Shown: in pieces, positions 1 through 64,000 of the stretch
How positions within the stretch are numbered: the stretch's first letter is position 1
Layout: every line of letters begins with the position of its first letter
DNA from: Aquabacterium sp.
Lineage (GTDB): Bacteria > Pseudomonadota > Gammaproteobacteria > Burkholderiales > Burkholderiaceae_C
Direction: 5' to 3'
Length of the DNA: 64,000 nt
Assembly (NCBI RefSeq): GCF_030652515.1
Contig: NZ_JAUSAR010000155.1
Span: 62,001 to 126,000, forward strand
Program-made: the position numbers and the translations under genes
Notes under the pieces: model-generated
What the model was told of the DNA's origin: nothing
The model's input: only the letters and a program-made list of their open reading frames with translations
The model's database searches: none

Positions 1-3000
1 GTGCCAGATTGGCTGACGCGGACGCGCCTGCCGTTGGTATCGTAAATATTCGTGGTGGTCCGTGTCCGACTGGCGTCGACCTTGTCCACCGACTGAAACA
101 ACTGACCAAAGGCGTTGTAGCTGCGGGTGCTGGCGTTGTTCAGTGCATCGGTGACGCTGGAGACCAGGCCGCGTTGGTCGTAGCCCCAGCGGTGGGTGCT
201 GGTGGTACCCGTGCTGGCGGCGACCAAATCTGCCACGGCACTGGCCACGGCGGTGTCCCGTCCACCACCGGCCGATTTCAAGGCGTCGAGCGTGGCGCTG
301 TCCAGCCGCTTGCCCACCTGGGTCTGGGTGGTGAGCTGGCCAAAGGTGCTGTAGGTGTACTGGGTGACTTCGCCCAACGCATTGACGCTGACGGTCTTGC
401 GGCCGGCCGCGTCGTAGTAGTACAGGGTCTTGAGGCCCGGGCCGCCAAAGCCATCAGGCTCGGTCGCAGACGTCAGGCGGTTGTCGTTGTCGTAGGTGTA
501 GTGCGTGCCCCAGGTGGCCCAGATCACTTCGGTTTGCGCGGCGATCTCGGCTGGCAAATACACCCCGGCCCGGACCCAGTCGAGCAGTGCTTGAGAGCCT
601 TCGGCCGGCAAGGTGGCGGTCAGGCGGCCCAGCTTGTCGTAGCGGCTTTGCTTGGCGCTCTCCAGCACATACTCTGTTTTCACGCTGACCAGGTTGCCAG
701 CCGTGTCGTAGTCGTAGTAGGTGTAGGCGTACTCAGGGCGCGACCACATCCAGTAAACACGGTTGAGTTCGTCATAGAAGCTGTTGACGATGTGGTCGTG
801 TTCTGGGTTGGTGTAGATGTATGAGCCAGTGGCAGGTGCTGCGGCACTGCTGCCGATGAAGGCGGGCGCTGTCCTGCCGTCAAAGCTGCCTTGCACCTTG
901 TTGGTATAGCGGTAAGTGAGAGTCTTGTTGCCTGCGGCGTCGTAGGCAAAGCGCGTGTAGTAGCTCTCGGCGTCCAGCACGCCGGTCAGCTGTCCACGGG
1001 CGTTGTACAGGTAATGGGTGACCTGGTCATTGGCCGGATCACGCAAAACATAGTCACCGCTGGTTGGCGGCTGGTCATAGGCCTGGGGCTTGACACTGGC
1101 GTCAGGTGTGTCGCCGCTGGCGTTGGCGAACAAGTTCGCGTACTTGACCGTCTTGATCAGCCGCCCTGCTGCGTCATAGGTGTTCTCGGTGTAGGCCCCC
1201 ACGCCGTCAAGCACGCCATCGAGCAGGCCGTCGGCGCTGTAGTAGCGGTTCTCGTAACGATCATTGATGCTGGTCGTTGGCACGGTGTTGGCGTCGTCTG
1301 CCAGCACTTCGGTGCCTGCCGTTCGAACCGCGGCCAGCTTGGTGGCATTGAGGACGTTGTTGTGGCGAATGGTCTGCACCAATTGCCCCGCACCATCGTA
1401 GGTGTGGGTGACCACGGCGCCGGCCGCATCAATGGTCTTGACCAGGCGCCCGGCCAGATCGTAGACGTTGACGTTGATGCGGTCGTTGGCCGCATCGGCG
1501 ATGGGGCGCACGTCCAGGCCGATGGTGGCGCTCAGGCTGCCCACGTCGGGGGCGCTGGCCAGCGCGCTGAGCACATTGGCCGAGACCGGGTTAGCCCACT
1601 GCTTGGTCTGCACCAACTGGTTGTCGGCGTTGTAGATGAACTGCGTGAGCGCGCCACTCTGGTCGATCTGACCCACCTTGCGGCTGGCCTCGTCGTAGAT
1701 GTAGAAGGTCTTCTCGCCCGTGGCGCTGGTCACCATGCGCAGGCGGTTGAGCTTGTCGTAGCTGTAGCCAATGGTGCCATAGTCGATGGTGCTGGCAACA
1801 TCCGAGATGCGCTGCACCGCGAACAAGCGGCCATGGGCATCGTAGGAGTTCACGGTGGCTTGCCCATTCACCTCGATCGTGGCGGCCACATAACCCAGGC
1901 CCATGAACTCGTTGTACACCGTGAGCTTTTGCTGGCCCAGGGCATCGGTCTCTCTCACCACTCGGTTCAAGCCGTCGTAGGTGTAGCTGGTGCTGTGGTT
2001 CAGACCGTCAATGCGAGTGAGCAAATTGCCGGCCTGGTCATACACATACTGCGTGACCGCTGGCGAGGCACCTACGCCCGCGCTGCTGATCGTCGCGTAC
2101 GTCGTGGCCTTGTCCAGCTGCGAGCGGCTGTTGTAGGTGTAGTCGGTGCGCTGTGTGCGGGTCAGGTCCTGCTGGGCCGTCCAGGCGCTGAGTGCCGTGT
2201 CGGTGATGGCCTCCGAGCCCAGTGGTGCCGCGCCGTACAAGGTCATGCTGGTTTGCTGGCCCAGGGTGTTGTACTTGTACTCGGTCACGCGCTTTTGCGG
2301 GCTGATCACAAAGCGCAGGTGTCCGGTGCTGTTGTACGCGTAGCTGGTGGTCTGCGCACCGCTGGGCAAACCTGCCAGATCGCCGTCCGGGTCTACCACG
2401 GTGTAGGTGGTCTCCTGCAGCAGCAGGTTCGTGGCGCTGTACGTACGTTCGACCACGTGGCCAGTCGCATCGCGCTCATAGGTGCGATTGCCGTTGGTGT
2501 CGTACTCGTAGGTGGTGATGCTCCCCCGCCCGTCGGTCACGTGCAAGACGTTGCCGTTGGCGTCGTAGTCAAAATTGGTGGTCTGGCTGGTGCCGCCCAC
2601 CGCTGGGGTCTTGACCTGAGTCAACTGGTATTGGTTCTGGCCCGCAGCCGTGCCGTAGCTCAGCTCGGTGTTTTGCAGCAAGGGGTCGGTGATCGTGGTC
2701 TTGCCGCTGACCGAGTAGTCAAAGGTGGTGAGCTGGGATTGTCCAAATGCTACCTGCGTGAAACTTTGGATGCGTCCCGACGTGTCATAGCCAAAAATGA
2801 CTTTGCTGCCATCACTTTGGGTGATGCTGGCCAGCCGCTTGCTGGTCGCGTCGATGTAACCATAGGTGGTCACGTGGGTGGTGGTAGACCCGGTGTAGAC
2901 CGGCTTGAGGTCCACCGTGACCGTCTTCAGGCGGCTGAAGCTGGTGTTGTAGGTTTCGTAGGTGTAGCTGACCCGGTTGAGCGACTGGGTCGCGCCCAGC

Positions 3001-3686
3001 GCATCCTTGTACGTGGTCGTCATCGACAGGATGTTGCTGGTCTTGCCTGAGGTCGTGTCGTAGGTGATAACCACCTTCTCGTTACTGGCAGTGCTGCCCG
3101 AGAACGTGGCGATCTCGGTAATCAGGTAAGACGTGGCATTGAGGTACGTCAGGTTGATTTTGTTGCTGTCCAGGTCGATCACGCTTGTCAGGCGGGCATT
3201 GAAGCCGCTGACCACGTTGTACAGCTCTTGGGTCTGGGTGTCGCCATCGGTCCAGGTCCACACGTCGGCGTTGTACGTCAAGGTGTCGAAGCTGCCGCTG
3301 CCGGACTTGCTGACGTATTGGCTGCCATCGTGGGTGTAGACCGTCTCTGAGCTGTCTTCGCCGACCCGCGTGATCGTGCTGCCCACCGTGTTGATGGTGC
3401 CAGTCAAGCCATTGATGACCCGGTTCAGGCCCAGGCGCCAGTTGTCGCCGTTGTCATCCGCGCCTGCGCCCAGGCTGTTGTAGGTGCGCGAGACGGCCAC
3501 GTCCGGGCCGACGCCCACCAGCCACTCGTCTTGCTGCTGCACCACCAGGTTGCCGGTGGCGGCATTGACCAGCACCTTGTCGCCCGTAGCGCCTTGGCCG
3601 GCCACCCCCAATTGCCCCTGTCCGCCCAGCAGACCCCATGAAGTGTTCAACAAACCCAGGCCTTGGCCAGCAACGATCGCAGTCAT
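1..3686 (-). CDS. YD-repeat / RHS family protein (C-terminus beyond window)
   Basis: A reading frame opens at ATG 3686 and stays in register at the places I translated (start, near 2760 and the window edge), giving at least 1228 residues without a stop. The protein begins MTAIVAGQGLG, has no signal peptide, and carries an N-terminal segment containing VNAATGNLVVQQQDEWLVG, as in many Burkholderiales RHS proteins. It then becomes a long array of YD repeats such as YDANGNVLHVTDGRG, YNTLGQQTSM and YDTNGRRVRVSQSG. RHS/YD-repeat proteins form hollow beta-shells that often encapsulate a variable C-terminal toxin delivered to competitors. The C-terminal core and tip, which would define the activity, lie outside the window. 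Family is clear; a toxin role is inference. Confidence 0.9.
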   Translation of the reverse strand, partial: MTAIVAGQGLGLLNTSWGLLGGQGQLGVAGQGATGDKVLVNAATGNLVVQQQDEWLVGVGPDVAVSRTYNSLGAGADDNGDNWRLGLNRVINGLTGTINTVGSTITRVGEDSSETVYTHDGSQYVSKSGSGSFDTLTYNADVWTWTDGDTQTQELYNVVSGFNARLTSVIDLDSNKINLTYLNATSYLITEIATFSGSTASNEKVVITYDTTSGKTSNILSMTTTYKDALGATQSLNRVSYTYETYNTSFSRLKTVTVDLKPVYTGSTTTHVTTYGYIDATSKRLASITQSDGSKVIFGYDTSGRIQSFTQVAFGQSQLTTFDYSVSGKTTITDPLLQNTELSYGTAAGQNQYQLTQVKTPAVGGTSQTTNFDYDANGNVLHVTDGRGSITTYEYDTNGNRTYERDATGHVVERTYSATNLLLQETTYTVVDPDGDLAGLPSGAQTTSYAYNSTGHLRFVISPQKRVTEYKYNTLGQQTSMTLYGAAPLGSEAITDTALSAWTAQQDLTRTQRTDYTYNSRSQLDKATTYATISSAGVGASPAVTQYVYDQAGNLLTRIDGLNHSTSYTYDGLNRVVRETDALGQQKLTVYNEFMGLGYVAATIEVNGQATVNSYDAHGRLFAVQRISDVASTIDYGTIGYSYDKLNRLRMVTSATGEKTFYIYDEASRKVGQIDQSGALTQFIYNADNQLVQTKQWANPVSANVLSALASAPDVGSLSATIGLDVRPIADAANDRINVNVYDLAGRLVKTIDAAGAVVTHTYDGAGQLVQTIRHNNVLNATKLAAVRTAGTEVLADDANTVPTTSINDRYENRYYSADGLLDGVLDGVGAYTENTYDAAGRLIKTVKYANLFANASGDTPDASVKPQAYDQPPTSGDYVLRDPANDQVTHYLYNARGQLTGVLDAESYYTRFAYDAAGNKTLTYRYTNKVQGSFDGRTAPAFIGSSAAAPATGSYIYTNPEHDHIVNSFYDELNRVYWMWSRPEYAYTYYDYDTAGNLVSVKTEYVLESAKQSRYDKLGRLTATLPAEGSQALLDWVRAGVYLPAEIAAQTEVIWATWGTHYTYDNDNRLTSATEPDGFGGPGLKTLYYYDAAGRKTVSVNALGEVTQYTYSTFGQLTTQTQVGKRLDSATLDALKSAGGGRDTAVASAVADLVAASTGTTSTHRWGYDQRGLVSSVTDALNNASTRSYNAFGQLFQSVDKVDASRTRTTTNIYDTNGRRVRVSQSG

Positions 3687-3855
3687 CTTTTATTCCTTGG
3701 CAGTGCAAGGCGCCGCTTGGTGTCTCCCTCGCCGCGCCCTCGTTAACTCTGACGGCCCCCCATGCGCTTCAAGCACCATGCGGCAAGCCTTCAAAGGCTT
3801 CTTTCCAAAGAATTGAGAATTTGTTTAGCTCCGAGACCCCCTTATTTGAGGGGTG

Positions 3856-3885
3856 CTGGAAAAAATCATGTAACAGCCCTATACT
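3856..3885 (+). promoter_or_regulatory. Candidate sigma-70 promoter of ahcY
   Basis: A good -10 hexamer, TATACT, lies at 3880-3885. A weak -35-like CTGGAA lies at 3856-3861 with 18 bp spacing. Transcription from it would begin near 3891-3893, exactly where the riboswitch aptamer begins, which supports the assignment. Confidence 0.5.
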
Positions 3886-3892
3886 GGCCATC

Positions 3893-3977
3893 CTTTCGAG
3901 GAGCGTTGCAAGGTTCGTCTTTCATCAAGGCACGGACCCCAGGCTCGAAAGTGTCTCCCCTGCAACCGCGCTCACCC
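3893..3977 (+). promoter_or_regulatory. SAH riboswitch aptamer upstream of ahcY
   Basis: The sequence carries the conserved SAH-riboswitch core: GAGGAGCGUUGCAA, then CCCAGGCUCG, then GCAACCGCGCUCACC. CUUUCGAG (3893-3900) pairs perfectly with CUCGAAAG (3944-3951). GAGCG and UUGC (3901-3909) pair with GCAA and CGCUC (3962-3973). The two helices interleave, which gives the pseudoknot topology known for this class. GUUCGU/ACGGAC closes an inner helix. SAH riboswitches normally sit upstream of ahcY and turn it on when toxic S-adenosylhomocysteine accumulates. Both sequence and position fit. Confidence 0.92.
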
Positions 3978-4010
3978 GCAAGTGTCCCGCTGGGTGAGTT
4001 GTCTTTTTTC
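3971..4010 (+). terminator. Riboswitch-controlled intrinsic terminator
   Basis: CUCACCC (3971-3977) pairs with GGGUGAG (3992-3998) and is followed by UUGUCUUUUUUC. The left arm shares CUC (3971-3973) with the 3' strand of the aptamer helix. SAH binding should therefore block terminator formation and allow read-through into ahcY, an ON switch. The mutually exclusive pairing is visible in the sequence; the direction of the switch is inferred. Confidence 0.75.
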
Positions 4011-4067
4011 CCCTCCTCCCTGGCAGTCCTGCGGCTTCAAAACAATGTTGCTTGAAGGAAATTCGCC

Positions 4068-5516
4068 ATGAGCGCTCCACAAAAATCCCTGATCACCGAC
4101 CACAAAGGCGTTGACTGCGTCGTTGCCGACATGTCCCAAGCCGCTTGGGGCCGCAAAGAAATCCTGATCGCCGAATGCGAAATGCCGGCCCTGATGGCCA
4201 TCCGTGAGGAATACGCTGCCAAGCAGATCCTCAAAGGCGCGCGCATCACCGGCTCGCTGCACATGACCATCCAGACGGCCGTGCTGGTCGAGACCTTGCA
4301 AGCCCTGGGCGCCCAAGTGCGCTGGGCCTCGTGCAACATCTTCTCGACGCAAGACCACGCTGCAGCTGCCCTGGTGGAAGCCGGCACCCCCGTGTTCGCC
4401 TACAAGGGCGAGTCGCTGGAAGAGTACTGGGACTACACCCACCGCATCTTTGAATTCGGCGCCAAGGGCACGGAGGGCGAAGGCCCCAACATGATCCTGG
4501 ACGACGGCGGCGATGCCACCATGCTGATGCACCTGGGCAAGCAAGCTGAAAAAGACCTGAGCGTGCTGGACAAGCCCGGCAGCGAAGAAGAGCGAATCCT
4601 GTTTGCCGCCATCAAGGCCAAGCTGGCCGTGGACAACACCTGGTACACCCGCAAGGCCGCCCAGATCATCGGCGTGACCGAAGAAACCACCACGGGCGTG
4701 CACCGCCTGAACGAGATGAGCGCCAAGGGCAGCCTGCTGTTCCGCGCCATCAACGTGAATGACTCGGTCACCAAGTCCAAGTTCGACAACCTGTACGGCT
4801 GCCGCGAATCGCTGGTCGATGGCATCAAGCGCGCCACCGACGTGATGGTGGCTGGCAAGGTCGCCGTGGTGGCTGGCTACGGTGACGTGGGCAAGGGCTC
4901 GGCCCAAGCTTTGCGCGCCTTGTCCGCCCAAGTCTGGGTGACCGAGATCGACCCCATCAACGCCCTGCAAGCCGCGATGGAAGGCTTCCGCGTGGTGACC
5001 ATGGACTGGGCTGCCGACAAGGCCGACATCTTCGTCACCAGCACCGGCAACAAGAGCGTGATCACCTTCAAGCACATGGCCGCGATGAAGAACAACGCCA
5101 TCGTTTGCAACATCGGCCACTTCGACAATGAAATCGACGTCGCCGAGCTGGAAACGCAATGCCAGTGGGAAGAGATCAAGCCCCAGGTCGATCACGTCAT
5201 CTTCAAGGACGGCAAGCGCATCATCCTGCTGGCCAAGGGCCGCCTGGTGAACCTGGGCTGCGGCACGGGTCACCCCAGCTACGTGATGTCGTCCAGCTTT
5301 GCCAACCAGACCATCGCCCAGATCGAGTTGTTCGCTCACAGCGACGCCTACGACAACGGCAAGGTCTATGTGTTGCCCAAGCACCTGGACGAAAAAGTGG
5401 CCCGCCTGCAGCTGACCACCTTGAACGCCCAGCTCACCGAGCTGACCGACGAGCAAGCCGCCTACATTGGCGTGCCCAAGACGGGCCCTTACAAGCCCGA
5501 CACTTACAGGTATTGA
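4068..5516 (+). CDS. ahcY: S-adenosylhomocysteine hydrolase (adenosylhomocysteinase)
   Basis: This cytosolic NAD-dependent enzyme splits S-adenosylhomocysteine into adenosine and homocysteine, removing the product that inhibits methyltransferases. The 482-residue protein is full length for bacterial forms. Visible features are the [13 protein letters not shown] catalytic region (about residues 226-238), the Rossmann loop [11 protein letters not shown] (about 269-279), [12 protein letters not shown] and the C-terminal KPDTYRY that closes over NAD of the neighbouring subunit. The ATG at 4068 has AAGGAAA upstream. It follows an SAH riboswitch and precedes tlyA and metF, placing it in a methyl-cycle cluster. 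Confidence 0.98.
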
Positions 5517-5517
5517 A

Positions 5518-5594
5518 CCCTCCCCCTACGGCCTGACGGCCGCCCCCTCACAGGGGGCACCACCTGCGGACCGGCCAAGCCGGCTCCGCGGTGG
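5518..5594. repeat. REP-like triple-hairpin intergenic element
   Basis: Three adjacent inverted repeats fill the ahcY-tlyA gap: CGGCC/GGCCG, GCCCCCT/AGGGGGC, and a longer imperfect stem between CCACC and GGTGG around CCGG-CCAAG-CCGG. The layout, starting CTCCCCCTACGG and ending GGTGG, resembles hairpin elements scattered between genes of Comamonadaceae (from memory, not searched). It may stabilise the ahcY message or attenuate transcription. No second copy was noticed here. Confidence 0.55.
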
Positions 5595-5617
5595 TTGCTG
5601 GATCAACCAAAGAAGCC

Positions 5618-6397
5618 ATGGCTCGCGCAGATCAACTCCTCGTTCAACAAGGGCACGCGCCCACCCGCTCCGCCGCCCACCGATTGATTGACGCCAGCGC
5701 CGCGCAATGGCTCAGCCCCAAAGGCTGGACCACCTTGCGCAAAGCTGGTGAAGATCTGCCTGACGGCACGCAGTTCCGTGTCACCAATGACGCGGAGTTG
5801 CGCTGGGTGTCACGTGCCGGGCTCAAGCTCGAAGGCGCGCTGGCCCACATCAACCTGAACGTGTCCGACTGGCGCTGCCTGGACGTGGGCCAGAGCACCG
5901 GTGGTTTCACCGACGTGCTGCTGGCCAACGGCGCCAGCCAGGTCGTGGGCGTGGACGTGGGCCATGGCCAACTGCACCCTCGTCTGAAAGAGGACGCCCG
6001 CGTGGTGTCGCTGGAAGAGGTGCACGCCCGCGAGCTCGACAAGAGCACCTTGCGCGAGCATGCCCCGGCCGACGGTTTCGATTTGATCGTGGCCGACCTG
6101 TCCTTCATCTCGCTGGCCAGCGTGGTGCCGCACCTGAAAACCTGGCTCAAGCCCGGTGGCCACGTGCTGATGCTGATCAAGCCCCAGTTCGAAGTGGGCA
6201 AGGGCAATGTCGGCAAGGGCGGCGTGGTCAAGGATCCGGCCTTGCACGCGCGGGCCCGCGACATGGTGCGCCGCGCTTGCACCGACCTGGGTTGGACCGT
6301 GCACAAGGGCTTCAACAGCCCGATCGCGGGCGGCGATGGCAACCAGGAGTTCTTCATCTGGGCGTCGTCCTCATCGACCGCGCCCTCGGCTCCCTGA
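5618..6397 (+). CDS. TlyA family rRNA (cytidine-2'-O)-methyltransferase / hemolysin A homologue
   Basis: The protein has an N-terminal S4 RNA-binding domain (MARADQLLVQQG through about residue 60), the linker VSRAGLKLEGAL, and a Rossmann methyltransferase domain with CLDVGQSTGGFTDVLL as SAM-binding motif I. DLIVADLSFISL and KPQFEVGK follow further on. TlyA-family enzymes 2'-O-methylate rRNA cytidines; older annotations call them hemolysins. The ATG at 5618 is preferred over an in-frame GTG at 5591 because the S4 domain begins directly at MARAD. The length of 259 residues is normal. The gene lies between ahcY and metF and its product consumes SAM. Confidence 0.9.
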   Translation: MARADQLLVQQGHAPTRSAAHRLIDASAAQWLSPKGWTTLRKAGEDLPDGTQFRVTNDAELRWVSRAGLKLEGALAHINLNVSDWRCLDVGQSTGGFTDVLLANGASQVVGVDVGHGQLHPRLKEDARVVSLEEVHARELDKSTLREHAPADGFDLIVADLSFISLASVVPHLKTWLKPGGHVLMLIKPQFEVGKGNVGKGGVVKDPALHARARDMVRRACTDLGWTVHKGFNSPIAGGDGNQEFFIWASSSSTAPSAP

Positions 6398-6423
6398 GCC
6401 TTCCCTTGAAAGTCTGAAAAAGC

Positions 6424-7269
6424 ATGAGCACGCTTGCCCCTACTTCCCTGCCGTTGAGCTTCGAGTTCTTCCCGCCCAAGACGCCGGAAGGTTTTGACAA
6501 GCTGGCGGTCGTGCGCCAGCAGTTGTACCCGCTCAAGCCGCAGTACTGCTCCGTCACCTATGGCGCGGGCGGCTCCACACAAGATGGCACCATCCAGACG
6601 GTGCGGGCCATCCTGTCCGAAGGCTTTGACGCGGCGCCGCATTTCTCGTGCATCGGTGCCAGCAAGGCCGGCGTGCGCGAGCAATTGGCGCAGTTCGCCT
6701 CTCAGGGCATCCGCCGCCTGGTGGCCTTGCGGGGCGATCTGCCCAGCGGCTACGGTGGTTTTGGCGAGTTCCGCTACGCCAGCGAGCTGGTGGCCTACAT
6801 CCGCGAGGAAACCGGCGACCACTTCCACATCGAGGTGGCGGCTTACCCCGAGGTGCACCCCCAGGCCCGCAATCCGCAGGCTGACCTGGAGGCTTTTGTG
6901 ACCAAGGTCAAGGCCGGTGCCGACGTGGCCCTGACCCAGTATTTCTTCAACGCCGACGCCTACTTCCGTTTTGTGGATGACGCGGCCAAGCAAGGTGTCA
7001 GCATCCCCATCATCCCGGGGATCATGCCGATCACCAACTCCACCCAGCTCATGCGTTTCTCGGACGCGTGCGGCGCCGAAATCCCCCGCTGGATCCGTGC
7101 ACGCCTGGAAGGCTATGGCGATGACAAGGCCTCCATCCAGGCCTTTGGCTTGGACGTGGTGGCTGAATTGTGTGAAAAGCTGCGCCGCGCTGGCGTGCCG
7201 GGGCTGCACTTCTACACCATGAACCAATCGACCTCGGTGCTGGCCTTGTGCCAACGGCTGGGTTGGTGA
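6424..7269 (+). CDS. metF: 5,10-methylenetetrahydrofolate reductase
   Basis: This FAD enzyme reduces 5,10-methylene-THF to 5-methyl-THF, which remethylates homocysteine to methionine. At 281 residues it is the usual bacterial MetF size. Diagnostic motifs are SFEFFPPKTPEG near the N-terminus, TYGAGGSTQDGT, the flavin-contacting LRGDLP, AAYPEVHPQA, ADVALTQYFFNADAYFRF and PGIMPITN. It starts 26 bp after tlyA, so ahcY-tlyA-metF is probably one transcription unit that regenerates methionine from the homocysteine released by AhcY. Confidence 0.97.
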   Translation: MSTLAPTSLPLSFEFFPPKTPEGFDKLAVVRQQLYPLKPQYCSVTYGAGGSTQDGTIQTVRAILSEGFDAAPHFSCIGASKAGVREQLAQFASQGIRRLVALRGDLPSGYGGFGEFRYASELVAYIREETGDHFHIEVAAYPEVHPQARNPQADLEAFVTKVKAGADVALTQYFFNADAYFRFVDDAAKQGVSIPIIPGIMPITNSTQLMRFSDACGAEIPRWIRARLEGYGDDKASIQAFGLDVVAELCEKLRRAGVPGLHFYTMNQSTSVLALCQRLGW

Positions 7270-7276
7270 TGTTCTG

Positions 7277-7300
7277 AAGGCGCTGCTGCGGCGCCTTTCC
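7277..7300 (+). terminator. Hairpin after metF
   Basis: AAGGCGC (7277-7283) pairs with GCGCCTT (7291-7297) immediately after the metF stop codon, followed by a short T-rich run. This is a plausible first intrinsic terminator of the ahcY-tlyA-metF unit. Confidence 0.55.
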
Positions 7301-7320
7301 TTGCATTGACAGGCCATGAA

Positions 7321-7349
7321 AAAGGCTCCCGATTGGGAGCCTTTCTTTT
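7321..7349. terminator. Bidirectional intrinsic terminator between metF and the PEP-CTERM gene
   Basis: AAAGGCTCCC (7321-7330) and GGGAGCCTTT (7335-7344) form a 10-bp perfect stem around GATT, with T-rich sequence on the right and A-rich sequence on the left. It can serve both convergent transcripts. Confidence 0.85.
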
Positions 7350-7375
7350 GGCGGCTGATTGATTCAGGAATCGAA

Positions 7376-8080
7376 TCAGTCGTTGGCAGCCTTGCGGCGG
7401 CGAGCCATCAGGCCCATGCCGACCAGACCAATGCCCATCAAGGCATAGGTTGATGGCTCAGGCACGCTGGACACGGTACCGATCTTGATGCTGGTGATCA
7501 GGCCACCGACGAACGCCACCTGGGCGGGATCCAGGCCGTTGCTGCTCAACAGGCTCTTGAAGCTGTTCGACAAGGCGAAGCCGCTGGCATCCAGGCCGAT
7601 CAGGCGGGGGGTTGCCGAGGTAGGAACGCTGGTGCCGACGGAGGTGCCGAAGCTGCTGCTCACGTTGGAGGCGGTCAGCAGGGACTGGTTCAGGATCTTG
7701 GTGGCGAACAGGCCGGAGCCGATCACCAAGTCACCGGTCAGGTCCTTGGTGCCCACGTCGAAGCTGAAGTTGGTCAGAGAGATGGGCAAGTTGCCCAGCT
7801 TGGTGAAGTTGAAACCTTGGGCATCGGTGAAGTCGATCGTCATCGCGCCAGGGTTGGTGGCGGTGGAGACGCCTTGCACATTGGCCGTCAGCACGCCGGT
7901 GGTGGTGTTCAGCGTGGCGCCGCCCGTGGCAGCCAGGGTGTAGCCATTCAGGTTGGCGTTGATGGCGGCCAGATCCAGATTGATGGCAGCCGTGGTGGCG
8001 ACGAAGGGTTGACTGGCGGCCGAGGCGATGCCGGTGGCCAGAGCCAGGGCTGCAAAACTGAACTGCTTGAGAGCTTTCAT
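7376..8080 (-). CDS. PEP-CTERM sorting-domain exported protein
   Basis: The 234-residue protein starts MKALKQFSFAALALATG with a classical signal peptide ending near IASAAS. A Thr/Ser/Asn-rich beta-type body follows, and the C-terminus is VPEPSTYALMGIGLVG plus a hydrophobic stretch and RRRKAAND, a textbook PEP-CTERM tripartite tail. Such proteins are processed by an exosortase and usually linked to exopolysaccharide or biofilm matrix. The body shows no domain I recognise. The ATG at 8080 is chosen over an upstream TTG at 8254 because the signal peptide and an AAGGAAT ribosome site fit it. No exosortase gene lies in this window. Confidence 0.9.
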   Translation of the reverse strand: MKALKQFSFAALALATGIASAASQPFVATTAAINLDLAAINANLNGYTLAATGGATLNTTTGVLTANVQGVSTATNPGAMTIDFTDAQGFNFTKLGNLPISLTNFSFDVGTKDLTGDLVIGSGLFATKILNQSLLTASNVSSSFGTSVGTSVPTSATPRLIGLDASGFALSNSFKSLLSSNGLDPAQVAFVGGLITSIKIGTVSSVPEPSTYALMGIGLVGMGLMARRRKAAND

Positions 8081-8216
8081 TTGTCGATTCCTTAGTAGTA
8101 GTGAAGCAGGGCTCTGAACTGACGCCCTTTGTCTTACTTGACGGTTAGGCCATCTTGCTGCATGCCGGGCGCATAACGTATAGGGTTCTCGCGCACTCCC
8201 CCTTGGTTCGGGGGGG

Positions 8217-8813
8217 TCAGGCGCTGAAGACCTGCAACTCTGTAACAACGCCAATCAAGGGAAAGTCATGGGGTTGTGAACTAAACACGGTCGGGCTCAG
8301 TTGGGCCTGTGACCAGGCGATGCCCACGGCGGTGACATCGGGGTGTTGGGCCAGAAAGCGGTCGAAATAGCCGCCGCCATAACCCAGTCTGAAACCGTCC
8401 GGCGTGAACCCCAGGCAAGGCACCAGCACCACATCGGGCTCGCACGGGCGCCCTGGCGGGCTGGGGATGCCGCATTCGTCCAGGGTGGTGACTTCCTCGC
8501 CCTGCCAGGGCCGGTAGTGCATCTGCCGCGTGGTGCGCGCCGCCCAGGGCAGCGCCAACTGGCACGACCATGTCTGTTGCGCCAACAAGGCGGCGGGCCT
8601 TGGGTTAAATTCAGCCTGGATGGGCCAGTACAGGCCCAGGCACTCGGGCTCCAGCTGGCGCAGCACGTTCATCAGGTTTTCTTGCAGGGCGGCTTGGGCT
8701 GAGGCCAGCACGGCGGGGTTCTCGGCCCAGGTTTGGCGAGCCGCCTTCAGCCGATGACGAAGTGCGCTGCGGGGATCAAGGGGCGGGTTGGCTGGAGGGG
8801 GCGAGGCGGTCAT
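8217..8813 (-). CDS. fau (ygfA): 5-formyltetrahydrofolate cyclo-ligase
   Basis: This enzyme converts 5-formyl-THF (folinate) to 5,10-methenyl-THF with ATP, returning stored folate to the active pool. The 198-residue product has the family pattern: an N-terminal Arg-rich helix (PRSALRHRLKAARQ), a central beta domain, and the ATP/substrate loop FRLGYGGGYFDRFL near the C-terminus, followed by GIAWSQAQL. The open frame extends far upstream, but that part is antisense to slt; the ATG at 8813 is the sensible start. It is transcribed divergently from slt and fits the nearby one-carbon genes. Confidence 0.93.
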   Translation of the reverse strand: MTASPPPANPPLDPRSALRHRLKAARQTWAENPAVLASAQAALQENLMNVLRQLEPECLGLYWPIQAEFNPRPAALLAQQTWSCQLALPWAARTTRQMHYRPWQGEEVTTLDECGIPSPPGRPCEPDVVLVPCLGFTPDGFRLGYGGGYFDRFLAQHPDVTAVGIAWSQAQLSPTVFSSQPHDFPLIGVVTELQVFSA

Positions 8814-8837
8814 GACAAGGGCAAAAGGGCAACACAA

Positions 8838-11108
8838 TTGATACAAGTTAACGAGTATGCGGCCGTTGCACCAAGTGGACGATGGGGGCGGGCGCTGATC
8901 CTGGCGGGGCTGGCCATGGTGGGGGCGTCGGCGGCCCACGCGGCCATCGACGATCTGGCCGTGGTGGAAGCCCGCGAGGCCCTGCGGGTGCGCGACAGCG
9001 GGCGGCTCGCGGCGGCCCGCGACGCCTTGATCGCGGCGCGCCACCCCCTGGCCCCCTGGGCCGACTTCTGGTCGGTGCAGAACCGCCTGGTGCAGGCCTC
9101 GGTGTACGAGGTGGACGATTTCCTGGCGAGGTGGCCCCAGGCCTACGTGGCCGATCGCTTGCGCAATGACTGGTTGCTGGTGCTGGGCCAGCGGCGCGAC
9201 TGGGCCACTTTCCTGCGCATTCAGCCGGGTTTCCGCATGAACGACGACAAGGAAGTGGTGTGCTACGGCGTGCTGGCCCGCCAGCAGACCAACGCCGTCC
9301 CGGAAGGGCCGGGCGACCTGCGTGAGCAAGCCCGGCAAGCCTGGTGGGCGCAAAAAGACCCTGACACCGCTTGCATCACCATGGCGCAGACCCTGGTCCC
9401 GGCGGGCGTGCTCACCACCACGGACGTCTGGCGCAAGTTGCGCTTGTCCCTGGAGGCGGACAAGCCCAAGGTGACGCAGCAGACGGCCCAGTTGCTGGGC
9501 GACACCGTGGCCCAGGCCGTGAGCCGATTGCTGGTTCAGCCCAAGGATCACCTGTTTCCCCGGCCCGCGTCTGCGGGCGCGGCCAGGGGGGGCGCCCGTG
9601 CCCAGCGCGAGGCGGGAGCCCACCTGGGATCCGGGGCCAAGGGCAAGGCCCGCCGCCCATCGGGCCGCAACAAGATCGTGCGGCCCAGCGATTTGCCGCA
9701 GGTGGCGCCGGCCGTGGCCGGTTTGCCCAAAGAGATCCAGGGCCCTTTGAACCTTTTGGCCTTGGTGCGCTGGGCGGCGATGGACGCGGCGGCCGTGGCG
9801 GCGGCCCTGGACGACCCCGAGGCCCGCGAACGCTGGCACCTGACCGCCGAGGAGGCGGCCTGGGCCTGGGCCCAGGTGGGGCGGCAAAGTGCCTGGCGCC
9901 TGCAGCCGGAGGCGCCTGCGCTGTATGAACGTGCCCTGGCCGTGGGCGGGGGCTTGTCCCCCGCCGACGTGGCCCGCACCTGGTCCAGCGACACCCTGGC
10001 CTGGATGGCCCGCTCGGCGCTGCGGGCGGCCACGGCGGGCCAGACGCAACACTGGCCACTGGTGGAGCGCGCGGTGGACGCCATGCCCATCGACCAACAG
10101 CAAGATCCCACCTGGGTGTACTGGAAGGCGCGCGCTTTGATGGCGCGGCCCGCCAACCCGGCGGTGCCGGTGCCCGGTGTCGCCCAGGCGGCCGATGCCC
10201 GCCAACAGGGGCGTGAGCTGATGGCGCGCATCAGTGGCACGGTGGGCTTTTACGGCTTGCTGGCCGCCGAAGACCTGAACGGCGCGCCCGCCAAGGCGCC
10301 CTCCCGGCCGGCGGCGGTGAACGAGGTCGAGAAAGCCGAAGCGAAAGCCATTCCGGGCATCGACCGGGCCTTGCGCCTGTTTGCCCTGGGCTGGCGCTCG
10401 GAGGCGACCCGCGAGTGGAACTACACCTTGTCTTACGGCAAGGCGGGCGGTCTGACCGACCGCGAATTGCTGGCCGTGGCCGATGCGGCCTGCGAGCTGG
10501 AGATCTGGGACCGCTGCATCAACACCAGCGAGCGCACGCGCCTGGAAGTGGACCTGTACCAGCGGTTTCCCACGCCCTTCCGGCGTGACGTGCTGGCCGC
10601 CGCCCAGGACGTCGGCCTGGACCCGGCCTACATGTATGGCCTGATCCGCCAGGAGTCGCGCTTCATCGTGGCGGCCCGCTCCCACGTGGGCGCGGCCGGT
10701 TTGATGCAGGTCATGCCCGCCACGGCCGCCTGGACGGCCAAAAAGCTGGGCATCGACTACACGCCTGATCTCATCACCGACCGGCTCACCAACATCAAGC
10801 TGGGCGCGGGCTACCTCAAGCTGATCCAGGATGATCTGGACGGCTCGCAGGCCATGGCGGCGGCGGCCTACAACGCCGGGCCGGGTCGGCCGCGCCGCTG
10901 GCGCGAAGGCCCACGCCTGGAAGCCGCCGCTTGGGCCGAGAACATCCCCTTCAACGAAACCCGCGACTACGTGAAAAAGGTGCTGGCCAACGCGGTGCTG
11001 TACGGCCATGTCTTGCACGGGCGGCCGTTGTCGATTAAAACCAGGCTGGGTGGCTTCATTGGGCCTCGTCCAAGGAACGAGCCACCTCCACAGCAAGACT
11101 TGCCCTGA
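8838..11108 (+). CDS. slt: Soluble lytic murein transglycosylase (Slt-like)
   Basis: This is a periplasmic peptidoglycan-cleaving enzyme. A signal-peptide-like stretch, GRALILAGLAMVGASAAHA, follows a TTG start at 8838, which I chose because the frame upstream overlaps the divergent fau gene. A long alpha-superhelical region spans about residues 40-580. The C-terminal lysozyme-like SLT domain shows the catalytic glutamate in IRQESRF (about Glu606), GAAGLMQVMPATA and AAAAYNAGPGR. The linker around residues 240-290 is rich in Ala, Gly and Arg. At about 756 residues it is somewhat longer than E. coli Slt70. The family is certain; the exact start is not. Confidence 0.9.
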   Translation: MIQVNEYAAVAPSGRWGRALILAGLAMVGASAAHAAIDDLAVVEAREALRVRDSGRLAAARDALIAARHPLAPWADFWSVQNRLVQASVYEVDDFLARWPQAYVADRLRNDWLLVLGQRRDWATFLRIQPGFRMNDDKEVVCYGVLARQQTNAVPEGPGDLREQARQAWWAQKDPDTACITMAQTLVPAGVLTTTDVWRKLRLSLEADKPKVTQQTAQLLGDTVAQAVSRLLVQPKDHLFPRPASAGAARGGARAQREAGAHLGSGAKGKARRPSGRNKIVRPSDLPQVAPAVAGLPKEIQGPLNLLALVRWAAMDAAAVAAALDDPEARERWHLTAEEAAWAWAQVGRQSAWRLQPEAPALYERALAVGGGLSPADVARTWSSDTLAWMARSALRAATAGQTQHWPLVERAVDAMPIDQQQDPTWVYWKARALMARPANPAVPVPGVAQAADARQQGRELMARISGTVGFYGLLAAEDLNGAPAKAPSRPAAVNEVEKAEAKAIPGIDRALRLFALGWRSEATREWNYTLSYGKAGGLTDRELLAVADAACELEIWDRCINTSERTRLEVDLYQRFPTPFRRDVLAAAQDVGLDPAYMYGLIRQESRFIVAARSHVGAAGLMQVMPATAAWTAKKLGIDYTPDLITDRLTNIKLGAGYLKLIQDDLDGSQAMAAAAYNAGPGRPRRWREGPRLEAAAWAENIPFNETRDYVKKVLANAVLYGHVLHGRPLSIKTRLGGFIGPRPRNEPPPQQDLP

Positions 11109-11116
11109 GGCCACAG

Positions 11117-12082
11117 ATGAAACGATGGTTGGTGTTGGGGGGCTCCGGTTTTGTGGGCCGGGCCTTGTGTGAACAACTGGTGGACGAGCATGGTGCGGGC
11201 GGCGTGCGCATCACCGTGCCCACCCGGCGGCGCGCCCACGCGCAGCACCTGTTGACCCTGCCCACCGTGGAAGTGGTCGAGGCTTCGGTCCATGAGGAAA
11301 ACGCCTTGATGCGGCTCCTGGCGGGCTGCGACGGCGTGGTCAACCTGATCGCCATTCTGCATGGCAGCAAGGACGAGTTCGAGCATGCCCACGTGGGGCT
11401 GCCCCAGCGCCTGGCGGCGGCCTGCGTGCGCGCGGGTGTGCGGCGCGTGGTGCACGTCAGTGCCCTGGGGGTGCCTGATGACCCGGCGGCGGCGCCGTCC
11501 AACTACTTGCGCAGCAAGGCGGCGGGTGAATTGGCCTTGCGCGCCGCGGGCCTGGATTTGACGGTGCTGCGTCCCAGCGTGATCTTTGGCGCGCACGACC
11601 AGTTCCTGAACCTGTTCGCCCGCCTGCAGGCTGTTTTCCCGGTCATGCCGCTGGCGGGCAGCGATGCCCGGTTTCAGCCCGTGTGGGTAGGTGACGTGGC
11701 CCGCGCCTTGGCGCGTTGCCTGGACGACCCCGCCACGGTGGGGCAGACCTATGAGTGCGCCGGGCCTCAGGTCTTCACCTTGAAGGAGCTGGTGGCGATG
11801 GCGGGTTGGTTCAGCGGCCATCCTCGGCCCATCATGCCCATACCGCTTTGGGCGGGCCGACTGCAGGCCCTGGCCATGTCGATCTTGCCGGGCGAGCCCT
11901 TGATGTCCCAGGACAACCTGGATTCAATGCAGGTGCCCAATGTGGCCACCGGGCGGTGGCCTGGGCTGCAGGCGCTGGGCGTGGCGCCCACGCCAGTGAG
12001 CAGCGTCGCGCCCGGCTACCTGCGTGGCCAGCACGCAGGGGGCGAGCAGCTCAACGACTGGCGCTCACGCGCCGGACGTTGA
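11117..12082 (+). CDS. NAD(P)-binding protein, complex I NDUFA9-like / atypical SDR
   Basis: The 321-residue protein begins with a Rossmann fold (WLVLGGSGFVGRALCEQL) and continues with VVNLIAILHG, VVHVSALGVPDD, a YxxxK-type region (NYLRSKAAGELALR) and TVLRPSVIFGAHDQFLN. This is the pattern of NDUFA9-like extended or atypical short-chain dehydrogenases, common in Burkholderiales downstream of slt. Known relatives bind NAD(P)H and may act in respiration or quinone metabolism. The actual substrate cannot be read from the sequence. It starts 8 bp after slt and is probably cotranscribed. Confidence 0.85.
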   Translation: MKRWLVLGGSGFVGRALCEQLVDEHGAGGVRITVPTRRRAHAQHLLTLPTVEVVEASVHEENALMRLLAGCDGVVNLIAILHGSKDEFEHAHVGLPQRLAAACVRAGVRRVVHVSALGVPDDPAAAPSNYLRSKAAGELALRAAGLDLTVLRPSVIFGAHDQFLNLFARLQAVFPVMPLAGSDARFQPVWVGDVARALARCLDDPATVGQTYECAGPQVFTLKELVAMAGWFSGHPRPIMPIPLWAGRLQALAMSILPGEPLMSQDNLDSMQVPNVATGRWPGLQALGVAPTPVSSVAPGYLRGQHAGGEQLNDWRSRAGR

Positions 12083-12095
12083 ACTTGCTTTGGCT

Positions 12096-12117
12096 TGGTC
12101 GCCCGGTCAGGCGACCA
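12096..12117. other. Stem-loop at convergent gene ends
   Basis: TGGTCGCC (12096-12103) pairs with GGCGACCA (12110-12117) across a 6-nt loop that contains the barstar stop codon. It sits at the convergent junction of the NDUFA9-like and barstar genes. There is no T-run on either side, so an intrinsic terminator is not supported. Confidence 0.4.
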
Positions 12118-12682
12118 GCAACATGGCCGTGTCGAACGCGCTGCTCATGGGCGGCAGGTTCATGGTCATGGGCTGGGGCGCGTTCTTGGAGACCTTGGTC
12201 GGCTTGACGACGACGGCGGCGGCCGCAGGCGAGTCGTTCTGGGCGACTTCAGCGCGGTCCCAGTTGCCAGCGGACTCTTTGCCCGACACGGCGATGGAAT
12301 AGAACACGCGGAAGGCGATCTTGCGCTCGCTCCAGAAGTCGGCGGCATCGCGGAAGGAGTCGAGCAGCAACTCGCGGGTTTCGCGGTCGAACTTGACGCC
12401 ATCGGGGATGAGTTCCAGCACCACGACGAAGCCTGGCTGCGGACCTGATTTGTGGACCAGGTCGGTCATGCAGTCGTACAGCGCGTCCATGTTCTTGCCG
12501 AAGTGGTCGGGGAACAGGAAATCCTTGGCGATGATGTCCAGCACGTCTTGCTTGGACTGGGCTTCGCTCAGGTTGGTGTACAGGAAGTGCTGCCCGGAAT
12601 CCTGGGCCGCCTGTTGCAAGTCTTCCGGGCGAAAGGCGCGGATGGATTGAACGATGTTGGGTCGAACGGATTGCAACAACAT
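12107..12682 (-). CDS. Barstar-family ribonuclease inhibitor
   Basis: The 191-residue cytoplasmic protein contains FGKNMDALYDCMTDL, which matches the barnase-binding helix of barstar (classic NLDALWDCLTG). The two binding aspartates are kept and the tryptophan is replaced by tyrosine. The barstar fold spans roughly residues 20-130; about 60 further residues form a Pro/Ala/Val-rich, probably disordered tail absent from the 90-residue Bacillus protein. It lies just downstream of a secreted guanyl-specific RNase on the same strand, so it is likely the immunity protein that protects the producer. The ATG at 12682 is used; ATG 12706 is an alternative, and neither has a strong ribosome site. Confidence 0.88.
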   Translation of the reverse strand: MLLQSVRPNIVQSIRAFRPEDLQQAAQDSGQHFLYTNLSEAQSKQDVLDIIAKDFLFPDHFGKNMDALYDCMTDLVHKSGPQPGFVVVLELIPDGVKFDRETRELLLDSFRDAADFWSERKIAFRVFYSIAVSGKESAGNWDRAEVAQNDSPAAAAVVVKPTKVSKNAPQPMTMNLPPMSSAFDTAMLLVA

Positions 12683-12785
12683 GATCGCTTGGGGCCGAGA
12701 GTGCATTGAGATGCTCACTGCCCTCGTGGGCCAGATTTGAGGGTCGAAGAAAAGGACAAAAGAGCGAAGCAGCAAGCCAAAAGGC

Positions 12786-13211
12786 TCAGTGCCGGGGATC
12801 AATGGTTTTGAAGCTGCTGTAGTGATCCTCGGTGTAAAAACAAGTTTCAGGGATTTGCACTACTTCACCTCCGCAAACGATGCGCCGGGCTCCTCGGGTA
12901 CGCGCGCCTGGTGTTGGCACGGTGTACTCGTGGTAGAACCCACGCGGTTTTCGAGGCAAAGCACGCTCCCTGTTGCCAAAGACGGTGCCGTCCTTGGTGT
13001 ATTTGAAAGGCCCACCCGCCAAAATGCGCCGGTGGACGTCTTGAGCCTGGGGTGGCAATTGCGACAAGCCAATCGCCGAGACTGTTGGGCTGGACCGTGC
13101 CCAAGCGGGTGAAACGCTGGCATCCAGCAGCGCTGCACTGGTCAAGAGGCTGGCCGACATCAGCAATGATGTGGCAACGCCAGTCCAAGACTTGCTCAGC
13201 AACTTCTTCAC
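12786..13211 (-). CDS. Secreted guanyl-specific ribonuclease (N1/T1/barnase family)
   Basis: An N-terminal signal peptide, with KKLLSKSWTGVATSL running into a hydrophobic core and ending SPAWA, precedes a mature domain of about 100 residues. All catalytic elements of microbial guanyl RNases are present: the glutamate in FYHEYTVPTPGAR, the arginine in RGARRIV and the histidine in YTEDHYSSF, plus two cysteines. The GTG at 13211 is chosen because KKLL plus hydrophobic core is a standard signal sequence and GAAGAAG lies just upstream. It cleaves RNA after G, outside the cell or inside a target. The barstar gene follows after 103 bp. Confidence 0.92.
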   Translation of the reverse strand: MKKLLSKSWTGVATSLLMSASLLTSAALLDASVSPAWARSSPTVSAIGLSQLPPQAQDVHRRILAGGPFKYTKDGTVFGNRERALPRKPRGFYHEYTVPTPGARTRGARRIVCGGEVVQIPETCFYTEDHYSSFKTIDPRH

Positions 13212-13222
13212 AACTTCTTCAC
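13201..13222 (-). repeat. 11-bp tandem duplication at the RNase start
   Basis: On the minus strand GTGAAGAAGTT occurs twice in tandem. The downstream copy supplies the GTG start codon of the RNase and the upstream copy supplies the purine-rich ribosome-binding sequence. A GTG in the upstream copy would encode a four-codon ORF ending in TGA that overlaps the start. Confidence 0.6.
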
Positions 13223-13374
13223 GCCAGCTCAAGTCTCTAAAAGCCGTGATGCTACTGAAAACGGGCCGAAAGCTCAAGGCCCCAGCCCCGGAAAACCGGT
13301 GGACAGGGGCCTTTGCGTGAGGGGTTGACAGTTCGTGGTATATGACGTTTTTTTGACAAACGCCTGTTTGAGTC

Positions 13375-15669
13375 CTATCGGACGGCGTTGGCCTCCGCCA
13401 CGGTCATGGCCGTCATGTTGACGATGCGGCGCACGGTGGCCGAGGGCGTCAGGATGGTCACCGGCTTGGCCGCGCCCAGCAAAACCGGCCCCAGCGCGAT
13501 GCCGTTGCCAGCCGCCTCCTTGAGCAGGTTGTAGGCGATGTTGGCCGCGTCGATGTTGGGGCAGACCAGCAGGTTGGCCTCGCCCGCCAGGGTGCTGCGG
13601 GGCATCAGCTCGGCGCGGTAGGTGGCGTTCAGGGCGGCGTCGCCGTGCATCTCGCCATCGATTTCCAGCCAGGGCGCGCGCTCCTGGATCAGGCCCAGGG
13701 CCTCGCGCATCTTCAGCGCCGAGGGGTGGTTGCTGGAGCCAAAATTGGAATGCGACAGCAGCGCCACCTTGGGCCGCTGGCCGATCCGCATCATCTCTTC
13801 GGCCGCCATGATGGTGATTTCGGCCAATTGCTCGGCCGTGGGGTCGTAGTTGATGTGGGTGTCCAGGATGTTGACCTGGCGGCCCGGCAGCAGCAGGCCG
13901 GTCATGGCCGCGTAGGTTTTCACGCCTGCGCGCTTGCCGATCACCTGGTCGATGTAATGCAGGTGCAGGGGCGTGTTGCCCCAGGTGCCGCAGATCAGGC
14001 CATCGACCTCGCCCTTGTAGAGCAGCATCGACGCGATCAGGGTCAGGCGGCGGCGCATTTCGATCTTGGCCATCTGCTCGGTCACGCCCTTGCGCTCGGT
14101 CAGGCGGTGGTACGTTTGCCAGTAGTCGCGGTGGCGGGGGTCGTGCTCGACGCTGACCACCTGGTAGTCGGTGCCCGCTTTGAGGCGCAGGCCGAAACGC
14201 TCGATCTGCTGCTCGATGACGGCCGGGCGGCCGATCAGCGTTGGGCAGGCCAGGCCTTCGTCGACCACGATCTGGGTGGCGCGCAGCACGCGCTCGTTTT
14301 CACCTTCGGCGAAGGCGATGCGTTTGTTCTTGGCGCGTTTGGCCACGCTGAAGATGGGCTTCATGGTGTGGCCCGAGGCGTAGACGAAGCTTTGCAGCTT
14401 CTCGCCATAGGCGACGAAGTCCTTGACCGGGCGCGAGGCCACGCCGGAGGCGGCCGCCGCCAGTGCCACGGCTGGCGCGATCTTGATCATCAGGCGCGGG
14501 TCGAAGGGCTTGGGGATCAGGTACTCGGGGCCGAAGCTCAGGGTGGCGCCAACATACGCGGCAGCCACCACATCGCTTTGCTCGGCCTGGGCCAACTCGG
14601 CAATGGCGTGGACGGCGGCGATCTCCATCTCATCGGTGATGGTGGTGGCGCCCGAATCCAGCGCGCCCCGGAAGATGTACGGGAAGCACAGGACGTTGTT
14701 GACCTGGTTGGGGTAGTCGGACCGGCCGGTGGCCATGATGGCGTCGTCGCGCACGGCCTTGACGTCTTCCGGCAGGATCTCGGGGTTGGGGTTGGCCAGC
14801 GCGAAGATGATGGGCTTGGGGCCCATGCGCGCGACCATGTCGGCCTTGAGCACACCGCCAGCACTCAGGCCCAGGAAGAGGTCGGCCCCTTCGATGACCT
14901 GGCTGAGGGTGCGCAGTTCGGTCTTCTGGGCAAAGAAGGCCTTGTCGGGGTCCATCAGTTCAACGCGGCCTTCGTAGACCACGCCAGCCAGGTCGGTGAC
15001 CCAGATGTTCTCGCGCGGCAGGCCCAGCTTGACCAGCAGGCCCAGGCAGGCCAGGGCGGCGGCGCCAGCGCCTGACACCACCAGCTTGACCTGCTTGATG
15101 TCCTTGCCGACCACCTTCAGGCCATTGAGCAGGGCGGCGCCCACCACGATGGCGGTGCCGTGCTGGTCGTCGTGGAAAACCGGGATCTTCATGCGTTCGC
15201 GCAGTTGGCGCTCGACGTAGAAGCAATCGGGGGCCTTGATGTCTTCCAGGTTGATGCCGCCGAAGGTGGGCTCGAGTGAGGCGATGATCTGGACGAGCTT
15301 TTCGGGGTCGTTCTCGTTGATCTCGATGTCGAACACGTCGATGTCGGCGAACTTCTTGAACAGGACGGCTTTGCCTTCCATCACCGGCTTGGCGGCCAGC
15401 GGGCCGATGTTGCCCAGGCCCAGCACGGCGGTGCCGTTGGTGATGACGGCCACCAGGTTGCCCCGGCTGGTGTAGCGGAAGGCGTTGGCGGGGTTGTCGA
15501 CGATTTCTTCGCAGGCGGCGGCCACGCCGGGCGAGTAGGCCAGGGCCAGGTCGCGCTGGTTGGTCAGCTGCTTGGTGGCGCTGATGGCGACTTTGCCGGG
15601 CGTGGGGAACTCGTGGTATTCAAGCGCGGCTTTTTTCAGCTCGGCGCGTTTGTCTTCGGGGGTGGTCAT
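13375..15669 (-). CDS. maeB: NADP-dependent malic enzyme with phosphotransacetylase-like domain
   Basis: This enzyme oxidatively decarboxylates malate to pyruvate. The 764-residue protein has an N-terminal malic domain ([40 protein letters not shown]) and an NAD(P)-binding domain ([26 protein letters not shown]). After about residue 430 comes a phosphate acetyl/butyryltransferase-like domain ([30 protein letters not shown]). The fused PTA-like domain of MaeB is catalytically idle in E. coli and mediates acetyl-CoA regulation. The ATG at 15669 ([13 protein letters not shown]) matches family starts. It is divergent from thiL. Confidence 0.96.
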
Positions 15670-15784
15670 GCAGGGGTGCCTTTCAAGGGCGCTGGCCATG
15701 TTGGCGGCGCCTGACCCCTGCATTGTAGGAACATGACGAGTGGTCGGCCATGTGGGTGGCCACAAGCCGCGCGACAATCACGGC

Positions 15785-16792
15785 ATGAGCCTGGGTGAAT
15801 TCGACCTCATTGAACGATTTTTCTGGCGCCCTGCAGGGCAAGGGCCGCGCCGCGCCGTGGTGGGCAATGGCGACGACTGTGCCGTCATCGCGCCCGCCGC
15901 TGGCATGCAATTGGCCGTGTCCACCGACACCCTGGTGGAGGGGCGGCACTTCCTCTCCACGGTGGACCCGGCGCGCCTGGGTCACAAGGCCCTGGCGGTC
16001 AACCTGTCGGACCTGGCCGCCTGCGGGGCCAGGCCGCTGGCCTTCACCCTGGCCCTGACCCTGCCTCACGCGAACGAGGCCTGGCTGGCCGGTTTTGCGC
16101 AGGGCCTGTTGTCCCTGGCCGATGCCCACGATTGCGAATTGATTGGGGGCGACACCACGGCGGGGCCCCTGGCCATCGGCATCACCGCGATGGGCGAGGT
16201 GCCCGCAGGCCAGGCATTGCTGCGCCATGGTGCCCGCGCGGGCGACGACCTGTGGGTCAGCGGTTGGCCCGGTCTGGCGCGTCTGGCGCTGGAAGCCTTC
16301 CGGGGCACCTTGCAGCCGCTTTTGCCCGCCGATGACTTCGACACCGCGCGCCGGGCCATGGAATGCCCCGAACCGCGCGTGGCCCTGGGCCTGGCCCTGC
16401 GCGGCCTGGCCAGCGCTGCCATCGATGTGTCCGATGGCCTGCTGGGCGACCTGGGCCACCTGCTGCGCCGCAGCCAGGTGGGCGCCACGGTGGTGCTGGA
16501 TGCGCTGCCGGTGCACCCTGTGCTGGCCGCGCGGCCCGTGTCGCAGCAGCACGATTGCCTGCTGGCCGGTGGTGACGACTACGAACTGGTCTTCACCGCC
16601 CCGCCCGAACACCGCGCGCGCATCCTGGCCCTGGGCGATTCGCTGGGCTTGCCCTTGACGCGCATCGGCGCCATCACCGCCACGCCCGGCCTGCAATTGC
16701 TGCAGGGCGAGCTGGACGTCTGGCCCGACGACGAGGTCAAGCCGCAAGCCGTGCCCAACCGCTGGACCTCGTTCGACCATTTCAAAAGCTGA
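15785..16792 (+). CDS. thiL: Thiamine-monophosphate kinase
   Basis: ThiL makes thiamine diphosphate from thiamine monophosphate and ATP. The 335-residue protein shows VVGNGDDCAVIAP, STDTLVEGRHF, NLSDLAACGARPLAF, IGGDTTAGPLAIG and the magnesium-binding DVSDGLLGDLGHLL, in the usual order for the AIR-synthase-like fold. The ATG at 15785 begins MSLGEFDLIERFF, typical of the family. The next gene, pgpA, starts 2 bp beyond the stop codon, so thiL-pgpA-pncC form an operon, an arrangement conserved in many proteobacteria. Confidence 0.97.
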   Translation: MSLGEFDLIERFFWRPAGQGPRRAVVGNGDDCAVIAPAAGMQLAVSTDTLVEGRHFLSTVDPARLGHKALAVNLSDLAACGARPLAFTLALTLPHANEAWLAGFAQGLLSLADAHDCELIGGDTTAGPLAIGITAMGEVPAGQALLRHGARAGDDLWVSGWPGLARLALEAFRGTLQPLLPADDFDTARRAMECPEPRVALGLALRGLASAAIDVSDGLLGDLGHLLRRSQVGATVVLDALPVHPVLAARPVSQQHDCLLAGGDDYELVFTAPPEHRARILALGDSLGLPLTRIGAITATPGLQLLQGELDVWPDDEVKPQAVPNRWTSFDHFKS

Positions 16793-16794
16793 GC

Positions 16795-17403
16795 ATGCCA
16801 AGCCCCATTGACGTCGATCCTGATCCTGATGCGGTGGATGCCGTGAGCACCTTGCCGCCACGGCGCCCCGACGCCGCCTTGCTCCTCAGTCACCCCGCGC
16901 ATTTCATCGCCCTGGGCGCTGGCAGTGGCCTGAGCCCCAAGGCCCCTGGCACGGTCGGGACGCTGTGGGCCTGGGTCAGCTTTTGGGCCTTGCAGAACCT
17001 GTGGGGCGTGGGGCCACAGGCCGACGTGAAATGGGCCTGGCTGATCGGCCTGGGTCTGCCCGTGGGCTGGTGGGCTTGCACACACACGGCGCGCAGCCTG
17101 CGTGTGGCCGACCCCGGCTCCATCGTGTGGGACGAGATCCTGGCCTTCTGGCTGGTGCTGTGGCTGCTCACGCCCACCGGCTTGATCGGCCAGTTGCTGG
17201 CCTTTGCCCTGTTCCGCTACTTTGACGCGGCCAAGCCCGGCCCGGTGGCTTGGGCGGACCAGCTGTTCAAGCGCCAGCCTGGCCAGGGCATTGGTTGGGC
17301 GCAAGGTTTCGGGATCTTGTTCGACGATTTTGTCGCGGCCTTGTGCACCTTGCTGGTCCTGGCCGTGATCATGCTGGGGTGGCCCAGCCTGCTGGCACCT
17401 TGA
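16795..17403 (+). CDS. pgpA: Phosphatidylglycerophosphatase A
   Basis: This inner-membrane enzyme dephosphorylates phosphatidylglycerol phosphate to phosphatidylglycerol. The 202-residue protein has an extended N-terminus of about 35 residues, then GSGLSPKAPGTVGTLWAW, a clear PgpA signature. VWDEILAFWLVLW carries the acidic active site within a membrane segment, and FRYFDAAKPGPV follows. Three to four hydrophobic segments are visible. It sits directly between thiL and pncC. Confidence 0.95.
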   Translation: MPSPIDVDPDPDAVDAVSTLPPRRPDAALLLSHPAHFIALGAGSGLSPKAPGTVGTLWAWVSFWALQNLWGVGPQADVKWAWLIGLGLPVGWWACTHTARSLRVADPGSIVWDEILAFWLVLWLLTPTGLIGQLLAFALFRYFDAAKPGPVAWADQLFKRQPGQGIGWAQGFGILFDDFVAALCTLLVLAVIMLGWPSLLAP

Positions 17404-17425
17404 CGGGGCTCGAAAGGACGAGGGC

Positions 17426-17926
17426 ATGACTTTGGAACACAACCTGACCAGCCTGGTGACCGACCTGGCCGCCCAACTGCAAGCGCGGGGCTGGCAGTTG
17501 GCCACCGCCGAATCCTGCACCGGTGGCCTGATCGCGGCCACCTGCACCGAGGTGTCGGGCTCCAGCGCCTGGTTCGATCGCGGTTTCGTCAGCTACAGCA
17601 ACCAGGCCAAGACCGAATTGCTGGGGGTGGATGGAGCCTTGATCGACGCCCACGGCGCCGTCAGCGAAGCCGTGGCCCGGGCCATGGCCGAAGGCGCGCT
17701 GGCCCGATCACGCGCGCAGTTGGCGGTGGCCGTCACCGGCGTGGCGGGCCCCACGGGCGGCTCGCCCGACAAGCCGGTGGGCACGGTGTGGCTGGCCTGG
17801 GCCCTGCAAGGCGGAAGCACACAAGCACTGCGTTGCCAGTTCCCGGGCGGTCGGGCGGCGGTGCGTTGGGCCACGGTGGAGCAGGCTCTGCAAGGCCTGC
17901 TCCAAGCGCTCTCACACGCGCCCTGA
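17426..17926 (+). CDS. pncC: Nicotinamide-nucleotide amidohydrolase (CinA C-terminal domain protein)
   Basis: The 166-residue protein is the stand-alone CinA C-terminal domain. It contains TAESCTGGLIAA, a serine/cysteine nucleophile region, then FDRGFVSYSNQAKTELLGV and AVTGVAGPTGGSPDKPVGTV. PncC deamidates nicotinamide mononucleotide to nicotinate mononucleotide in pyridine-nucleotide salvage. It follows pgpA by 22 bp. Its 3' end overlaps the oppositely oriented small membrane gene by 15 bp. Confidence 0.95.
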   Translation: MTLEHNLTSLVTDLAAQLQARGWQLATAESCTGGLIAATCTEVSGSSAWFDRGFVSYSNQAKTELLGVDGALIDAHGAVSEAVARAMAEGALARSRAQLAVAVTGVAGPTGGSPDKPVGTVWLAWALQGGSTQALRCQFPGGRAAVRWATVEQALQGLLQALSHAP

Positions 17927-18277
17927 GCGGCGTCCGAAAATGTATTCCAGCGCGATGTCGATGATGATGCCCCACAGGCTGTAGAGCACCGATGCCAGCA
18001 GCGCATTCCAGAAACCGTGCACCTGGAACCCTTCCAGCAGCCCCGAGGCCATCTGGAAGGTGAAGGCGTTGATCACGAACAGGAACAGTCCCAGCGTCAG
18101 CACCGTCACCGGCAGCGTGAGCAAGATCAACAAGGGGCGCACCACGGCGTTCAGCAAGCCCAACACGGCCGCCGCGATCATGGCCGCACCGAAGCTGCTG
18201 ACCTGCACGCCTTGGTCCCATTGGGCCAGCAGCATGAGCGCGGAAGACAGCAATAACCAGCGGATGAGCAATTTCAT
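17912..18277 (-). CDS. Four-TM small membrane protein (phage holin family IV / YvlD-like)
   Basis: The 121-residue protein consists almost entirely of four hydrophobic helices, with the family pattern LLNAVVRPLLILLTLPVTVLT followed by NAFTFQMASGLLEGF and a C-terminal RRSGRV tail. Despite the historical name, chromosomal members are not known to be phage holins and their function is unknown. The gene ends tail-to-tail inside pncC and is separated from the divergent cyclase gene by 160 bp. No phage genes are nearby, so a lysis role is unlikely. Confidence 0.8.
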   Translation of the reverse strand: MKLLIRWLLLSSALMLLAQWDQGVQVSSFGAAMIAAAVLGLLNAVVRPLLILLTLPVTVLTLGLFLFVINAFTFQMASGLLEGFQVHGFWNALLASVLYSLWGIIIDIALEYIFGRRSGRV

Positions 18278-18437
18278 GCGGCCAAGCTTATCCCAGTGCG
18301 GCGCATTCCGTCACACCCAGCCCACAGTCCCCGGGTGATGACGGGTTTTGTTGCTGGGTGATTTACTCGATACTCGTGGCACATGGTCGCACGCACCGAA
18401 TCAGGCCGCCATGGTTCCTTGATCTTGTCCCGGGTCC

Positions 18438-19595
18438 ATGCGCCAGAAGTTCGAGCAATTTCTTGATGAAGCCAATCCGGCCAGCCGTTGCCTGCTGGCG
18501 GTGTTTGCTTCCACGCCCTTTTACTTCACCTACTGGTTCATCCACCTGTCAGGCCTGCTGGACCCGGTGGTTCAAGTCGGTTTGCGGCAACCGGTGGTCT
18601 GGATACTGCAAGCGGCCCTGGTGTTCAGCACGGCCTTGTCTTTCGGTTTCCTGATCTGGTTGTGGCCCCGGCGCCGCGATCCCAGCCCCATGCCCGGGCT
18701 CAGCGTGGCGGTGACGCTGAACATCGGCCTGATCTACACCTTGATCACCTTGTTCGCTGGCACCTTCACCACCGGGGCCAACATGACGCTGCTGGGCGTG
18801 CTGGCGATCGGCCTGCTGCTGTTCGATTTGCGCACCATGTGGATTGCCTTCCTGGTGTGCTCCGGCTTGCTGGTGCTCTACGACGTGTTCGTGATGGCGG
18901 GCCAGGTGCCTTACGCCCCGGCCATCACCCGCCTGGCTTTCAATGGGGTGGAGCCGCAGTGGTGGTGGGCCGTGTGGCGCAACGTGGTCTTCTACGCGGG
19001 CGTGGCCGTGATCTCCACCCTGCTGCTGGTGATGTTCGGGCGCCTGGATGCTCAGCACCGCCAACTCAACAAACTGTCTTACACCGACGTGCTGACGGGC
19101 CTGCCAAACCGGCGGTACTTCATGGACCGGCTGCAGGCCGAGGTGGCGCGCCAGGGCCGCACCGCCCAGCCCTTGTCCCTGATGCTGATCGACGCGGACC
19201 ACTTCAAACAGGTCAACGACACCCATGGCCACGCCGTGGGCGACGAGGTGCTGACCGTGCTGGCCCGCCTGCTGGGCGAGTGCGTGCGCACCCCCACCGA
19301 CCTGGCCGCCCGTTTAGGCGGTGAGGAGTTCGCCGTGCTCTTGCCAGACACCACGGTGGACGAGGCCGAGGCGGTGTGCGGGCGCATCCACAGCCGCCTG
19401 GCCGAGCATGTTTTCCAGGCCTCGGGCCAGACCTTCCACCTCACTGTGAGCATCGGGGTGGCGCAGTGCCACGGCCAAAGCGCCGAGGTGGTGCTCAAGC
19501 AGGCCGACCGCAACCTCTACCGCGCCAAGCAGGAGGGGCGCAACCGCTCGATCTACAGCGTGGACAGCACCTTGGGCAGCGAGGTGGGCGCATGA
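18438..19595 (+). CDS. Membrane diguanylate cyclase (first of tandem pair)
   Basis: The 385-residue protein has about six transmembrane helices (residues 15-205) followed by a GGDEF domain. The domain starts at LSYTDVLTGLPNRRYFMDRL (near residue 214), keeps both metal-site aspartates (LMLIDADHFKQVND) and has the active-site signature GGEEF at about residue 294. It should make cyclic di-GMP from GTP. The inhibitory RxxD motif is absent: threonine occupies the arginine position in RTPTDLAARLGGEEF, so product feedback may be missing. The stop codon overlaps the start of the next cyclase by ATGA. Confidence 0.93.
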   Translation: MRQKFEQFLDEANPASRCLLAVFASTPFYFTYWFIHLSGLLDPVVQVGLRQPVVWILQAALVFSTALSFGFLIWLWPRRRDPSPMPGLSVAVTLNIGLIYTLITLFAGTFTTGANMTLLGVLAIGLLLFDLRTMWIAFLVCSGLLVLYDVFVMAGQVPYAPAITRLAFNGVEPQWWWAVWRNVVFYAGVAVISTLLLVMFGRLDAQHRQLNKLSYTDVLTGLPNRRYFMDRLQAEVARQGRTAQPLSLMLIDADHFKQVNDTHGHAVGDEVLTVLARLLGECVRTPTDLAARLGGEEFAVLLPDTTVDEAEAVCGRIHSRLAEHVFQASGQTFHLTVSIGVAQCHGQSAEVVLKQADRNLYRAKQEGRNRSIYSVDSTLGSEVGA

Positions 19596-20740
19596 ACTTG
19601 AAGGCGCTGATGCGCCGCATCGAGCTGCGCCTGTTGGACCGCAACGTGGCCAACCGCTGCATGGTGTTCGCGGTGCTGTCGCTGCCCATGGGCCTCATCT
19701 TGTGGGGGCTGCAGGCCTACGCGCTGGCGCACCCCGAGGCGGGCGCCTTCTACCGCCCCGGTGCCTTGCGCCTGGCACAACTGGGGCTGACGGCACTGAT
19801 CCTGTGGCTGACCGCGGTGGTGTTGCTGGCCTGGCACTTGCGCCGTCAGGGCCGCGATGCGCGCTGGCTGGCGCAGTGGACGGTCATGCCCACCTTCATC
19901 GTCTTCCTGCTGCTGGCCATCGGCCATGGCCTGAAAGACACGCCCATGGGCATGGTGCTGATCCAGGAGCTGGTGGTGGCCCGCGCCCTGTTCAGCCTGC
20001 GCACCCTCAAGTCCACCCTGATCCTGGTGGTGGTGATGGTGATGGCCAGTGATTTGTTGATCACGGCGGGGCAACTGGGCTATGCCCCTTTGCTGACCGC
20101 GCCGGTGTTCAATGGCGAAGACCTGGCCGGGTGGTGGGCGGTGTGGTTGCGTGTCATGTTCCAGGCTGCCGTTTTGCCCTTCAGCGCCATGTTGTTCTTC
20201 GCCTTCAACACGCTGCGCCGCCAGCGCAAGGAGCTGGAAAGCCTGGTGCGCACCGATGTGCTGACGGGCTTGTCCAACCGCCGCGAGTTCATGAGCCAGC
20301 TGGAGATCGAATCGCACCGCCATGCCCGCAGCGGGCGGCCTTTTTGCCTGGTGGTGTGCGATGTGGATCACTTCAAGAAGGTGAACGACAGCTGGGGTCA
20401 CCCGGTGGGCGATGCCGTGCTGGCCCAGTTGGGCCGCATCCTGCAGTCCAGCACCCGCGATCAGATCGACACGGCTGCGCGCCTGGGCGGCGAGGAGTTC
20501 GTGCTGCTGCTGCCCGACACCCACCTGGACGGTGCCCGCCGGGTGGCCTCAAAGATTGCGAGCAGTTTGCGCGAGCATGTTTTCCAGGCCGATGGGGCCT
20601 CGTTCAGCGTGACGCAGAGCATCGGCATTGCCGAGGTGCATGGCGGGCAGGGTGAGCGGGCCTTGCGCATCGCCGACCAGAACCTGTACACCGCCAAACG
20701 CGCGGGCCGCGATCAGACCGTGGCTTCGGTGGTGGCTTGA
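19592..20740 (+). CDS. Membrane diguanylate cyclase (second of tandem pair)
   Basis: The 382-residue paralogue of the preceding gene has the same plan: multi-pass membrane sensor (about residues 25-210) and a C-terminal GGDEF domain with VRTDVLTGLSNRREFMSQL, metal site VVCDVDHFKKVND and GGEEF near residue 299. RDQIDTAARL replaces a canonical RxxD inhibitory site. It is translationally coupled to the upstream cyclase (ATGA at 19592-19595). The pair looks like a local duplication that has diverged mostly in the sensor half, so the two copies may read different signals. Confidence 0.93.
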   Translation: MNLKALMRRIELRLLDRNVANRCMVFAVLSLPMGLILWGLQAYALAHPEAGAFYRPGALRLAQLGLTALILWLTAVVLLAWHLRRQGRDARWLAQWTVMPTFIVFLLLAIGHGLKDTPMGMVLIQELVVARALFSLRTLKSTLILVVVMVMASDLLITAGQLGYAPLLTAPVFNGEDLAGWWAVWLRVMFQAAVLPFSAMLFFAFNTLRRQRKELESLVRTDVLTGLSNRREFMSQLEIESHRHARSGRPFCLVVCDVDHFKKVNDSWGHPVGDAVLAQLGRILQSSTRDQIDTAARLGGEEFVLLLPDTHLDGARRVASKIASSLREHVFQADGASFSVTQSIGIAEVHGGQGERALRIADQNLYTAKRAGRDQTVASVVA

Positions 20741-20744
20741 CCCT

Positions 20745-21170
20745 TCAAAGCCACAGCGTCCAGGCCAGTCGGCCCCAGAACCCCGCCAGCACGACATTGC
20801 TGATGGCGAACAGCACCAGGCGGTGGATGACGTGGTTGTAGCTCAGGTGCACCACGCTGTGCGCCACGCGCAAAGCCACGTAAACCCAGGCCAGCAAAAC
20901 CAGCATGTGATCGACGTGGTGCGTGACGTACGCCACCACGCTGCCCGCATAGAACAGCACCGGCAACTCCAGCAGGTTCATGTAGTTGCGGTTGGGGATG
21001 CTGACGTGCGGTGGCACCCGGGCCGACTCGCCAAACCGGAAATCACCCGGCCCCACCTCGCCCTTGAAGGCCGCGCGAAAACGGCGGATCGGGATCTGCA
21101 GCAACACGAGCATGGTCCAGAACACCAGCACGGTGACGGGTTGAAAGATGTGGATGGGTTCGAAGTTCAT
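20745..21170 (-). CDS. MAPEG-family membrane protein
   Basis: The 141-residue protein has four hydrophobic helices and the MAPEG signature region SIPNRNYMNLLELPVLFYAG, followed by VALRVAHSVVHLSYNHVIHR. MAPEG proteins (membrane-associated proteins in eicosanoid and glutathione metabolism) include glutathione transferases. Bacterial members are mostly uncharacterised and may conjugate or reduce lipophilic compounds. The gene ends 4 bp from the second cyclase on the opposite strand. Confidence 0.85.
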   Translation of the reverse strand: MNFEPIHIFQPVTVLVFWTMLVLLQIPIRRFRAAFKGEVGPGDFRFGESARVPPHVSIPNRNYMNLLELPVLFYAGSVVAYVTHHVDHMLVLLAWVYVALRVAHSVVHLSYNHVIHRLVLFAISNVVLAGFWGRLAWTLWL

Positions 21171-21704
21171 GTCCGCGATCCTAATCCAGCGTCTTTTCGC
21201 GCTCGGCCGTCTTGAGAGTCAGGTGACAAAAATGACAAAGCCCGCAGATGCGGGCGGTTTTGAGGAAAACCGGCGTCCTGACACGCAGGTCAGGACGGGG
21301 TCCGGTCGAATAGAAAAACAGAACTCCCTGTGTGTGTCAGAAACCGGCCTCCCAGCCTGCTTCTGACCTCCCAAGTCCATTTTGATATTCTCAATTCTTA
21401 AGTACGAACGACAGCGTTATTTGCATTCACCGCACACACCCCTCGCTCGTCAAATCAAGCTTTCCGTTTTATCGGACACGGTATTTTGGAGAGCTTTGAC
21501 CATTCCACCTCCATGGAACGCCTCTGCTTTGAAAATACCGCAACTTGGTGTGAAAAGACTCGTTGATGCCTGGTGCGGAAATGCTTGTTTTCTTTAGAAT
21601 GATTTCATTGTCTGACCTGCCGTCTGGAAAGTCCTTAAAAAACCTGAAGATCTTCTGAAAACGCTTGAAGAAGTGTCCCAGGGCCAGAAACCACAGAGGT
21701 AGAG
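21171..21704. other. 534-bp intergenic region with serial hairpins
   Basis: No convincing gene is visible. Composition becomes markedly AT-richer from about 21370 to 21700. Three inverted repeats follow one another: GCCCGC/GCGGGC (21240-21255, then GGTTTT), CGTCCTGA/TCAGGACG (21274-21297) and GTCAGAA/TTCTGAC (21336-21367). The region separates MAPEG (minus) from the large regulator gene (plus) and should contain promoters for both. Confidence 0.6.
21240..21261 (+). terminator. Terminator-like hairpin without an upstream gene
   Basis: GCCCGC (21240-21245) and GCGGGC (21250-21255) enclose AGAT and are followed by GGTTTTG. The shape resembles an intrinsic terminator in the plus direction, yet no plus-strand gene lies between it and the cyclases. 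It could end a small RNA or leader. Confidence 0.35.
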
Positions 21705-24242
21705 TTGTCACATTGCTATCGCTTTGACCGCTTCGAGCTGCGTGCTGTGGAGCGCGTGCTGTACGTGGACGGCGAGCCCGTCGGCCTGGGCGCGCGCGCG
21801 ATCGATTTGTTGCTGGCGCTGGTGGAGCGGTCAGGCCGCATGGTGTCCAAGAACGACTTGCTCGACCTGGTCTGGCCAGGGCTGGTGGTTGAAGAAAACA
21901 ACCTCCAGGTTCAAATTTCCGCTTTGCGCAAAGTGCTGGGGCAGCAGGCCATCTCGACGATTCCCGGTCGGGGCTACCGATTTGCCCTGCCCATGGTGCG
22001 CGACGACGATTCCTTGCCCAGCCGCTTCACCCAAGTGGCGCCGCAGAACCCGGACGCGCTCATCCAGCTGCCCGCCGAAAATGTGCTGTCGGTGTTGCCC
22101 AGCGTGGCGGGCCGTTTGTGGGGCCGCGATCCCGATCTCGCCGCCTTGCACCGCGAGGCCCACCACCCCCTGATCACCATTGCCGGTCCAGGCGGCATCG
22201 GCAAGACGGCGTTTGCCCTGGCGGCTGCGCACGCCTGGTGTCGTGAGCACCGAGATGGTGCGGCGTGGGTGGAGCTGGCGGGCATCACCGACCCCTCCCT
22301 GGTGCCCACCGTGGTGGCGCAAGCGGTCGGCCTGCCCTCGGGCGGTGCCGATCCCCTGACCTCGCTGGTGGCGGCCTTGCGGCCTTTGCAATTGCTGCTG
22401 GTGATCGACAACGCCGAGCACCTGATCGACGCGGTGGCGCGCATGGCGCAGGCCATCACGGCTGCCGCGCCGGGTGTGCGCCTGGTGGTGACCAGCCAGG
22501 TGGCCCTGAAGCTGGACAACGAGCGCTTGTTCAGGTTGAGCGCCTTGTCGGTGCCTGAGCCCGGCACACCGCTGGAGTCGGCCCTGGCCCATGGGGCGAT
22601 CGCCTTGTTCGCCGACCAGGCCCAGGCGGCCGATCGCCGTTTTGCGTTGACCGAGGCCAACCTGGACGAGGTGATCGCCCTGTGCCGTCGCCTGGACGGC
22701 ATGGCGCTGGCCATCAAGCTGGCCGCAGCGCGCCTGCCCTTGCTCGGATTGCAAGGCGTGGTGACGCGCCTGGACGAGCGCTTCAAGCTCTTGCGCAGCC
22801 AGAACGCCTTGGCGCCACCGCGCCGACAAACGCTGATGGGCACCCTGGAGTGGAGCCACGAGTTGTTGTCGCTTGATGAGCAGACGGTGTTCCGACGCTT
22901 GTGTGTTTTCGCCGGTGGCTTCAACCTGCAATTGGCCAGCGCCGTGGCCATGGACGAATCCCTGGACGAATGGGCCGTTATCGAACTGTTGGGCGCCCTG
23001 GTGGATCGTTCACTGGTGGCCGCCGATGGCGCCGACGTGCCCCGCTACCGCCTGCTTGAAAGCACGCGCGACTTTGCCAGCCTGAAACTGGACGCCTCGG
23101 GCGAGCACTGGCTGATGAAACGTCGGCACGTGTCCACTGTGGCTGCCCTGATGGAGCAGGCTTACGCCGCCTACTGGCGAACGCCCGACGCGGCCTGGCT
23201 GGAAACCTACGGCCCCGAGATCGACAATGTGCGGGCGGCGCTGGACTGGGTGATGGCCCACGAGCCCTCCCTGGCGGTGGACATGGTGGGCGCCTCCAGC
23301 CCCTTGTTTTTGCTGCTGGGCCTGGCGCCGGAATGCCGTCGGCGTTGCCTGGCTGTGGAGTCACAAGTGCTGGCCATGCCAGCCTGCGCCCCGGTGGCGC
23401 GCTACTGGCTGGAACGCAGCCGTTTGAACTGGGGCGTCTCCAACACCCTGATGCACGACTTTGCGCGCCGCGCCGCCGAGCAAAGCCGCGCCTTGCAGGA
23501 CGACGTGGGCCGCTACCTGGCCTTGCGCTGCATGGCGGGCAGTGGCGTGTTGCCCGCCGCCCAGGCCAAGAACCTGCTGGAAGAGATGATCGGGCTGGAA
23601 AAACCGGCTTGGCCGCCCCGCCTGCGTTTGCAGCGCCAACTGGCCACGGTCAGCGTGTTGCGTTCGGGCAAGCAACTGGAACAGGCCCGGCGCGTGTGCG
23701 AGACCTTGCTGTCGCACTCGCAGGCCAATGGCCTGGACGCCGTGGTCTCGGCTGCCCTGGCCGACCTGGCCGCGCTCAGCCTGGCCGTGGGTGACCCGGA
23801 TGCGGCCGTGCAGCATTGCAGCGACATCATCGCGCGTGGCCGGCACCGCCGCGACAACTTCATCCTGCACGCCATGGCGATCAAGGCCACCGCCTTGTTC
23901 ATGCAGGGCGATGACGAGCAGGCCCGAGGGGCCCTGGTGGACTTTGCCGCCGCTTCGCGCAGCCGCGATTGGGAGTGGTTCGGCCTGTACTCCGGCTTGT
24001 TCGCCTTGCTGGCCGCCATCGAAGGGCGCCACGAAACAGCCGCGCGCCTGCTGGGCTATGCCGACCGCGCCCACCAGCAATTGGGCTCGCGCGATGCCCA
24101 CGCCGGCCAAGCCTGGGAGCGCGCCAGCAGCCTGGTGAACGCGGTGCTGCCATTGGCAACCACCTCGCGCCTGGCTTACGAGGGCGCGCAGATGGCCCCC
24201 GAGGCGGTGTGCAATTGGGCCCTGGCCCGCGTGGACGTCTGA
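21705..24242 (+). CDS. Winged-helix DNA-binding STAND ATPase regulator
   Basis: The 845-residue protein begins with an OmpR/PhoB-type winged helix (about residues 1-95; NDLLDLVWPGLVVEENNLQV, PGRGYRFALPM). A STAND/AAA ATPase follows with P-loop GPGGIGKTAFALAAA (about 161-175) and Walker B LLLVIDNAEHLID (about 230). The segment WSHELLSLDEQTVFRRL is typical of this predicted-ATPase class, and a helical TPR-like C-terminus completes it. It has no receiver domain, so it is probably switched by ligand and nucleotide. The TTG start at 21705 has AGAGG 8 nt upstream. The next gene starts 1 bp after the stop codon. Confidence 0.88.
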   Translation: MSHCYRFDRFELRAVERVLYVDGEPVGLGARAIDLLLALVERSGRMVSKNDLLDLVWPGLVVEENNLQVQISALRKVLGQQAISTIPGRGYRFALPMVRDDDSLPSRFTQVAPQNPDALIQLPAENVLSVLPSVAGRLWGRDPDLAALHREAHHPLITIAGPGGIGKTAFALAAAHAWCREHRDGAAWVELAGITDPSLVPTVVAQAVGLPSGGADPLTSLVAALRPLQLLLVIDNAEHLIDAVARMAQAITAAAPGVRLVVTSQVALKLDNERLFRLSALSVPEPGTPLESALAHGAIALFADQAQAADRRFALTEANLDEVIALCRRLDGMALAIKLAAARLPLLGLQGVVTRLDERFKLLRSQNALAPPRRQTLMGTLEWSHELLSLDEQTVFRRLCVFAGGFNLQLASAVAMDESLDEWAVIELLGALVDRSLVAADGADVPRYRLLESTRDFASLKLDASGEHWLMKRRHVSTVAALMEQAYAAYWRTPDAAWLETYGPEIDNVRAALDWVMAHEPSLAVDMVGASSPLFLLLGLAPECRRRCLAVESQVLAMPACAPVARYWLERSRLNWGVSNTLMHDFARRAAEQSRALQDDVGRYLALRCMAGSGVLPAAQAKNLLEEMIGLEKPAWPPRLRLQRQLATVSVLRSGKQLEQARRVCETLLSHSQANGLDAVVSAALADLAALSLAVGDPDAAVQHCSDIIARGRHRRDNFILHAMAIKATALFMQGDDEQARGALVDFAAASRSRDWEWFGLYSGLFALLAAIEGRHETAARLLGYADRAHQQLGSRDAHAGQAWERASSLVNAVLPLATTSRLAYEGAQMAPEAVCNWALARVDV

Positions 24243-24243
24243 C

Positions 24244-27200
24244 GTGCAGGCCTTGTCCGATTGGCTGGCGTCGATTGGCATGGCCCGGGTCGAGCGCGTG
24301 CTGCTCGACAACGACATCGATGCTGAAGTCATCACCAGCCTGACCGAGGCCGACCTGGAAAAACTCGGCGTGTCCATGGGCGACCGCAAACGTTTGCTGC
24401 AGGCCATCGGCGTGCTGCGGCAGCAGGCGGTGAGGGCCCCGCTCAAACCTGGGCTGGCCAGCCAGGGCGAGCTTCGGCAATTGACCATCATGTTCTGCGA
24501 CCTGGTCGACTCCACCCAGCTGTGCGAGCGCCTGAGCCCGGAGCAATGGCAGCAGGTGGTGTTGCTGTACCAGCAGACCTCGGCGGCGGTGATCGAGCGT
24601 TTTGGCGGCACCATCGCGCAGTACTTGGGCGATGGCCTGCTGGTGTATTTTGGCCACCCGCAGGCGCAAGAAGACGCGCCGGAGCGAGCGGTGCGCACAG
24701 GTCTGGCCCTGGTCGAGGCCATCCGCCACTTGCCCAGGCAGCCCCCAGGGCACGACGAACCCTTGCCCTTGCCCTGGGCCGTGCGCATCGGCATCCACAC
24801 AGGCCTGGTCGTGATGGGTGAAATTGGCGGGGGAGCTCGGCGCGAGCAACTGGCCTTGGGCGACACGCCCAATCTGGCCGCGCGCCTGCAAGCCCTGGCA
24901 CAACCCAACACCGTGGTGATCAGTGACAGCACGCGCAAGCTGGCTGGCACGGGCCTGCAGTGTGAAGACCTGGGGCGGCCTTTGCTCAAGGGCGTGCGGG
25001 AGCCGCGCCAGGTCTGGCGCGTCCAGGCCGTCAACACCGCCACCAGCCGCTTTGACGCGGCCACCAGCGCAGGCTTGACCCCGCTCGTGGGCCGCGCCCA
25101 TGAACTGGGTTTGCTGGTGGACCGATGGCAGGCCGTGCAGCGCGGGCAGGGCCAGGTGATGGTGCTGTCGGGTGAGCCAGGCATCGGCAAGTCCCGCCTG
25201 CTCAAGGAATTGAGGGATCGCCTGGGCAACGCCGGTCTGGGCGCAGTGCGCCTGCAATGCTCGGCCCACCAGATCCACCGTGCTTTCCACCCGAGCATCG
25301 ACTACTTCGAGCGCGTGCTGAACCTGAGCCGCGACCAGCCCGCCGAGGTCAAGCTGGGCTCGCTGGAGCGCATGGTGATGGGGCAGTTGCACCGCTCAGC
25401 GCAGCAGGTGGCCTTGCTGGCCTCGATGCTGTCCATTCCCTGCGAGGACCGCTACGGCCCGTTGGTGGAAAGCCCGCAGCAGCACGAGCGTGACACCATC
25501 ATGGCGCTGGTCGACGTGGTCGAGGCCGCTGCCCTGCGCGAGTCCACCCTGGTGCTGGCTGAAGACGTGCATTGGGCTGATCCGGCCACCCTCGATTTCC
25601 TGGGCTTGCTGATCGAACGTGCCAGGTTCGTGCCTTTGATGCTGGTCATCACCCACCGGCCCGAGTTCCAGTTGTCGCTGGGTGCAGGTGACCAGCATGT
25701 CACCACCTTGAAGCTGCCTGGTCTGCACCGTGCGGAGGTGGCCGAGCTGGTGGCGCAGTTGTCGCGCGAAGTGGCCTTGCCCGCGGCCTTGACGCAGCAC
25801 ATCCTGAGCAAAACCGATGGCGTGCCTTTGTTCATCGAAGAGCTGACCAAATCCATCCTTGAGATCCCCTTGAGCGGTGGGCGCGAAGATCACCGCACCG
25901 AGGTGCCCGCCACGTTGCGTGACTCGCTGATGGCGCGGCTGGATCGCGTGCCGGCGGCCAAGGCCATCGCGCAGATTGGCTCGGTGTTGGGCCGCGAGTT
26001 CAGCCATGAGTTGATCGAGGCTTTGTCCCGCATGTCGCCAGCAGAGTTGGCGGCGGCCCTGGCCGCGCTGACGCAGTCGGGTCTGGCCACGCAGCAGGTC
26101 AGCCACCAGGGCACCGTCTACACCTTCAAGCACGCGTTGGTGCAGGATGCGGCCTACGACTCGCTGCTCAAGCCGCAGCGCGAGGCCTTGCACGCGGCCA
26201 TTGTGCAGGTGGTGGAGTCGCGCTTTCCAGCCCTGCAGCACAGCAAGCCCGAGATGCTGGCGCGCCATGCCAGCGCGGCTGGGCAGCCGCAGCAGGCCAT
26301 CCCGTATTGGCGCAAGGCCAGTGAGCAGGCCTTGCAGCGCCTGTCCTTGCACGAGGCGGCGGCGCACTTGAATGCGGGCCTGGCTTCGGTGGCCGCGCTG
26401 CCGGTGTCATCGGGGCGTGATCAGACCGAGCTGCAACTGCGGGCCTCGCTGGGCACGGTGCACATGCTGGCCAAGGGCTGGGGTGCGCCCGAGGTCGAGC
26501 AGGCGTATGCGCGCGCCAATCAGCTGGCCGACGCGGCCGACAAGGTCGAGGAATCGATCTGGCCCTTGTGGGGCGTGTGCGTGTTCCACCTGGTGCGTGG
26601 CGAAGTCAACCAGGCCGAGACCATCGGCAAGCGCTTGATGACGGTGGCCCGCCAGGCCAACAGCCGCCATGCCTGGCTGGTGACCAACATGATGCACGCG
26701 CAGTTGTGCCTGTACAGCGGCCGGGTGAACGAGGTCGCGGCGCATGCCGACCAGGTGATTCACCGCTACAGCGATCCGCAGGACCGCTCCCTCATCACGC
26801 TGTATTCGATGGACCTGAAGTTGGTGGCGCTGGTGCATGGCTCACAGGCGCGCTGGATCGCGGGCGAGGACCATGATGCCGAGGCGCTCTGCCTGGAGCA
26901 GGAGCACTTCGCGGCCTCGCTGAACCACCCGCACAGCCTGGCCTGGACCCATGCCTGGGGCGCGATGTCCTACCTGTTCCGTGGCGATGTCGAGGGCTTG
27001 CTGGCGCGGCTGGAGCGAGGCTTGGGCCTGGCCGAGCAGCATGGCTTCACTTACGTGACCTCGATCGGCGTGATCGCCCGGGGTTGGGCTTGGGCGCAGC
27101 AGGCGGGGCGCCTGCAGGAGGGCATCGAAGAGATGAGGCGCGGCCTGGCGCTGTTCAGGCAGACGGGCGCGGGCATCGTCGTGCCCTTCTTCCAGACTTT

Positions 27201-27474
27201 GCTGGCGCAGGCCTTGGGGCGCGCCGGGCAGCGCCGCGAAGCGCTGGCTTTGCTGGACGCGTCACAGGCCTTGATCGAGCAGGGCGGTGAGCGCTGGCAC
27301 GAGGCCGAGCTGCACCGCATTCGGGGCGAGTTGCTGGCGTCGGGGCCTCATCCCGACCTGCCGCAGGCCGAAGCCAGCATTCGCCGGGCCTTGAAGGTGG
27401 CTTCGGCGCAAGGGGCCCGCCATTGGGCCCACCGCGCGCAGGCGGACCTGGACCAATTGCTGGTCAGGCGCTGA
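24244..27474 (+). CDS. SAM-domain / class III nucleotide cyclase / STAND ATPase / TPR protein
   Basis: The 1076-residue protein starts (GTG 24244) with a SAM protein-interaction domain (residues 1-62). A class III adenylate/guanylate cyclase domain (about 78-250) shows FCDLVDST, the GDG loop in AQYLGDGLLVYFG and the NLAAR catalytic Asn-Arg element, so it looks active. An AAA ATPase follows (P-loop LSGEPGIGKSRLLKEL near 308; Walker B STLVLAEDVHWAD), then TPR-like helices to the end. It is tightly coupled to the winged-helix ATPase. The gene ends 11 bp inside the convergent FAD gene. Its nucleotide product and trigger are unknown. Confidence 0.9.
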   Translation: MQALSDWLASIGMARVERVLLDNDIDAEVITSLTEADLEKLGVSMGDRKRLLQAIGVLRQQAVRAPLKPGLASQGELRQLTIMFCDLVDSTQLCERLSPEQWQQVVLLYQQTSAAVIERFGGTIAQYLGDGLLVYFGHPQAQEDAPERAVRTGLALVEAIRHLPRQPPGHDEPLPLPWAVRIGIHTGLVVMGEIGGGARREQLALGDTPNLAARLQALAQPNTVVISDSTRKLAGTGLQCEDLGRPLLKGVREPRQVWRVQAVNTATSRFDAATSAGLTPLVGRAHELGLLVDRWQAVQRGQGQVMVLSGEPGIGKSRLLKELRDRLGNAGLGAVRLQCSAHQIHRAFHPSIDYFERVLNLSRDQPAEVKLGSLERMVMGQLHRSAQQVALLASMLSIPCEDRYGPLVESPQQHERDTIMALVDVVEAAALRESTLVLAEDVHWADPATLDFLGLLIERARFVPLMLVITHRPEFQLSLGAGDQHVTTLKLPGLHRAEVAELVAQLSREVALPAALTQHILSKTDGVPLFIEELTKSILEIPLSGGREDHRTEVPATLRDSLMARLDRVPAAKAIAQIGSVLGREFSHELIEALSRMSPAELAAALAALTQSGLATQQVSHQGTVYTFKHALVQDAAYDSLLKPQREALHAAIVQVVESRFPALQHSKPEMLARHASAAGQPQQAIPYWRKASEQALQRLSLHEAAAHLNAGLASVAALPVSSGRDQTELQLRASLGTVHMLAKGWGAPEVEQAYARANQLADAADKVEESIWPLWGVCVFHLVRGEVNQAETIGKRLMTVARQANSRHAWLVTNMMHAQLCLYSGRVNEVAAHADQVIHRYSDPQDRSLITLYSMDLKLVALVHGSQARWIAGEDHDAEALCLEQEHFAASLNHPHSLAWTHAWGAMSYLFRGDVEGLLARLERGLGLAEQHGFTYVTSIGVIARGWAWAQQAGRLQEGIEEMRRGLALFRQTGAGIVVPFFQTLLAQALGRAGQRREALALLDASQALIEQGGERWHEAELHRIRGELLASGPHPDLPQAEASIRRALKVASAQGARHWAHRAQADLDQLLVRR

Positions 27475-28681
27475 CGGCGGTCTGGGCGGCGGCGATCTTC
27501 TGCAGGTTCTCCGGGCTGAAGAAATCAGCCGGTGACACCGTCTGGCCGAAGACGCCGAAGTAGCGGTCGGCCTGGGGCTGGTTGTGCGCCAGGCTGGTGA
27601 ACAGCTGGATGACCTCGTCGGTGGGCGGGGCCAGGCGGGCCATGTCTTGCGAGAACAGGTGCAAGGGCACCGACACCGCATCACGGCGGGAGGCGTATGC
27701 CGCCACGGTCTCGTCCAGATCACCTGGGCCCGACAGGCCTTGGTGAAGCAGCTCGGCCAACAGGTCGGCATCGCGCAGGGCATTGGTGATGCCGGCGGCG
27801 GTGATGGGGTCGACGGTCAGGCCGGCATCGCCGACCAGGCTCCAGCCCTGGCCCACCGGTTGGCGGCAGAAAGTGCTCACGCCGGTGCTGATCCAGTCTT
27901 CTTCGCGCTTGCCGGCGCGCAGGCGCGCTGCCAGGTCGGGGCTCATGGCTTCCATCTCGGCGAAGAAGTGGGCTTCGGTGTCCTGGCGCGGCACGCGGGG
28001 CGAGGTGCCCGGCAGGATGACGCCCGACAGCACCTGGTCGTCGTTGGTCTGCCAGGCGTAAGCCATGCGCTGCGGGCGCGAGATGAACTCCACGCCCTTG
28101 AGCGATACGCCGCTGAAGTAGGCGAAGGTGTTGAGCGAGCCGGCTTCCTTGGGGAACTCGTGGTACGCCGTGCTGCCCACGGAGCGGGCCACGCGCGAGT
28201 GCCTGCCATCGGCGCCGACGACCCAGCGGGCCTGCTCGGTCATCACGCTGCCATCGGGGTTCTTGGCGGTGATGCCGACCACGCGCTCGCCATCGCGCAG
28301 CACGTCGTCCAGTAGCACGCCTTCGCGCAACTCGGCGCCTGCAGCCACGGCAGCATCCAGCAGGATCTGATCGAGCACGATGCGCTTGGGGGCGAAGGCC
28401 GCGCCCACCTTGGCATGAGGCGGTGTGCCCTTGAGCACCAGCTCGCCCAGGTCGAGCGAGAACTCGGTGAGGGCGGGACACAGGGAGGCGCGCACGGCAT
28501 CGAGCACGCCCCACTTTTGCAGCAGGTCGGCGCCCGCGTGCCACACCAGGTGGGTGGACAAACGCATGTCGCTGGGGAAGCGGTCCTGGTCAATGATCAG
28601 AACCTTGTGCCCTTGGCGCGCCAGCAGCAAGGCCGTTGCTGCACCGGCGCATCTGGCGCCCACCACAATCACATCATGCAT
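27464..28681 (-). CDS. FAD-dependent monooxygenase / geranylgeranyl-reductase-like oxidoreductase
   Basis: The 405-residue flavoprotein has the N-terminal dinucleotide motif VVGARCAGAATALLLA, the NADPH-side motif VVGADGRHSRVARSVG near the middle, and the FAD-ribityl motif LVGDAGLTVDPITAAGITNAL. This is the p-hydroxybenzoate hydroxylase-like fold shared by aromatic monooxygenases and geranylgeranyl reductases. The substrate cannot be read from sequence. The ATG at 28681 is preferred to TTG 28687. It follows the ThDP enzyme by 18 bp and is probably cotranscribed with it. Confidence 0.85.
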   Translation of the reverse strand: MHDVIVVGARCAGAATALLLARQGHKVLIIDQDRFPSDMRLSTHLVWHAGADLLQKWGVLDAVRASLCPALTEFSLDLGELVLKGTPPHAKVGAAFAPKRIVLDQILLDAAVAAGAELREGVLLDDVLRDGERVVGITAKNPDGSVMTEQARWVVGADGRHSRVARSVGSTAYHEFPKEAGSLNTFAYFSGVSLKGVEFISRPQRMAYAWQTNDDQVLSGVILPGTSPRVPRQDTEAHFFAEMEAMSPDLAARLRAGKREEDWISTGVSTFCRQPVGQGWSLVGDAGLTVDPITAAGITNALRDADLLAELLHQGLSGPGDLDETVAAYASRRDAVSVPLHLFSQDMARLAPPTDEVIQLFTSLAHNQPQADRYFGVFGQTVSPADFFSPENLQKIAAAQTAVSA

Positions 28682-28699
28682 GGTCAAGACTCGATACTG

Positions 28700-30490
28700 C
28701 TAGGTCGTCAACTTGGGCCAGCCGTAAGGCGGGGCGGGCTTCGTGTCGATGTGGACCACGATGACCTGCGGCCGACGGCTGGACTGTGCTGATGCTAGCG
28801 CATTTGCCAGGGCCTCGGCCAGAGCGCTTGTACCCTGGTCGGGCCTGATGGCCACCGCTTGCGCGCCCAACCCTTCGGCGAATTTGACGAGGTCGGGCTG
28901 GCCCAGCTTGTAATAGTCGTCCCAGGCTGCGGCGGGCGGCAACAGCTGGGCCATGCCCTGGCTGACCATGGCCAGGTCGTTGTCGTTCAGGACCACCCAG
29001 ATGGCACCCACGCCGTTCTGCGCTGCGGTTGATATCTCAGCCCCGTGCATCATGAAGGCGCCGTCGCCAACGATGGCCAGGCAGGGCTGGTCGGGCGCGG
29101 CCAGCTTGGCGCCGATCACGGCGGCCACGGCAAAGCCCATCGGGCCCATGGCCAGGGCACTTTGGTAACGCAGGGGTGGATCGATGACCAGGTTGTTGAG
29201 CGACCAGCCCACGCAATTGCCCGCGTCGATGAAGACGTGACCGCCCTGCATGGCCTCGTTGATGACGCGCATCATCGCGGCGGGGTGCACCGGGGCACTG
29301 GTGGCATCGCGGCCGGCCGGGTCGGACCACGGCGCGTGAGAGCGTTTGATCTCGGCGATGGATTGCAGCCGTTGTGCCACCCGGTGCGCGTCGGGGTGGG
29401 CCCGCAAGGCCTGCTCGCACAACTCGTCCAGGGTGGCGCCGATCTCGGCCACCACGCCTCGGGTGATGGCGAAGTCTCGGCCGATCACGCTGGCGTCCAG
29501 GTCGATCTGCACAAAGGTTTTGCGTGGGCTCAGTGTGCGGCTGTACAAGTCGGAGGCCACGACCGAGGTTGCCAGCTCGCCCAGCGTGGAGCCCAGCACC
29601 ACCAGCGCGTCCAGGTGATCCGGATCGGTGGGGGGCTTCATGTACAGCTGTGTCCAGGCCGAGCCGCACATGCCGTAGTTGCGCAGCGACCAGGCGTGCG
29701 TTTCCGGGAAGATGCCTTTGCCGTTGGGGGTGGTCATCACCGGGATGCCGAAGCGTTCGACAAAGTGGGTGAAGGCGGCCAGGCGGTGGGGATCGGCCAG
29801 TGCTTCGCGGCAGCCATTGCCCAGAAAAATCAAGGGTCGATCGGCGTGGATCAGCTCGTGCAAGGTGGCGGCCACGGCCTTGGCGTCGGTGCAGGCGGCC
29901 ACCGCGCGGTAGCTGGAAGGCTTGATGCTGCTGGGGTAGCTGCTCAAGGCCGTGCCGGCCACGTCGTTGGGCAAGCTGATGTGCGCGGCCCGTCTTGGCA
30001 AGGAACAGGCATTGCGCAGCGCTTGCTGGAAGAGCGTCTGGAAGTTGCCCTGGTTGGAGATCATGTCGCTGGACTGCACCGAGTTGCGGAAGATGCTGGT
30101 GATGTCCAGCTTGGCATCGGCGCCTTCTTGCAGGTAACCCTGGCCGAAGTATTTCTCGGGCACCTCGCCCGTGACGACCAGCACCGATGAATTGCTGGCC
30201 TGCGCGTTCATGGCGCCGGTCACGGCATTGGTGGCACCGGGTCCGGAGGTGGTCATCACCACGCCCAAGCCTGCGCCTGCCCGCGCGTAGCCATCGGCCA
30301 TGTAGGCCGCGCCGGTCTCGTGCCGGCAGATCACGTAGTCGATGTCGTGCTGCTGTTTCAACTCGTTCATCAGCCAGACCAGTGCACCGCCTGGTATGCC
30401 GAAGATCCTGGTCACGCCCTCCGCTTTCAAATAGGCCAACAGCAGTTGCGCGACGGTCTGGGTGGCGGGGGTGTCAACGGTGGTTTGCAT
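28700..30490 (-). CDS. Thiamine-diphosphate-dependent enzyme (acetolactate synthase / 2-oxoacid decarboxylase family)
   Basis: The 596-residue protein has the three-domain ThDP layout. The N-terminal PYR domain carries the catalytic glutamate in VICRHETGAAYMADGYARA, followed by TTSGPGATNAVTGAMNAQ. A central domain (PLIFLGNGCREA) comes next. The C-terminal PP domain has the cofactor motif GDGAFMMHG running to LNDNDLAMV. This pattern covers acetolactate synthases, benzoylformate and indolepyruvate decarboxylases and oxalyl-CoA decarboxylases. There is no small regulatory subunit beside it, so a catabolic decarboxylase or lyase is more likely than valine/isoleucine synthesis. Start ATG 30490. 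Confidence 0.88.
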   Translation of the reverse strand: MQTTVDTPATQTVAQLLLAYLKAEGVTRIFGIPGGALVWLMNELKQQHDIDYVICRHETGAAYMADGYARAGAGLGVVMTTSGPGATNAVTGAMNAQASNSSVLVVTGEVPEKYFGQGYLQEGADAKLDITSIFRNSVQSSDMISNQGNFQTLFQQALRNACSLPRRAAHISLPNDVAGTALSSYPSSIKPSSYRAVAACTDAKAVAATLHELIHADRPLIFLGNGCREALADPHRLAAFTHFVERFGIPVMTTPNGKGIFPETHAWSLRNYGMCGSAWTQLYMKPPTDPDHLDALVVLGSTLGELATSVVASDLYSRTLSPRKTFVQIDLDASVIGRDFAITRGVVAEIGATLDELCEQALRAHPDAHRVAQRLQSIAEIKRSHAPWSDPAGRDATSAPVHPAAMMRVINEAMQGGHVFIDAGNCVGWSLNNLVIDPPLRYQSALAMGPMGFAVAAVIGAKLAAPDQPCLAIVGDGAFMMHGAEISTAAQNGVGAIWVVLNDNDLAMVSQGMAQLLPPAAAWDDYYKLGQPDLVKFAEGLGAQAVAIRPDQGTSALAEALANALASAQSSRRPQVIVVHIDTKPAPPYGWPKLTT

Positions 30491-30590
30491 GGGGCTCCCT
30501 CGAATTAGTGGCAAAAGGTGCCTGAAATTACCGCGTTGCACGACCGCGTGGCTGCCAGAATTCCGAGACAAATCACCGGGAGTTCACGCT

Positions 30591-32195
30591 ATGACTCACT
30601 CAACAGCTTCGAGCAAGACTGTGTTGGACGTGGCCATCGTGGGAGGCGGCGTGTCCGGCCTCTACAGCGGTTGGCGCTTGTTGACCACGCCCTCACCCGA
30701 TCAGCCGCAGACGGTGTCCTTGTTCGAAGGCAGTGATCGCGTTGGCGGCCGTCTGCTTTCGGTCACACCGCCGGGCATGCCCGAGGCGCGCATCGAACTG
30801 GGTGGCATGCGCTTCACCACCGGGCAGCAGCTGGTGATGTCGCTCGTGCCCTATCTGAAGCTGGCCACCGAGCCCTTCCCGGTGGGGCAGAACCAGAACA
30901 TGGCCTACCTGCGCGGCCACCGCTTGCGCACCGCCGACCTGAACGATCCCGACAAGATCCCCTATGTGCTGACGCCTGCCGAACGCGATGGCTTGAAAGA
31001 CGGCTTCACCGCCATGGCCGCCGAGAACTTCCTGCAGAAGGTGATGGGCCAGCCCCACGTGGACCTGAAGACCGTGCCCTGGGAGAAGCTGGCGCGCAGT
31101 GGCCAATACGAAGGGCACTACCTGCGCGATCTGCCCATGCGCTATGTGTTCAACCGCTCGGTCAGCCACGAGGCGTTTCAGTTCGCCGAAGACACCAGCG
31201 GCTACGACAGCATCTTCTTCACCTGGAACGCGGCCGACGGCTTCCCCTGGAACCTGGCCGACTACGGCGCCACCATCGAGTACAAGCGCCTTGTTCAAGG
31301 CTACGAGTCCTTGCCCTTGACCTTGCGCGGCAAGTTCGAAGAGGCGGGTGGGAAGCTGCACCTGAAGCACCGCCTCATTGGCTTCGACCATGTCGAGCAG
31401 GAGGATGGCAGCAAGCTGATCGAGATGCACTTCGACCGCGATGGCCACCGAGAGACTGTCTACGCGCGCAAGCTGATACTGGCCATGCCGCGCCGATCAC
31501 TGGAGCTTCTGGCGCAAAACGGCGCCGTGCTGGGCCCCGAGCAGCACGAGGTGCACCGCCTGATCCAATCCGTCACGCCCATCCCTTTGTTCAAGCTGGC
31601 CCTGTGCTACCGCGAACGTTGGTGGGAGAAGCTGGGCATCACGCAAGGCCAGTCGGTCACCGACCTGCCGATCCGCCAGTGCTACTACTGGCCGGTGGGC
31701 GATGACACCAAAGCGGGTGCCATCCTCATCTACAACGATGGTCTGGACCTGGACTATTGGTGCGACCTGATTGCCCACCCCGCCAAGTTCCAGAACAAGA
31801 CCCTGGATGGCGATGTGCCCTGGCCCGAGCAGGAGTGGATGCAACACCCCGCGCCCGAGTTGATGGTGCAGGAAGCCCACCGCCAGTTGCTCGACATCCA
31901 CGGCATTGAAGATCATCCAGACCTGCAGCCTTACGCGGCGGCCTTCCGGGATTGGGGCGAAGACCCCTTCGGGGGCGGCGCCAACTTCTGGCCGCAGCAC
32001 GTCGAGAGCTACGAGGTGGCCCGCCAGATCCTCAAGCCTGTGCAGGACGTGCCGGTGTTCATCTGCGGCGAGGCTTATTCGCATGGCCAGGGCTGGGTGG
32101 AAGGTGCGTTGGAGACGGCCGAGGCCATGCTGCAGGGACACTTTGGTTTGGGGCGCCCCCCTTATCTGCCGGGTGCACAGCCACCAAAACCTTGA
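30591..32195 (+). CDS. Flavin amine oxidase family protein (L-amino acid / monoamine oxidase-like)
   Basis: The 534-residue FAD enzyme starts with the dinucleotide motif VAIVGGGVSGLYSGWRLL, followed by SDRVGGRLLSV and ELGGMRFTTGQQLV, and ends with the FAD-closing motif CGEAYSHGQGWVEGALETAE. Relatives oxidise amines or L-amino acids to imines and hydrogen peroxide. There is no signal peptide. The ATG at 30591 lies in a 100-bp gap shared with the divergent ThDP gene, suggesting shared control. One conceivable route is an L-amino acid to a 2-oxoacid by this enzyme, then decarboxylation by the neighbour; that is inference. Confidence 0.85.
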   Translation: MTHSTASSKTVLDVAIVGGGVSGLYSGWRLLTTPSPDQPQTVSLFEGSDRVGGRLLSVTPPGMPEARIELGGMRFTTGQQLVMSLVPYLKLATEPFPVGQNQNMAYLRGHRLRTADLNDPDKIPYVLTPAERDGLKDGFTAMAAENFLQKVMGQPHVDLKTVPWEKLARSGQYEGHYLRDLPMRYVFNRSVSHEAFQFAEDTSGYDSIFFTWNAADGFPWNLADYGATIEYKRLVQGYESLPLTLRGKFEEAGGKLHLKHRLIGFDHVEQEDGSKLIEMHFDRDGHRETVYARKLILAMPRRSLELLAQNGAVLGPEQHEVHRLIQSVTPIPLFKLALCYRERWWEKLGITQGQSVTDLPIRQCYYWPVGDDTKAGAILIYNDGLDLDYWCDLIAHPAKFQNKTLDGDVPWPEQEWMQHPAPELMVQEAHRQLLDIHGIEDHPDLQPYAAAFRDWGEDPFGGGANFWPQHVESYEVARQILKPVQDVPVFICGEAYSHGQGWVEGALETAEAMLQGHFGLGRPPYLPGAQPPKP

Positions 32196-32275
32196 TGCAT
32201 CGCAACATGGCCTTGCGCGGACTGCAGTGAAATCCTGCTTGAGGAATTTGCCCTCGTCATTGCAGGAAAAAGACC

Positions 32276-32899
32276 ATGAGAACCAAGAACGCTCAATGCG
32301 CCGCCGTGTTGCTGGCATTGCTCGGCGGTGCCGCCATGCCCTTGGCCGCGCAGGCTGAGGAGTCCCCCTGGCTGGTGCGCGTGCGCGCCGTCAACCTGGA
32401 AAGCGACAACGAAGACTCGACGGGCCTGAACCTGTCGATCAACAACAAGGTCATCCCGGAAGTCGACATCTCGTACTTCTTCACGCCGAACATCGCGGCG
32501 GAGTTGGTGCTGACCTACCCGCAAAAGCAGACCATTTACTCGGGCGGCGCGGAGATTGGCTCGCTCAAGCACCTGCCGCCCACGCTCACGCTGCAGTACC
32601 ACTTCGACAAGATGCGCGAGTTCAAGCCTTACCTGGGCATTGGCGTGAACTACACGCGCTTTTCCAGCGTGCATTTCAGCCCCGCCGTGCAGGCCGCGCT
32701 GCAACCCAGCGTGAGCAAGAACAGCTTTGGCCTGGCCTTGCAAGCGGGCGTTGACTTTGAGTTCCGCAAGAACTGGTACCTGAACCTGGACGTGAAGAAG
32801 GTTCAGATTCGCACCGACATCAAGTCCGCCGGGGCCAAGGTGGGCGAGTTCAAGGTGGATCCCTGGTTGCTGGGCGTGGGCGTGGGCATGCGGTTCTGA
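32276..32899 (+). CDS. OmpW-family outer-membrane protein
   Basis: The 207-residue protein has a cleavable signal peptide ending near MPLAAQAEE and then an eight-stranded beta-barrel pattern with ISYFFTPNIAAELVLTYP, PPTLTLQYHF, FKPYLGIGVNYTRF and the C-terminal LLGVGVGMRF ending in phenylalanine. OmpW proteins form narrow hydrophobic channels thought to take up small hydrophobic molecules and are linked to stress. It lies 80 bp downstream of the amine oxidase on the same strand and could be cotranscribed. Confidence 0.93.
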   Translation: MRTKNAQCAAVLLALLGGAAMPLAAQAEESPWLVRVRAVNLESDNEDSTGLNLSINNKVIPEVDISYFFTPNIAAELVLTYPQKQTIYSGGAEIGSLKHLPPTLTLQYHFDKMREFKPYLGIGVNYTRFSSVHFSPAVQAALQPSVSKNSFGLALQAGVDFEFRKNWYLNLDVKKVQIRTDIKSAGAKVGEFKVDPWLLGVGVGMRF

Positions 32900-32922
32900 G
32901 TCAAACCGCTGGGCCGCCTTGC

Positions 32923-33654
32923 TCAGCCGGGGATGAAGACGTAGCCCACGTTTCGCACCGTCTTGATCACCTCGGGCTTGTCGGGGTTGCGCTCGACCTT
33001 GCGGCGCAGGCGCATCACGCGCAGATCAATGGAGCGGTCGAACACATCCCAGCCGCGGTTGTGCGCCTGCTCCATGATCTGGTCGCGGTTGAGCGGCCGG
33101 TTGGGGTGCGAGGCGAACAGGGCCAGCAGCTCGAATTCCGAAGCCGTGACGGCGATCTCGACACCGTCGTGGCTGAAGAGCTGTCGCGAATCGAGGTCGA
33201 GCGCACATTGACCGAATCGGACCCGCTTGGTGGGCGCCACGGCCGTCACGGCCATTTCAGCTGTGACTTCTGAGCGCAAGCGGCGCACCAGCGCGCGCAC
33301 GCGGGCCAGCAGCTCGCGCACTTCAAAGGGCTTGGGCAGGTAGTCGTCGGCGCCCAGCTCCAGGCCCACGATGCGGTCCACCGAATCGCCCGCCGTGGTC
33401 AGCATCACCAGCCCGATGCCGGGGTGGGTTTCGCGCAGCCAGCGTGCCAGTGACAGGCCGTTCTCGCCCGGCATGTTGATGTCCAGGATGGCCACGTCGG
33501 GCACGGCCTGGGCCACCAGTGCGCGGGCCGACAGCGCATCCTCGGCGGTGCGCACGGTGAACTGGTGCCGCTCGAAGTACTCGCTCAAAAGCGAGCGCAG
33601 CTCGGGCTCGTCGTCCACCACCATCACCACCGGCTGGGTCTTGTTGCCTGGCAC
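32923..33654 (-). CDS. OmpR-family response regulator
   Basis: The 243-residue regulator has an N-terminal receiver domain (VVMVVDDEPEL; phospho-acceptor Asp58 in AILDINMPGENG; conserved Lys in DDYLPKPFEVRELL) and a C-terminal winged helix (DRSIDLRVMRLRRKVE, KTVRNVGYVF). The GTG start at 33654 is chosen because GGGAGG lies 5 nt upstream; the next in-frame ATG would cut into the receiver domain. It is transcribed divergently from a hybrid histidine kinase 106 bp away, its likely partner. Confidence 0.92.
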   Translation of the reverse strand: MPGNKTQPVVMVVDDEPELRSLLSEYFERHQFTVRTAEDALSARALVAQAVPDVAILDINMPGENGLSLARWLRETHPGIGLVMLTTAGDSVDRIVGLELGADDYLPKPFEVRELLARVRALVRRLRSEVTAEMAVTAVAPTKRVRFGQCALDLDSRQLFSHDGVEIAVTASEFELLALFASHPNRPLNRDQIMEQAHNRGWDVFDRSIDLRVMRLRRKVERNPDKPEVIKTVRNVGYVFIPG

Positions 33655-33760
33655 AGGGCCTCCCGCGTTGTTGCCTGGCCGGGATGATATCGCCCATCCA
33701 TCACAATGCCGCACTGGCCAAAACGGATGGCCCACCTATGCAGCGGGGAGTGCGAGAGGC

Positions 33761-35773
33761 ATGAACAACGAGGAACAAGACGGCGAATTCACCTGGTCGG
33801 TCACCGCCGAGCGAGCGGGCAAGACGCCAGCCTTTCCATTGGACCCCACGCTGCTCGGTGCCTTGCTGGACCACAGCACCACGCAGGTCGGTATCTTTGG
33901 CCGCGACCATGTCTACCAATATGCCAACCAGGAAATGCTGGACGGCCTGGGCCGCACCTGGGACCAGGTGGTGGGCCAGCACCTGTCCACCGTGATGGGC
34001 ACGGCGCTGTACGTCAAGCGCTACGCCAGACTGAGCGAGCGCCTGTTCGCGGGCGAAACCCTGCGCTGGAGCGGCTGGCTGGGCGAGCCCGGGCAAGGGT
34101 GGCGTTTTCTGAAGGAGGCTCTGGTGCCCTTTGCGCCGGTGGACGGGGTGGTGCAATCGGTGGCCGTGTTCCGGCATGACCTGACCGAACTCAAGCAACG
34201 CGAGCTGGAGCTGGCCGACAAGCTGCAGGAGTTGCAGGCCAGCGAGGTCCTCAAGTCCGCCATCGTGGATCACGCCCTGGCCGCGCTGATCTCCACCGAT
34301 GCCAAAGGCTTGATCGTCGAGTTCAACCCCTCGGCCGAGGCCATGTTCGGCCGCACGCGCGCCGACGTGCTGGGTCGGCCGGTCAGCGAAGTGGTGATGC
34401 CCCAGCGCTTTCGAGCGGCCCACGAAGCCGGCATGCAGCGCATGGACAGTGGCGGCGAAGCCCGCATCCTGGGCAAGCGCATGGAGATGCACGCCCTGCG
34501 TGCCGATGGCAGCGAGTTCCCGATCGAGATGGTGCTGTGGCGCACCAGCGTGCATGACTCGGTCTTCTACACGGCCTCCATGGTGGACCTGACCGAGCGC
34601 CACAACGCCGCCGAGCAGATCGAACGGCAGCGCGAAGCCTTGCGGCAAAGTGAAAAGCTCACCGCCATGGGCAGCCTGCTGGCGGGCGTGGCCCACGAGT
34701 TGAACAACCCCCTGGCCATCGTGATGGGCCGCGCCAGCCTGCTGGAAGAGAAGTGCGAGTCGGACGACCTGAAGGCGGATGTGCAGCGCATCCGCGAGGC
34801 CGCCGAGCGTTGCGGTCGCATCGTGCGCACCTTCCTCAACATGGCGCGCAGCCGGCCTTCGCAGCGCCACAAGGTGGGTCTCAACGAGATGGTCCACGCG
34901 GCCACCGACATGCTGCACTACGGCTACCGCAGCCATGGCATCGAGTTGCAACTGCAGCTGGACCCCGCGCTGCCCGAGGTGCTGGCCGATGGCGACCAGA
35001 TCGGGCAGGTGATCCTGAACCTGCTGGTCAATGCGCAGCAAGCGCTGGCCAGCATCGCTGGCCCTCGCCGCGTCAGTGTCCAGACGGGTGTCGAGCGCGC
35101 GGAAGGCCAGGTCGGCGTGTGGCTGCGCGTGCGCGACAGTGGTCAGGGCGTGTCACCCGAACTGCATGGCCGCGTGTTCGAACCCTTCTTCACCACCAAG
35201 CCTGACGGCATGGGCACCGGCATGGGGCTGGCCGTCTCGCGGGCCTTGGCGCGCGAACATGGCGGCGACCTGCTGCTCGAAACGGTGGACGTGGACAGCA
35301 GCCTGGACGGCCTGCGCGGCGCCTGCTTCCGCCTGGTCCTGCCCATGAACGCGCAGCCAGCCGAGGACACCATCCCGGCACCCTTGCCGGAGCTGGAAGA
35401 GGAGCCCATGCTGGCCCGCATCCTGGTGGTGGACGACGAGCCCGAGCTGACCGCGTTGATGCGCGACATGCTCGAAGGCGCGGGTTATGAAGTGGCCACG
35501 GCCGAATCAGGCGCGGTGGCACTGGAGCTGCTGGAGATGGCGCGCTTCGACGCGGTCGTCTCCGACCTGCGCATGCCCGACATGGATGGATCGGCCTTGT
35601 GGCGCGAGCTGTCGATTCGGCACCCGAGCCTGGCGCGCCGGATGCTCTTCGTCACCGGCGACACGCTGTCGCTGGATGCGCAGAAGTTCTTGCGCGACTC
35701 ACGCAGCGACAGCCTGGACAAGCCCTTCTCCAAGGGTGACTTGCTGGCCAAGGTGGCGGCTTTGGTGAGTTGA
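33761..35773 (+). CDS. PAS-containing hybrid sensor histidine kinase
   Basis: The 670-residue protein has no transmembrane segment. Two PAS domains (about residues 30-150 and 165-285; the second with NPSAEAMFGRTRADVLG) precede the dimerisation helix with phospho-acceptor His312 in GVAHELNNPLAIVMGR. An HATPase domain follows (NLLVNAQQAL, RDSGQGVSPE, GTGMGLAVSRA). The C-terminal receiver domain contains Asp602 in VVSDLRMPDMDG and a conserved DKPF lysine. It should sense a cytosolic cue and phosphorylate its own receiver. The divergent OmpR-type regulator is the natural output; no HPt protein is seen nearby. Confidence 0.92.
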   Translation: MNNEEQDGEFTWSVTAERAGKTPAFPLDPTLLGALLDHSTTQVGIFGRDHVYQYANQEMLDGLGRTWDQVVGQHLSTVMGTALYVKRYARLSERLFAGETLRWSGWLGEPGQGWRFLKEALVPFAPVDGVVQSVAVFRHDLTELKQRELELADKLQELQASEVLKSAIVDHALAALISTDAKGLIVEFNPSAEAMFGRTRADVLGRPVSEVVMPQRFRAAHEAGMQRMDSGGEARILGKRMEMHALRADGSEFPIEMVLWRTSVHDSVFYTASMVDLTERHNAAEQIERQREALRQSEKLTAMGSLLAGVAHELNNPLAIVMGRASLLEEKCESDDLKADVQRIREAAERCGRIVRTFLNMARSRPSQRHKVGLNEMVHAATDMLHYGYRSHGIELQLQLDPALPEVLADGDQIGQVILNLLVNAQQALASIAGPRRVSVQTGVERAEGQVGVWLRVRDSGQGVSPELHGRVFEPFFTTKPDGMGTGMGLAVSRALAREHGGDLLLETVDVDSSLDGLRGACFRLVLPMNAQPAEDTIPAPLPELEEEPMLARILVVDDEPELTALMRDMLEGAGYEVATAESGAVALELLEMARFDAVVSDLRMPDMDGSALWRELSIRHPSLARRMLFVTGDTLSLDAQKFLRDSRSDSLDKPFSKGDLLAKVAALVS

Positions 35774-35797
35774 TGGATCGCGGGTGTTCAGGCTTGA

Positions 35798-36799
35798 TCA
35801 AGCCAGGTCGCGCTGGTAGAGCAGGGCCACGGCATGCATCTCCATGCCGATGCCCAGCATCACCACGTACTTCGTGGTGATCTCGTTTTGGCACCGGGCA
35901 AAGTTGACCGGCACCGACGAGGCCACCATGTCGCCCAACTCCTCGATCGTGTTGAGGTAATGCGCCGGCTGGATGGCCGCGTTCCACGCGTCGAAGACCG
36001 CTTTGGACGTCTGGTGCGCCACCAGCGTGATGTCTTGGCCGCTCAGGCCATGCTTGGCCAGCAGGCGGTTCACGATCACGCCGGGCACGTTGAAGCCAAA
36101 GGTTTTCACCGCGTTCTCACCTGTCTTGTCGTCCAGCTTCATCAAGGGCTTGGTGAACAGCTCGTGGTGATGACGCACCGGCCGCTGCGCCATGCGCAGG
36201 GCGCTGAAATACTGCGTCTGCGTGTCGTTGTCCCAATCGATCAAACGGAAACGCGTGGGGTCGTCGGTCCAGCCGACCACGGCCGCGCCAGCACCGTCAG
36301 AGGCCGCCAGCGAGACAGGCTCGTGGTAGTCCATGTGGTGCGTCCAGTTGTTGCCGCAGGCCACCAGGGCGTGGCGCGCGGTGCCGCAACTGACCATGTC
36401 GTGCGCCAGCTTCATGCCGTCGATGAAGTTGCTCTCGTCGGTGTTGAGCGAGAAGATGCGGCATTGCCGTGACAGGCCCAGGTCGCGGTGCACGGCGGCC
36501 AAGGCATTGGGCGCGTAGTACTCGCTGACGGTGGCGGAGCCTAACAACAGGTCGACCTCGTCCAGCGGCACCTTCGCTTGCGCCAAAGCCGTCTTGCACG
36601 AGTCAACCATGATGCCGACCACGTCGTTGGCATGGGCCAGCACGCGCCGGTACTTCAGGCCATTGAACAGGTCGGAGCCGCCGGGCTCATGCGCTTTGAG
36701 CCAGTCGAAGATGGGGTCGTCGTTGCCCCGAATGTGGTCTGGGACCTGGTGGCCCTGGCCGAGGATGGCCACGTGCTTGACGGCTGTTTGCTGATCCAT
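35798..36799 (-). CDS. Beta-ketoacyl-ACP synthase III homologue with altered active site
   Basis: The 333-residue protein is a thiolase-fold KAS III relative with VDLLLGSATVSEYYAPNALAA, VACGNNWTHH, AASDGAGAAVVG and the histidine region VAHQTSKAVFDAWN. By manual motif alignment, the place normally held by the nucleophilic cysteine (ACxGF) reads DESNF, with glutamate instead of cysteine. The GNTS asparagine region reads GDMVASS, with aspartate. The histidine is kept. Ordinary condensing activity by acyl transfer is therefore doubtful; a non-acylating partner (as with PqsB) or a different reaction is possible. The gene stands alone, 183 bp from hipB. Confidence 0.8.
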   Translation of the reverse strand: MDQQTAVKHVAILGQGHQVPDHIRGNDDPIFDWLKAHEPGGSDLFNGLKYRRVLAHANDVVGIMVDSCKTALAQAKVPLDEVDLLLGSATVSEYYAPNALAAVHRDLGLSRQCRIFSLNTDESNFIDGMKLAHDMVSCGTARHALVACGNNWTHHMDYHEPVSLAASDGAGAAVVGWTDDPTRFRLIDWDNDTQTQYFSALRMAQRPVRHHHELFTKPLMKLDDKTGENAVKTFGFNVPGVIVNRLLAKHGLSGQDITLVAHQTSKAVFDAWNAAIQPAHYLNTIEELGDMVASSVPVNFARCQNEITTKYVVMLGIGMEMHAVALLYQRDLA

Positions 36800-36935
36800 G
36801 TAGACCTCCCCCTGATGCAGTGGAGTCCGAATGTTCCATCGGATTGGCCTTCAGGGTTTGAGAAACAAGTCGCGATTTCCGCGGCTTTTCAAGTCGGAGG
36901 CCAGCCGTGGCGGCATGAATTTTTAGAATGAAAGT

Positions 36936-36971
36936 ATTGTTTTATAGACATAAATCAATTCAATGTATAAA
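36936..36971 (+). promoter_or_regulatory. Candidate hipBA promoter and operator
   Basis: An inverted repeat, ATTGTTTTAT-AGAC-ATAAATCAAT (36936-36959, 10-bp arms, one mismatch), is followed by a TATAAA -10 element at 36966-36971. The repeat covers the -35 area, as expected for autorepression by HipB. The surrounding 60 bp are strikingly AT-rich. No clear ribosome-binding site precedes the hipB ATG. Confidence 0.55.
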
Positions 36972-36982
36972 ATAATTAACAT

Positions 36983-37309
36983 ATGCCACGCCGAGATCCT
37001 TTGTCAGAGCCCCTTGAGGTCACCCAGTTCGTGACCGAGGTAGGCATGCGTCTTCGCCTGATGCGCGTGGCACGCGGCCTCAGCCAGGCAGACTTGGCCG
37101 AGCGGGCCGACGTGAGCCGCCAGACCTTGATGGCCATCGAAGGCGGGGCTTTGTCCACCCGCTTTGCCGATGTGGCCAGGCTGCTGTGGGTGCTGGATGA
37201 CGTCGGGCTTCAAACGGCGCTGGCCAGCGCCGCGCAAGATGCCGTGTACCAGGAGGCTGCGCGAACCAGCTTGCCCAGGTCCAAGCGCCGTGGCGCGGGC
37301 CCAGCATGA
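36983..37309 (+). CDS. hipB: HipB-like XRE-family antitoxin
   Basis: The 108-residue protein carries an XRE helix-turn-helix at about residues 20-75 (LRLMRVARGLSQADLAERA, VSRQTLMAIEGG, FADVARLLWVLDDVGL), and its basic tail ends in RSKRRGAGPA. HipB dimers repress the operon and neutralise HipA. The hipA start overlaps its stop as ATGA (37306-37309), the usual coupling in type II modules. Confidence 0.88.
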   Translation: MPRRDPLSEPLEVTQFVTEVGMRLRLMRVARGLSQADLAERADVSRQTLMAIEGGALSTRFADVARLLWVLDDVGLQTALASAAQDAVYQEAARTSLPRSKRRGAGPA

Positions 37310-38553
37310 TCCGAAGGGCGCCCGTGTTCCGCTGGATGACCCTATCTGCCGGGACGCAGCGAACCGCCATCCGCGTCGGCGAGCTTTGCCAAAAGGCCAC
37401 GCACTGGGAGTTTGTGTACGACGCAAACTACCTGGCCTTGGGGCCACTTGCGTGGGAGTTGGACCCCACCCGCATCAGGACCAAGCAACGCTCGCCCTAC
37501 ACGGTGGTGGGGGCAGTGCCGCACGGTGTGTTCTGCGACGTGGCCTTGTCCGGTTGGTCGCTCGATGCCTTGCGCAAGCGCCGTCATGAGTTGCCAGGTC
37601 TGTTGCCTGGTCAAGGCAAGGACGGTGAACCATGGGGCTGGTGGGAGCGTTTGATTTACGCGCCCGCCGATGGCTTTGGCGCCTTGTTCGTGGGCGAGCC
37701 CGACAGCAAGCCACCATTGGGCACGGTGCTGATCGACCAGTTGCTGAAGGTCACCAAGGCCACCTTGATGCCTGGGCACATGCAGACGTCTTCCGGGGCC
37801 ATGGGCGGAGAGCGGCCCAAGTTGACCGCCTATCGCGACGAGGCTGGTACAGGCGATGCTCCTGTGATCCTGAAGTTCGCCCTGCCGAGTGAACGCGCAG
37901 ACAGTGTGGTGGCGGAGGCCACAGCCTTGAGCCTGGCGAGCGAGCTTGGCCTTCGTGTGCCCACGCACCATGTGGACTTGATCAATGATGTGCCGGCGTT
38001 GTCCATCGCGCGGTTTGACCGAGGGCTCGGAAAGAGCGGGCTGGCCTACCATTGCGTGAGTGCTGCCACTGCCCTGGAGCTGACTCCCGGCACCGACCGT
38101 GATGATCGGCGCCGCAGCTATGTACAGTTGCGCTCCAAGCTCAAACAGGCTGGTGATGCGCTGGAGCTTTACCGGCGCATTGTGTTGAACGCGGCGGTGG
38201 GCAACAGTGACGACCACCCCTGGAACACCAGCTTGCGCCAAACAGGGCTGGGCTCCTGGGAGCTCTCACCTTTGTACGATGTGATGCCCTTTTTTGCACA
38301 CCAGCCACCCACGGTGATGGGCATGGCCTTGCGCCGTGGTGGCGAAAGGGCCGCGACCCAGGAGAACCTGGTGGCCGCAGGTTTGGAGATCGCAGGCTTG
38401 AAACCCGAGGCTGCTCAAGCGGTCGTGGATGAGATCTTTCGGCATGTCCGTGTGCACTGGCGGCGTGTCTTCAACCAGCATGCCGCGCATCTGCCGACTG
38501 CAGTGGCCGACGACTGGGCGCCCGTGTTTGAGCCCAGCGATCAAGCTCCGTGA
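37306..38553 (+). CDS. hipA: HipA-like serine/threonine kinase toxin
   Basis: The 415-residue protein shows the HipA N-terminal domain, the glycine-rich autophosphorylation loop SSGAMGGERPKL (about residues 162-173), the catalytic loop GNSDDHPWNTSL (Asp, His and Asn in place) and the metal-binding LSPLYDVMP. HipA kinases phosphorylate targets such as glutamyl-tRNA synthetase, causing growth arrest and persistence. All kinase elements look intact. The neighbouring hipB antitoxin completes the module. The target of this member is unknown. Confidence 0.9.
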   Translation: MIRRAPVFRWMTLSAGTQRTAIRVGELCQKATHWEFVYDANYLALGPLAWELDPTRIRTKQRSPYTVVGAVPHGVFCDVALSGWSLDALRKRRHELPGLLPGQGKDGEPWGWWERLIYAPADGFGALFVGEPDSKPPLGTVLIDQLLKVTKATLMPGHMQTSSGAMGGERPKLTAYRDEAGTGDAPVILKFALPSERADSVVAEATALSLASELGLRVPTHHVDLINDVPALSIARFDRGLGKSGLAYHCVSAATALELTPGTDRDDRRRSYVQLRSKLKQAGDALELYRRIVLNAAVGNSDDHPWNTSLRQTGLGSWELSPLYDVMPFFAHQPPTVMGMALRRGGERAATQENLVAAGLEIAGLKPEAAQAVVDEIFRHVRVHWRRVFNQHAAHLPTAVADDWAPVFEPSDQAP

Positions 38554-38562
38554 CCGGACGGT

Positions 38563-39432
38563 TCACTGCCCCGCCGCGTGCAGCGCATTGCCCGCCGCGA
38601 TCGGATCGCCCGTGCGCTGAAAGGTCTGCAGCCAGGTCCCATAGCTGGGCATCTCCTTCACCTTCCACGGATGAAAGCCCGGCTTGTAGTACGCCAGGTA
38701 GTAGCCCAGCGTGGGCATGAACAAGCCGCCTGGCTTGTAGAACCACCAGAGCCCCTTGGCCCACATGCCCACGCGTTGCCAGCGGCTGAAGCCATCGACC
38801 TTGAACATGTGGTTCATGATCTTGGACACCGTCAGTGGGAAGCCGAAGCTCACAGTTAGCATGGCCAGGTTGCGCTGCCAGTAACCGGCCTTGGCCACTT
38901 GCGTCAGCACGTCAAACGCCACGGCCTTGTGCTCGACTTCTTCGATGGCGTGCCAGGCATACAACGCCCGCACGCGCGCGTCGCTCTTGTCCAGCAGCTC
39001 GCGGCGCTCGAAGAAGCTGGTGCACATCATCGAAGTCAAATGCTCCAGCGCCGAGGTCACGGCCAGGCGCTGCAAGGGTGTCGTCAGCTTGAACGCATCA
39101 ACGAACAGGCGCGTCTCGAGCTGTTCATTGATCGAGTCGATCTCCACGCCCTGTTTTTTCAGGCGCTCGTTGTATTGGCGGTGCACCAGGCTGTGCTGCG
39201 CCTCTTGTCGCGTGAAGTCCTTGACCTCCTGCTGCAGTTTGGGGGAGGTGATCTGGTCCTTGAACTCGCGCACGCTGGTGATGAAGAACTTCTCGCCCAT
39301 CGGGAACAGCGTGGACATGGCGTCAAAAAAGCGCGTCTTGAACGGGTCGTTGTCCATCCAGTATTTGGGGATGTCGCCGTCCAGGCCGAAGTCCAGGTTC
39401 TCGCGGGGGACGATGGTGGCGTGTTCGCTCAT
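38563..39432 (-). CDS. Metal-dependent hydrolase family protein (PF10118-like, ferritin-like)
   Basis: The 289-residue protein is helical, with metal-ligand patterns RQEAQHSLVH (ExxH), SALEHLTS and WHAIEEVEHKAVAFDV (ExxEH). These match the predicted metal-dependent hydrolase family of COG3687/PF10118 and look like a di-iron carboxylate bundle. The C-terminal part contains hydrophobic aromatic segments (LWWFYKPGGLFMP). Substrate is unknown. The start ATG (39432) overlaps the stop of the upstream AraC regulator by 4 bp, so the two are cotranscribed. Confidence 0.82.
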   Translation of the reverse strand: MSEHATIVPRENLDFGLDGDIPKYWMDNDPFKTRFFDAMSTLFPMGEKFFITSVREFKDQITSPKLQQEVKDFTRQEAQHSLVHRQYNERLKKQGVEIDSINEQLETRLFVDAFKLTTPLQRLAVTSALEHLTSMMCTSFFERRELLDKSDARVRALYAWHAIEEVEHKAVAFDVLTQVAKAGYWQRNLAMLTVSFGFPLTVSKIMNHMFKVDGFSRWQRVGMWAKGLWWFYKPGGLFMPTLGYYLAYYKPGFHPWKVKEMPSYGTWLQTFQRTGDPIAAGNALHAAGQ

Positions 39433-40478
39433 GGTGTGTCTCCTTGTTCTGCGGTGCCTTGCGATTGGCGAAAGGCGCTGGGGGACAGCCCGGTCCAGCG
39501 CCGGAAGGCGCGGGTGAAGCTGTGTCGGTCGGCAAAGCCCAGCTCGTTGCTGAGCGATTCAATGTTGCAGCGCGGGCCCTGCAGGGCCACTTTGGCCAGG
39601 GCCAGTCGGCATTGGGCCTGGATCTCGGTGTAGGCCTGGCCCTCATCGCGCAGGCGGCGTTGCAGGGTGCGTGGGTGCAGGTCCAGCCGCTCGGCCATCC
39701 GTTCGATGCCCTGGCACAGCAGGGCCGGGTTCTGTTTGAAGTGGTGTTCGATCTGGCTGACCAGGGCCTGGCCACTGACGGGCAGTTGCTGGTTCAGCAA
39801 AGCTTGCGCGCGTTGGTGCAAACCGGGGGCGGCGCCAGGCAGGGGCATGTCCAGCAGGCGCGTGGCGAACACGGCGGCGTCGCGGGCCTGCCGGGTACGG
39901 ATGGGCGCGGGCAGGGCCGAGGTGTGCGACGTGAACAGCGCATCGGGCTGGTGCCGCACTTCGATGTGGTGGATCAGGTCGGTCGGGCCCAGGGCCAGGC
40001 GAACGATCTTGCTGATGGCGGCCAGCACCGACTCGACGAAGTAGCCGCGCACGGCGGGGTCGTTGTCGTGCAGGTCGATGTCCAGCAGCAAGGCGGATTG
40101 GGCGCCGCTTTCCTCCACCCGCAAAGCCATGTTGGGCATGGTCATGCCGGCCCATTGCAAGGCGGGCAAGGCCTGGCGCAGGGTGGGGCTGGTGGCCAGG
40201 AAGGTTTCCAGCGCAGGCAGGTGGTCGAAGGCGAACAGCTCGCCCAGCACCAGAGGGAAGTGGTAATGAGGTGCAGCCTGGTTCACGCACTGTTGCATCA
40301 GCCGGGTCAGTGCCTGCCGGCGGATCACCGAGACGTTGTTCGTGCCCAGTTTCACGCCCGCCTCGGCAAAGAGTGGGTCGATGTTGAAGCGACAGTGCAT
40401 CGCCGCCTTGATCCAGGCATTGGCGGCGACGAAAGGCATGTCGCTGGTGGGGGAGCCCAAGCGGGCGGTGTCAAGCAT
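39429..40478 (-). CDS. AraC-family transcriptional regulator
   Basis: The 349-residue protein has an N-terminal arabinose-binding-like ligand domain of the OruR/ArgR-type AraC group. A C-terminal double helix-turn-helix follows (about residues 245-345; MAERLDLHPRTLQRRLRDEG, then NELGFADRHSFTRAFRRWTG). The ATG at 40478 (MLDTARLG) is selected because the upstream extension lacks domain character. It is divergent from dapD with a 119-bp gap and directly coupled to the metal-dependent hydrolase, which it probably regulates. Confidence 0.92.
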   Translation of the reverse strand: MLDTARLGSPTSDMPFVAANAWIKAAMHCRFNIDPLFAEAGVKLGTNNVSVIRRQALTRLMQQCVNQAAPHYHFPLVLGELFAFDHLPALETFLATSPTLRQALPALQWAGMTMPNMALRVEESGAQSALLLDIDLHDNDPAVRGYFVESVLAAISKIVRLALGPTDLIHHIEVRHQPDALFTSHTSALPAPIRTRQARDAAVFATRLLDMPLPGAAPGLHQRAQALLNQQLPVSGQALVSQIEHHFKQNPALLCQGIERMAERLDLHPRTLQRRLRDEGQAYTEIQAQCRLALAKVALQGPRCNIESLSNELGFADRHSFTRAFRRWTGLSPSAFRQSQGTAEQGDTP

Positions 40479-40597
40479 GCCTGCACTGTAGGCATGCCTT
40501 GGTGTCGCGACCAGTCCCCTGGGCGACACAAAGGGGGCCGTTTGCGACAAGTTGGGGCCTTATTCTTGGGTGTTTGAACGCAACAAGGGGCGTGAAC

Positions 40598-41497
40598 ATG
40601 AAATTGCAGCGCATCGGCCACCGATATCTTGACCAAGCTTCCGGCCAAACCATCGACACCTGGTTCGCGGCCTCGAACGCCAAAAAGAGGCGTAGCTGCC
40701 TGGCCGAGAAAGTCGGCCTGATCCGGGGCGAGTTCGTGGAGGTCGTCATCGAATCGCTCGACCTGCCGCCCGTTTCCACCGAGGACGCCTACCTGCGGCT
40801 GCACTTGCTGTCGGAGCGGGCGGTGTTGCCCAATGGCCTCAACCTGGAGGGCTTGTTCGGCTGGCTGCCCGTCGTCGCCTGGACGTCGGCGGGGCCCGTG
40901 TTCCCGGCCCAGGTCGAGGCGCTGCGCGACCTGCTGGCCGCGGAGTTTCACCACCTCACCGTGCCGTCCATCGACCGCTTTCCCCGCATGACGGATTACG
41001 TGGTGCCCAGCGGCGTGCGCATCGCCGACGCCGACCGCGTGCGCCTGGGCGCGCACCTGGCCGAGGGCACCACCGTCATGCACGAAGGCTTTGTCAACTT
41101 CAACGCCGGCACCCTGGGCGAGTCGATGGTGGAGGGGCGGGTCACCCCAGGCGTCATCGTGGGCAAGCACTCGGACATCGGGGCGGGTGCCTCGATCATG
41201 GGCACGCTGTCAGGCGGCGGCAAGCAAAAGAACGCGGTGGGGGAGCGCAGTTTGCTGGGCGCCAATGCGGGGATCGGCATTTCCCTGGGCGACGAGTGCA
41301 TCGTGGAAGCAGGGTTGTATGTCACGGCGGGGACCAAGGTGAAGTTGCCCGATGGCCAGGTGGTGTCGGCGCGGGCCTTGTCCGGCCAGTCCGGGCTCTT
41401 GTTCCGCCGCAACAGCCAGACCGGGGCGGTGGAGGTGCTGCCGACCGATTCGGGCCGGTGGGGCGGCCTCAATGCGGCTTTGCACGTCAACACTTGA
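40598..41497 (+). CDS. dapD: Tetrahydrodipicolinate N-succinyltransferase, long-type DapD
   Basis: The 299-residue enzyme transfers succinyl from succinyl-CoA to tetrahydrodipicolinate in lysine and diaminopimelate synthesis. The N-terminal domain is followed by a left-handed beta-helix of hexapeptide repeats (RLGAHLAEGTTVMHEGFV, VIVGKHSDIGAGASIMG) and the signature GGGKQKNAVGERSLLGANAG. This resembles the DapD form of Pseudomonas and actinobacteria more than the E. coli form. No other lysine gene is close by. Start ATG 40598, 119 bp from the divergent araC-type gene. Confidence 0.9.
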   Translation: MKLQRIGHRYLDQASGQTIDTWFAASNAKKRRSCLAEKVGLIRGEFVEVVIESLDLPPVSTEDAYLRLHLLSERAVLPNGLNLEGLFGWLPVVAWTSAGPVFPAQVEALRDLLAAEFHHLTVPSIDRFPRMTDYVVPSGVRIADADRVRLGAHLAEGTTVMHEGFVNFNAGTLGESMVEGRVTPGVIVGKHSDIGAGASIMGTLSGGGKQKNAVGERSLLGANAGIGISLGDECIVEAGLYVTAGTKVKLPDGQVVSARALSGQSGLLFRRNSQTGAVEVLPTDSGRWGGLNAALHVNT

Positions 41498-41585
41498 AAC
41501 TCGGGCCCAGGTCTTGTCGAATCCCTGCCGCAACGTTCGTCGTGTCGATGTTCCCCATCACCACATTGCAACCAGGAGAGAGACC

Positions 41586-42059
41586 ATGACCTCAACATCC
41601 ACCGTCAAGCCCATTCCCGATGGCATGCATTCGCTGACGCCGCACCTCGTGTGCGCTGGCGCCGCCGAGGCCATTGAGTTCTACAAAAAGGCCTTCAACG
41701 CCACGGAAATGGCCCGCCTGCCCGGGCCTGACGGCAAACTGATGCACGCGGCGGTGCGCATCGGCGATTCGGTGCTCATGCTGGTCGACGAGTTCCCGCA
41801 ATGGGGCACGCTCGGACCCCTGGCCTTGAAAGGGTCACCGGTCGTCCTGCACCTGTACGTGGAGGATGTTGATGCCCAGGTGAAGCAGGCCGTGGCCGCG
41901 GGTGCCAAGCTCACCATGCCGGTGACCGACATGTTCTGGGGTGACCGATACGGGCAGGTGGAAGACCCGTTCGGCCACAAGTGGTCGGTGGCCACCCACA
42001 CCCGTGATCTGACGCCTGAGGAGATCAAGGCGGGGATGGCGCAGCAGCAATCCTGCTGA
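41586..42059 (+). CDS. VOC / PhnB-like glyoxalase-fold protein
   Basis: The 157-residue protein contains LTPHLVCAGAAEAIEFYKKAF, LMHAAVRIGDSVLMLVDE, HLYVEDVDAQVKQAVAAGA and FWGDRYGQVEDPFGHKW. These are standard elements of the PhnB/YcgC group of the vicinal oxygen chelate superfamily. Such small proteins form metal-site dimers acting in detoxification or on unknown substrates. The start at 41586 follows AGGAGAGA. It is separated from dapD by 88 bp and lies just before the sigma-54 promoter of the polyamine cluster. Confidence 0.88.
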   Translation: MTSTSTVKPIPDGMHSLTPHLVCAGAAEAIEFYKKAFNATEMARLPGPDGKLMHAAVRIGDSVLMLVDEFPQWGTLGPLALKGSPVVLHLYVEDVDAQVKQAVAAGAKLTMPVTDMFWGDRYGQVEDPFGHKWSVATHTRDLTPEEIKAGMAQQQSC

Positions 42060-42092
42060 TTCGGTTGGCGTGCATTGACCGTCCGCCAGCTT

Positions 42093-42108
42093 TGGCACAC
42101 GGCTTGCA
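42093..42108 (+). promoter_or_regulatory. Sigma-54 (-24/-12) promoter of the polyamine cluster
   Basis: TGGCAC-ACGGC-TTGCA matches the RpoN consensus TGGCAC-N5-TTGCA, with GG at 42094-42095 and GC at 42106-42107, exactly 10 nt between them. Transcription would start near 42119, about 3 nt before the puuD ATG at 42122, implying an almost leaderless message. RpoN control of putrescine use fits nitrogen scavenging. No enhancer-binding protein gene is in the window. Confidence 0.8.
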
Positions 42109-42121
42109 CTATTCTTGGTTC

Positions 42122-42928
42122 ATGTGCGCCGACCCTGTTTCATCCGCCCCGATTGTCCTGGTTCCTGCCTGCCATAAGCCCGTTGGGGGCCACGCCTGCT
42201 ACACCGTTGGCCAGAAATACATCGATGCCGTGCGCCTGGCCGGTGGTGTGCCCCTGGTCGTGCCCGGCGCCACAGAGGCTGAACTCGACGCCCTGCTGGC
42301 CATCGCCGACGGCATCCTGCTGACCGGCTCGCCCTCCAACGTCCACCCCAGCCACTTTGGCGAAGACGTGCACGACCCCTCCCTGCCGCTCGACCCCGAG
42401 CGTGACGCCTGGACCTTGCCCATCGTGCGCCGTGCCGTGGCCATGGGCTTGCCCTTGCTGGGCATTTGCCGGGGCTTCCAGGAAGTGAACGTCGCCCTGG
42501 GCGGCTCATTGCACCAGGCCGTGCACGAACAACCCGGCTTGAGCGACCACCGCAGCGACGAAACCCTGCCGCTGGACGAGGAATACGGTTTTGCCCATGC
42601 CGCGCAACTGGTGCCCGGCGGCGTCCTGGCCCAAACCCTGAAGGGGCTGCCTCAAGACATCGTCAGCGAACAAGGCGAATTCCAGGTCAACAGCCTGCAT
42701 GGGCAAGGCGTGAACCGCCTGGCGCCCAGGCTCCGCGTCGAAGCCCGCGCGCCCGATGGGGTGGTCGAGGCGGTCAGCATCGCCGACCCCATCCACCCCG
42801 GCGCCTTCAGCCTGTGCCTGCAATGGCACCCCGAATGGAAGGCCGAAGGCAACTCGGTCTCGCTGCGCATCTTCAAAGCCTTTGGCCAAGCCTGCCAGGC
42901 GTGGCATGCTGGCAAGCAGAAATCATGA
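42122..42928 (+). CDS. puuD: Gamma-glutamyl-gamma-aminobutyrate hydrolase (class I glutamine amidotransferase-like)
   Basis: This enzyme hydrolyses gamma-glutamyl-GABA to GABA and glutamate, the last step of the gamma-glutamylated putrescine pathway. The 268-residue protein has the amidotransferase triad: Cys116 in GICRGFQEVN, His236 and Glu238 in LQWHPEW. SPSNVHPSHFG and VNSLHGQGV are further family motifs. The ATG at 42122 starts directly after the sigma-54 promoter; the open frame reads further upstream but would overlap the promoter. Confidence 0.93.
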   Translation: MCADPVSSAPIVLVPACHKPVGGHACYTVGQKYIDAVRLAGGVPLVVPGATEAELDALLAIADGILLTGSPSNVHPSHFGEDVHDPSLPLDPERDAWTLPIVRRAVAMGLPLLGICRGFQEVNVALGGSLHQAVHEQPGLSDHRSDETLPLDEEYGFAHAAQLVPGGVLAQTLKGLPQDIVSEQGEFQVNSLHGQGVNRLAPRLRVEARAPDGVVEAVSIADPIHPGAFSLCLQWHPEWKAEGNSVSLRIFKAFGQACQAWHAGKQKS

Positions 42929-42943
42929 CCATGAAGGGACGCA

Positions 42944-44311
42944 ATGCAATCCAAGGTACCCAGCAGTTTCAGCGAGCTGGAGCAATGGCTCAACCAGCGG
43001 CACGTCACTGAGATCGAGTGCCTGGTGCCCGACCTGACGGGCGTGGCGCGCGGCAAGATCCTGCCGCGCGAAAAGTTCACCGAAGACCGGGGCATGCGCC
43101 TGCCCGAGGCCATCGTCGCCATCGGCGTGACCGGCGAGTTCCCGTCCGAGGGACCTTACTACGACGTCATCACCCCCACCGACCGGGACATGCACCTGCA
43201 GCCCGACCCCAGCACCGTGCGCATCGTGCCCTGGGCCACCGACCCCACCGCGCAAGTCATCCACGATTGCTTTGACCGCGATGGTGTGCTGATTCCCTAC
43301 GCGCCGCGCTCGGTGCTCAAGCGCGTGTGCCAGCTGTTCGACGACGAAGGCTGGTCGCCCGTGGTGGCGCCGGAGCTTGAGTTCTATTTGATCGAACGCA
43401 GCATCGACCCCAACCAGCCCTTGCGTCCGCCCCGTGGCCGCAGTGGCCGCGCCGAGACCTCGCGTCAGGCTTACTCCATCGACGCCGTCAACGAGTTCGA
43501 CCCGCTGTTCGAAGACATCTACGACTACTGCAAGAAGATGGAGCTGAACGTGGACACCCTGATCCACGAAGTGGGTGCCGGGCAGATGGAGATCAACTTC
43601 TTCCATGACCACCCGTTGGGCCTGGCCGACGAGGTGTTTTTCTTCAAGCGCACCATCCGCGAGGCTGCGCTGCGCCACGAGATGTACGCCACCTTCATGG
43701 CCAAGCCGATGGCCAATGAGCCGGGCAGCTCCATGCACGTGCACCAGAGCGTGGTCAGCAAAGAGACGGGTCGCAACATCTTCAGCAACGAAGACGGCAC
43801 GCCCTCCAAAGAGTTCTACTGGTACATCGGTGGCCTGCAGCGTTACGTGCCGGCGGCCATGGGCCTGTTCGCGCCCTACGTCAACTCCTACCGCCGTCTG
43901 GCCCGCGCCACGGCCGCGCCCATCAACACGCAGTGGGGCGTCGACAACCGCACGGTGGGCTTTCGCGCGCCCTTGGCCACGCCCGCCGCGCGCCGCATCG
44001 AGAACCGCGTGATCGGCTCGGACGCCAATCCCTACGTGGCCTTGGCCGCCACCCTGGCCTGCGGCTACCTGGGCATCAAGAACAAGATCGAGCCTTCGGC
44101 GGAATGCCGGGGCGATGCCTACCTGGGCGACTTCCAGCTGCCCCGCAGTCTGGGCGAGGCGCTGGGCCTGCTGCGCGAGCAATCGGACCTGCACGATGTG
44201 CTGGGCAAGTCCTTCATCACGGTCTACACCGAGATCAAGGAAGTGGAGTACACCGAGTTCATGAAGGTGATCTCACCCTGGGAGCGCGAGCACCTGCTGC
44301 TTCACGTCTGA
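42944..44311 (+). CDS. puuA: Gamma-glutamylputrescine synthetase (glutamine synthetase family)
   Basis: The 455-residue ATP-dependent ligase of the glutamine synthetase fold joins glutamate to putrescine. Visible elements are the beta-grasp N-terminus (TEIECLVPDLTGVARGKI), APELEFYLIE, GAGQMEINFFHD, SSMHVHQSV (metal and substrate region) and FRAPLATPAARRIENR. The context of a polyamine transaminase and ABC importer makes PuuA/SpuI activity much more likely than ammonia assimilation. It starts 15 bp after puuD. Confidence 0.92.
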   Translation: MQSKVPSSFSELEQWLNQRHVTEIECLVPDLTGVARGKILPREKFTEDRGMRLPEAIVAIGVTGEFPSEGPYYDVITPTDRDMHLQPDPSTVRIVPWATDPTAQVIHDCFDRDGVLIPYAPRSVLKRVCQLFDDEGWSPVVAPELEFYLIERSIDPNQPLRPPRGRSGRAETSRQAYSIDAVNEFDPLFEDIYDYCKKMELNVDTLIHEVGAGQMEINFFHDHPLGLADEVFFFKRTIREAALRHEMYATFMAKPMANEPGSSMHVHQSVVSKETGRNIFSNEDGTPSKEFYWYIGGLQRYVPAAMGLFAPYVNSYRRLARATAAPINTQWGVDNRTVGFRAPLATPAARRIENRVIGSDANPYVALAATLACGYLGIKNKIEPSAECRGDAYLGDFQLPRSLGEALGLLREQSDLHDVLGKSFITVYTEIKEVEYTEFMKVISPWEREHLLLHV

Positions 44312-44325
44312 AACAAGAGACCACC

Positions 44326-45711
44326 ATGCCCCATACCCGCACCACAGCCGAGTGGCAGGCCGCCGATGCCGCCCACTTCCTGCACCCCTTCACCGACTTC
44401 AAGGCCCTGGCGGCCAAGGGCTCGCGCATCATCACCAAGGCCGAGGGCATCTACCTGTGGGACAGCGAGGGCCACAAGATCTTCGACGCGATGAGTGGCC
44501 TGTGGTGCGTGAACGTGGGCTACGGTCAGCGCACCTTGATTGACGCGGCCACGCGTCAGCTGGAAACACTCCCTTTCTACAACGCCTTCTTCCAGACCGC
44601 CACGCCACCGGCCATCGCGCTGGCCGAAAAGATCGCCAGCCTCAGCCCGCCAGGCTTCGAGCATGTGTTCTTCACCGGCTCGGGGTCGGAGGGCAACGAC
44701 ACCATCGTGCGCATGGTGCGCCGCTACTGGGATCTGCTGGGCCAGCCTGAGCGCAGCGTCATCATCAGCCGCCAGAACGCGTACCACGGCTCGACCATGG
44801 CGGGTGCTTCATTGGGTGGCATGGTCGACATGCACACGCAAGGCGGCTTGCCCATCCCGGGCATCGTGCACATCGATCAGCCCTACATGGTCGAGCACGC
44901 CAAGCCCGGTGAAAGCCGCGACGACTTCGGCCTGCGGGCGGCCTCGTGGCTGGAGGCCAAGATACTGGAGGTTGGCGCCGACAAGGTTGCGGCCTTCATT
45001 GGCGAACCCATCCAGGGCGCGGGCGGCGTCATCATCCCGCCCGACACCTACTGGCCCGAGATCCAGCGCATCTGCGACAAGCACGGCATCCTGCTGGTGT
45101 CCGACGAGGTGATTTGCGGTTTTGGCCGCACCGGCGAATGGTTTGGTTGTGAACGCCTTGGCTACAAGCCTGACCTGATCACCTTCGCCAAAGGCATCAC
45201 CTCCGGCTACATCCCGCTGGGCGGCGTGCTGGTGGGCGAGCGCGTGGCCCGCGTGCTGATCGACCAGGGCGGCGACTTCAACCACGGCTACACCTACAGT
45301 GGCCACCCCGTGGCCTGCGCCGTGGCTTTGGCAAATTTGCAACTGATCGAAGACTTACAACTCGTTGAGCGGGTGCGGGATGAAACCGGGCCCTATCTTG
45401 CGAAACAATACGCGGCGTTGGCAGACCACCCTCTGGTGGGTGAGGCCGAGACCTTCGGTTTGATGGCGGCCATCCGCCTGGTCAAAACCAAGGCCTCTGG
45501 CACGCAAGCTGCTGTGCCTTTCGGGCCCGAAGTGAGTGCGGGCATGGTGTGCCGGGGGCATTGCTTTGCCAACGGTTTGATCATGCGCGCCGTGGGTGAT
45601 CGCATGATCATCGCGCCCCCACTGGTGCTGACGTGTGAACAGATTGACGAGATGATGGTTTTGATCCGGCGCTGCCTGGACCTGACCTGGACCGACTTAA
45701 AGGGAGAGTGA
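44326..45711 (+). CDS. spuC: Putrescine/polyamine:pyruvate aminotransferase (SpuC-like)
   Basis: The 461-residue PLP enzyme of class III transfers the amino group of putrescine or a related polyamine to pyruvate. Features are HFLHPFTDFKALAAKG near the N-terminus (typical SpuC), GLWCVNVGYGQ, FFTGSGSEGNDT, NAYHGSTMAG, SDEVICGFGRTGEWFG and the PLP lysine (about Lys289) in FAKGITSGYIPLGG. The ATG at 44326 is 14 bp after puuA. With PuuA, both the transaminase and the gamma-glutamyl routes could operate. Confidence 0.92.
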   Translation: MPHTRTTAEWQAADAAHFLHPFTDFKALAAKGSRIITKAEGIYLWDSEGHKIFDAMSGLWCVNVGYGQRTLIDAATRQLETLPFYNAFFQTATPPAIALAEKIASLSPPGFEHVFFTGSGSEGNDTIVRMVRRYWDLLGQPERSVIISRQNAYHGSTMAGASLGGMVDMHTQGGLPIPGIVHIDQPYMVEHAKPGESRDDFGLRAASWLEAKILEVGADKVAAFIGEPIQGAGGVIIPPDTYWPEIQRICDKHGILLVSDEVICGFGRTGEWFGCERLGYKPDLITFAKGITSGYIPLGGVLVGERVARVLIDQGGDFNHGYTYSGHPVACAVALANLQLIEDLQLVERVRDETGPYLAKQYAALADHPLVGEAETFGLMAAIRLVKTKASGTQAAVPFGPEVSAGMVCRGHCFANGLIMRAVGDRMIIAPPLVLTCEQIDEMMVLIRRCLDLTWTDLKGE

Positions 45712-45715
45712 CGAC

Positions 45716-46831
45716 ATGACCCGTTCCTGGAAGAGCCTGAGCGCCCTGAGCTGCGCCGTGCTGGCCGCGATGGCCGTGACCACGACGGCGCGCGCCGAGG
45801 AAGAAAAGATCCTCAACGTCTACAACTGGTCCAACTACATCGGGCCCGACACCATCGCCAACTTCGAGAAAGAGTTCGGCATCAAGGTGCGCTACGACAA
45901 CTTCGACAGCAACGAGGTGGTGCACGCCAAGCTGGTGGCCGGCAAGACGGGCTACGACGTGGTCATGCCCTCGTCCTACTGGGCCAAGATGCAGGCCGAT
46001 GGCGGCCTGCTGCAAAAGCTCGACAAATCCAAGCTGCCCAACTTGAAGAACCTGGACCCGGCCTTCCAGGCCCAACTGGCCAAGCTCGACCCGGGCAACC
46101 AGTACATGTCCAACTGGCTGTGGGGCTTTACCACGGTGGGCATCAATGTGGACAAGGTCAAGGCCGCGCTGGGTAGCACGCCCATGCCCGACAACGCCTG
46201 GGACCTGGTCTTCAAGCCCGAGTACATCAGCAAGCTCAAGAGCTGCGGCGTGTCGATCCTGGATGCCGCCAGCGAAGTGATCCCCGCCTCGCTGCATTAC
46301 ATGGGCAAGCCCGCCTACAGCAAGAACATCGCCGACTACCAGGCCGTGGGCCCCATGCTCAAGGCCATCCGCCCCTACGTGACGCTGTTCAGCTCGTCCG
46401 GCTACATCAACGACATGGCCAATGGTTCGATCTGCGTGGCGCTGGGCTGGTCGGGTGACATGAACATCGCCAGAGCCCGCGCCATCGAAGGCAAGACCGG
46501 CCAGAACATCCAGACCCTGATCCCCAAGATCGGCGGCGTGGTGTTCATGGACACCATGGTGATCCCGGTCGATGCACCGCACCCGGACAACGCGCACAAG
46601 TTCATCAACTACATCATGCGGCCCGAGGTGCATGCCGGCCTGACCAACAAGGTGTTTTACGCCAACCCCAACCTGGCCTCGCGCAAGCTGCTCAAGCCCG
46701 AGGTGGCCAATGACCCGGCGGTCTTCCCCTCCGAGTCGGACATGAAGAAGATGGCCATGCCCGAGGCCATCAACAACGATCTGCGTCGCCAGATGACGCG
46801 CATCTACACCTCCTTCAAGACCGGCCTGTGA
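45716..46831 (+). CDS. potF: Periplasmic putrescine-binding protein
   Basis: The 371-residue protein has a signal peptide ending near TTTARAEEEK and the PotD/PotF-type solute-binding fold: LNVYNWSNYIGPDTIANFEKE, KVRYDNFDSNE, YDVVMPSSYW, NQYMSNWLWGFTTVGINVDKV and CVALGWSGDMNIARAR. It captures putrescine (perhaps spermidine) and hands it to the PotGHI complex. It starts 4 bp after spuC, and its stop overlaps the potG GTG start. Confidence 0.95.
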   Translation: MTRSWKSLSALSCAVLAAMAVTTTARAEEEKILNVYNWSNYIGPDTIANFEKEFGIKVRYDNFDSNEVVHAKLVAGKTGYDVVMPSSYWAKMQADGGLLQKLDKSKLPNLKNLDPAFQAQLAKLDPGNQYMSNWLWGFTTVGINVDKVKAALGSTPMPDNAWDLVFKPEYISKLKSCGVSILDAASEVIPASLHYMGKPAYSKNIADYQAVGPMLKAIRPYVTLFSSSGYINDMANGSICVALGWSGDMNIARARAIEGKTGQNIQTLIPKIGGVVFMDTMVIPVDAPHPDNAHKFINYIMRPEVHAGLTNKVFYANPNLASRKLLKPEVANDPAVFPSESDMKKMAMPEAINNDLRRQMTRIYTSFKTGL

Positions 46832-47841
46832 CCGCGTTCCTGAGCATCCAGGAGGTCGTCAAGGACTTCGGCGCCAGCGCGGGCGGCGCGGCTTTCAGGG
46901 CGGTCGATCGCGTGAGCCTTGAGATCGCGCAGGGCGAGATCTTTGCCTTGCTCGGCTCCAGCGGCTGCGGCAAATCCACGCTGCTGCGCATGCTGGCGGG
47001 CTTTGAAACGCCCACCTCGGGCAGCATTCGCTTGAACGGGCAAGACCTGCTCAAGCTGCCGCCGCACGAGCGGCCGCTGAACATGATGTTCCAGTCCTAC
47101 GCGCTGTTCCCGCACCTGAGCGTGTGGGAGAACATCGCCTTTGGCCTGAAGCGTGAGCGCCTGCCCAAGGCGCAGATTGCCGCGCGCGTAGAGGCCATGC
47201 TCAAGCTGGTGCAACTGAGCCCCTTCGCCCAACGCAAGCCGCATCAGTTGTCGGGCGGACAGCAGCAGCGCGTGGCCCTGGCCCGCAGCCTGGCGCGCCA
47301 GCCCTCCTTGCTGTTGCTCGATGAGCCCCTGGGTGCTTTGGACAAGAAGCTGCGCGAGGAAACCCAGATCGAGCTGGTGCACATCCTCAAATCCGTGGGC
47401 GTGACCTGCGTGATGGTGACGCACGACCAGGAAGAGGCCATGACCATGGCCAGCCGCATCGCCGTGATGAGCGAAGGCCGCATCGTGCAGGTGGGCGAGC
47501 CGCGCGACCTGTACGAGAACCCGGCCACGCGCTTCGTGGCTGATTTCATCGGCAACGTCAACGTGTTGGATGGCAACGTGGCTGTGCGCCCTGAAAAGAT
47601 CCGCCTGTCGCGGCACTTGCCACAGGAGCAGACGCTGGGCGCCATCAATCAGGTACAAGGCCGCGTGCGCGACATCGCCTACTTTGGCAGCTACACGGTC
47701 TACCACCTGCAGTTGGCCAACGGCCAGACCTTGAAGGTGAGCCAGAGCAACACCGAGCGCCACCCCGACGACGCCTTGCGCCAGGACGATCAGGCCTGGG
47801 CCTGGTGGTCGCCCTCGGCCCAAGTGGTGCTCACACAGTAG
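46828..47841 (+). CDS. potG: Putrescine ABC transporter ATP-binding protein
   Basis: The 337-residue ATPase has Walker A GSSGCGKSTLLRMLAGFET (about residues 43-61), Q-loop MFQSYALFPHLSVWEN, signature LSGGQQQRVALARSLARQ, Walker B LLLLDEPLGALDKKLRE and switch histidine MVTHDQEEA. A C-terminal TOBE domain (about 250-337) completes the PotA/PotG plan. The GTG start overlaps the potF stop codon as GTGA. Confidence 0.96.
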   Translation: MTAFLSIQEVVKDFGASAGGAAFRAVDRVSLEIAQGEIFALLGSSGCGKSTLLRMLAGFETPTSGSIRLNGQDLLKLPPHERPLNMMFQSYALFPHLSVWENIAFGLKRERLPKAQIAARVEAMLKLVQLSPFAQRKPHQLSGGQQQRVALARSLARQPSLLLLDEPLGALDKKLREETQIELVHILKSVGVTCVMVTHDQEEAMTMASRIAVMSEGRIVQVGEPRDLYENPATRFVADFIGNVNVLDGNVAVRPEKIRLSRHLPQEQTLGAINQVQGRVRDIAYFGSYTVYHLQLANGQTLKVSQSNTERHPDDALRQDDQAWAWWSPSAQVVLTQ

Positions 47842-47850
47842 GGCCGCGGC

Positions 47851-48720
47851 ATGAAATGGCTTGACCGCACCGTCATCGGCATCCCCTTCGTGTGGCTGCT
47901 GCTGTTCTTCATGCTGCCGTTCTTGATCGTGCTGAGGATCAGCGTGTCCGACATGGACATGGCCGGTCAGCTGAGCGGCTTCAAGCTGTCCAACTACACC
48001 TTCCTCGCACAGGATGCGCTCTACGTCAAAACCTACCTGGCCAGCCTGAAGTACGCCGCCATCACCACGGGCGTGTGCCTGCTGCTGGCTTATCCCTTCG
48101 CGTACTTCATGGCGCGGGCCGACAAGAGCGTGCAGCCCGCTTTGCTGCTGATGGTGATGCTGCCGTTCTGGACCTCCTTCCTGTTGCGCGTGTACGCGTG
48201 GAAAGGCCTGCTGGCCGATGGCGGCTGGGTGGCCACCGTGCTGAACACCTTGCAGGTCGATCAACTGTTGATGGCTTTGGACGTGATCCCCGGCCCCGGC
48301 CAATACTTGAACACGGCGTTCTCGTTGGTGCTGGGCATGGTCTACACCTACCTGCCCTTCATGATCCTGCCCCTGTACGCCAACTTGTCCAAGCAGGATG
48401 GCCGCCTGCTGGAGGCAGCCCATGACCTCGGGGCCTCGCCGTGGGTGGCGTTCTGGAAGGTGACCGTGCCCTTGTCCCGCCCGGGCATCCTGGCCGGTTC
48501 GATGCTGGTGTTCATCCCCTGCGTGGGTGAATACGTGGTCCCTGAGTTGCTGGGCGGCCCGCAGACCCTGATGATCGGCCGCGTGTTGTGGGATGAGTTC
48601 TTTGCCAACAACGACTGGCCCATGGCCTCCAGCGTGGCGGTGGTGATGGTGTTGCTGATCCTGGTGCCGCTGGCCCTGTTCAGCAAGGCCAGGGCCGACG
48701 CGCAGGAGGCCCGCGCATGA
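47851..48720 (+). CDS. potH: Putrescine ABC transporter permease
   Basis: The 289-residue inner-membrane permease has six hydrophobic segments and the cytoplasmic EAA loop EAAHDLGASPWVAFWKV, which docks onto PotG. Family marks include LPFWTSFLLRVYAWKGLL and PCVGEYVVPELLGGP. The stop overlaps the potI start as ATGA (48717-48720). Confidence 0.95.
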   Translation: MKWLDRTVIGIPFVWLLLFFMLPFLIVLRISVSDMDMAGQLSGFKLSNYTFLAQDALYVKTYLASLKYAAITTGVCLLLAYPFAYFMARADKSVQPALLLMVMLPFWTSFLLRVYAWKGLLADGGWVATVLNTLQVDQLLMALDVIPGPGQYLNTAFSLVLGMVYTYLPFMILPLYANLSKQDGRLLEAAHDLGASPWVAFWKVTVPLSRPGILAGSMLVFIPCVGEYVVPELLGGPQTLMIGRVLWDEFFANNDWPMASSVAVVMVLLILVPLALFSKARADAQEARA

Positions 48721-49550
48721 GCAGCGGCCACACCTGGTTGTCGCGTGGCTGGCTGGCGGCCGTCTTCGCTTTCCTGTACCTGCCCATCGTGGCCCTGGTC
48801 ACTTACTCCTTCAACGATTCGCCCTTGCCCACGGTGTGGGGCGGGGTCACCTTGAAGTGGTTCTTTGAGCTGGCGCGCGACCGCGAGATTTTGGAAGGCC
48901 TGTGGCTGTCCTTGCGCATCGCTTTCATGAGCGCCACGGCCGCCGTGGTGCTGGGCACCTTGGCTGCGCTGGCCCTGGTGCGCTACAAGCGCTTCCTGGG
49001 CCGCACCTGGATGGTGGGCATGGTCAATGCGCCGCTGGTGATGCCGCAGGTCATCGTCGGGGTGGCCTTGCTGTTGATGCTGGTGTCGATCCAGCGCTGG
49101 CTGGGCTTTCCCGAGCGCGGCATGGGCACCATCTGGGTGGGCCACCTGCTGGTGGGCATGGCCTACGCCACCGTGGTGATCCAGGCGCGCCTGCAGGGCC
49201 TGAACCCGCAGCTGGAAGAAGCGGCCCAGGATCTGGGCGCGCGGCCTTGGCAAGTCTTCTACCTGGTGACCCTGCCCATGATCTCGCAAGCCTTGCTGTC
49301 GGCCTGGTTGCTCACCTTCACCTTGTCGCTGGACGATGTGGTGCTGGCGGCCTTCCTGTCCGGGCCAGGCTCCACCACCTTGCCCCTGGTGATTTTTTCG
49401 CGCGCCAAGCTGGGGGTGGACCCCAGCGTGAATGCCGTGGCCACCGTGGTCATCGCCGTGGTGTCGCTGGCGGTGGTCGGGGGCAGTTATGCCCTGGCCC
49501 GCACCGAGCGCCGCCGCGCCCGTGAAGTGGCGCAAGCGGCCCGGTCCTGA
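48717..49550 (+). CDS. potI: Putrescine ABC transporter permease
   Basis: The 277-residue second permease subunit has six transmembrane helices and the EAA loop EEAAQDLGARPWQVFYLV. Other marks are YLPIVALVTYSFNDS at the N-terminus and FTLSLDDVVLAAFLSGPG. With PotF, PotG and PotH it forms a complete polyamine importer. The porin gene follows after 47 bp. Confidence 0.95.
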   Translation: MSSGHTWLSRGWLAAVFAFLYLPIVALVTYSFNDSPLPTVWGGVTLKWFFELARDREILEGLWLSLRIAFMSATAAVVLGTLAALALVRYKRFLGRTWMVGMVNAPLVMPQVIVGVALLLMLVSIQRWLGFPERGMGTIWVGHLLVGMAYATVVIQARLQGLNPQLEEAAQDLGARPWQVFYLVTLPMISQALLSAWLLTFTLSLDDVVLAAFLSGPGSTTLPLVIFSRAKLGVDPSVNAVATVVIAVVSLAVVGGSYALARTERRRAREVAQAARS

Positions 49551-49597
49551 GTTTGAAGTTCAACAAATACATCCCATCTTTCAAGGAGGTTTCGCCC

Positions 49598-51034
49598 ATG
49601 ACTCGCCCCACACGACTTGCCCTGCTGCCTGTGGCTCTGGCCGTCTGCCTGGCCTTCCCCACCTTGGCCCGCGCCGGGGTCAATGAAGACATCCTCAACG
49701 AGTTGAAGGCGCTCAAGTCGCGCGTGGCCGAGCTGGAAAAAAAGCTGGAAGCGCAAAACGCCAAGATCGCTGAAACCCCGCAGGGCATGACGGTGGAACA
49801 GCAGCAGGACTTCAACCGCATCACCGTCAAGACCGAGGCGCTGGAAGACTCGCGCGATGCGCTGGGCTTCAAGGGCCTGAAGATCAGCGGCTACATGGAC
49901 CCGACCTTCATCTACAACCAGCGCCAGGACCGGGCCGGTTTCCAGTTCCTGAACCGGGTGGATGACGACGGCTACAACTACGACAACTCCTACTTTGGCG
50001 CGGCCGTCATCGACTTCACCAAAGAGACCGACGGTGGCTCGCGCTGGCGCCTGACCCTGGCGCCCAACCGGGGCGTGGGCTCGGTGTTCGATGGCAACTC
50101 GCCAGTGCACGAGGCCTCGGTGTCCATCCCTTTGACCGATTTGCAGACGCGTTTCATCGCGGGTCAGATCCCGGATTGGTCAGGCTATGAGTATCTGCAG
50201 CCCACGCTGAACAAGCTGATCACGCACAACCTGTTGTTCGACTTCACGCTGCCCACGGCCTACACCGGCGCTGGCCTGGAAGTGACCCGTGGCAAGTGGC
50301 TGACCAAGGTGATGCTGGCGAATGTGAATGCCAGCAAGCGCGGGGCCGGAGAGACCTCGCCCGGTGTGGCTTACCGGGTGGACTATGCCAAGGGCGAGTT
50401 CCAGGGCTTTGGGTTTGCGGGTGTGCATGGCAAGGCGGCCAATTTCCGCCCCTTGGATGACGATGGCAATGTGACGATCAACCCGATCTCGACGCTTGAT
50501 TACTCCGCCAAAGACACCCGCATTGACCTGTTCGAACTGGACGCTTACTTCATCCGTGGCGACTGGACCGTGCAAGGCCAGGTGAGCCTTGGGCGGCAAG
50601 CCAATGCGGCGATCACATCCGATGTTTCGACCGGTGACCTGCGCGATGCCCAATGGTGGGGCCTGTCGGCCCTGGCGGCCTACAAGTTCCAGCCGCGCCT
50701 GGAAGGCACCGTGCGCGCCGACTACATCAACAACCGCAAGAACGGTGGCGGTTTGTTGGGGTACACCGGAGCGGATGAGCGCAATGGCCTGGGCCCAGAC
50801 GCTACCTTGGCCTGTGACTCAACCCTGGCTGGCGGCGGCGTTGAGGGCTGCGAACACGGCATCAACCGCAGCGCCCTCACCTTCGGCCTGAGCTACCTCT
50901 ACAACCTGAACACCACCTTCAAGTTCGAGTACCGCTTCGACCACGCCAGCGGCCCTGTCTTCCTGGATGTCAAGGACGGCAGCTACAAGAAGAACAACCA
51001 GCTGATCGGCGCGTCGGTGCTGGTCAGCTTCTAA
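49598..51034 (+). CDS. Predicted outer-membrane porin (DUF3138-type) in the polyamine operon
   Basis: The 478-residue protein has a signal peptide (LALLPVALAVCLAFPTLARA), then a short coiled coil (about residues 30-60; NELKALKSRVAELEKKLEAQ). A long amphipathic beta-barrel-like region with KISGYMDPTFIYNQ and LSYLYNLNTTFKFEYRF ends in LIGASVLVSF with terminal phenylalanine. It resembles DUF3138/OprB-like porins of Burkholderiales. Start ATG 49598 has a perfect AAGGAGG 8 nt upstream. Its position right after potFGHI suggests it admits polyamines across the outer membrane; that is inference. Confidence 0.85.
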   Translation: MTRPTRLALLPVALAVCLAFPTLARAGVNEDILNELKALKSRVAELEKKLEAQNAKIAETPQGMTVEQQQDFNRITVKTEALEDSRDALGFKGLKISGYMDPTFIYNQRQDRAGFQFLNRVDDDGYNYDNSYFGAAVIDFTKETDGGSRWRLTLAPNRGVGSVFDGNSPVHEASVSIPLTDLQTRFIAGQIPDWSGYEYLQPTLNKLITHNLLFDFTLPTAYTGAGLEVTRGKWLTKVMLANVNASKRGAGETSPGVAYRVDYAKGEFQGFGFAGVHGKAANFRPLDDDGNVTINPISTLDYSAKDTRIDLFELDAYFIRGDWTVQGQVSLGRQANAAITSDVSTGDLRDAQWWGLSALAAYKFQPRLEGTVRADYINNRKNGGGLLGYTGADERNGLGPDATLACDSTLAGGGVEGCEHGINRSALTFGLSYLYNLNTTFKFEYRFDHASGPVFLDVKDGSYKKNNQLIGASVLVSF

Positions 51035-51044
51035 GCTGGGGGCT

Positions 51045-51662
51045 TCAGCCCTTCAACCAGGCCGTCAACGGCGCCCACTGCTCCAGGTCTTTTTCGACCT
51101 TGGTGGGCGCCACGTCGAACAGCGTCAGGCCGTGGGCGGCCAGGTGGGCGTAGTTCTGCGTGTCGCGCAGCAAGGTCAACACAGGCACGTCCAGCGTGGC
51201 CAAAAATTCTTGCAGGTGTTCGGTGGCCTTGGTGTGCTCCTTGATGCGGTTGCCCACCACCGCCAGCTGCACCTTCTCGGAGCGGCGCCCCTTGTGCAGC
51301 TTGGCGATGAACTCCCGCGTGGGGTAGATGTCGAACACGCTGGCCTGCAGCGGGATGATCACCTTGTCGGCGATCTTCATCACCGCGTCGAGCTGCTTGC
51401 CATGCATGCCCGCCGGCGTGTCCAGCACCACGTGCGTGACGCCCTTCGGCGGCTTGGCCACGAACTGCTCGTCCACCTCCCAGGGTTGGATGGCGGGCAG
51501 GCTGGCCGGGCGCAACTGCAGCCACAGCCGCGAGGACTGCTGCCGGTCGATGTCGCCCAGCATGACGCTGTGACCTTGCTGGGCCAGGTGGCCCGCGATG
51601 TTGCTGGACAGGGTGGATTTGCCCACGCCTCCCTTGGGATTGGCGACAACGATCACTGGCAT
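51045..51662 (-). CDS. Orphan ParA/MinD-family ATPase
   Basis: The 205-residue protein has the deviant Walker A ANPKGGVGKSTLSSNIAGHL at its N-terminus, LGDIDRQQSSRLWL, and THVVLDTPAGMHGKQL as Walker B region. Small ParA-like ATPases position plasmids, chromosomes or protein clusters, or act in partitioning-independent roles. No ParB gene or centromere repeats are seen. It runs opposite to and between the porin and the aldehyde dehydrogenase, interrupting the polyamine gene order. Start ATG 51662; the open frame continues upstream only as an antisense shadow. Confidence 0.88.
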   Translation of the reverse strand: MPVIVVANPKGGVGKSTLSSNIAGHLAQQGHSVMLGDIDRQQSSRLWLQLRPASLPAIQPWEVDEQFVAKPPKGVTHVVLDTPAGMHGKQLDAVMKIADKVIIPLQASVFDIYPTREFIAKLHKGRRSEKVQLAVVGNRIKEHTKATEHLQEFLATLDVPVLTLLRDTQNYAHLAAHGLTLFDVAPTKVEKDLEQWAPLTAWLKG

Positions 51663-51750
51663 TGCACGGCCTTCATTGGAGTTGGCATGGAGGGCATTGT
51701 GGCCTGAATGTGGGCTAGAGTGGGGGCCACCTTGACACCGGAGGCTGCGC

Positions 51751-53271
51751 ATGACGACATCACCCGACACCGCCCCGTCTGTGGTGGCTTCACCTTGGCA
51801 CCGACGCGCCATGGACATCAAGCCGGATGGGCGGGCCCTGGTCAACGGGCAGCGCGTGGCGGCGGTCGCCGGTGAGACCTTCGAATGCCGATCCCCCATT
51901 GATGGCCGCTTGCTGGCCCAGGTCAGCCGGGGGCAGGCCGTGGACATCGACCTGGCGGTGGCGGCTGCGCGGCGCAGTTTCGACAGCGGTGCGTGGTCGC
52001 GCCAGGCCCCGGCGGTGCGCAAGCGCGTGCTGCAACGCTTCGCCGAACTCATCTTGCAGAACAAGGACGAGCTGGCCCTGCTGGAAACCCTGGACATGGG
52101 CAAGCCCATCCAGTCCAGCCTGGACGCCGACGTGCCGGGCGCGGCGCGCTGCATCGCCTGGTACGCCGAGGCCATCGACAAGGTCTATGACGAGATCGCG
52201 CCCACCCCGGCCAATTCGCTGGCCCTGATCCAGCGCGAGCCGGTGGGCGTGGTGGGCGCCATCGTGCCCTGGAACTACCCCATGCTGATGTCGGCCTGGA
52301 AGCTGGGGCCCGCCCTGGCCACGGGCAACAGCGTGGTCCTGAAACCCTCTGAGAAATCACCCCTCACTGCCATGCGCCTGGCCGAACTGGCCCTGCAGGC
52401 CGGTCTGCCCGAAGGCGTCTTCAACGTCGTGCCGGGTTACGGCCACGAGGCGGGCGAGGCGCTGGCCTTGCACATGGACGTGGACGCCCTGGGCTTCACG
52501 GGCTCGACCCGGGTGGGCCGCAAGATGTTGGAATACGCGGGCCGCAGCAACCTCAAGCGCGTGTTCAACGAGCTGGGGGGCAAATCGGCCTTCATCGTGT
52601 TCGAGGATTTTGACGACCTGGACCGGGCGGCCCAGGCCGTGGCCGGTTCGGTGTTCTACAACCAGGGTGAATCCTGCAACGCGCCCACACGCCTGCTGGT
52701 GCACGAGTCGATCGCCGATGTGCTGGTGGCGGCCGTCACGGGCCAGACCACGCGTTTTCAGCCCGGCGATCCACTGTCGCCCACGACCTCCATGGGCGCG
52801 CTGGTCGATGAAGCGCAGATGCAGTCCGTGCTGGGCTACATCGCCGCAGGGCAGTCACAAGGGGCCGATTGCGTGATCGGTGGGCAACGCGCCCGCCAGG
52901 AGTCGGGTGGCTATTACGTCGAGCCCACCATCTTCGACCACGTGCGCAACGACATGACCATCGCGCAGGAAGAGATCTTTGGGCCGGTGCTGAGCGTGAT
53001 CCGTTTCAAGACCGAGGCCGAGGCCGTGGCCCTGGCCAACGATTCAAGCTATGGCCTGCAGGCCAGCGTGTGGAGCCAGCACCTTGACCGCGCACACCGC
53101 GTGGCGCGTGAGTTGCGCGTGGGCACGGTGCACGTCAACCAATATGACGAGGATGACATCACGGTGCCGTTTGGCGGGGTCAAGCAGTCGGGCAATGGGC
53201 GCGACAAATCGCTGCATGCACTGGACAAGTACACCGACCTGAAGACCACGTGGATCCGGCTGGCGCGTTGA
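51751..53271 (+). CDS. puuC: Gamma-glutamyl-gamma-aminobutyraldehyde dehydrogenase (PuuC-like ALDH)
   Basis: The 506-residue NAD(P)-dependent aldehyde dehydrogenase has VVGAIVPWNYPMLMSAWKLG, KPSEKSPLTA, the general base glutamate (about Glu274) in FNELGGKSAF and the catalytic cysteine (about Cys309) in NQGESCNAPTRLL. DDITVPFGGVKQSGNGRDKS ends the domain. In context it oxidises the aldehyde made by polyamine transamination or gamma-glutamylputrescine oxidation. It lies beyond the reversed parA gene, so it probably has its own promoter in the 88-bp gap. Confidence 0.92.
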   Translation: MTTSPDTAPSVVASPWHRRAMDIKPDGRALVNGQRVAAVAGETFECRSPIDGRLLAQVSRGQAVDIDLAVAAARRSFDSGAWSRQAPAVRKRVLQRFAELILQNKDELALLETLDMGKPIQSSLDADVPGAARCIAWYAEAIDKVYDEIAPTPANSLALIQREPVGVVGAIVPWNYPMLMSAWKLGPALATGNSVVLKPSEKSPLTAMRLAELALQAGLPEGVFNVVPGYGHEAGEALALHMDVDALGFTGSTRVGRKMLEYAGRSNLKRVFNELGGKSAFIVFEDFDDLDRAAQAVAGSVFYNQGESCNAPTRLLVHESIADVLVAAVTGQTTRFQPGDPLSPTTSMGALVDEAQMQSVLGYIAAGQSQGADCVIGGQRARQESGGYYVEPTIFDHVRNDMTIAQEEIFGPVLSVIRFKTEAEAVALANDSSYGLQASVWSQHLDRAHRVARELRVGTVHVNQYDEDDITVPFGGVKQSGNGRDKSLHALDKYTDLKTTWIRLAR

Positions 53272-53286
53272 GGCGTCAAAAAAAGC

Positions 53287-53349
53287 GGGTGGAGCACCGA
53301 TTCGACCCGGCACTCTGCGGTGCCCTTTCGGGTCGTGGCTGCTCCACCC
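53287..53349 (+). ncRNA. Three-tier hairpin after puuC: candidate 3'UTR-derived small RNA
   Basis: GGGTGGAGCA (53287-53296) pairs perfectly over 10 bp with TGCTCCACCC (53340-53349). Inside it CGACCCG (53303-53309) pairs with CGGGTCG (53329-53335), and at the top GGCAC/GTGCC (309-313/320-324) encloses TCTGCG. This 63-nt structure starts 15 nt after the puuC stop codon and is followed 4 nt later by an intrinsic terminator. The form suggests a stable RNA released from the mRNA end, or a protective 3' structure. The folding is seen; RNA function is inference. Confidence 0.5.
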
Positions 53350-53353
53350 CTTG

Positions 53354-53384
53354 AATGCCGCTGAACCAACACAGCGGCATTTTT
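53354..53384 (+). terminator. Intrinsic terminator of the polyamine cluster
   Basis: AATGCCGCTG (53354-53363) pairs with CAGCGGCATT (53372-53381) around an 8-nt loop and runs into TTTTT. It is a strong Rho-independent terminator. Confidence 0.88.
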
Positions 53385-53393
53385 CCCTGAGCA

Positions 53394-53633
53394 GTTGCCA
53401 CAAAAATGAACATCAACTACCATTAAGTAGCAACTGATGTGATCCTAAGTGGCAAACTCAAGGCTTGTCAATGGCCTTTTGGGGTTGGGCCCCTCAACCA
53501 GGGGGTGGTCACTGCAGGACGCCAACTTGCCCCGCAGCCACCATGGCGCCCCGATAGAATCCTCGCGATCACCCGAAATCAAACCCAGGTGTCCTGCGAC
53601 CATCGAGTAGTTTGGTGCCACTGAGGTGGCAAT
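53394..53633 (+). promoter_or_regulatory. Repeated GTGGCAA boxes upstream of the sensor operon
   Basis: Four related octamers precede the response-regulator gene: GTTGCCAC (53394-53401, inverse), GTAGCAAC (53427-53434), GTGGCAAA (53449-53456) and GTGGCAAT (53626-53633). The last is the right half of a hairpin, TGCCAC-TGAG-GTGGCA (53616-53631). Two extend into a shared GCAA(C)TGATG. They are candidate binding sites for the NarL-type regulator encoded just downstream. The rest of the 410-bp gap shows no gene. Confidence 0.45.
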
Positions 53634-53681
53634 GATGGCCCATCGATCCCGGGCACCGCCCTGACCATTCAACGAGCCTCC

Positions 53682-54323
53682 ATGACCCAGATCAGCGTGA
53701 TGATTGCCGACGACCACCCCTTGATCGTGGAGGGGCTGACCAGCGTCCTGGCCCGCCATGGCTTGACGGTGCTGGGGTCGGCCAGTGATGCCCCGGCGGT
53801 GGCCGACACTTTCATGACCTTGCAGCCTGATGTGCTGGTGCTGGACCTGCGTTTCGGCGATGGCGGCATCGGCGGACTGGACGTGTTGCAGGCGCTGCTC
53901 GCGCGGCAGGCCTCTGCCAAGGTCGTGATCTACACCCAGTTCGACCAGGACGAAGTCATCCGCGAGGCGTACAAGCGTGGCGCCAAGGCGTTCGTCACCA
54001 AGAACACCGACCCCTCCGAGCTGGCCGACACCATCGCCCGGGTGCACCAGGGTGAAACGGTGTTCATGCCCAGCATTGCCACGCGCCTGGCCCTGATGAG
54101 CGTGCGGGGCGACGAGTCACCGCTGGCCAAGCTGCAGCCCCGCGAGGTCGAGGTGTTCAAGCTCATGGCGCAAGGCCTCACCAACGTGGAGATCGCCGAG
54201 CGCATGAACCTGTCGCCCAAGACCATCAGCACCACCAGCCAGTCGATCAAGGATCACCTGGGCATCCACCGCCCGGCCGACATCACCTTGCTGGCCGTGC
54301 GGTGCGGACTCATCGAGCCCTGA
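53682..54323 (+). CDS. NarL/LuxR-type response regulator
   Basis: The 213-residue regulator has a receiver domain (MIADDHPLIVEGL; phospho-acceptor Asp55 in LVLDLRFGDGGIGG; Lys in AFVTKNTDPSELAD) and a C-terminal GerE helix-turn-helix (LQPREVEVFKLMAQGLTNVE, NLSPKTISTTSQSIKDHLG). A NarX-like kinase is encoded three genes downstream in the same tight operon and is the expected partner. The next gene starts 16 bp on. Unusual repeated boxes upstream may be its own targets. Confidence 0.94.
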   Translation: MTQISVMIADDHPLIVEGLTSVLARHGLTVLGSASDAPAVADTFMTLQPDVLVLDLRFGDGGIGGLDVLQALLARQASAKVVIYTQFDQDEVIREAYKRGAKAFVTKNTDPSELADTIARVHQGETVFMPSIATRLALMSVRGDESPLAKLQPREVEVFKLMAQGLTNVEIAERMNLSPKTISTTSQSIKDHLGIHRPADITLLAVRCGLIEP

Positions 54324-54339
54324 GTATTTCTCTCCTGTC

Positions 54340-56478
54340 ATGAATCCCAAGCAGTACCTTGTCCGGATGGCTTCGGCCATCATTGTTCTCACCGGCACGG
54401 CTCAGGCCCAGCCCATTGAACCCACCATCGACCTGAGCGATGCCAGTTACCCGGTGGTGATCACCCCCACGCGTTTGCGCCAGTCCCTGGCCGATGTGCC
54501 GGCCAGCGTCACCATCATCACCGCCGATACCCTGCGGCGCTATGGCATCAACCGGATCGAGGAGGCCTTGCGCATGGTGCCGGGCATGGCGGTGTCCAAG
54601 TCCACGGGCAACGAGTTCCGGATCAATTTTCATGGCACCAACGCCTTCAGCCCACGGCGGTTGAACGTGTTGATCGACGGGGTGTCGGCCTACATGCCGG
54701 CGTTCTCGCAGGTGCAGTGGAGTTTGCTGCCGGTGGTCCTGGACGATGTTGAACGCATCGAGGTGATCCGCGGGCCGGATTCGTCCTCCTATGGGCCCAA
54801 CTCGATGATGGCGGTGGTCAACATCCTGACCAAGCACCCCAAAGACGTCGAGCGCGGCCTGGTGTCGGTGACCACCGGATCGCAGGGCCTGTTGGAGGGC
54901 ACCGCCCGCTTGGCGACCACGTGGGGATCCACCAGCGTGAGGGCCACGGTCAGCTCGCGGCACGACCATGGCTATGACCGCAGCTCGTCCATCTCCAACG
55001 GCCGCGACGGCACCAGTTTGAACCGCTTCAACCTGCGGGCCCTGCAGGACCTGGGGGGTGGTTCGTCGCTGGACATGCAGGCCGCCTACGTGGGTGGCAC
55101 GCTGGAAAACGGCATCGGCGACAACTTCCAGGCAACACCCCCAGACCGCCAGCTCAACAGCACGGTGTTCAGCTCACGCTGGACCAAGTCGCTGTCATCG
55201 GTTCATGAGGTGCAGGTGAATGTGTCGCACGCCGCCACAACGGCCAAGCAACAGTGGCTGTCGTGCTGGCCCCAGGCGGCCTACTGGCCTGAGGTGTATG
55301 AGCTGTACCAGTCCAACCCGAGGCTGGTCAATGACATTCTGGCAGGGCGGCCCCCAACGGGAGGTTCGGCTCGCGACATGGAACTCCTGGGCATCATCAT
55401 CCCCCGCCTCATCAGCCAGGGAGGCTTGCAGGCCAGCCTGGCCATGACGACCTGCGGACAAGGCAACCAGGATGGCTCTGAATCACGCAGCCAGGTCGAG
55501 GTGCAGGACACTTTCGTGGTGTCCGACCAGTTGCGCTTTGTGGCGGGGCTGGGCTTGCGCCACCAACGGGCCAGCAGTGAAACTTACTTTGGCGGCGCGG
55601 TCAGCAACAATGTGCAGTGGGTGTTCGGGCACGCCGAGTACCGCCCGCTCGAGTGGTTGACCGCCAACGTGGGCGGCTATGGCGAGTCGAACTCGCTGAG
55701 CGGCAGTACCTTTGCGCCCAGGCTGGCCTTCAATGCGAGGCTGTCGGAGCATCAGACCATTCGGGCGGTGGTGTCCAAGGGCACACGCACCCCCGATCTG
55801 TTCGAGGAGCGCGCCAACTGGAGCTACACCGTGAGGGACCTGAGCGTCCCGATCGATGGCTCCACCACGGGGCGATTGTTCACCGCCGCCCAGGCCAAGT
55901 CGGGCCTGGCCAGCGAACAGATCTGGTCGCGCGAGCTGGGCTACCTGCTCATGCTGCGGCGCATCGGCCTGACCCTGGATGCGCGGGTGTTCGATGACCG
56001 CCTGAGTCGCCTGATCTCGGAGCGTCTGGTCGCCACCGATTTCTCGCCGGACAACTCGGGCTCGGTTCGACTGACGGGTGCCGAGCTTCAGCTCAACTGG
56101 GACCTTTCGGACAGGTGGTCAAGCTGGGCCAGCTATGGCTACCTGCTGAACCGCGAAGCGAGCCACATCGAAGAGACGGTGCAGTACTCGCGCCACAGCG
56201 GCGCCCTGGGCGTGAGCCTGGCCCTGTCAGACGCCTGGCGGACTTCGGTGGCCCACTACATGGCCAGCGGTGATGGCGTCCATGAGCTGCGGTACTCACG
56301 CACCGACCTGACGATCGCGCACGCGTTCGCGCTGGGCACGCAGCCGGGGTCGGCGTCGCTGACCTTGAGTTACCTGGGCACGCCTTCGGTGAACACTTAC
56401 CAGGACGGCCCCCGCTATTTCACGTCCACCTACAACCGCCAGTTCAGCATCCACGGCCAGGTCCGTGTGGCGTTCTAG
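54340..56478 (+). CDS. TonB-dependent outer-membrane receptor (BtuB-like)
   Basis: The 712-residue protein has a signal peptide (SAIIVLTGTAQAQ), a TonB-box-like YPVVITPTRLRQSLADVPAS at about residues 36-56, a plug domain (GINRIEEALRMVPGM, LIDGVSAYMP, VERIEVIRGPDSSSYGPN) and a C-terminal barrel ending RQFSIHGQVRVAF. The plug resembles the BtuB/cobalamin branch. Two cysteines around residues 308 and 371 may form a disulphide in an extracellular loop. Ligand is unknown. It sits in one operon with a response regulator, periplasmic protein and kinase, implying regulated uptake or ligand sensing. Confidence 0.94.
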   Translation: MNPKQYLVRMASAIIVLTGTAQAQPIEPTIDLSDASYPVVITPTRLRQSLADVPASVTIITADTLRRYGINRIEEALRMVPGMAVSKSTGNEFRINFHGTNAFSPRRLNVLIDGVSAYMPAFSQVQWSLLPVVLDDVERIEVIRGPDSSSYGPNSMMAVVNILTKHPKDVERGLVSVTTGSQGLLEGTARLATTWGSTSVRATVSSRHDHGYDRSSSISNGRDGTSLNRFNLRALQDLGGGSSLDMQAAYVGGTLENGIGDNFQATPPDRQLNSTVFSSRWTKSLSSVHEVQVNVSHAATTAKQQWLSCWPQAAYWPEVYELYQSNPRLVNDILAGRPPTGGSARDMELLGIIIPRLISQGGLQASLAMTTCGQGNQDGSESRSQVEVQDTFVVSDQLRFVAGLGLRHQRASSETYFGGAVSNNVQWVFGHAEYRPLEWLTANVGGYGESNSLSGSTFAPRLAFNARLSEHQTIRAVVSKGTRTPDLFEERANWSYTVRDLSVPIDGSTTGRLFTAAQAKSGLASEQIWSRELGYLLMLRRIGLTLDARVFDDRLSRLISERLVATDFSPDNSGSVRLTGAELQLNWDLSDRWSSWASYGYLLNREASHIEETVQYSRHSGALGVSLALSDAWRTSVAHYMASGDGVHELRYSRTDLTIAHAFALGTQPGSASLTLSYLGTPSVNTYQDGPRYFTSTYNRQFSIHGQVRVAF

Positions 56479-56494
56479 AGCTGGCGCTGACGCC

Positions 56495-57445
56495 GTGAAA
56501 ACCGATGCCAATCGCCGTCATTCGCTGCGCCTGCTGGCGGGCGTGGGTGTCGGCCATTGGTGCGCCGGGCCAGTCGCGAACGCGGCGGTGACCGCGTCGG
56601 GGTCTTCGCGCGAGTTGCGCATCATCACCAATCCGGAGGCGGCCTCGGCGCGGCAGATCCTGCAGGCCTTGAAGCTGCGCTATCCCGCGCTGGTGGCCGA
56701 TGCCGATCCCTTGGCTTTCGAAGCGCGCAAGACCCTCGCCATGACGGTGTCCATCGGCCCCATGGCTTTGCGGCGAGCCCTGGAGGTGGGCCTCAAAAGC
56801 CCGCTGGTGTCGGTGCTCACGTCCAGTCAGGCTTACCGGCAACTCGTGGCCCAGGACGCGGGGCGTGAGCGCCACACGGTCACCGCGATCTATGCGGAAG
56901 CCTCTCCGCTGGCCCAACTGCAATTGATCTCGGCGATCTTCGAGAGCCGTGTCACCGTCGGCGTGCTGCTGTCGGACGCCTCTGCCTACCTTGAGCGGCC
57001 CCTCAGGCAGGCCGCTGCCAGCGTGGGCCTGGACCTGCTGGTGGAGTACCTGTCGCCTTCGGTCGATGTGGCGCGTTCACTCACTCGCTTGCGGGGCGCG
57101 CAAGTGCTGCTGGCGGTGCCGGACAGCACGCTCTACACCCCCGACACGCTCAGGGCCTTGCTGGAATCGACCTACCGCCGTGGCATGCCGGTGGTGGGCT
57201 TCTCGTCGGCCACGGTGGCGGCGGGGACCTTGGCCACGGCTTACTGTGCCGTGGATGACGTGGTGGCCGACCTGGTCGAGTTGATCGAGGGCGCGGGGGT
57301 GTTGGGCTCCGCGCCCTTGCCTGAGCCGCGCTTTCCGCAGTACTGGCGGGTCGTCGTCAATGAAAGCGTGGCGCGCTCGCTGGGCGTGCCCATGAGTGAC
57401 AAGGTTCGCCAGATGGGCAAACAAGCACCAGGGCGGCCCCGATGA
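56495..57445 (+). CDS. Periplasmic ABC_sub_bind-type solute-binding protein, orphan
   Basis: The protein of about 316 residues carries an N-terminal export signal with a twin-arginine-like NRRHSLRLLAGVGVG. The body matches the ABC_sub_bind (PF04392) / periplasmic-binding fold: LRIITNPEAASARQIL, TVSIGPMALRRAL, ESRVTVGVLLSDASAYLERP and LLAVPDSTLYTPDTLRALL. No cognate permease or ATPase is encoded nearby. It overlaps the histidine kinase gene by ATGA, so it probably presents a ligand to that kinase. The GTG at 56495 is chosen; GTG 56465 is in frame but inside the receptor gene. Confidence 0.82.
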   Translation: MKTDANRRHSLRLLAGVGVGHWCAGPVANAAVTASGSSRELRIITNPEAASARQILQALKLRYPALVADADPLAFEARKTLAMTVSIGPMALRRALEVGLKSPLVSVLTSSQAYRQLVAQDAGRERHTVTAIYAEASPLAQLQLISAIFESRVTVGVLLSDASAYLERPLRQAAASVGLDLLVEYLSPSVDVARSLTRLRGAQVLLAVPDSTLYTPDTLRALLESTYRRGMPVVGFSSATVAAGTLATAYCAVDDVVADLVELIEGAGVLGSAPLPEPRFPQYWRVVVNESVARSLGVPMSDKVRQMGKQAPGRPR

Positions 57446-58899
57446 TGGGCCGCTTCCTGAGCCACTGGGGCATTGCCACCCGGCTGCTGGTCATCGCCGT
57501 GCTGCCGGCCAGCATCATGTTCGTGTCGGTGACCGCCACGCTGTCTGGCCTGGCCCAGCGCGATGTGCGCCGCGACGTGGCCGCGCGTGGCCAACTCGTC
57601 GCGACGGCCTTGGCGCAAAGCAGCCAGTACGGCCTCGTGTCGGGCAACACGGCTTACCTGCGCACGACCCTGCGTCACATGCTCGAGGCTGATCCCAGCA
57701 TCGCGTGCATTGCCATCGCCGATGCGGTGGCCCGGCCGGTGGTGTCCGACTGCCAGGTGTCCAAGCCTACCGAGGTTGAATCCTTCGAGGTGCCGATCCG
57801 CATCGAGTCGCTGCCGCAGGTCGATCAGTTCGAACCCGTCCCGACGCCGTCCGGGGAGGGCGCCTGGCGCACGGTGGGGAGTGTGCGCGTCACCATGTCG
57901 CCGGCGCCCATCTTCGAATCCAAGCGCCGGGCGCTGCTGGTGGCCTTCGCCCTGGTCTTGGCGGCCGCCGTGGTGAGTTGCCTGATCGGGCTTCGCCTGG
58001 CCCGGCGTTTGCGCGACATCCTGGGCTCGGTCATGTCCGCCCTGCGCGACATTCGCCAGGGCCGTTTCGATGTGCAGCTGGCCACCGACCACGAGGGCGA
58101 ACTGGGTGAGCTGCAAAGGACCATCGTGCAGATGGCCAGCACCCTGGATGCCTCGCGGCACGACCTGGAGCAGCAGGTCGCCAAGCGCACGCAGCAGTTG
58201 CAGGAAGCGGTGGACCTGGCCCGCCAGGCCGATGCTGACAAGCGCCGCCTCATTGTGCGCAGCAATGCCCTGGTCGAAGAAGAGCGGCGACGCATCGCGC
58301 TGGACATCCACGACCACCTGGGCGCAGCCTTGATCTCGGTTCGGCTGGAGGCCAGCGCCCTGGTGGCGCGGGCGCGCGCGTGCGGTGATGCGGAGATGCA
58401 GGGCGATGCGGCCCGGATCGCGGCCGCCGCGCAGTCGATCTATGCCACCACGCGCGACATCGTCAAGCGCCTGCGCCCGGAGGTCATCGACACCTTGGGC
58501 CTGGCTGGGGCGGTGGAAGAGCTGGTGCGCCATGCCGATCAAGTCCACCCCGCAGCGCGCTTCACCTTCCAGGTGGACCCTGGCTTTCCCGATGTGCGTG
58601 GCGAGCTGGCGATGCCGGCCTACCGCGTGGCGCAGGAAGCGCTCAACAACATCGCCAAGCATTCGGACGCGACGCTGACCACGGTGACCTTGAGCGTGCT
58701 GCCAGAGACGGGGCACCTGCGCATGGTGATCCAGGACAATGGCCGGGGCTTTGACACCCGGTCGCCGCGCAGCACCGGCATCGGCCTGATCGGCATGCGC
58801 GAACGCGTGGCGGCCGTGGGGGGCGAGTTGCTCGTCTCATCCACGCCAGGGCAGGGCACCACCGTGTGCGTGACGCTGCCCTTGCCCGCCGGGCAGTGA
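57442..58899 (+). CDS. NarX/DesK-type membrane sensor histidine kinase
   Basis: The 485-residue kinase has two transmembrane helices (about residues 14-34 and 174-195) flanking a periplasmic domain of about 135 residues. A HAMP linker (RRLRDILGSVMSALRDIRQG) and a coiled coil follow. The HisKA_3 domain has phospho-acceptor His290 in IALDIHDHLGAALISVRLE, and the HATPase has NNIAKHSDAT, QDNGRGFD and GIGLIGMRERVAAVGG. HisKA_3 kinases pair with NarL-type regulators, as encoded at the head of this operon. The periplasmic domain could read the state of the neighbouring solute-binding protein. Confidence 0.94.
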   Translation: MMGRFLSHWGIATRLLVIAVLPASIMFVSVTATLSGLAQRDVRRDVAARGQLVATALAQSSQYGLVSGNTAYLRTTLRHMLEADPSIACIAIADAVARPVVSDCQVSKPTEVESFEVPIRIESLPQVDQFEPVPTPSGEGAWRTVGSVRVTMSPAPIFESKRRALLVAFALVLAAAVVSCLIGLRLARRLRDILGSVMSALRDIRQGRFDVQLATDHEGELGELQRTIVQMASTLDASRHDLEQQVAKRTQQLQEAVDLARQADADKRRLIVRSNALVEEERRRIALDIHDHLGAALISVRLEASALVARARACGDAEMQGDAARIAAAAQSIYATTRDIVKRLRPEVIDTLGLAGAVEELVRHADQVHPAARFTFQVDPGFPDVRGELAMPAYRVAQEALNNIAKHSDATLTTVTLSVLPETGHLRMVIQDNGRGFDTRSPRSTGIGLIGMRERVAAVGGELLVSSTPGQGTTVCVTLPLPAGQ

Positions 58900-58985
58900 C
58901 GGGCGGCTGAAATGCCCAGGACCCTGGCCCGGCGCGCAAAACGCTGGCACCATCGGCCTTTTGCCCGACCGAGACGCGCCACACC

Positions 58986-61370
58986 ATGTTGAGCTGGATA
59001 TTCAAGAAGAAAAAAGCAAGCCCGCCCGTGATCGCCGCCCTGCCTGCGGCCAGTGACGAAGCGGCCGCGTCGGCCCGGCAGGCGGCCGCCAATGTGGCCT
59101 CGGTGTGGTCGGGGCGCCTGCACCGTGCTTTGGGGGATGACGCCGCCCTGCTGATCCTGGCCAAGGAGGCGCCGACGGCCGACCTCAAGCTGGCCGCCGT
59201 GCAGGCCTTGTCCACCGAGGCGGGGTTGAAATCGGCCGAGCGCGAGTTCCGCACCCACGATCGCCGGGTGCACCAATTGGCCCGGCAGCGCCATGCCCAT
59301 GCCAAGGCCACGCGGGAGGTGGCCGAGCGCGCCACTGCCTTGATCAGCAATGCCGCTGTTTTGCTGGATGCCCCGGTGATCCCGGTCAACCGCCTGGTCG
59401 AGTTCGACCGGGGCTGGCAGGCGCTGGACGCCAGCTTGCTGTCGGCTGCCCACCAGGCCGAGTACTCGGCTTTGGCGGGGCAGTTGTCGGCCGCCATGCA
59501 GGCGCAAAGCGACCAGCGCGCGGCGGCCTTGGCGGCGCAGGCCGAGGCGGCTGCGGCTGCTGAAGCGGCAGCCCTGGCTCAAGCGCAAGCGCTGGAGGCG
59601 CAGGCATTGGCGGCGTTGGCCCAGGAGGCACTGACGCGCCCGGCCGTTTCGCCATCCGATGAGGCCGAGACCACGACCACGCCGCCCAAAGCACCCAAGG
59701 CGCCCACGGCCGAGCACAGCGCTTTGATTGAATCCGCTTTGCAGCAAGCCGAAGCCGCGCTGCTGGATGGCCACCTGAAGCAGGTGCAAAGCCACCTGAT
59801 GAACCTGGACCGCTTGTCCACCGAGGGCATGGGCCCCGCGCACCGCGCGCGCCTTCAGGCCGTGCAAGCCGAAGCGGGCCGCATGAAGGGCTGGCAGCAA
59901 TGGAGCGGCGGGCTGGCCCGAGACGACCTGGTCCTGGAGGCCGAAGCCTTGGCCAAAGCCACAACGGTGGCCACCGAGACGGGCGAGCCCAAGCTTCAAG
60001 CCCGGGCGCAGGCCGAGGCCATCGACGATTTGCGCCAGCGCTGGAAAGAGCTTGACCGCCTGGCGGCCGCCACCAGCCAGCCGCTGTGGGAGCGCTTTGA
60101 CGCGGCCCTTCAAACTGCCTACCTGCCGGTGGCCGCCCACCTCGCGCAGTTGGAGGCCGATCGGCAGGCCAACCTGGCATTGCGCGGTGGCTTGTTGGAC
60201 ACGCTGGACGCCACGCCCTTGGAAGCCAACACCGACACCGCTGCCGAGTCCTCACCCTGGAAAGACCTGGTCCGCGCGCTGGACCAGTTCCACCAGGCCT
60301 GGCGCAAGTTGGGCCCGGTGGAGCACACCGTGCCACGCAAGGCGCAGAAGGCCTTGCTGGCCCGTTTGGCGGCCAGTGTGGCGCGCCTGGAGGTGCCGCT
60401 TCAAGCCGCCCGCCGCGTGGCGCAAACCGAGCGCGAAGCCCTGGTCGCGCGGGCCAAGGCGCTCACCGAAACTGGCCGACTGCACCCGGCCGAGCAATTG
60501 GCCCAGGTGCGCGAGTTGCAGGCCGAGTGGCAAGCCCATGCGCGCGGCTTGCCTTTGGCGCGCCCCCTGGAGGCCTCGCTGTGGGACCAGTTCAAGGCCG
60601 CGACCGATGCCGTCTATGCCCAACGTGAAGCCGCCTTCAGTGCCCGCGATGAAGCCCTGCAGGCCAACCTGGCGGCCCGTGTGAGCTTGATCGAGCGCCT
60701 GGAAGCCATCGCACCCGACAGCCCGGTGGTCGACATCACGAACACCTTGAAGCAGCTGGACGCGGCCTGGCGCCAAGCGGGCGAAGCGCCCCGGGCACAA
60801 GCCGCCGCGCTGGAGTCGAGGTATCGGGCTGCACGCGCTGGCGCGCAGGCCATCGTGGCCGACAGTGCTCAGCGCGTGTGGCAGGCCACCTGCGACACCT
60901 TGCACGCCAAGCTCATGCTGTGCGAAGCGCTGGAGTCTGTTCAGGCCTTGGCCGATGCCGATGTGCGCAACCGTTGGGCGGCCTTGCCGGTGTTGCCACC
61001 CTTGTGGGAGCAAGCCCTGACCCAGCGCATGGACCGCATGGCCGCTGCTGATGGCGCGCCATCAAGTGCAGGCTTGAGTGCTGACAACACCGCAGCAGAC
61101 GAGGCCTTGCTGCAACTTGAAGCCGCGCTGGACCTGCCCTCGCCACCCGAGCATCAGGCCAGCCGCCGTGACCTCAAACTGCGTGCGTTGAAAGCCGCGC
61201 TGGAAGGTGGTCAGGTCCGCGCGGGTGCTGCGCCGAGCGTTGATCAGATGACGGCCCAGGTGGTCGGCTTGCCTCGCCTCAGTGCCCCGCAACGCCTGCG
61301 GCTGCACAACCTGATCACGGGGCTGCGCACTGTCAAGCCGGAGGCTTCCAGTTCCCCATCAGCGCGGTGA
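58986..61370 (+). CDS. DUF349 repeat protein
   Basis: The 794-residue cytoplasmic protein starts MLSWIFKKKKASPP and is almost wholly helical. It contains repeated DUF349-like segments with the Trp pattern (DDLRQRWKELDRL; LDQFHQAWRKLGPVEH; LWDQFKAATDAVYAQREAAF; LKQLDAAWRQAGEA). An Ala/Gln-rich coiled coil lies at about residues 165-220. DUF349 proteins are widespread in beta- and gammaproteobacteria and have no settled function. It starts 86 bp after the kinase and ends 38 bp inside the convergent phosphodiesterase gene. Confidence 0.85.
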   Translation: MLSWIFKKKKASPPVIAALPAASDEAAASARQAAANVASVWSGRLHRALGDDAALLILAKEAPTADLKLAAVQALSTEAGLKSAEREFRTHDRRVHQLARQRHAHAKATREVAERATALISNAAVLLDAPVIPVNRLVEFDRGWQALDASLLSAAHQAEYSALAGQLSAAMQAQSDQRAAALAAQAEAAAAAEAAALAQAQALEAQALAALAQEALTRPAVSPSDEAETTTTPPKAPKAPTAEHSALIESALQQAEAALLDGHLKQVQSHLMNLDRLSTEGMGPAHRARLQAVQAEAGRMKGWQQWSGGLARDDLVLEAEALAKATTVATETGEPKLQARAQAEAIDDLRQRWKELDRLAAATSQPLWERFDAALQTAYLPVAAHLAQLEADRQANLALRGGLLDTLDATPLEANTDTAAESSPWKDLVRALDQFHQAWRKLGPVEHTVPRKAQKALLARLAASVARLEVPLQAARRVAQTEREALVARAKALTETGRLHPAEQLAQVRELQAEWQAHARGLPLARPLEASLWDQFKAATDAVYAQREAAFSARDEALQANLAARVSLIERLEAIAPDSPVVDITNTLKQLDAAWRQAGEAPRAQAAALESRYRAARAGAQAIVADSAQRVWQATCDTLHAKLMLCEALESVQALADADVRNRWAALPVLPPLWEQALTQRMDRMAAADGAPSSAGLSADNTAADEALLQLEAALDLPSPPEHQASRRDLKLRALKAALEGGQVRAGAAPSVDQMTAQVVGLPRLSAPQRLRLHNLITGLRTVKPEASSSPSAR

Positions 61371-63801
61371 AATCGTCCACCGGCACGGGCTTGCTGTACA
61401 GGTAGCCTTGCGCCAGCTCGCAGCCCAGGGCGTTGAGCTCATCGCGCTGCGCGCCCGTCTCCACGCCTTCGGCCACCAGGGTCATGCGCAGGCCGCGGGC
61501 CAGGCTGATGATGGCCTGCACCAGGGCGGCGCTGTCCGAGTTGGTGGTCAGCTCGCGGATGAAAGAGCGGTCGATCTTGAGCACGTTGACCGGGAAGCGC
61601 GCCAGGTAGCTCAGCGATGAATAGCCGGTGCCAAAGTCGTCGATGGCGATGCTGATGCCCAGGTGGTGCAGGCGCTGCAAGGTGGCGCGGATGTCGGTGG
61701 GATCGTTGAGCAGCAGGCTCTCGGTGATCTCCAGTTCGATCCATTCGGGCTTGCAGCCGGTGGCCTCCATGGCGGCGTACACCGTGGCCACCAGGTCGTT
61801 GTTGTAGAACTGCTTGGGCGACAGGTTCACCGCGATCTTCAGGGGTTTGGCGGCGTGCTCATTCCATTTCTGGGTGGCCGCGAAGGCCGTGTGCAAGGCC
61901 CATTCGCCCATGCCCAGGATCAGGCCCGTGTCTTCCGCGATGCTGATGAACTGGTCGGGCGGCACCAGGCCGCGCGTGGGATGGCGCCAACGCATCAGGG
62001 CTTCGGCACCCACCATCTCGCCGGTCACCAGGTCCACCTTGGGTTGGTAGAACAGCTCCAGCTCCGAGCGCACCACGGCCTTGCGCAAGTCGCTCTCGAT
62101 CTTCAGGCGTTCGCGTGCGCTGCTGGTCAGCTCGGGCGAGTAGTACTGGAAGTTGTCGCGGCCGCAGCGCTTGGCATGGTGCATGGCCGCCTCGGCGTGG
62201 GCGATCAACTCGTTGGCGGCCACACCATCAAAGGGGAAGACGGCGATGCCGGCGCTGGCGGTCACCATGATCTCGGTGTCGGCCAGGTGGATGGGCACGC
62301 GGAAGGCGTTCTTCAGGTGGCTCAAGGTCACGCCCACGTCCAGCGCCTGGCGGATCTTGGGCACCACGATGGCGAACTCGTCGCCGCCAATGCGGGCCAC
62401 CGTGTCGTAGCCACGCAGGTGCTGGCTCAGGCGGCTGGCAATGGCTTTCAGCAAGGCGTCGCCCGTGGGTTGGCCCAGTGAGTCGTTCACCTTCTGGAAG
62501 TTGTCGATGCCCAGGATCACCAGGCCGAAGGTCAGCTGGTGGCGGGTCGAATCCGAGATGGCCTGTTGCAGCGCATTGCGCAGCATGGCGCGGTTGGGCA
62601 GGTGGGTCAGGGCATCGTAGTAGGCCAGTTGGTGGGTCTGGCGTTCCAGGGTGCGCAGGGCGGTCATGTCCTGCGTCACACCCATCACGCGGACCGGTCG
62701 GCCCTTGTCCGTGTACTCGATGCGAACCCAGCTGTGCAATTCATTGAGCGAGCCGTTGGCGCCGGTCAAGCTGTGGTCGTGGCGGAACTCGGTGCGCTGC
62801 TGTTCCACGGCGTGGCGGTAGGCCTCGACGTTGCTGCTGACCTGTCCGGCGGGAAAGTAGTCCAGCAGGTCGTTGAAGCTCAAGTCCTGGTCTTGGGGCA
62901 GGCCCAGCAGGTCGCGGCCCACGCTGCTGATCTGGGCTTGTTTGAGCACCAGGTCCAGGCTCCAGTGGCCGATGCGGGCCATGCGTTGCGCGTCTTCCAG
63001 CTGACTCTGCGCCTCTTTGAGGGCGGAGATGTCGCGGCCGATGGTGAAGGCGCCAATGACTTCACCTTGGGCATTGCGCGTGGGCACGATGGCCAGGTCG
63101 GCGATGCCACGGATCATGCCGCGTTCATTGAAGTAGTAGTAGGTGTACAGGTGGCGGCGGCGGGTACCTTCGCTCATGCAGGTGCGCAACTCGGCCTCCA
63201 GGCCGCGCGCTTGTTCGCTGTCGGAGTCGTCGGTGGGGCGGCGCCCCAAAAAGGCCTCGGCCGGCACGCCACTCAGGCGCAGCATGGCTGGGTTCACGTA
63301 GGTGCGTCGGCATTCCAGGTCAAAGTGCGCAATGGTGTCGGGTGTGGCGTCTTCCAGGGCCTTGAGGTTGCTGCCGGCTTGAAGCAAGGTCTCGGACCGC
63401 TTGTGCTGGGTCAGGTCCTGCACCACCGCGAACAAGCAGGTGGGTTCACCGTCATCGGAGTAGCTGATCTCGCCCTGGTAGTGAAGATGGCGGGTCTGTC
63501 CGCCATGGATCACCGAGCATTGGTACTGGATGTGGGTGCGGCGGTGTTTGAAGGCGCCGCGCCACAGTTGCTGGATGTTGTCCTGCTCATGCTCGGGGTG
63601 CAGGCGCAGCAGCTCCAGGGCAGAGGGCGCCCAGCCGATGGGCTGGCCCAGCATCTCGCACAGGCGTGGCGATACAAAGGAAGTCTGGCCCACGAAGTCG
63701 AACTCCAGCGAGCCAATCTGGGCCATGGTCTGCGCCCGGTCCCAATGGGCATGGGCATCAAGGCTGTTCTTCGCGGTGACGGTGGGCAGGTGCTTTGGCA
63801 T
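61333..63801 (-). CDS. PAS-GGDEF-EAL cyclic di-GMP phosphodiesterase
   Basis: The 822-residue cytosolic protein has three PAS domains (about residues 20-400), a GGDEF domain (about 405-560) and an EAL domain (about 575-815). The EAL domain keeps the catalytic set: AEALMRW, NLSPKQF, ELEITES, IDDFGTGYSSL, LKIDRSFI and VAEGVET. The GGDEF domain retains ARIGGDEF and an RGYD inhibitory-site motif. Its first metal aspartate is glycine (ILGIDNFQKVND), so cyclase activity is unlikely and a GTP- or c-di-GMP-binding role is plausible. The ATG at 63801 is used; an upstream start adds unrelated residues. Confidence 0.93.
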   Translation of the reverse strand: MPKHLPTVTAKNSLDAHAHWDRAQTMAQIGSLEFDFVGQTSFVSPRLCEMLGQPIGWAPSALELLRLHPEHEQDNIQQLWRGAFKHRRTHIQYQCSVIHGGQTRHLHYQGEISYSDDGEPTCLFAVVQDLTQHKRSETLLQAGSNLKALEDATPDTIAHFDLECRRTYVNPAMLRLSGVPAEAFLGRRPTDDSDSEQARGLEAELRTCMSEGTRRRHLYTYYYFNERGMIRGIADLAIVPTRNAQGEVIGAFTIGRDISALKEAQSQLEDAQRMARIGHWSLDLVLKQAQISSVGRDLLGLPQDQDLSFNDLLDYFPAGQVSSNVEAYRHAVEQQRTEFRHDHSLTGANGSLNELHSWVRIEYTDKGRPVRVMGVTQDMTALRTLERQTHQLAYYDALTHLPNRAMLRNALQQAISDSTRHQLTFGLVILGIDNFQKVNDSLGQPTGDALLKAIASRLSQHLRGYDTVARIGGDEFAIVVPKIRQALDVGVTLSHLKNAFRVPIHLADTEIMVTASAGIAVFPFDGVAANELIAHAEAAMHHAKRCGRDNFQYYSPELTSSARERLKIESDLRKAVVRSELELFYQPKVDLVTGEMVGAEALMRWRHPTRGLVPPDQFISIAEDTGLILGMGEWALHTAFAATQKWNEHAAKPLKIAVNLSPKQFYNNDLVATVYAAMEATGCKPEWIELEITESLLLNDPTDIRATLQRLHHLGISIAIDDFGTGYSSLSYLARFPVNVLKIDRSFIRELTTNSDSAALVQAIISLARGLRMTLVAEGVETGAQRDELNALGCELAQGYLYSKPVPVDDFTALMGNWKPPA

Positions 63802-63913
63802 GAAGTCCCTCAAGTGGAGGCCTGCGTGTCGAGCAATGCACCCTTTGCAACGACACCTTGGCCCCACTCTTATCGGCCAAGGTGTAAGTGACTTGAGGGC
63901 CTGTCTGATGCCG

Positions 63914-64000
63914 TCAGTGCGCTGCCGTGAAGCGTTGCTTCAAATGCCGGTTTTGTTCCAGCTCGTCCACGATGGCCACGGCCAGGTCGGCGGTGGAGAT
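63914..64000 (-). CDS. C-terminal end of an NAD(P)-binding oxidoreductase (5' part beyond window)
   Basis: The last 28 codons before the TGA at 63914 read ISTADLAVAIVDELEQNRHL and end in QRFTAAH. This is the characteristic C-terminus of NmrA/atypical-SDR NAD(P)-binding proteins, in which ISxxDxAxAxxDE-xE-xxxxxxRFT recurs. Only this fragment is visible, so substrate and full length cannot be judged. Confidence 0.65.
   Translation of the reverse strand: MSTADLAVAIVDELEQNRHLKQRFTAAH

Follow-up and report, generated by a model that had tools for sequence, protein, structure and literature searches.

A recurring TonB-dependent receptor, solute-binding-type protein and sensor unit with a probable sensory role

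Introduction

What is the function of a solute-binding-type protein whose gene lies between those of a TonB-dependent receptor and a sensor kinase, with no ABC transporter beside it? This question is raised by a four-gene locus in a 64-kb stretch of Aquabacterium DNA (the window). All four genes lie on the forward strand: a NarL-type response regulator (53682–54323; 213 aa, receiver and LuxR-type HTH), a TonB-dependent receptor (54340–56478; 712 aa), an orphan solute-binding-type protein (SBP; 56495–57445; 316 aa, GTG start) and a membrane sensor histidine kinase (57442–58899; 485 aa). The ORF coordinates confirmed the layout given in a first-pass annotation, with gaps of 16 bp between regulator and receptor and 16 bp between receptor and SBP, and an ATGA overlap of 4 bp between SBP and kinase. 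The longest ORF for the SBP begins at 56465 and would run into the receptor gene. The same annotation had seen no adjacent ABC permease or ATPase, and none is present among the neighbouring ORFs; the sole ABC ATPase of the window, found in a sequence-signature search of ORFs above 180 aa, is ORF 46828–47841. The start that the annotation gave for the locus, 53394, falls between genes, 288 bp ahead of the first of the four, in a stretch with a palindrome discussed below.

Results

Pfam assigned the regulator to Response_reg (PF00072, E 1.2e-20) and GerE (PF00196, E 2.1e-12). The receptor has the expected plug (PF07715, E 1.3e-22) and beta-barrel (PF00593, E 9.5e-17), gave no hit to an N-terminal signalling (STN) domain and matches no other Pfam family at E ≤ 1. 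Its closest NCBIfam model, NF053590 (TOL_0244 family), scores 163.9 bits, which is far under the cut-off of 645 and leaves the receptor outside this family; an alkane is therefore not proposed as the ligand.

The arrangement of receptor, SBP and sensor recurs far beyond chance expectation. Among 38 SBP loci, a receptor lies upstream in 34 and a sensor downstream in 37, and of 80 receptor loci with names, among them loci of Leptothrix, Rubrivivax, Pseudomonas and Alcanivorax, 77 have an SBP and a sensor behind the receptor. Compared at this level, the core forms a recurring unit in the sampled relatives, nearly always without a visible ABC partner. Variants occur: in L069–L071 no receptor was found next to the SBP, and L125 has the order SBP–sensor–receptor. 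A receptor–SBP fusion was considered for L050, where both lie in one continuous frame, and was rejected; the SBP there retains its own start and signal-like stretch, so an indel is more likely. The receptor is less constant in more distant loci: of 20 weaker PF04392 loci, 5 were found to carry it immediately ahead of the SBP gene and another 4 at an upstream distance of about 4.5 kb.

Three kinds of cytoplasmic output are attached to the sensors, namely a NarL-paired HisKA_3 kinase (as in the window), a hybrid kinase and GGDEF. Scanning of 36 third-gene ORFs identified HisKA in 15, GGDEF in 14 and HisKA_3 in 5. Mapped onto a tree of 58 SBPs, the type of output requires 3 changes, compared with a shuffled mean of 21.9, and the HisKA_3 loci form a single branch (support 97/88). 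A regulator gene is found within 4.5 kb in all 5 HisKA_3 loci, in 10 of 14 hybrid loci and in 1 of 17 GGDEF loci.

The window kinase consists of HAMP, HisKA_3 and HATPase_c domains (Pfam) behind a periplasmic domain at 57535–57930 on the forward strand (about residues 32–163; model pLDDT 90.2). This domain gave a profile match to the histidine kinase chain 5o7j (E 6.4e-13) and a Foldseek match to the LapD-type output domain 4u64; in Pfam, CHASE8 was unmatched and sCache_4 reached only E 0.14. The HisKA_3 and HATPase_c domains, together with the linked receiver–GerE regulator, correspond to a two-component pair of the HisKA_3/NarL type. From the HisKA_3 domain and the consistent linkage, we infer that the kinase would phosphorylate the NarL-type regulator.

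The SBP itself is highly divergent. It matched no Pfam family at E ≤ 1 and no NCBIfam model at E ≤ 0.1, PF04392 included; that family is matched at E ≤ 0.01 by 32 of 37 aligned SBPs, the window's own not among them. It has an N-terminal signal-like stretch and a two-lobe fold (model pLDDT 89.2), and the top Foldseek matches of the model, to PF04392 structures that bind Trp, Phe and Tyr (3lft, 3lkv and 6hnj; E 4.5e-13 to 3.2e-12; TM by query 0.53–0.63), predict a two-lobe fold of the TrpX/CD0873 type. The ABC_sub_bind label of the first-pass annotation thus finds backing in the relatives and in the fold, but not in a family match of the protein itself. Twin-arginine-like starts are present in some SBPs only.

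PF04392 binding proteins include CD0873 (Tyr), VC_1101 (Phe) and SP1069/TrpX (Trp) (PMC6816091). None of the 37 aligned SBPs has the Asp of the [ST]DP motif of importers (0/37), and the Tyr/Gln specificity position holds Tyr once and Gln never; one Asp (35/37) and one Asn (37/37) are conserved. We rejected an aromatic amino acid as the ligand, as the specificity residues of the Trp-, Phe- and Tyr-binding structures are lost. With these residues gone, and with a sequence beyond the reach of Pfam, the window SBP might have a vestigial pocket. Upstream of the operon lie genes for a PuuC-like dehydrogenase (its NCBIfam score under the cut-off) and, judged by eye, for a PotI-like permease, with counterparts upstream in Leptothrix L147. 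A polyamine ligand, which these genes suggested, was set aside; in L037, from the same genus, about 3.5 kb upstream is occupied by genes of the other strand.

A sibling module offers a parallel. It consists of a TonB-dependent receptor just upstream, YfiR (PF13689; the middle gene in 8 of 8 modules tested) and then a sensor. Profiles of the periplasmic sensor domains of the window kinase's group and of the YfiR-linked sensors align with an hhalign probability of 96.3% (E 1.9e-9; reversed control 0.4). Two YfiR-linked loci with the homologous sensor domain are found in the same genome as the window, where receptors C40 (878 bits, above the NF053590 cut-off) and C91 (502 bits, below it) belong to YfiR–sensor modules. 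Comparison of the YfiR and SBP profiles gave probabilities of 0.1–0.3, with the reversed control at 0.1, and hence no detectable homology, and the window SBP has no PF13689 match in Pfam; the idea that YfiR is a one-lobe relative of the SBP was dropped, as its score resembles that of the control. Since the sensor domains are homologous and the adaptors not detectably so, a single sensor family seems to work with different periplasmic adaptors.

Upstream of the operon, we identified an imperfect palindrome at 53410–53440, with its core at 53417–53433 (CTACCATTAAGTAGCAA), 265 bp ahead of the regulator start. The core is a degenerate copy of the consensus TTGCYA-N5-TRGCAA, a candidate operator. 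Of the 9 loci with a regulator of this type, 4 have a perfect copy 208–319 bp upstream of the regulator, all in relatives (L147, L037, L204 and L041), and no other locus compared has one; a good copy is missing from L038, L183 and L040. The window and Leptothrix L147 share an upstream footprint. The window copy has 2 mismatches, a level matched by 19 of 300 shuffles, and the single perfect copy in the same genome is located elsewhere. With its position ahead of the regulator gene, the palindrome agrees with the claim that the regulator tunes the receptor, although it is degenerate in the window.

Discussion

We favour, with somewhat better than even confidence, a reading of the operon as a signal relay from receptor to SBP, kinase and regulator and back to receptor level. 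The TonB-dependent receptor, judging from its family, would import into the periplasm a ligand that is scarce or bulky; there the orphan SBP, which holds the position of YfiR in the sibling module, would capture it. Once it has bound the ligand, the SBP would interact differently with the kinase's periplasmic domain, the kinase would phosphorylate the NarL-type regulator, and the regulator would bind the palindrome upstream of the operon and thereby set the receptor level. The sensory module is probably real and widespread; we infer the ligand, the SBP–kinase contact and the sign of control. Because of the YfiR parallel, release from repression is at least as likely as activation; as YfiR and the SBP are not detectably homologous, it is the sensor alone that carries this parallel.

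The first-pass annotation had proposed a feed-forward sensory uptake system rather than a transporter, a view that would fall with an unconserved gene order or a dedicated ABC permease elsewhere. The order is conserved, as the counts above show, and one canonical PF04392-linked permease, used as the query, found just one weak counterpart in the genome (E 1.4e-4, 26% identity), which supports the sensory part of the view as far as this query reaches.

It is unlikely, in our judgement, that the SBP acts instead as a YfiR-like repressor that senses the state of the envelope (redox, cell wall), with no imported ligand and with the receptor as a mere target or an unrelated supplier. The homology of the kinase's sensor domain to that of YfiR-linked sensors would agree with this, as would its Foldseek proximity to a LapD-type output domain, which works through protein contact, the loss of aromatic ligand residues in the SBP family and the inconstant receptor in distant loci. 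However, the SBP retains a two-lobe binding fold with its conserved Asp and Asn, and the receptor nearly always adjoins it in nearer relatives.

PAS/Cache-like folds often bind small molecules, and the periplasmic domain of the kinase is PAS/Cache-like, with its profile match to 5o7j. The kinase could sense its ligand unaided, with receptor and SBP serving for uptake and a common regulon accounting for the grouping of the genes. We regard this as quite improbable, given that the 25 families most often found in 128 flank proteins (93 rarer families exist besides) include none of ABC transporters, that the genome holds one weak permease match and that the middle gene of the sibling module is YfiR, no uptake protein. 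An importer with a shared permease and ATPase encoded elsewhere is very improbable: in 13 of 20 strong PF04392 loci, used as a control, the signature of an ABC ATPase does lie on the same strand, no more than about 2.2 kb away, but the weaker loci have a separate same-strand ATPase gene in 0 of 20 and a sensor or kinase just downstream in 17, the [ST]DP Asp is missing from all aligned SBPs, and the one permease match is weak.

Beyond the signal relay proposed for this operon, we see an even chance that it represents a Pseudomonadota-wide class of outer-membrane-to-output relays, in which a TonB-dependent receptor and an interchangeable adaptor (YfiR or an ABC_sub_bind-type SBP) feed one sensor family, outputs are exchanged (NarL-paired kinase, hybrid kinase, c-di-GMP synthesis) and, in the SBP branch, an import-type protein has turned into a dedicated reporter of receptor cargo. 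TonB-dependent receptor signalling is known mostly via sigma/anti-sigma pairs. If the proposal is true, a second, modular route would end in kinases or c-di-GMP, and would explain many unassigned receptors and sensors, along with “orphan” binding proteins, of Pseudomonas, Alcanivorax and Burkholderiales. That YfiR appears to have been exchanged for an SBP on one sensor family makes the input of the sensor domain testable, and the palindrome provides a handle on the regulator. In the titles and abstract openings of the open-licence PMC papers retrieved by our searches, we found no paper describing the receptor–SBP–sensor module.

Several known systems resemble parts of this module. In FecA-type signalling, an outer-membrane receptor is likewise tied to gene regulation, but the window receptor has no STN match and the four genes include no sigma or anti-sigma factor (Pfam). 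TOL_0244 and OmpS, alkane-linked TonB-dependent receptors (PMC6304351), are related through NF053590, the best NCBIfam model for the window receptor, but the score of 163.9 against 645 bits lends no support to alkane binding here. CD0873, VC_1101 and SP1069/TrpX share the fold and a profile relationship with the SBP, for which, unlike them, we found no ABC partner. YfiR–YfiN (PF13689 and CHASE8, PF17152) is similar in that the gene of a periplasmic protein just precedes that of a HAMP-linked sensor with varying output, the periplasmic domain of YfiR-linked sensors is homologous to that of the window kinase's group, and sibling loci also have a TonB-dependent receptor just upstream; here, the partner is instead a two-lobe SBP. 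LuxPQ, TorT–TorS and NspS–MbaA are SBP-dependent sensors with SBPs of another family. As in these systems, a soluble binding protein would pass the signal to a membrane sensor, but here the unit also includes a TonB-dependent receptor.

The operon and its solute-binding protein

ORF calls on the window agree with the first-pass annotation in the four ORFs and their spacing, and confirm its four-gene operon: a NarL-type regulator (53682..54323), a TonB-dependent receptor (54340..56478), an orphan solute-binding-type protein (SBP; 56495..57445) and a HisKA_3 kinase (57442..58899), all on the forward strand. The regulator, receptor and kinase are each backed by Pfam matches, and the closest named relative of the receptor, at 77% identity, comes from a Leptothrix sp. 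MAG. The window SBP has no Pfam or NCBIfam match of its own, PF04392 is matched by 32 of the 37 rows of an alignment of its relatives, and the AlphaFold2 model built from this alignment (mean pLDDT 89.2) has its best structural matches in TrpX, VC_1101 and CD0873. Together, these results make the predicted solute-binding fold well supported and suggest membership of ABC_sub_bind through intermediates only. Downstream of the kinase lies a DUF349 gene (58986-61370); in the Leptothrix locus L147, an 844-aa GGDEF gene directly follows the kinase, as if the DUF349 gene had been inserted in the window or lost in Leptothrix.

SBP motif positions were mapped by hand, with PMC6816091 as a guide. None of the 37 aligned SBPs has the Asp of the [ST]DP importer motif, and the Tyr/Gln specificity position carries Tyr in one of the 37; in the DN motif, the Asp is kept in 35 and the Asn in one. 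Since importer-motif and specificity residues are mostly lost, an aromatic amino acid is an unlikely ligand.

Conservation of the receptor-SBP-sensor order

In a search of 299 genomes of the family, the SBP turned up in 36, that of the window among them, and 38 loci were examined (the window and 37 from the other 35 genomes). Of these loci, 34 have a same-strand receptor upstream of the SBP and 37 have a homologous sensor after it. The exceptions are L040, which stops at a contig end; L050, where receptor and SBP share one reading frame; and L069-L071, where sensor-profile ORFs flank the SBP on both sides and no receptor was found. The joined 982-aa frame of L050 (3-2951) probably reflects an indel, as the SBP start and a signal-like stretch persist. 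A receptor-alignment scan of named genomes gave at least 576 loci; SBP and sensor follow the receptor in 77 of the best 80, which are near the query by construction, come in many cases from Pseudomonas and hence are not independent. Among these 80, the SBP was not found in L217, which stops just past the receptor, L222 and L226. An Oleibacter marinus MAG carries a tandem pair of SBP genes between receptor and sensor (L213, 8169-10036).

The receptor is less constant in more distant loci. In a control search, PF04392 was matched at E<=1e-10 in 58 of 200 phylum genomes, and from ~90 listed places we hand-picked 20 strong and 20 weaker PF04392 loci. A sensor or kinase lies just downstream in 17 of the weaker 20, where six rows are positional because the chosen ORF has no SBP-profile match; our receptor profile places a receptor directly upstream in only five and ~4.5 kb upstream in four more. 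The order is SBP-sensor-receptor in L125. The window's own genome contains a further SBP module (L074, contig C105, 5927-11254), where a hybrid kinase comes after a second PF04392 protein and the opposite strand encodes a TonB-dependent receptor.

Search for an ABC partner

Of the 38 loci, some of which stop at contig ends, one (L069) has an ABC-ATPase signature no more than 5.5 kb from the SBP, on the opposite strand. Just upstream of the receptor, an ORF with this signature is present only in L161 among the best 80 of at least 576 named loci, and the window's one ATPase-like ORF by signature is far from the operon. Flanking the SBP loci, 143 proteins were listed and 128 scanned; ABC ATPase and permease families are absent among the 25 commonest of the 118 families in these 128, and rarer ones may occur. 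Six of the 128 match PF12974 (phosphonate-type periplasmic binding proteins). By manual count, 13 of the 20 strong PF04392 loci have a same-strand ATPase signature no further than ~2.2 kb away, and in another strong locus (L274) a kinase takes the place of the ATPase. A separate same-strand gene with the signature is absent from all 20 weaker loci; in L278 and L292, the signature is matched within the sensor ORF. One canonical permease from a PF04392 locus gave a single weak match in the window's own genome (E 1.4e-4).

Sensor fold and outputs

In the model of kinase residues 1-275 (pLDDT 90.2, pTM 0.65), a small alpha/beta domain sits among long helices. Only two Foldseek matches fall under E 0.001: the top match 9a5d, an integrative WalK-YycH model (E 9.1e-7), and, in second place at E 2.0e-4, 4u64, an output domain of LapD type (target-length TM 0.73). 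The sensor group profile matches kinase chain 5o7j (E 6.4e-13), which we take to be GacS.

Pfam domains in 36 third-gene ORFs, at least two of which (L055 and L057, with sensor and GGDEF motif on other ORFs) are in the wrong frame, are HAMP (28), HATPase_c (20), sCache_4 (20), HisKA (15), receiver (15), GGDEF (14), HisKA_3 (5) and EAL (1). With output classes assigned by sequence motif, four of them by hand from other evidence, a regulator gene lies within 4.5 kb in all five HisKA_3 loci and the truncated L040, in 10 of 14 hybrid loci, in one of 17 GGDEF loci and not in the single unclassed one. On a tree of 58 SBPs, which leaves out short and over-long rows, L050, L069-L071, L074 and most Pseudomonas near-copies, the output label changes three times, compared with a shuffled mean of 21.9, and the HisKA_3 SBPs form a single branch (support 97/88). 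So few changes indicate that the SBP stays with its module and that the output switches rarely.

A candidate operator

Upstream of the regulator gene, the window and Leptothrix share a footprint. Because the palindrome TTGCYA-N5-TRGCAA was derived after viewing these loci, its match to them does not test it independently. Perfect copies occur in four of the 297 loci compared (L147, L037, L204 and L041); they lie 208-319 bp ahead of the start taken for the regulator ORF, and none of 300 shuffles did as well. The window copy (53417-53433) has two mismatches, a fit that 19 of 300 shuffles equalled, and copies elsewhere have two (L039; 16), three (L038 and L183; 61 and 67) or five (L040; 300). Across nine upstream regions, spacers of 0-12 other than N5 gave no match. 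In a scan of eight genomes, the palindrome has a single copy, at the operon, in each of G159, G685 and G027; G687 has three copies, one of them at the place of L204; the window's own genome and G271 each have one, away from the operon; and G098 and G686 have none. The reversed pattern matched once in G098, twice in G271, once in G687 and not in the other five. Given the perfect copies elsewhere and the degenerate one in the window, the evidence for a candidate site is good for part of the HisKA_3 branch and weak for the window itself. The own genome's sole perfect palindrome (L306, contig C39, 4749) lies between a secreted-looking 964-aa ORF (-) and a 796-aa ORF (+), possibly as a second target or by chance.

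A sibling module with YfiR

Among NCBIfam models, NF053590 fits the window receptor best, with a score far under the cut-off. Searching 398 genomes with it gave 118 with E<=1e-30 and 23 above the cut-off, and 40 loci were fetched for gene-order reading. A gene of ~165-205 aa stands between receptor and sensor in 14 of the 40, and in four (L125, L142, L145 and L146) the SBP takes its place. The small gene matched PF13689 (YfiR/HmsC-like) in all eight cases tested. Two receptor-YfiR-hybrid kinase modules are present in the window's own genome (L107, 2450-7001; L108, 3643-8722), and the small gene of L108 matches solved YfiR chains. A periplasmic-domain profile from 27 SBP-linked sensors aligns with one from 13 YfiR-linked sensors at a probability of 96.3 (E 1.9e-9; reversed control 0.4). 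No alignment was obtained between SBP profiles and a profile built from 15 small genes, eight of which were tested with Pfam. We read this as a single sensor family that would be served by two adaptors, SBP and YfiR, without detectable kinship.

Comparison with known systems

The proposal that the operon is a sensory uptake system rather than a transporter, with the regulator tuning the receptor, is supported in part. The system unites known parts, a TonB-dependent receptor, an SBP-fed sensor and a YfiN-like sensor, and such a receptor/SBP/sensor combination was not found described in the open-licence PMC papers searched. YfiR represses YfiN. The window operon resembles the YfiR-YfiN type in its periplasmic sensor domain, whose group profile aligns with that of YfiR-linked sensors, but differs in its adaptor, an SBP without detectable kinship to YfiR.
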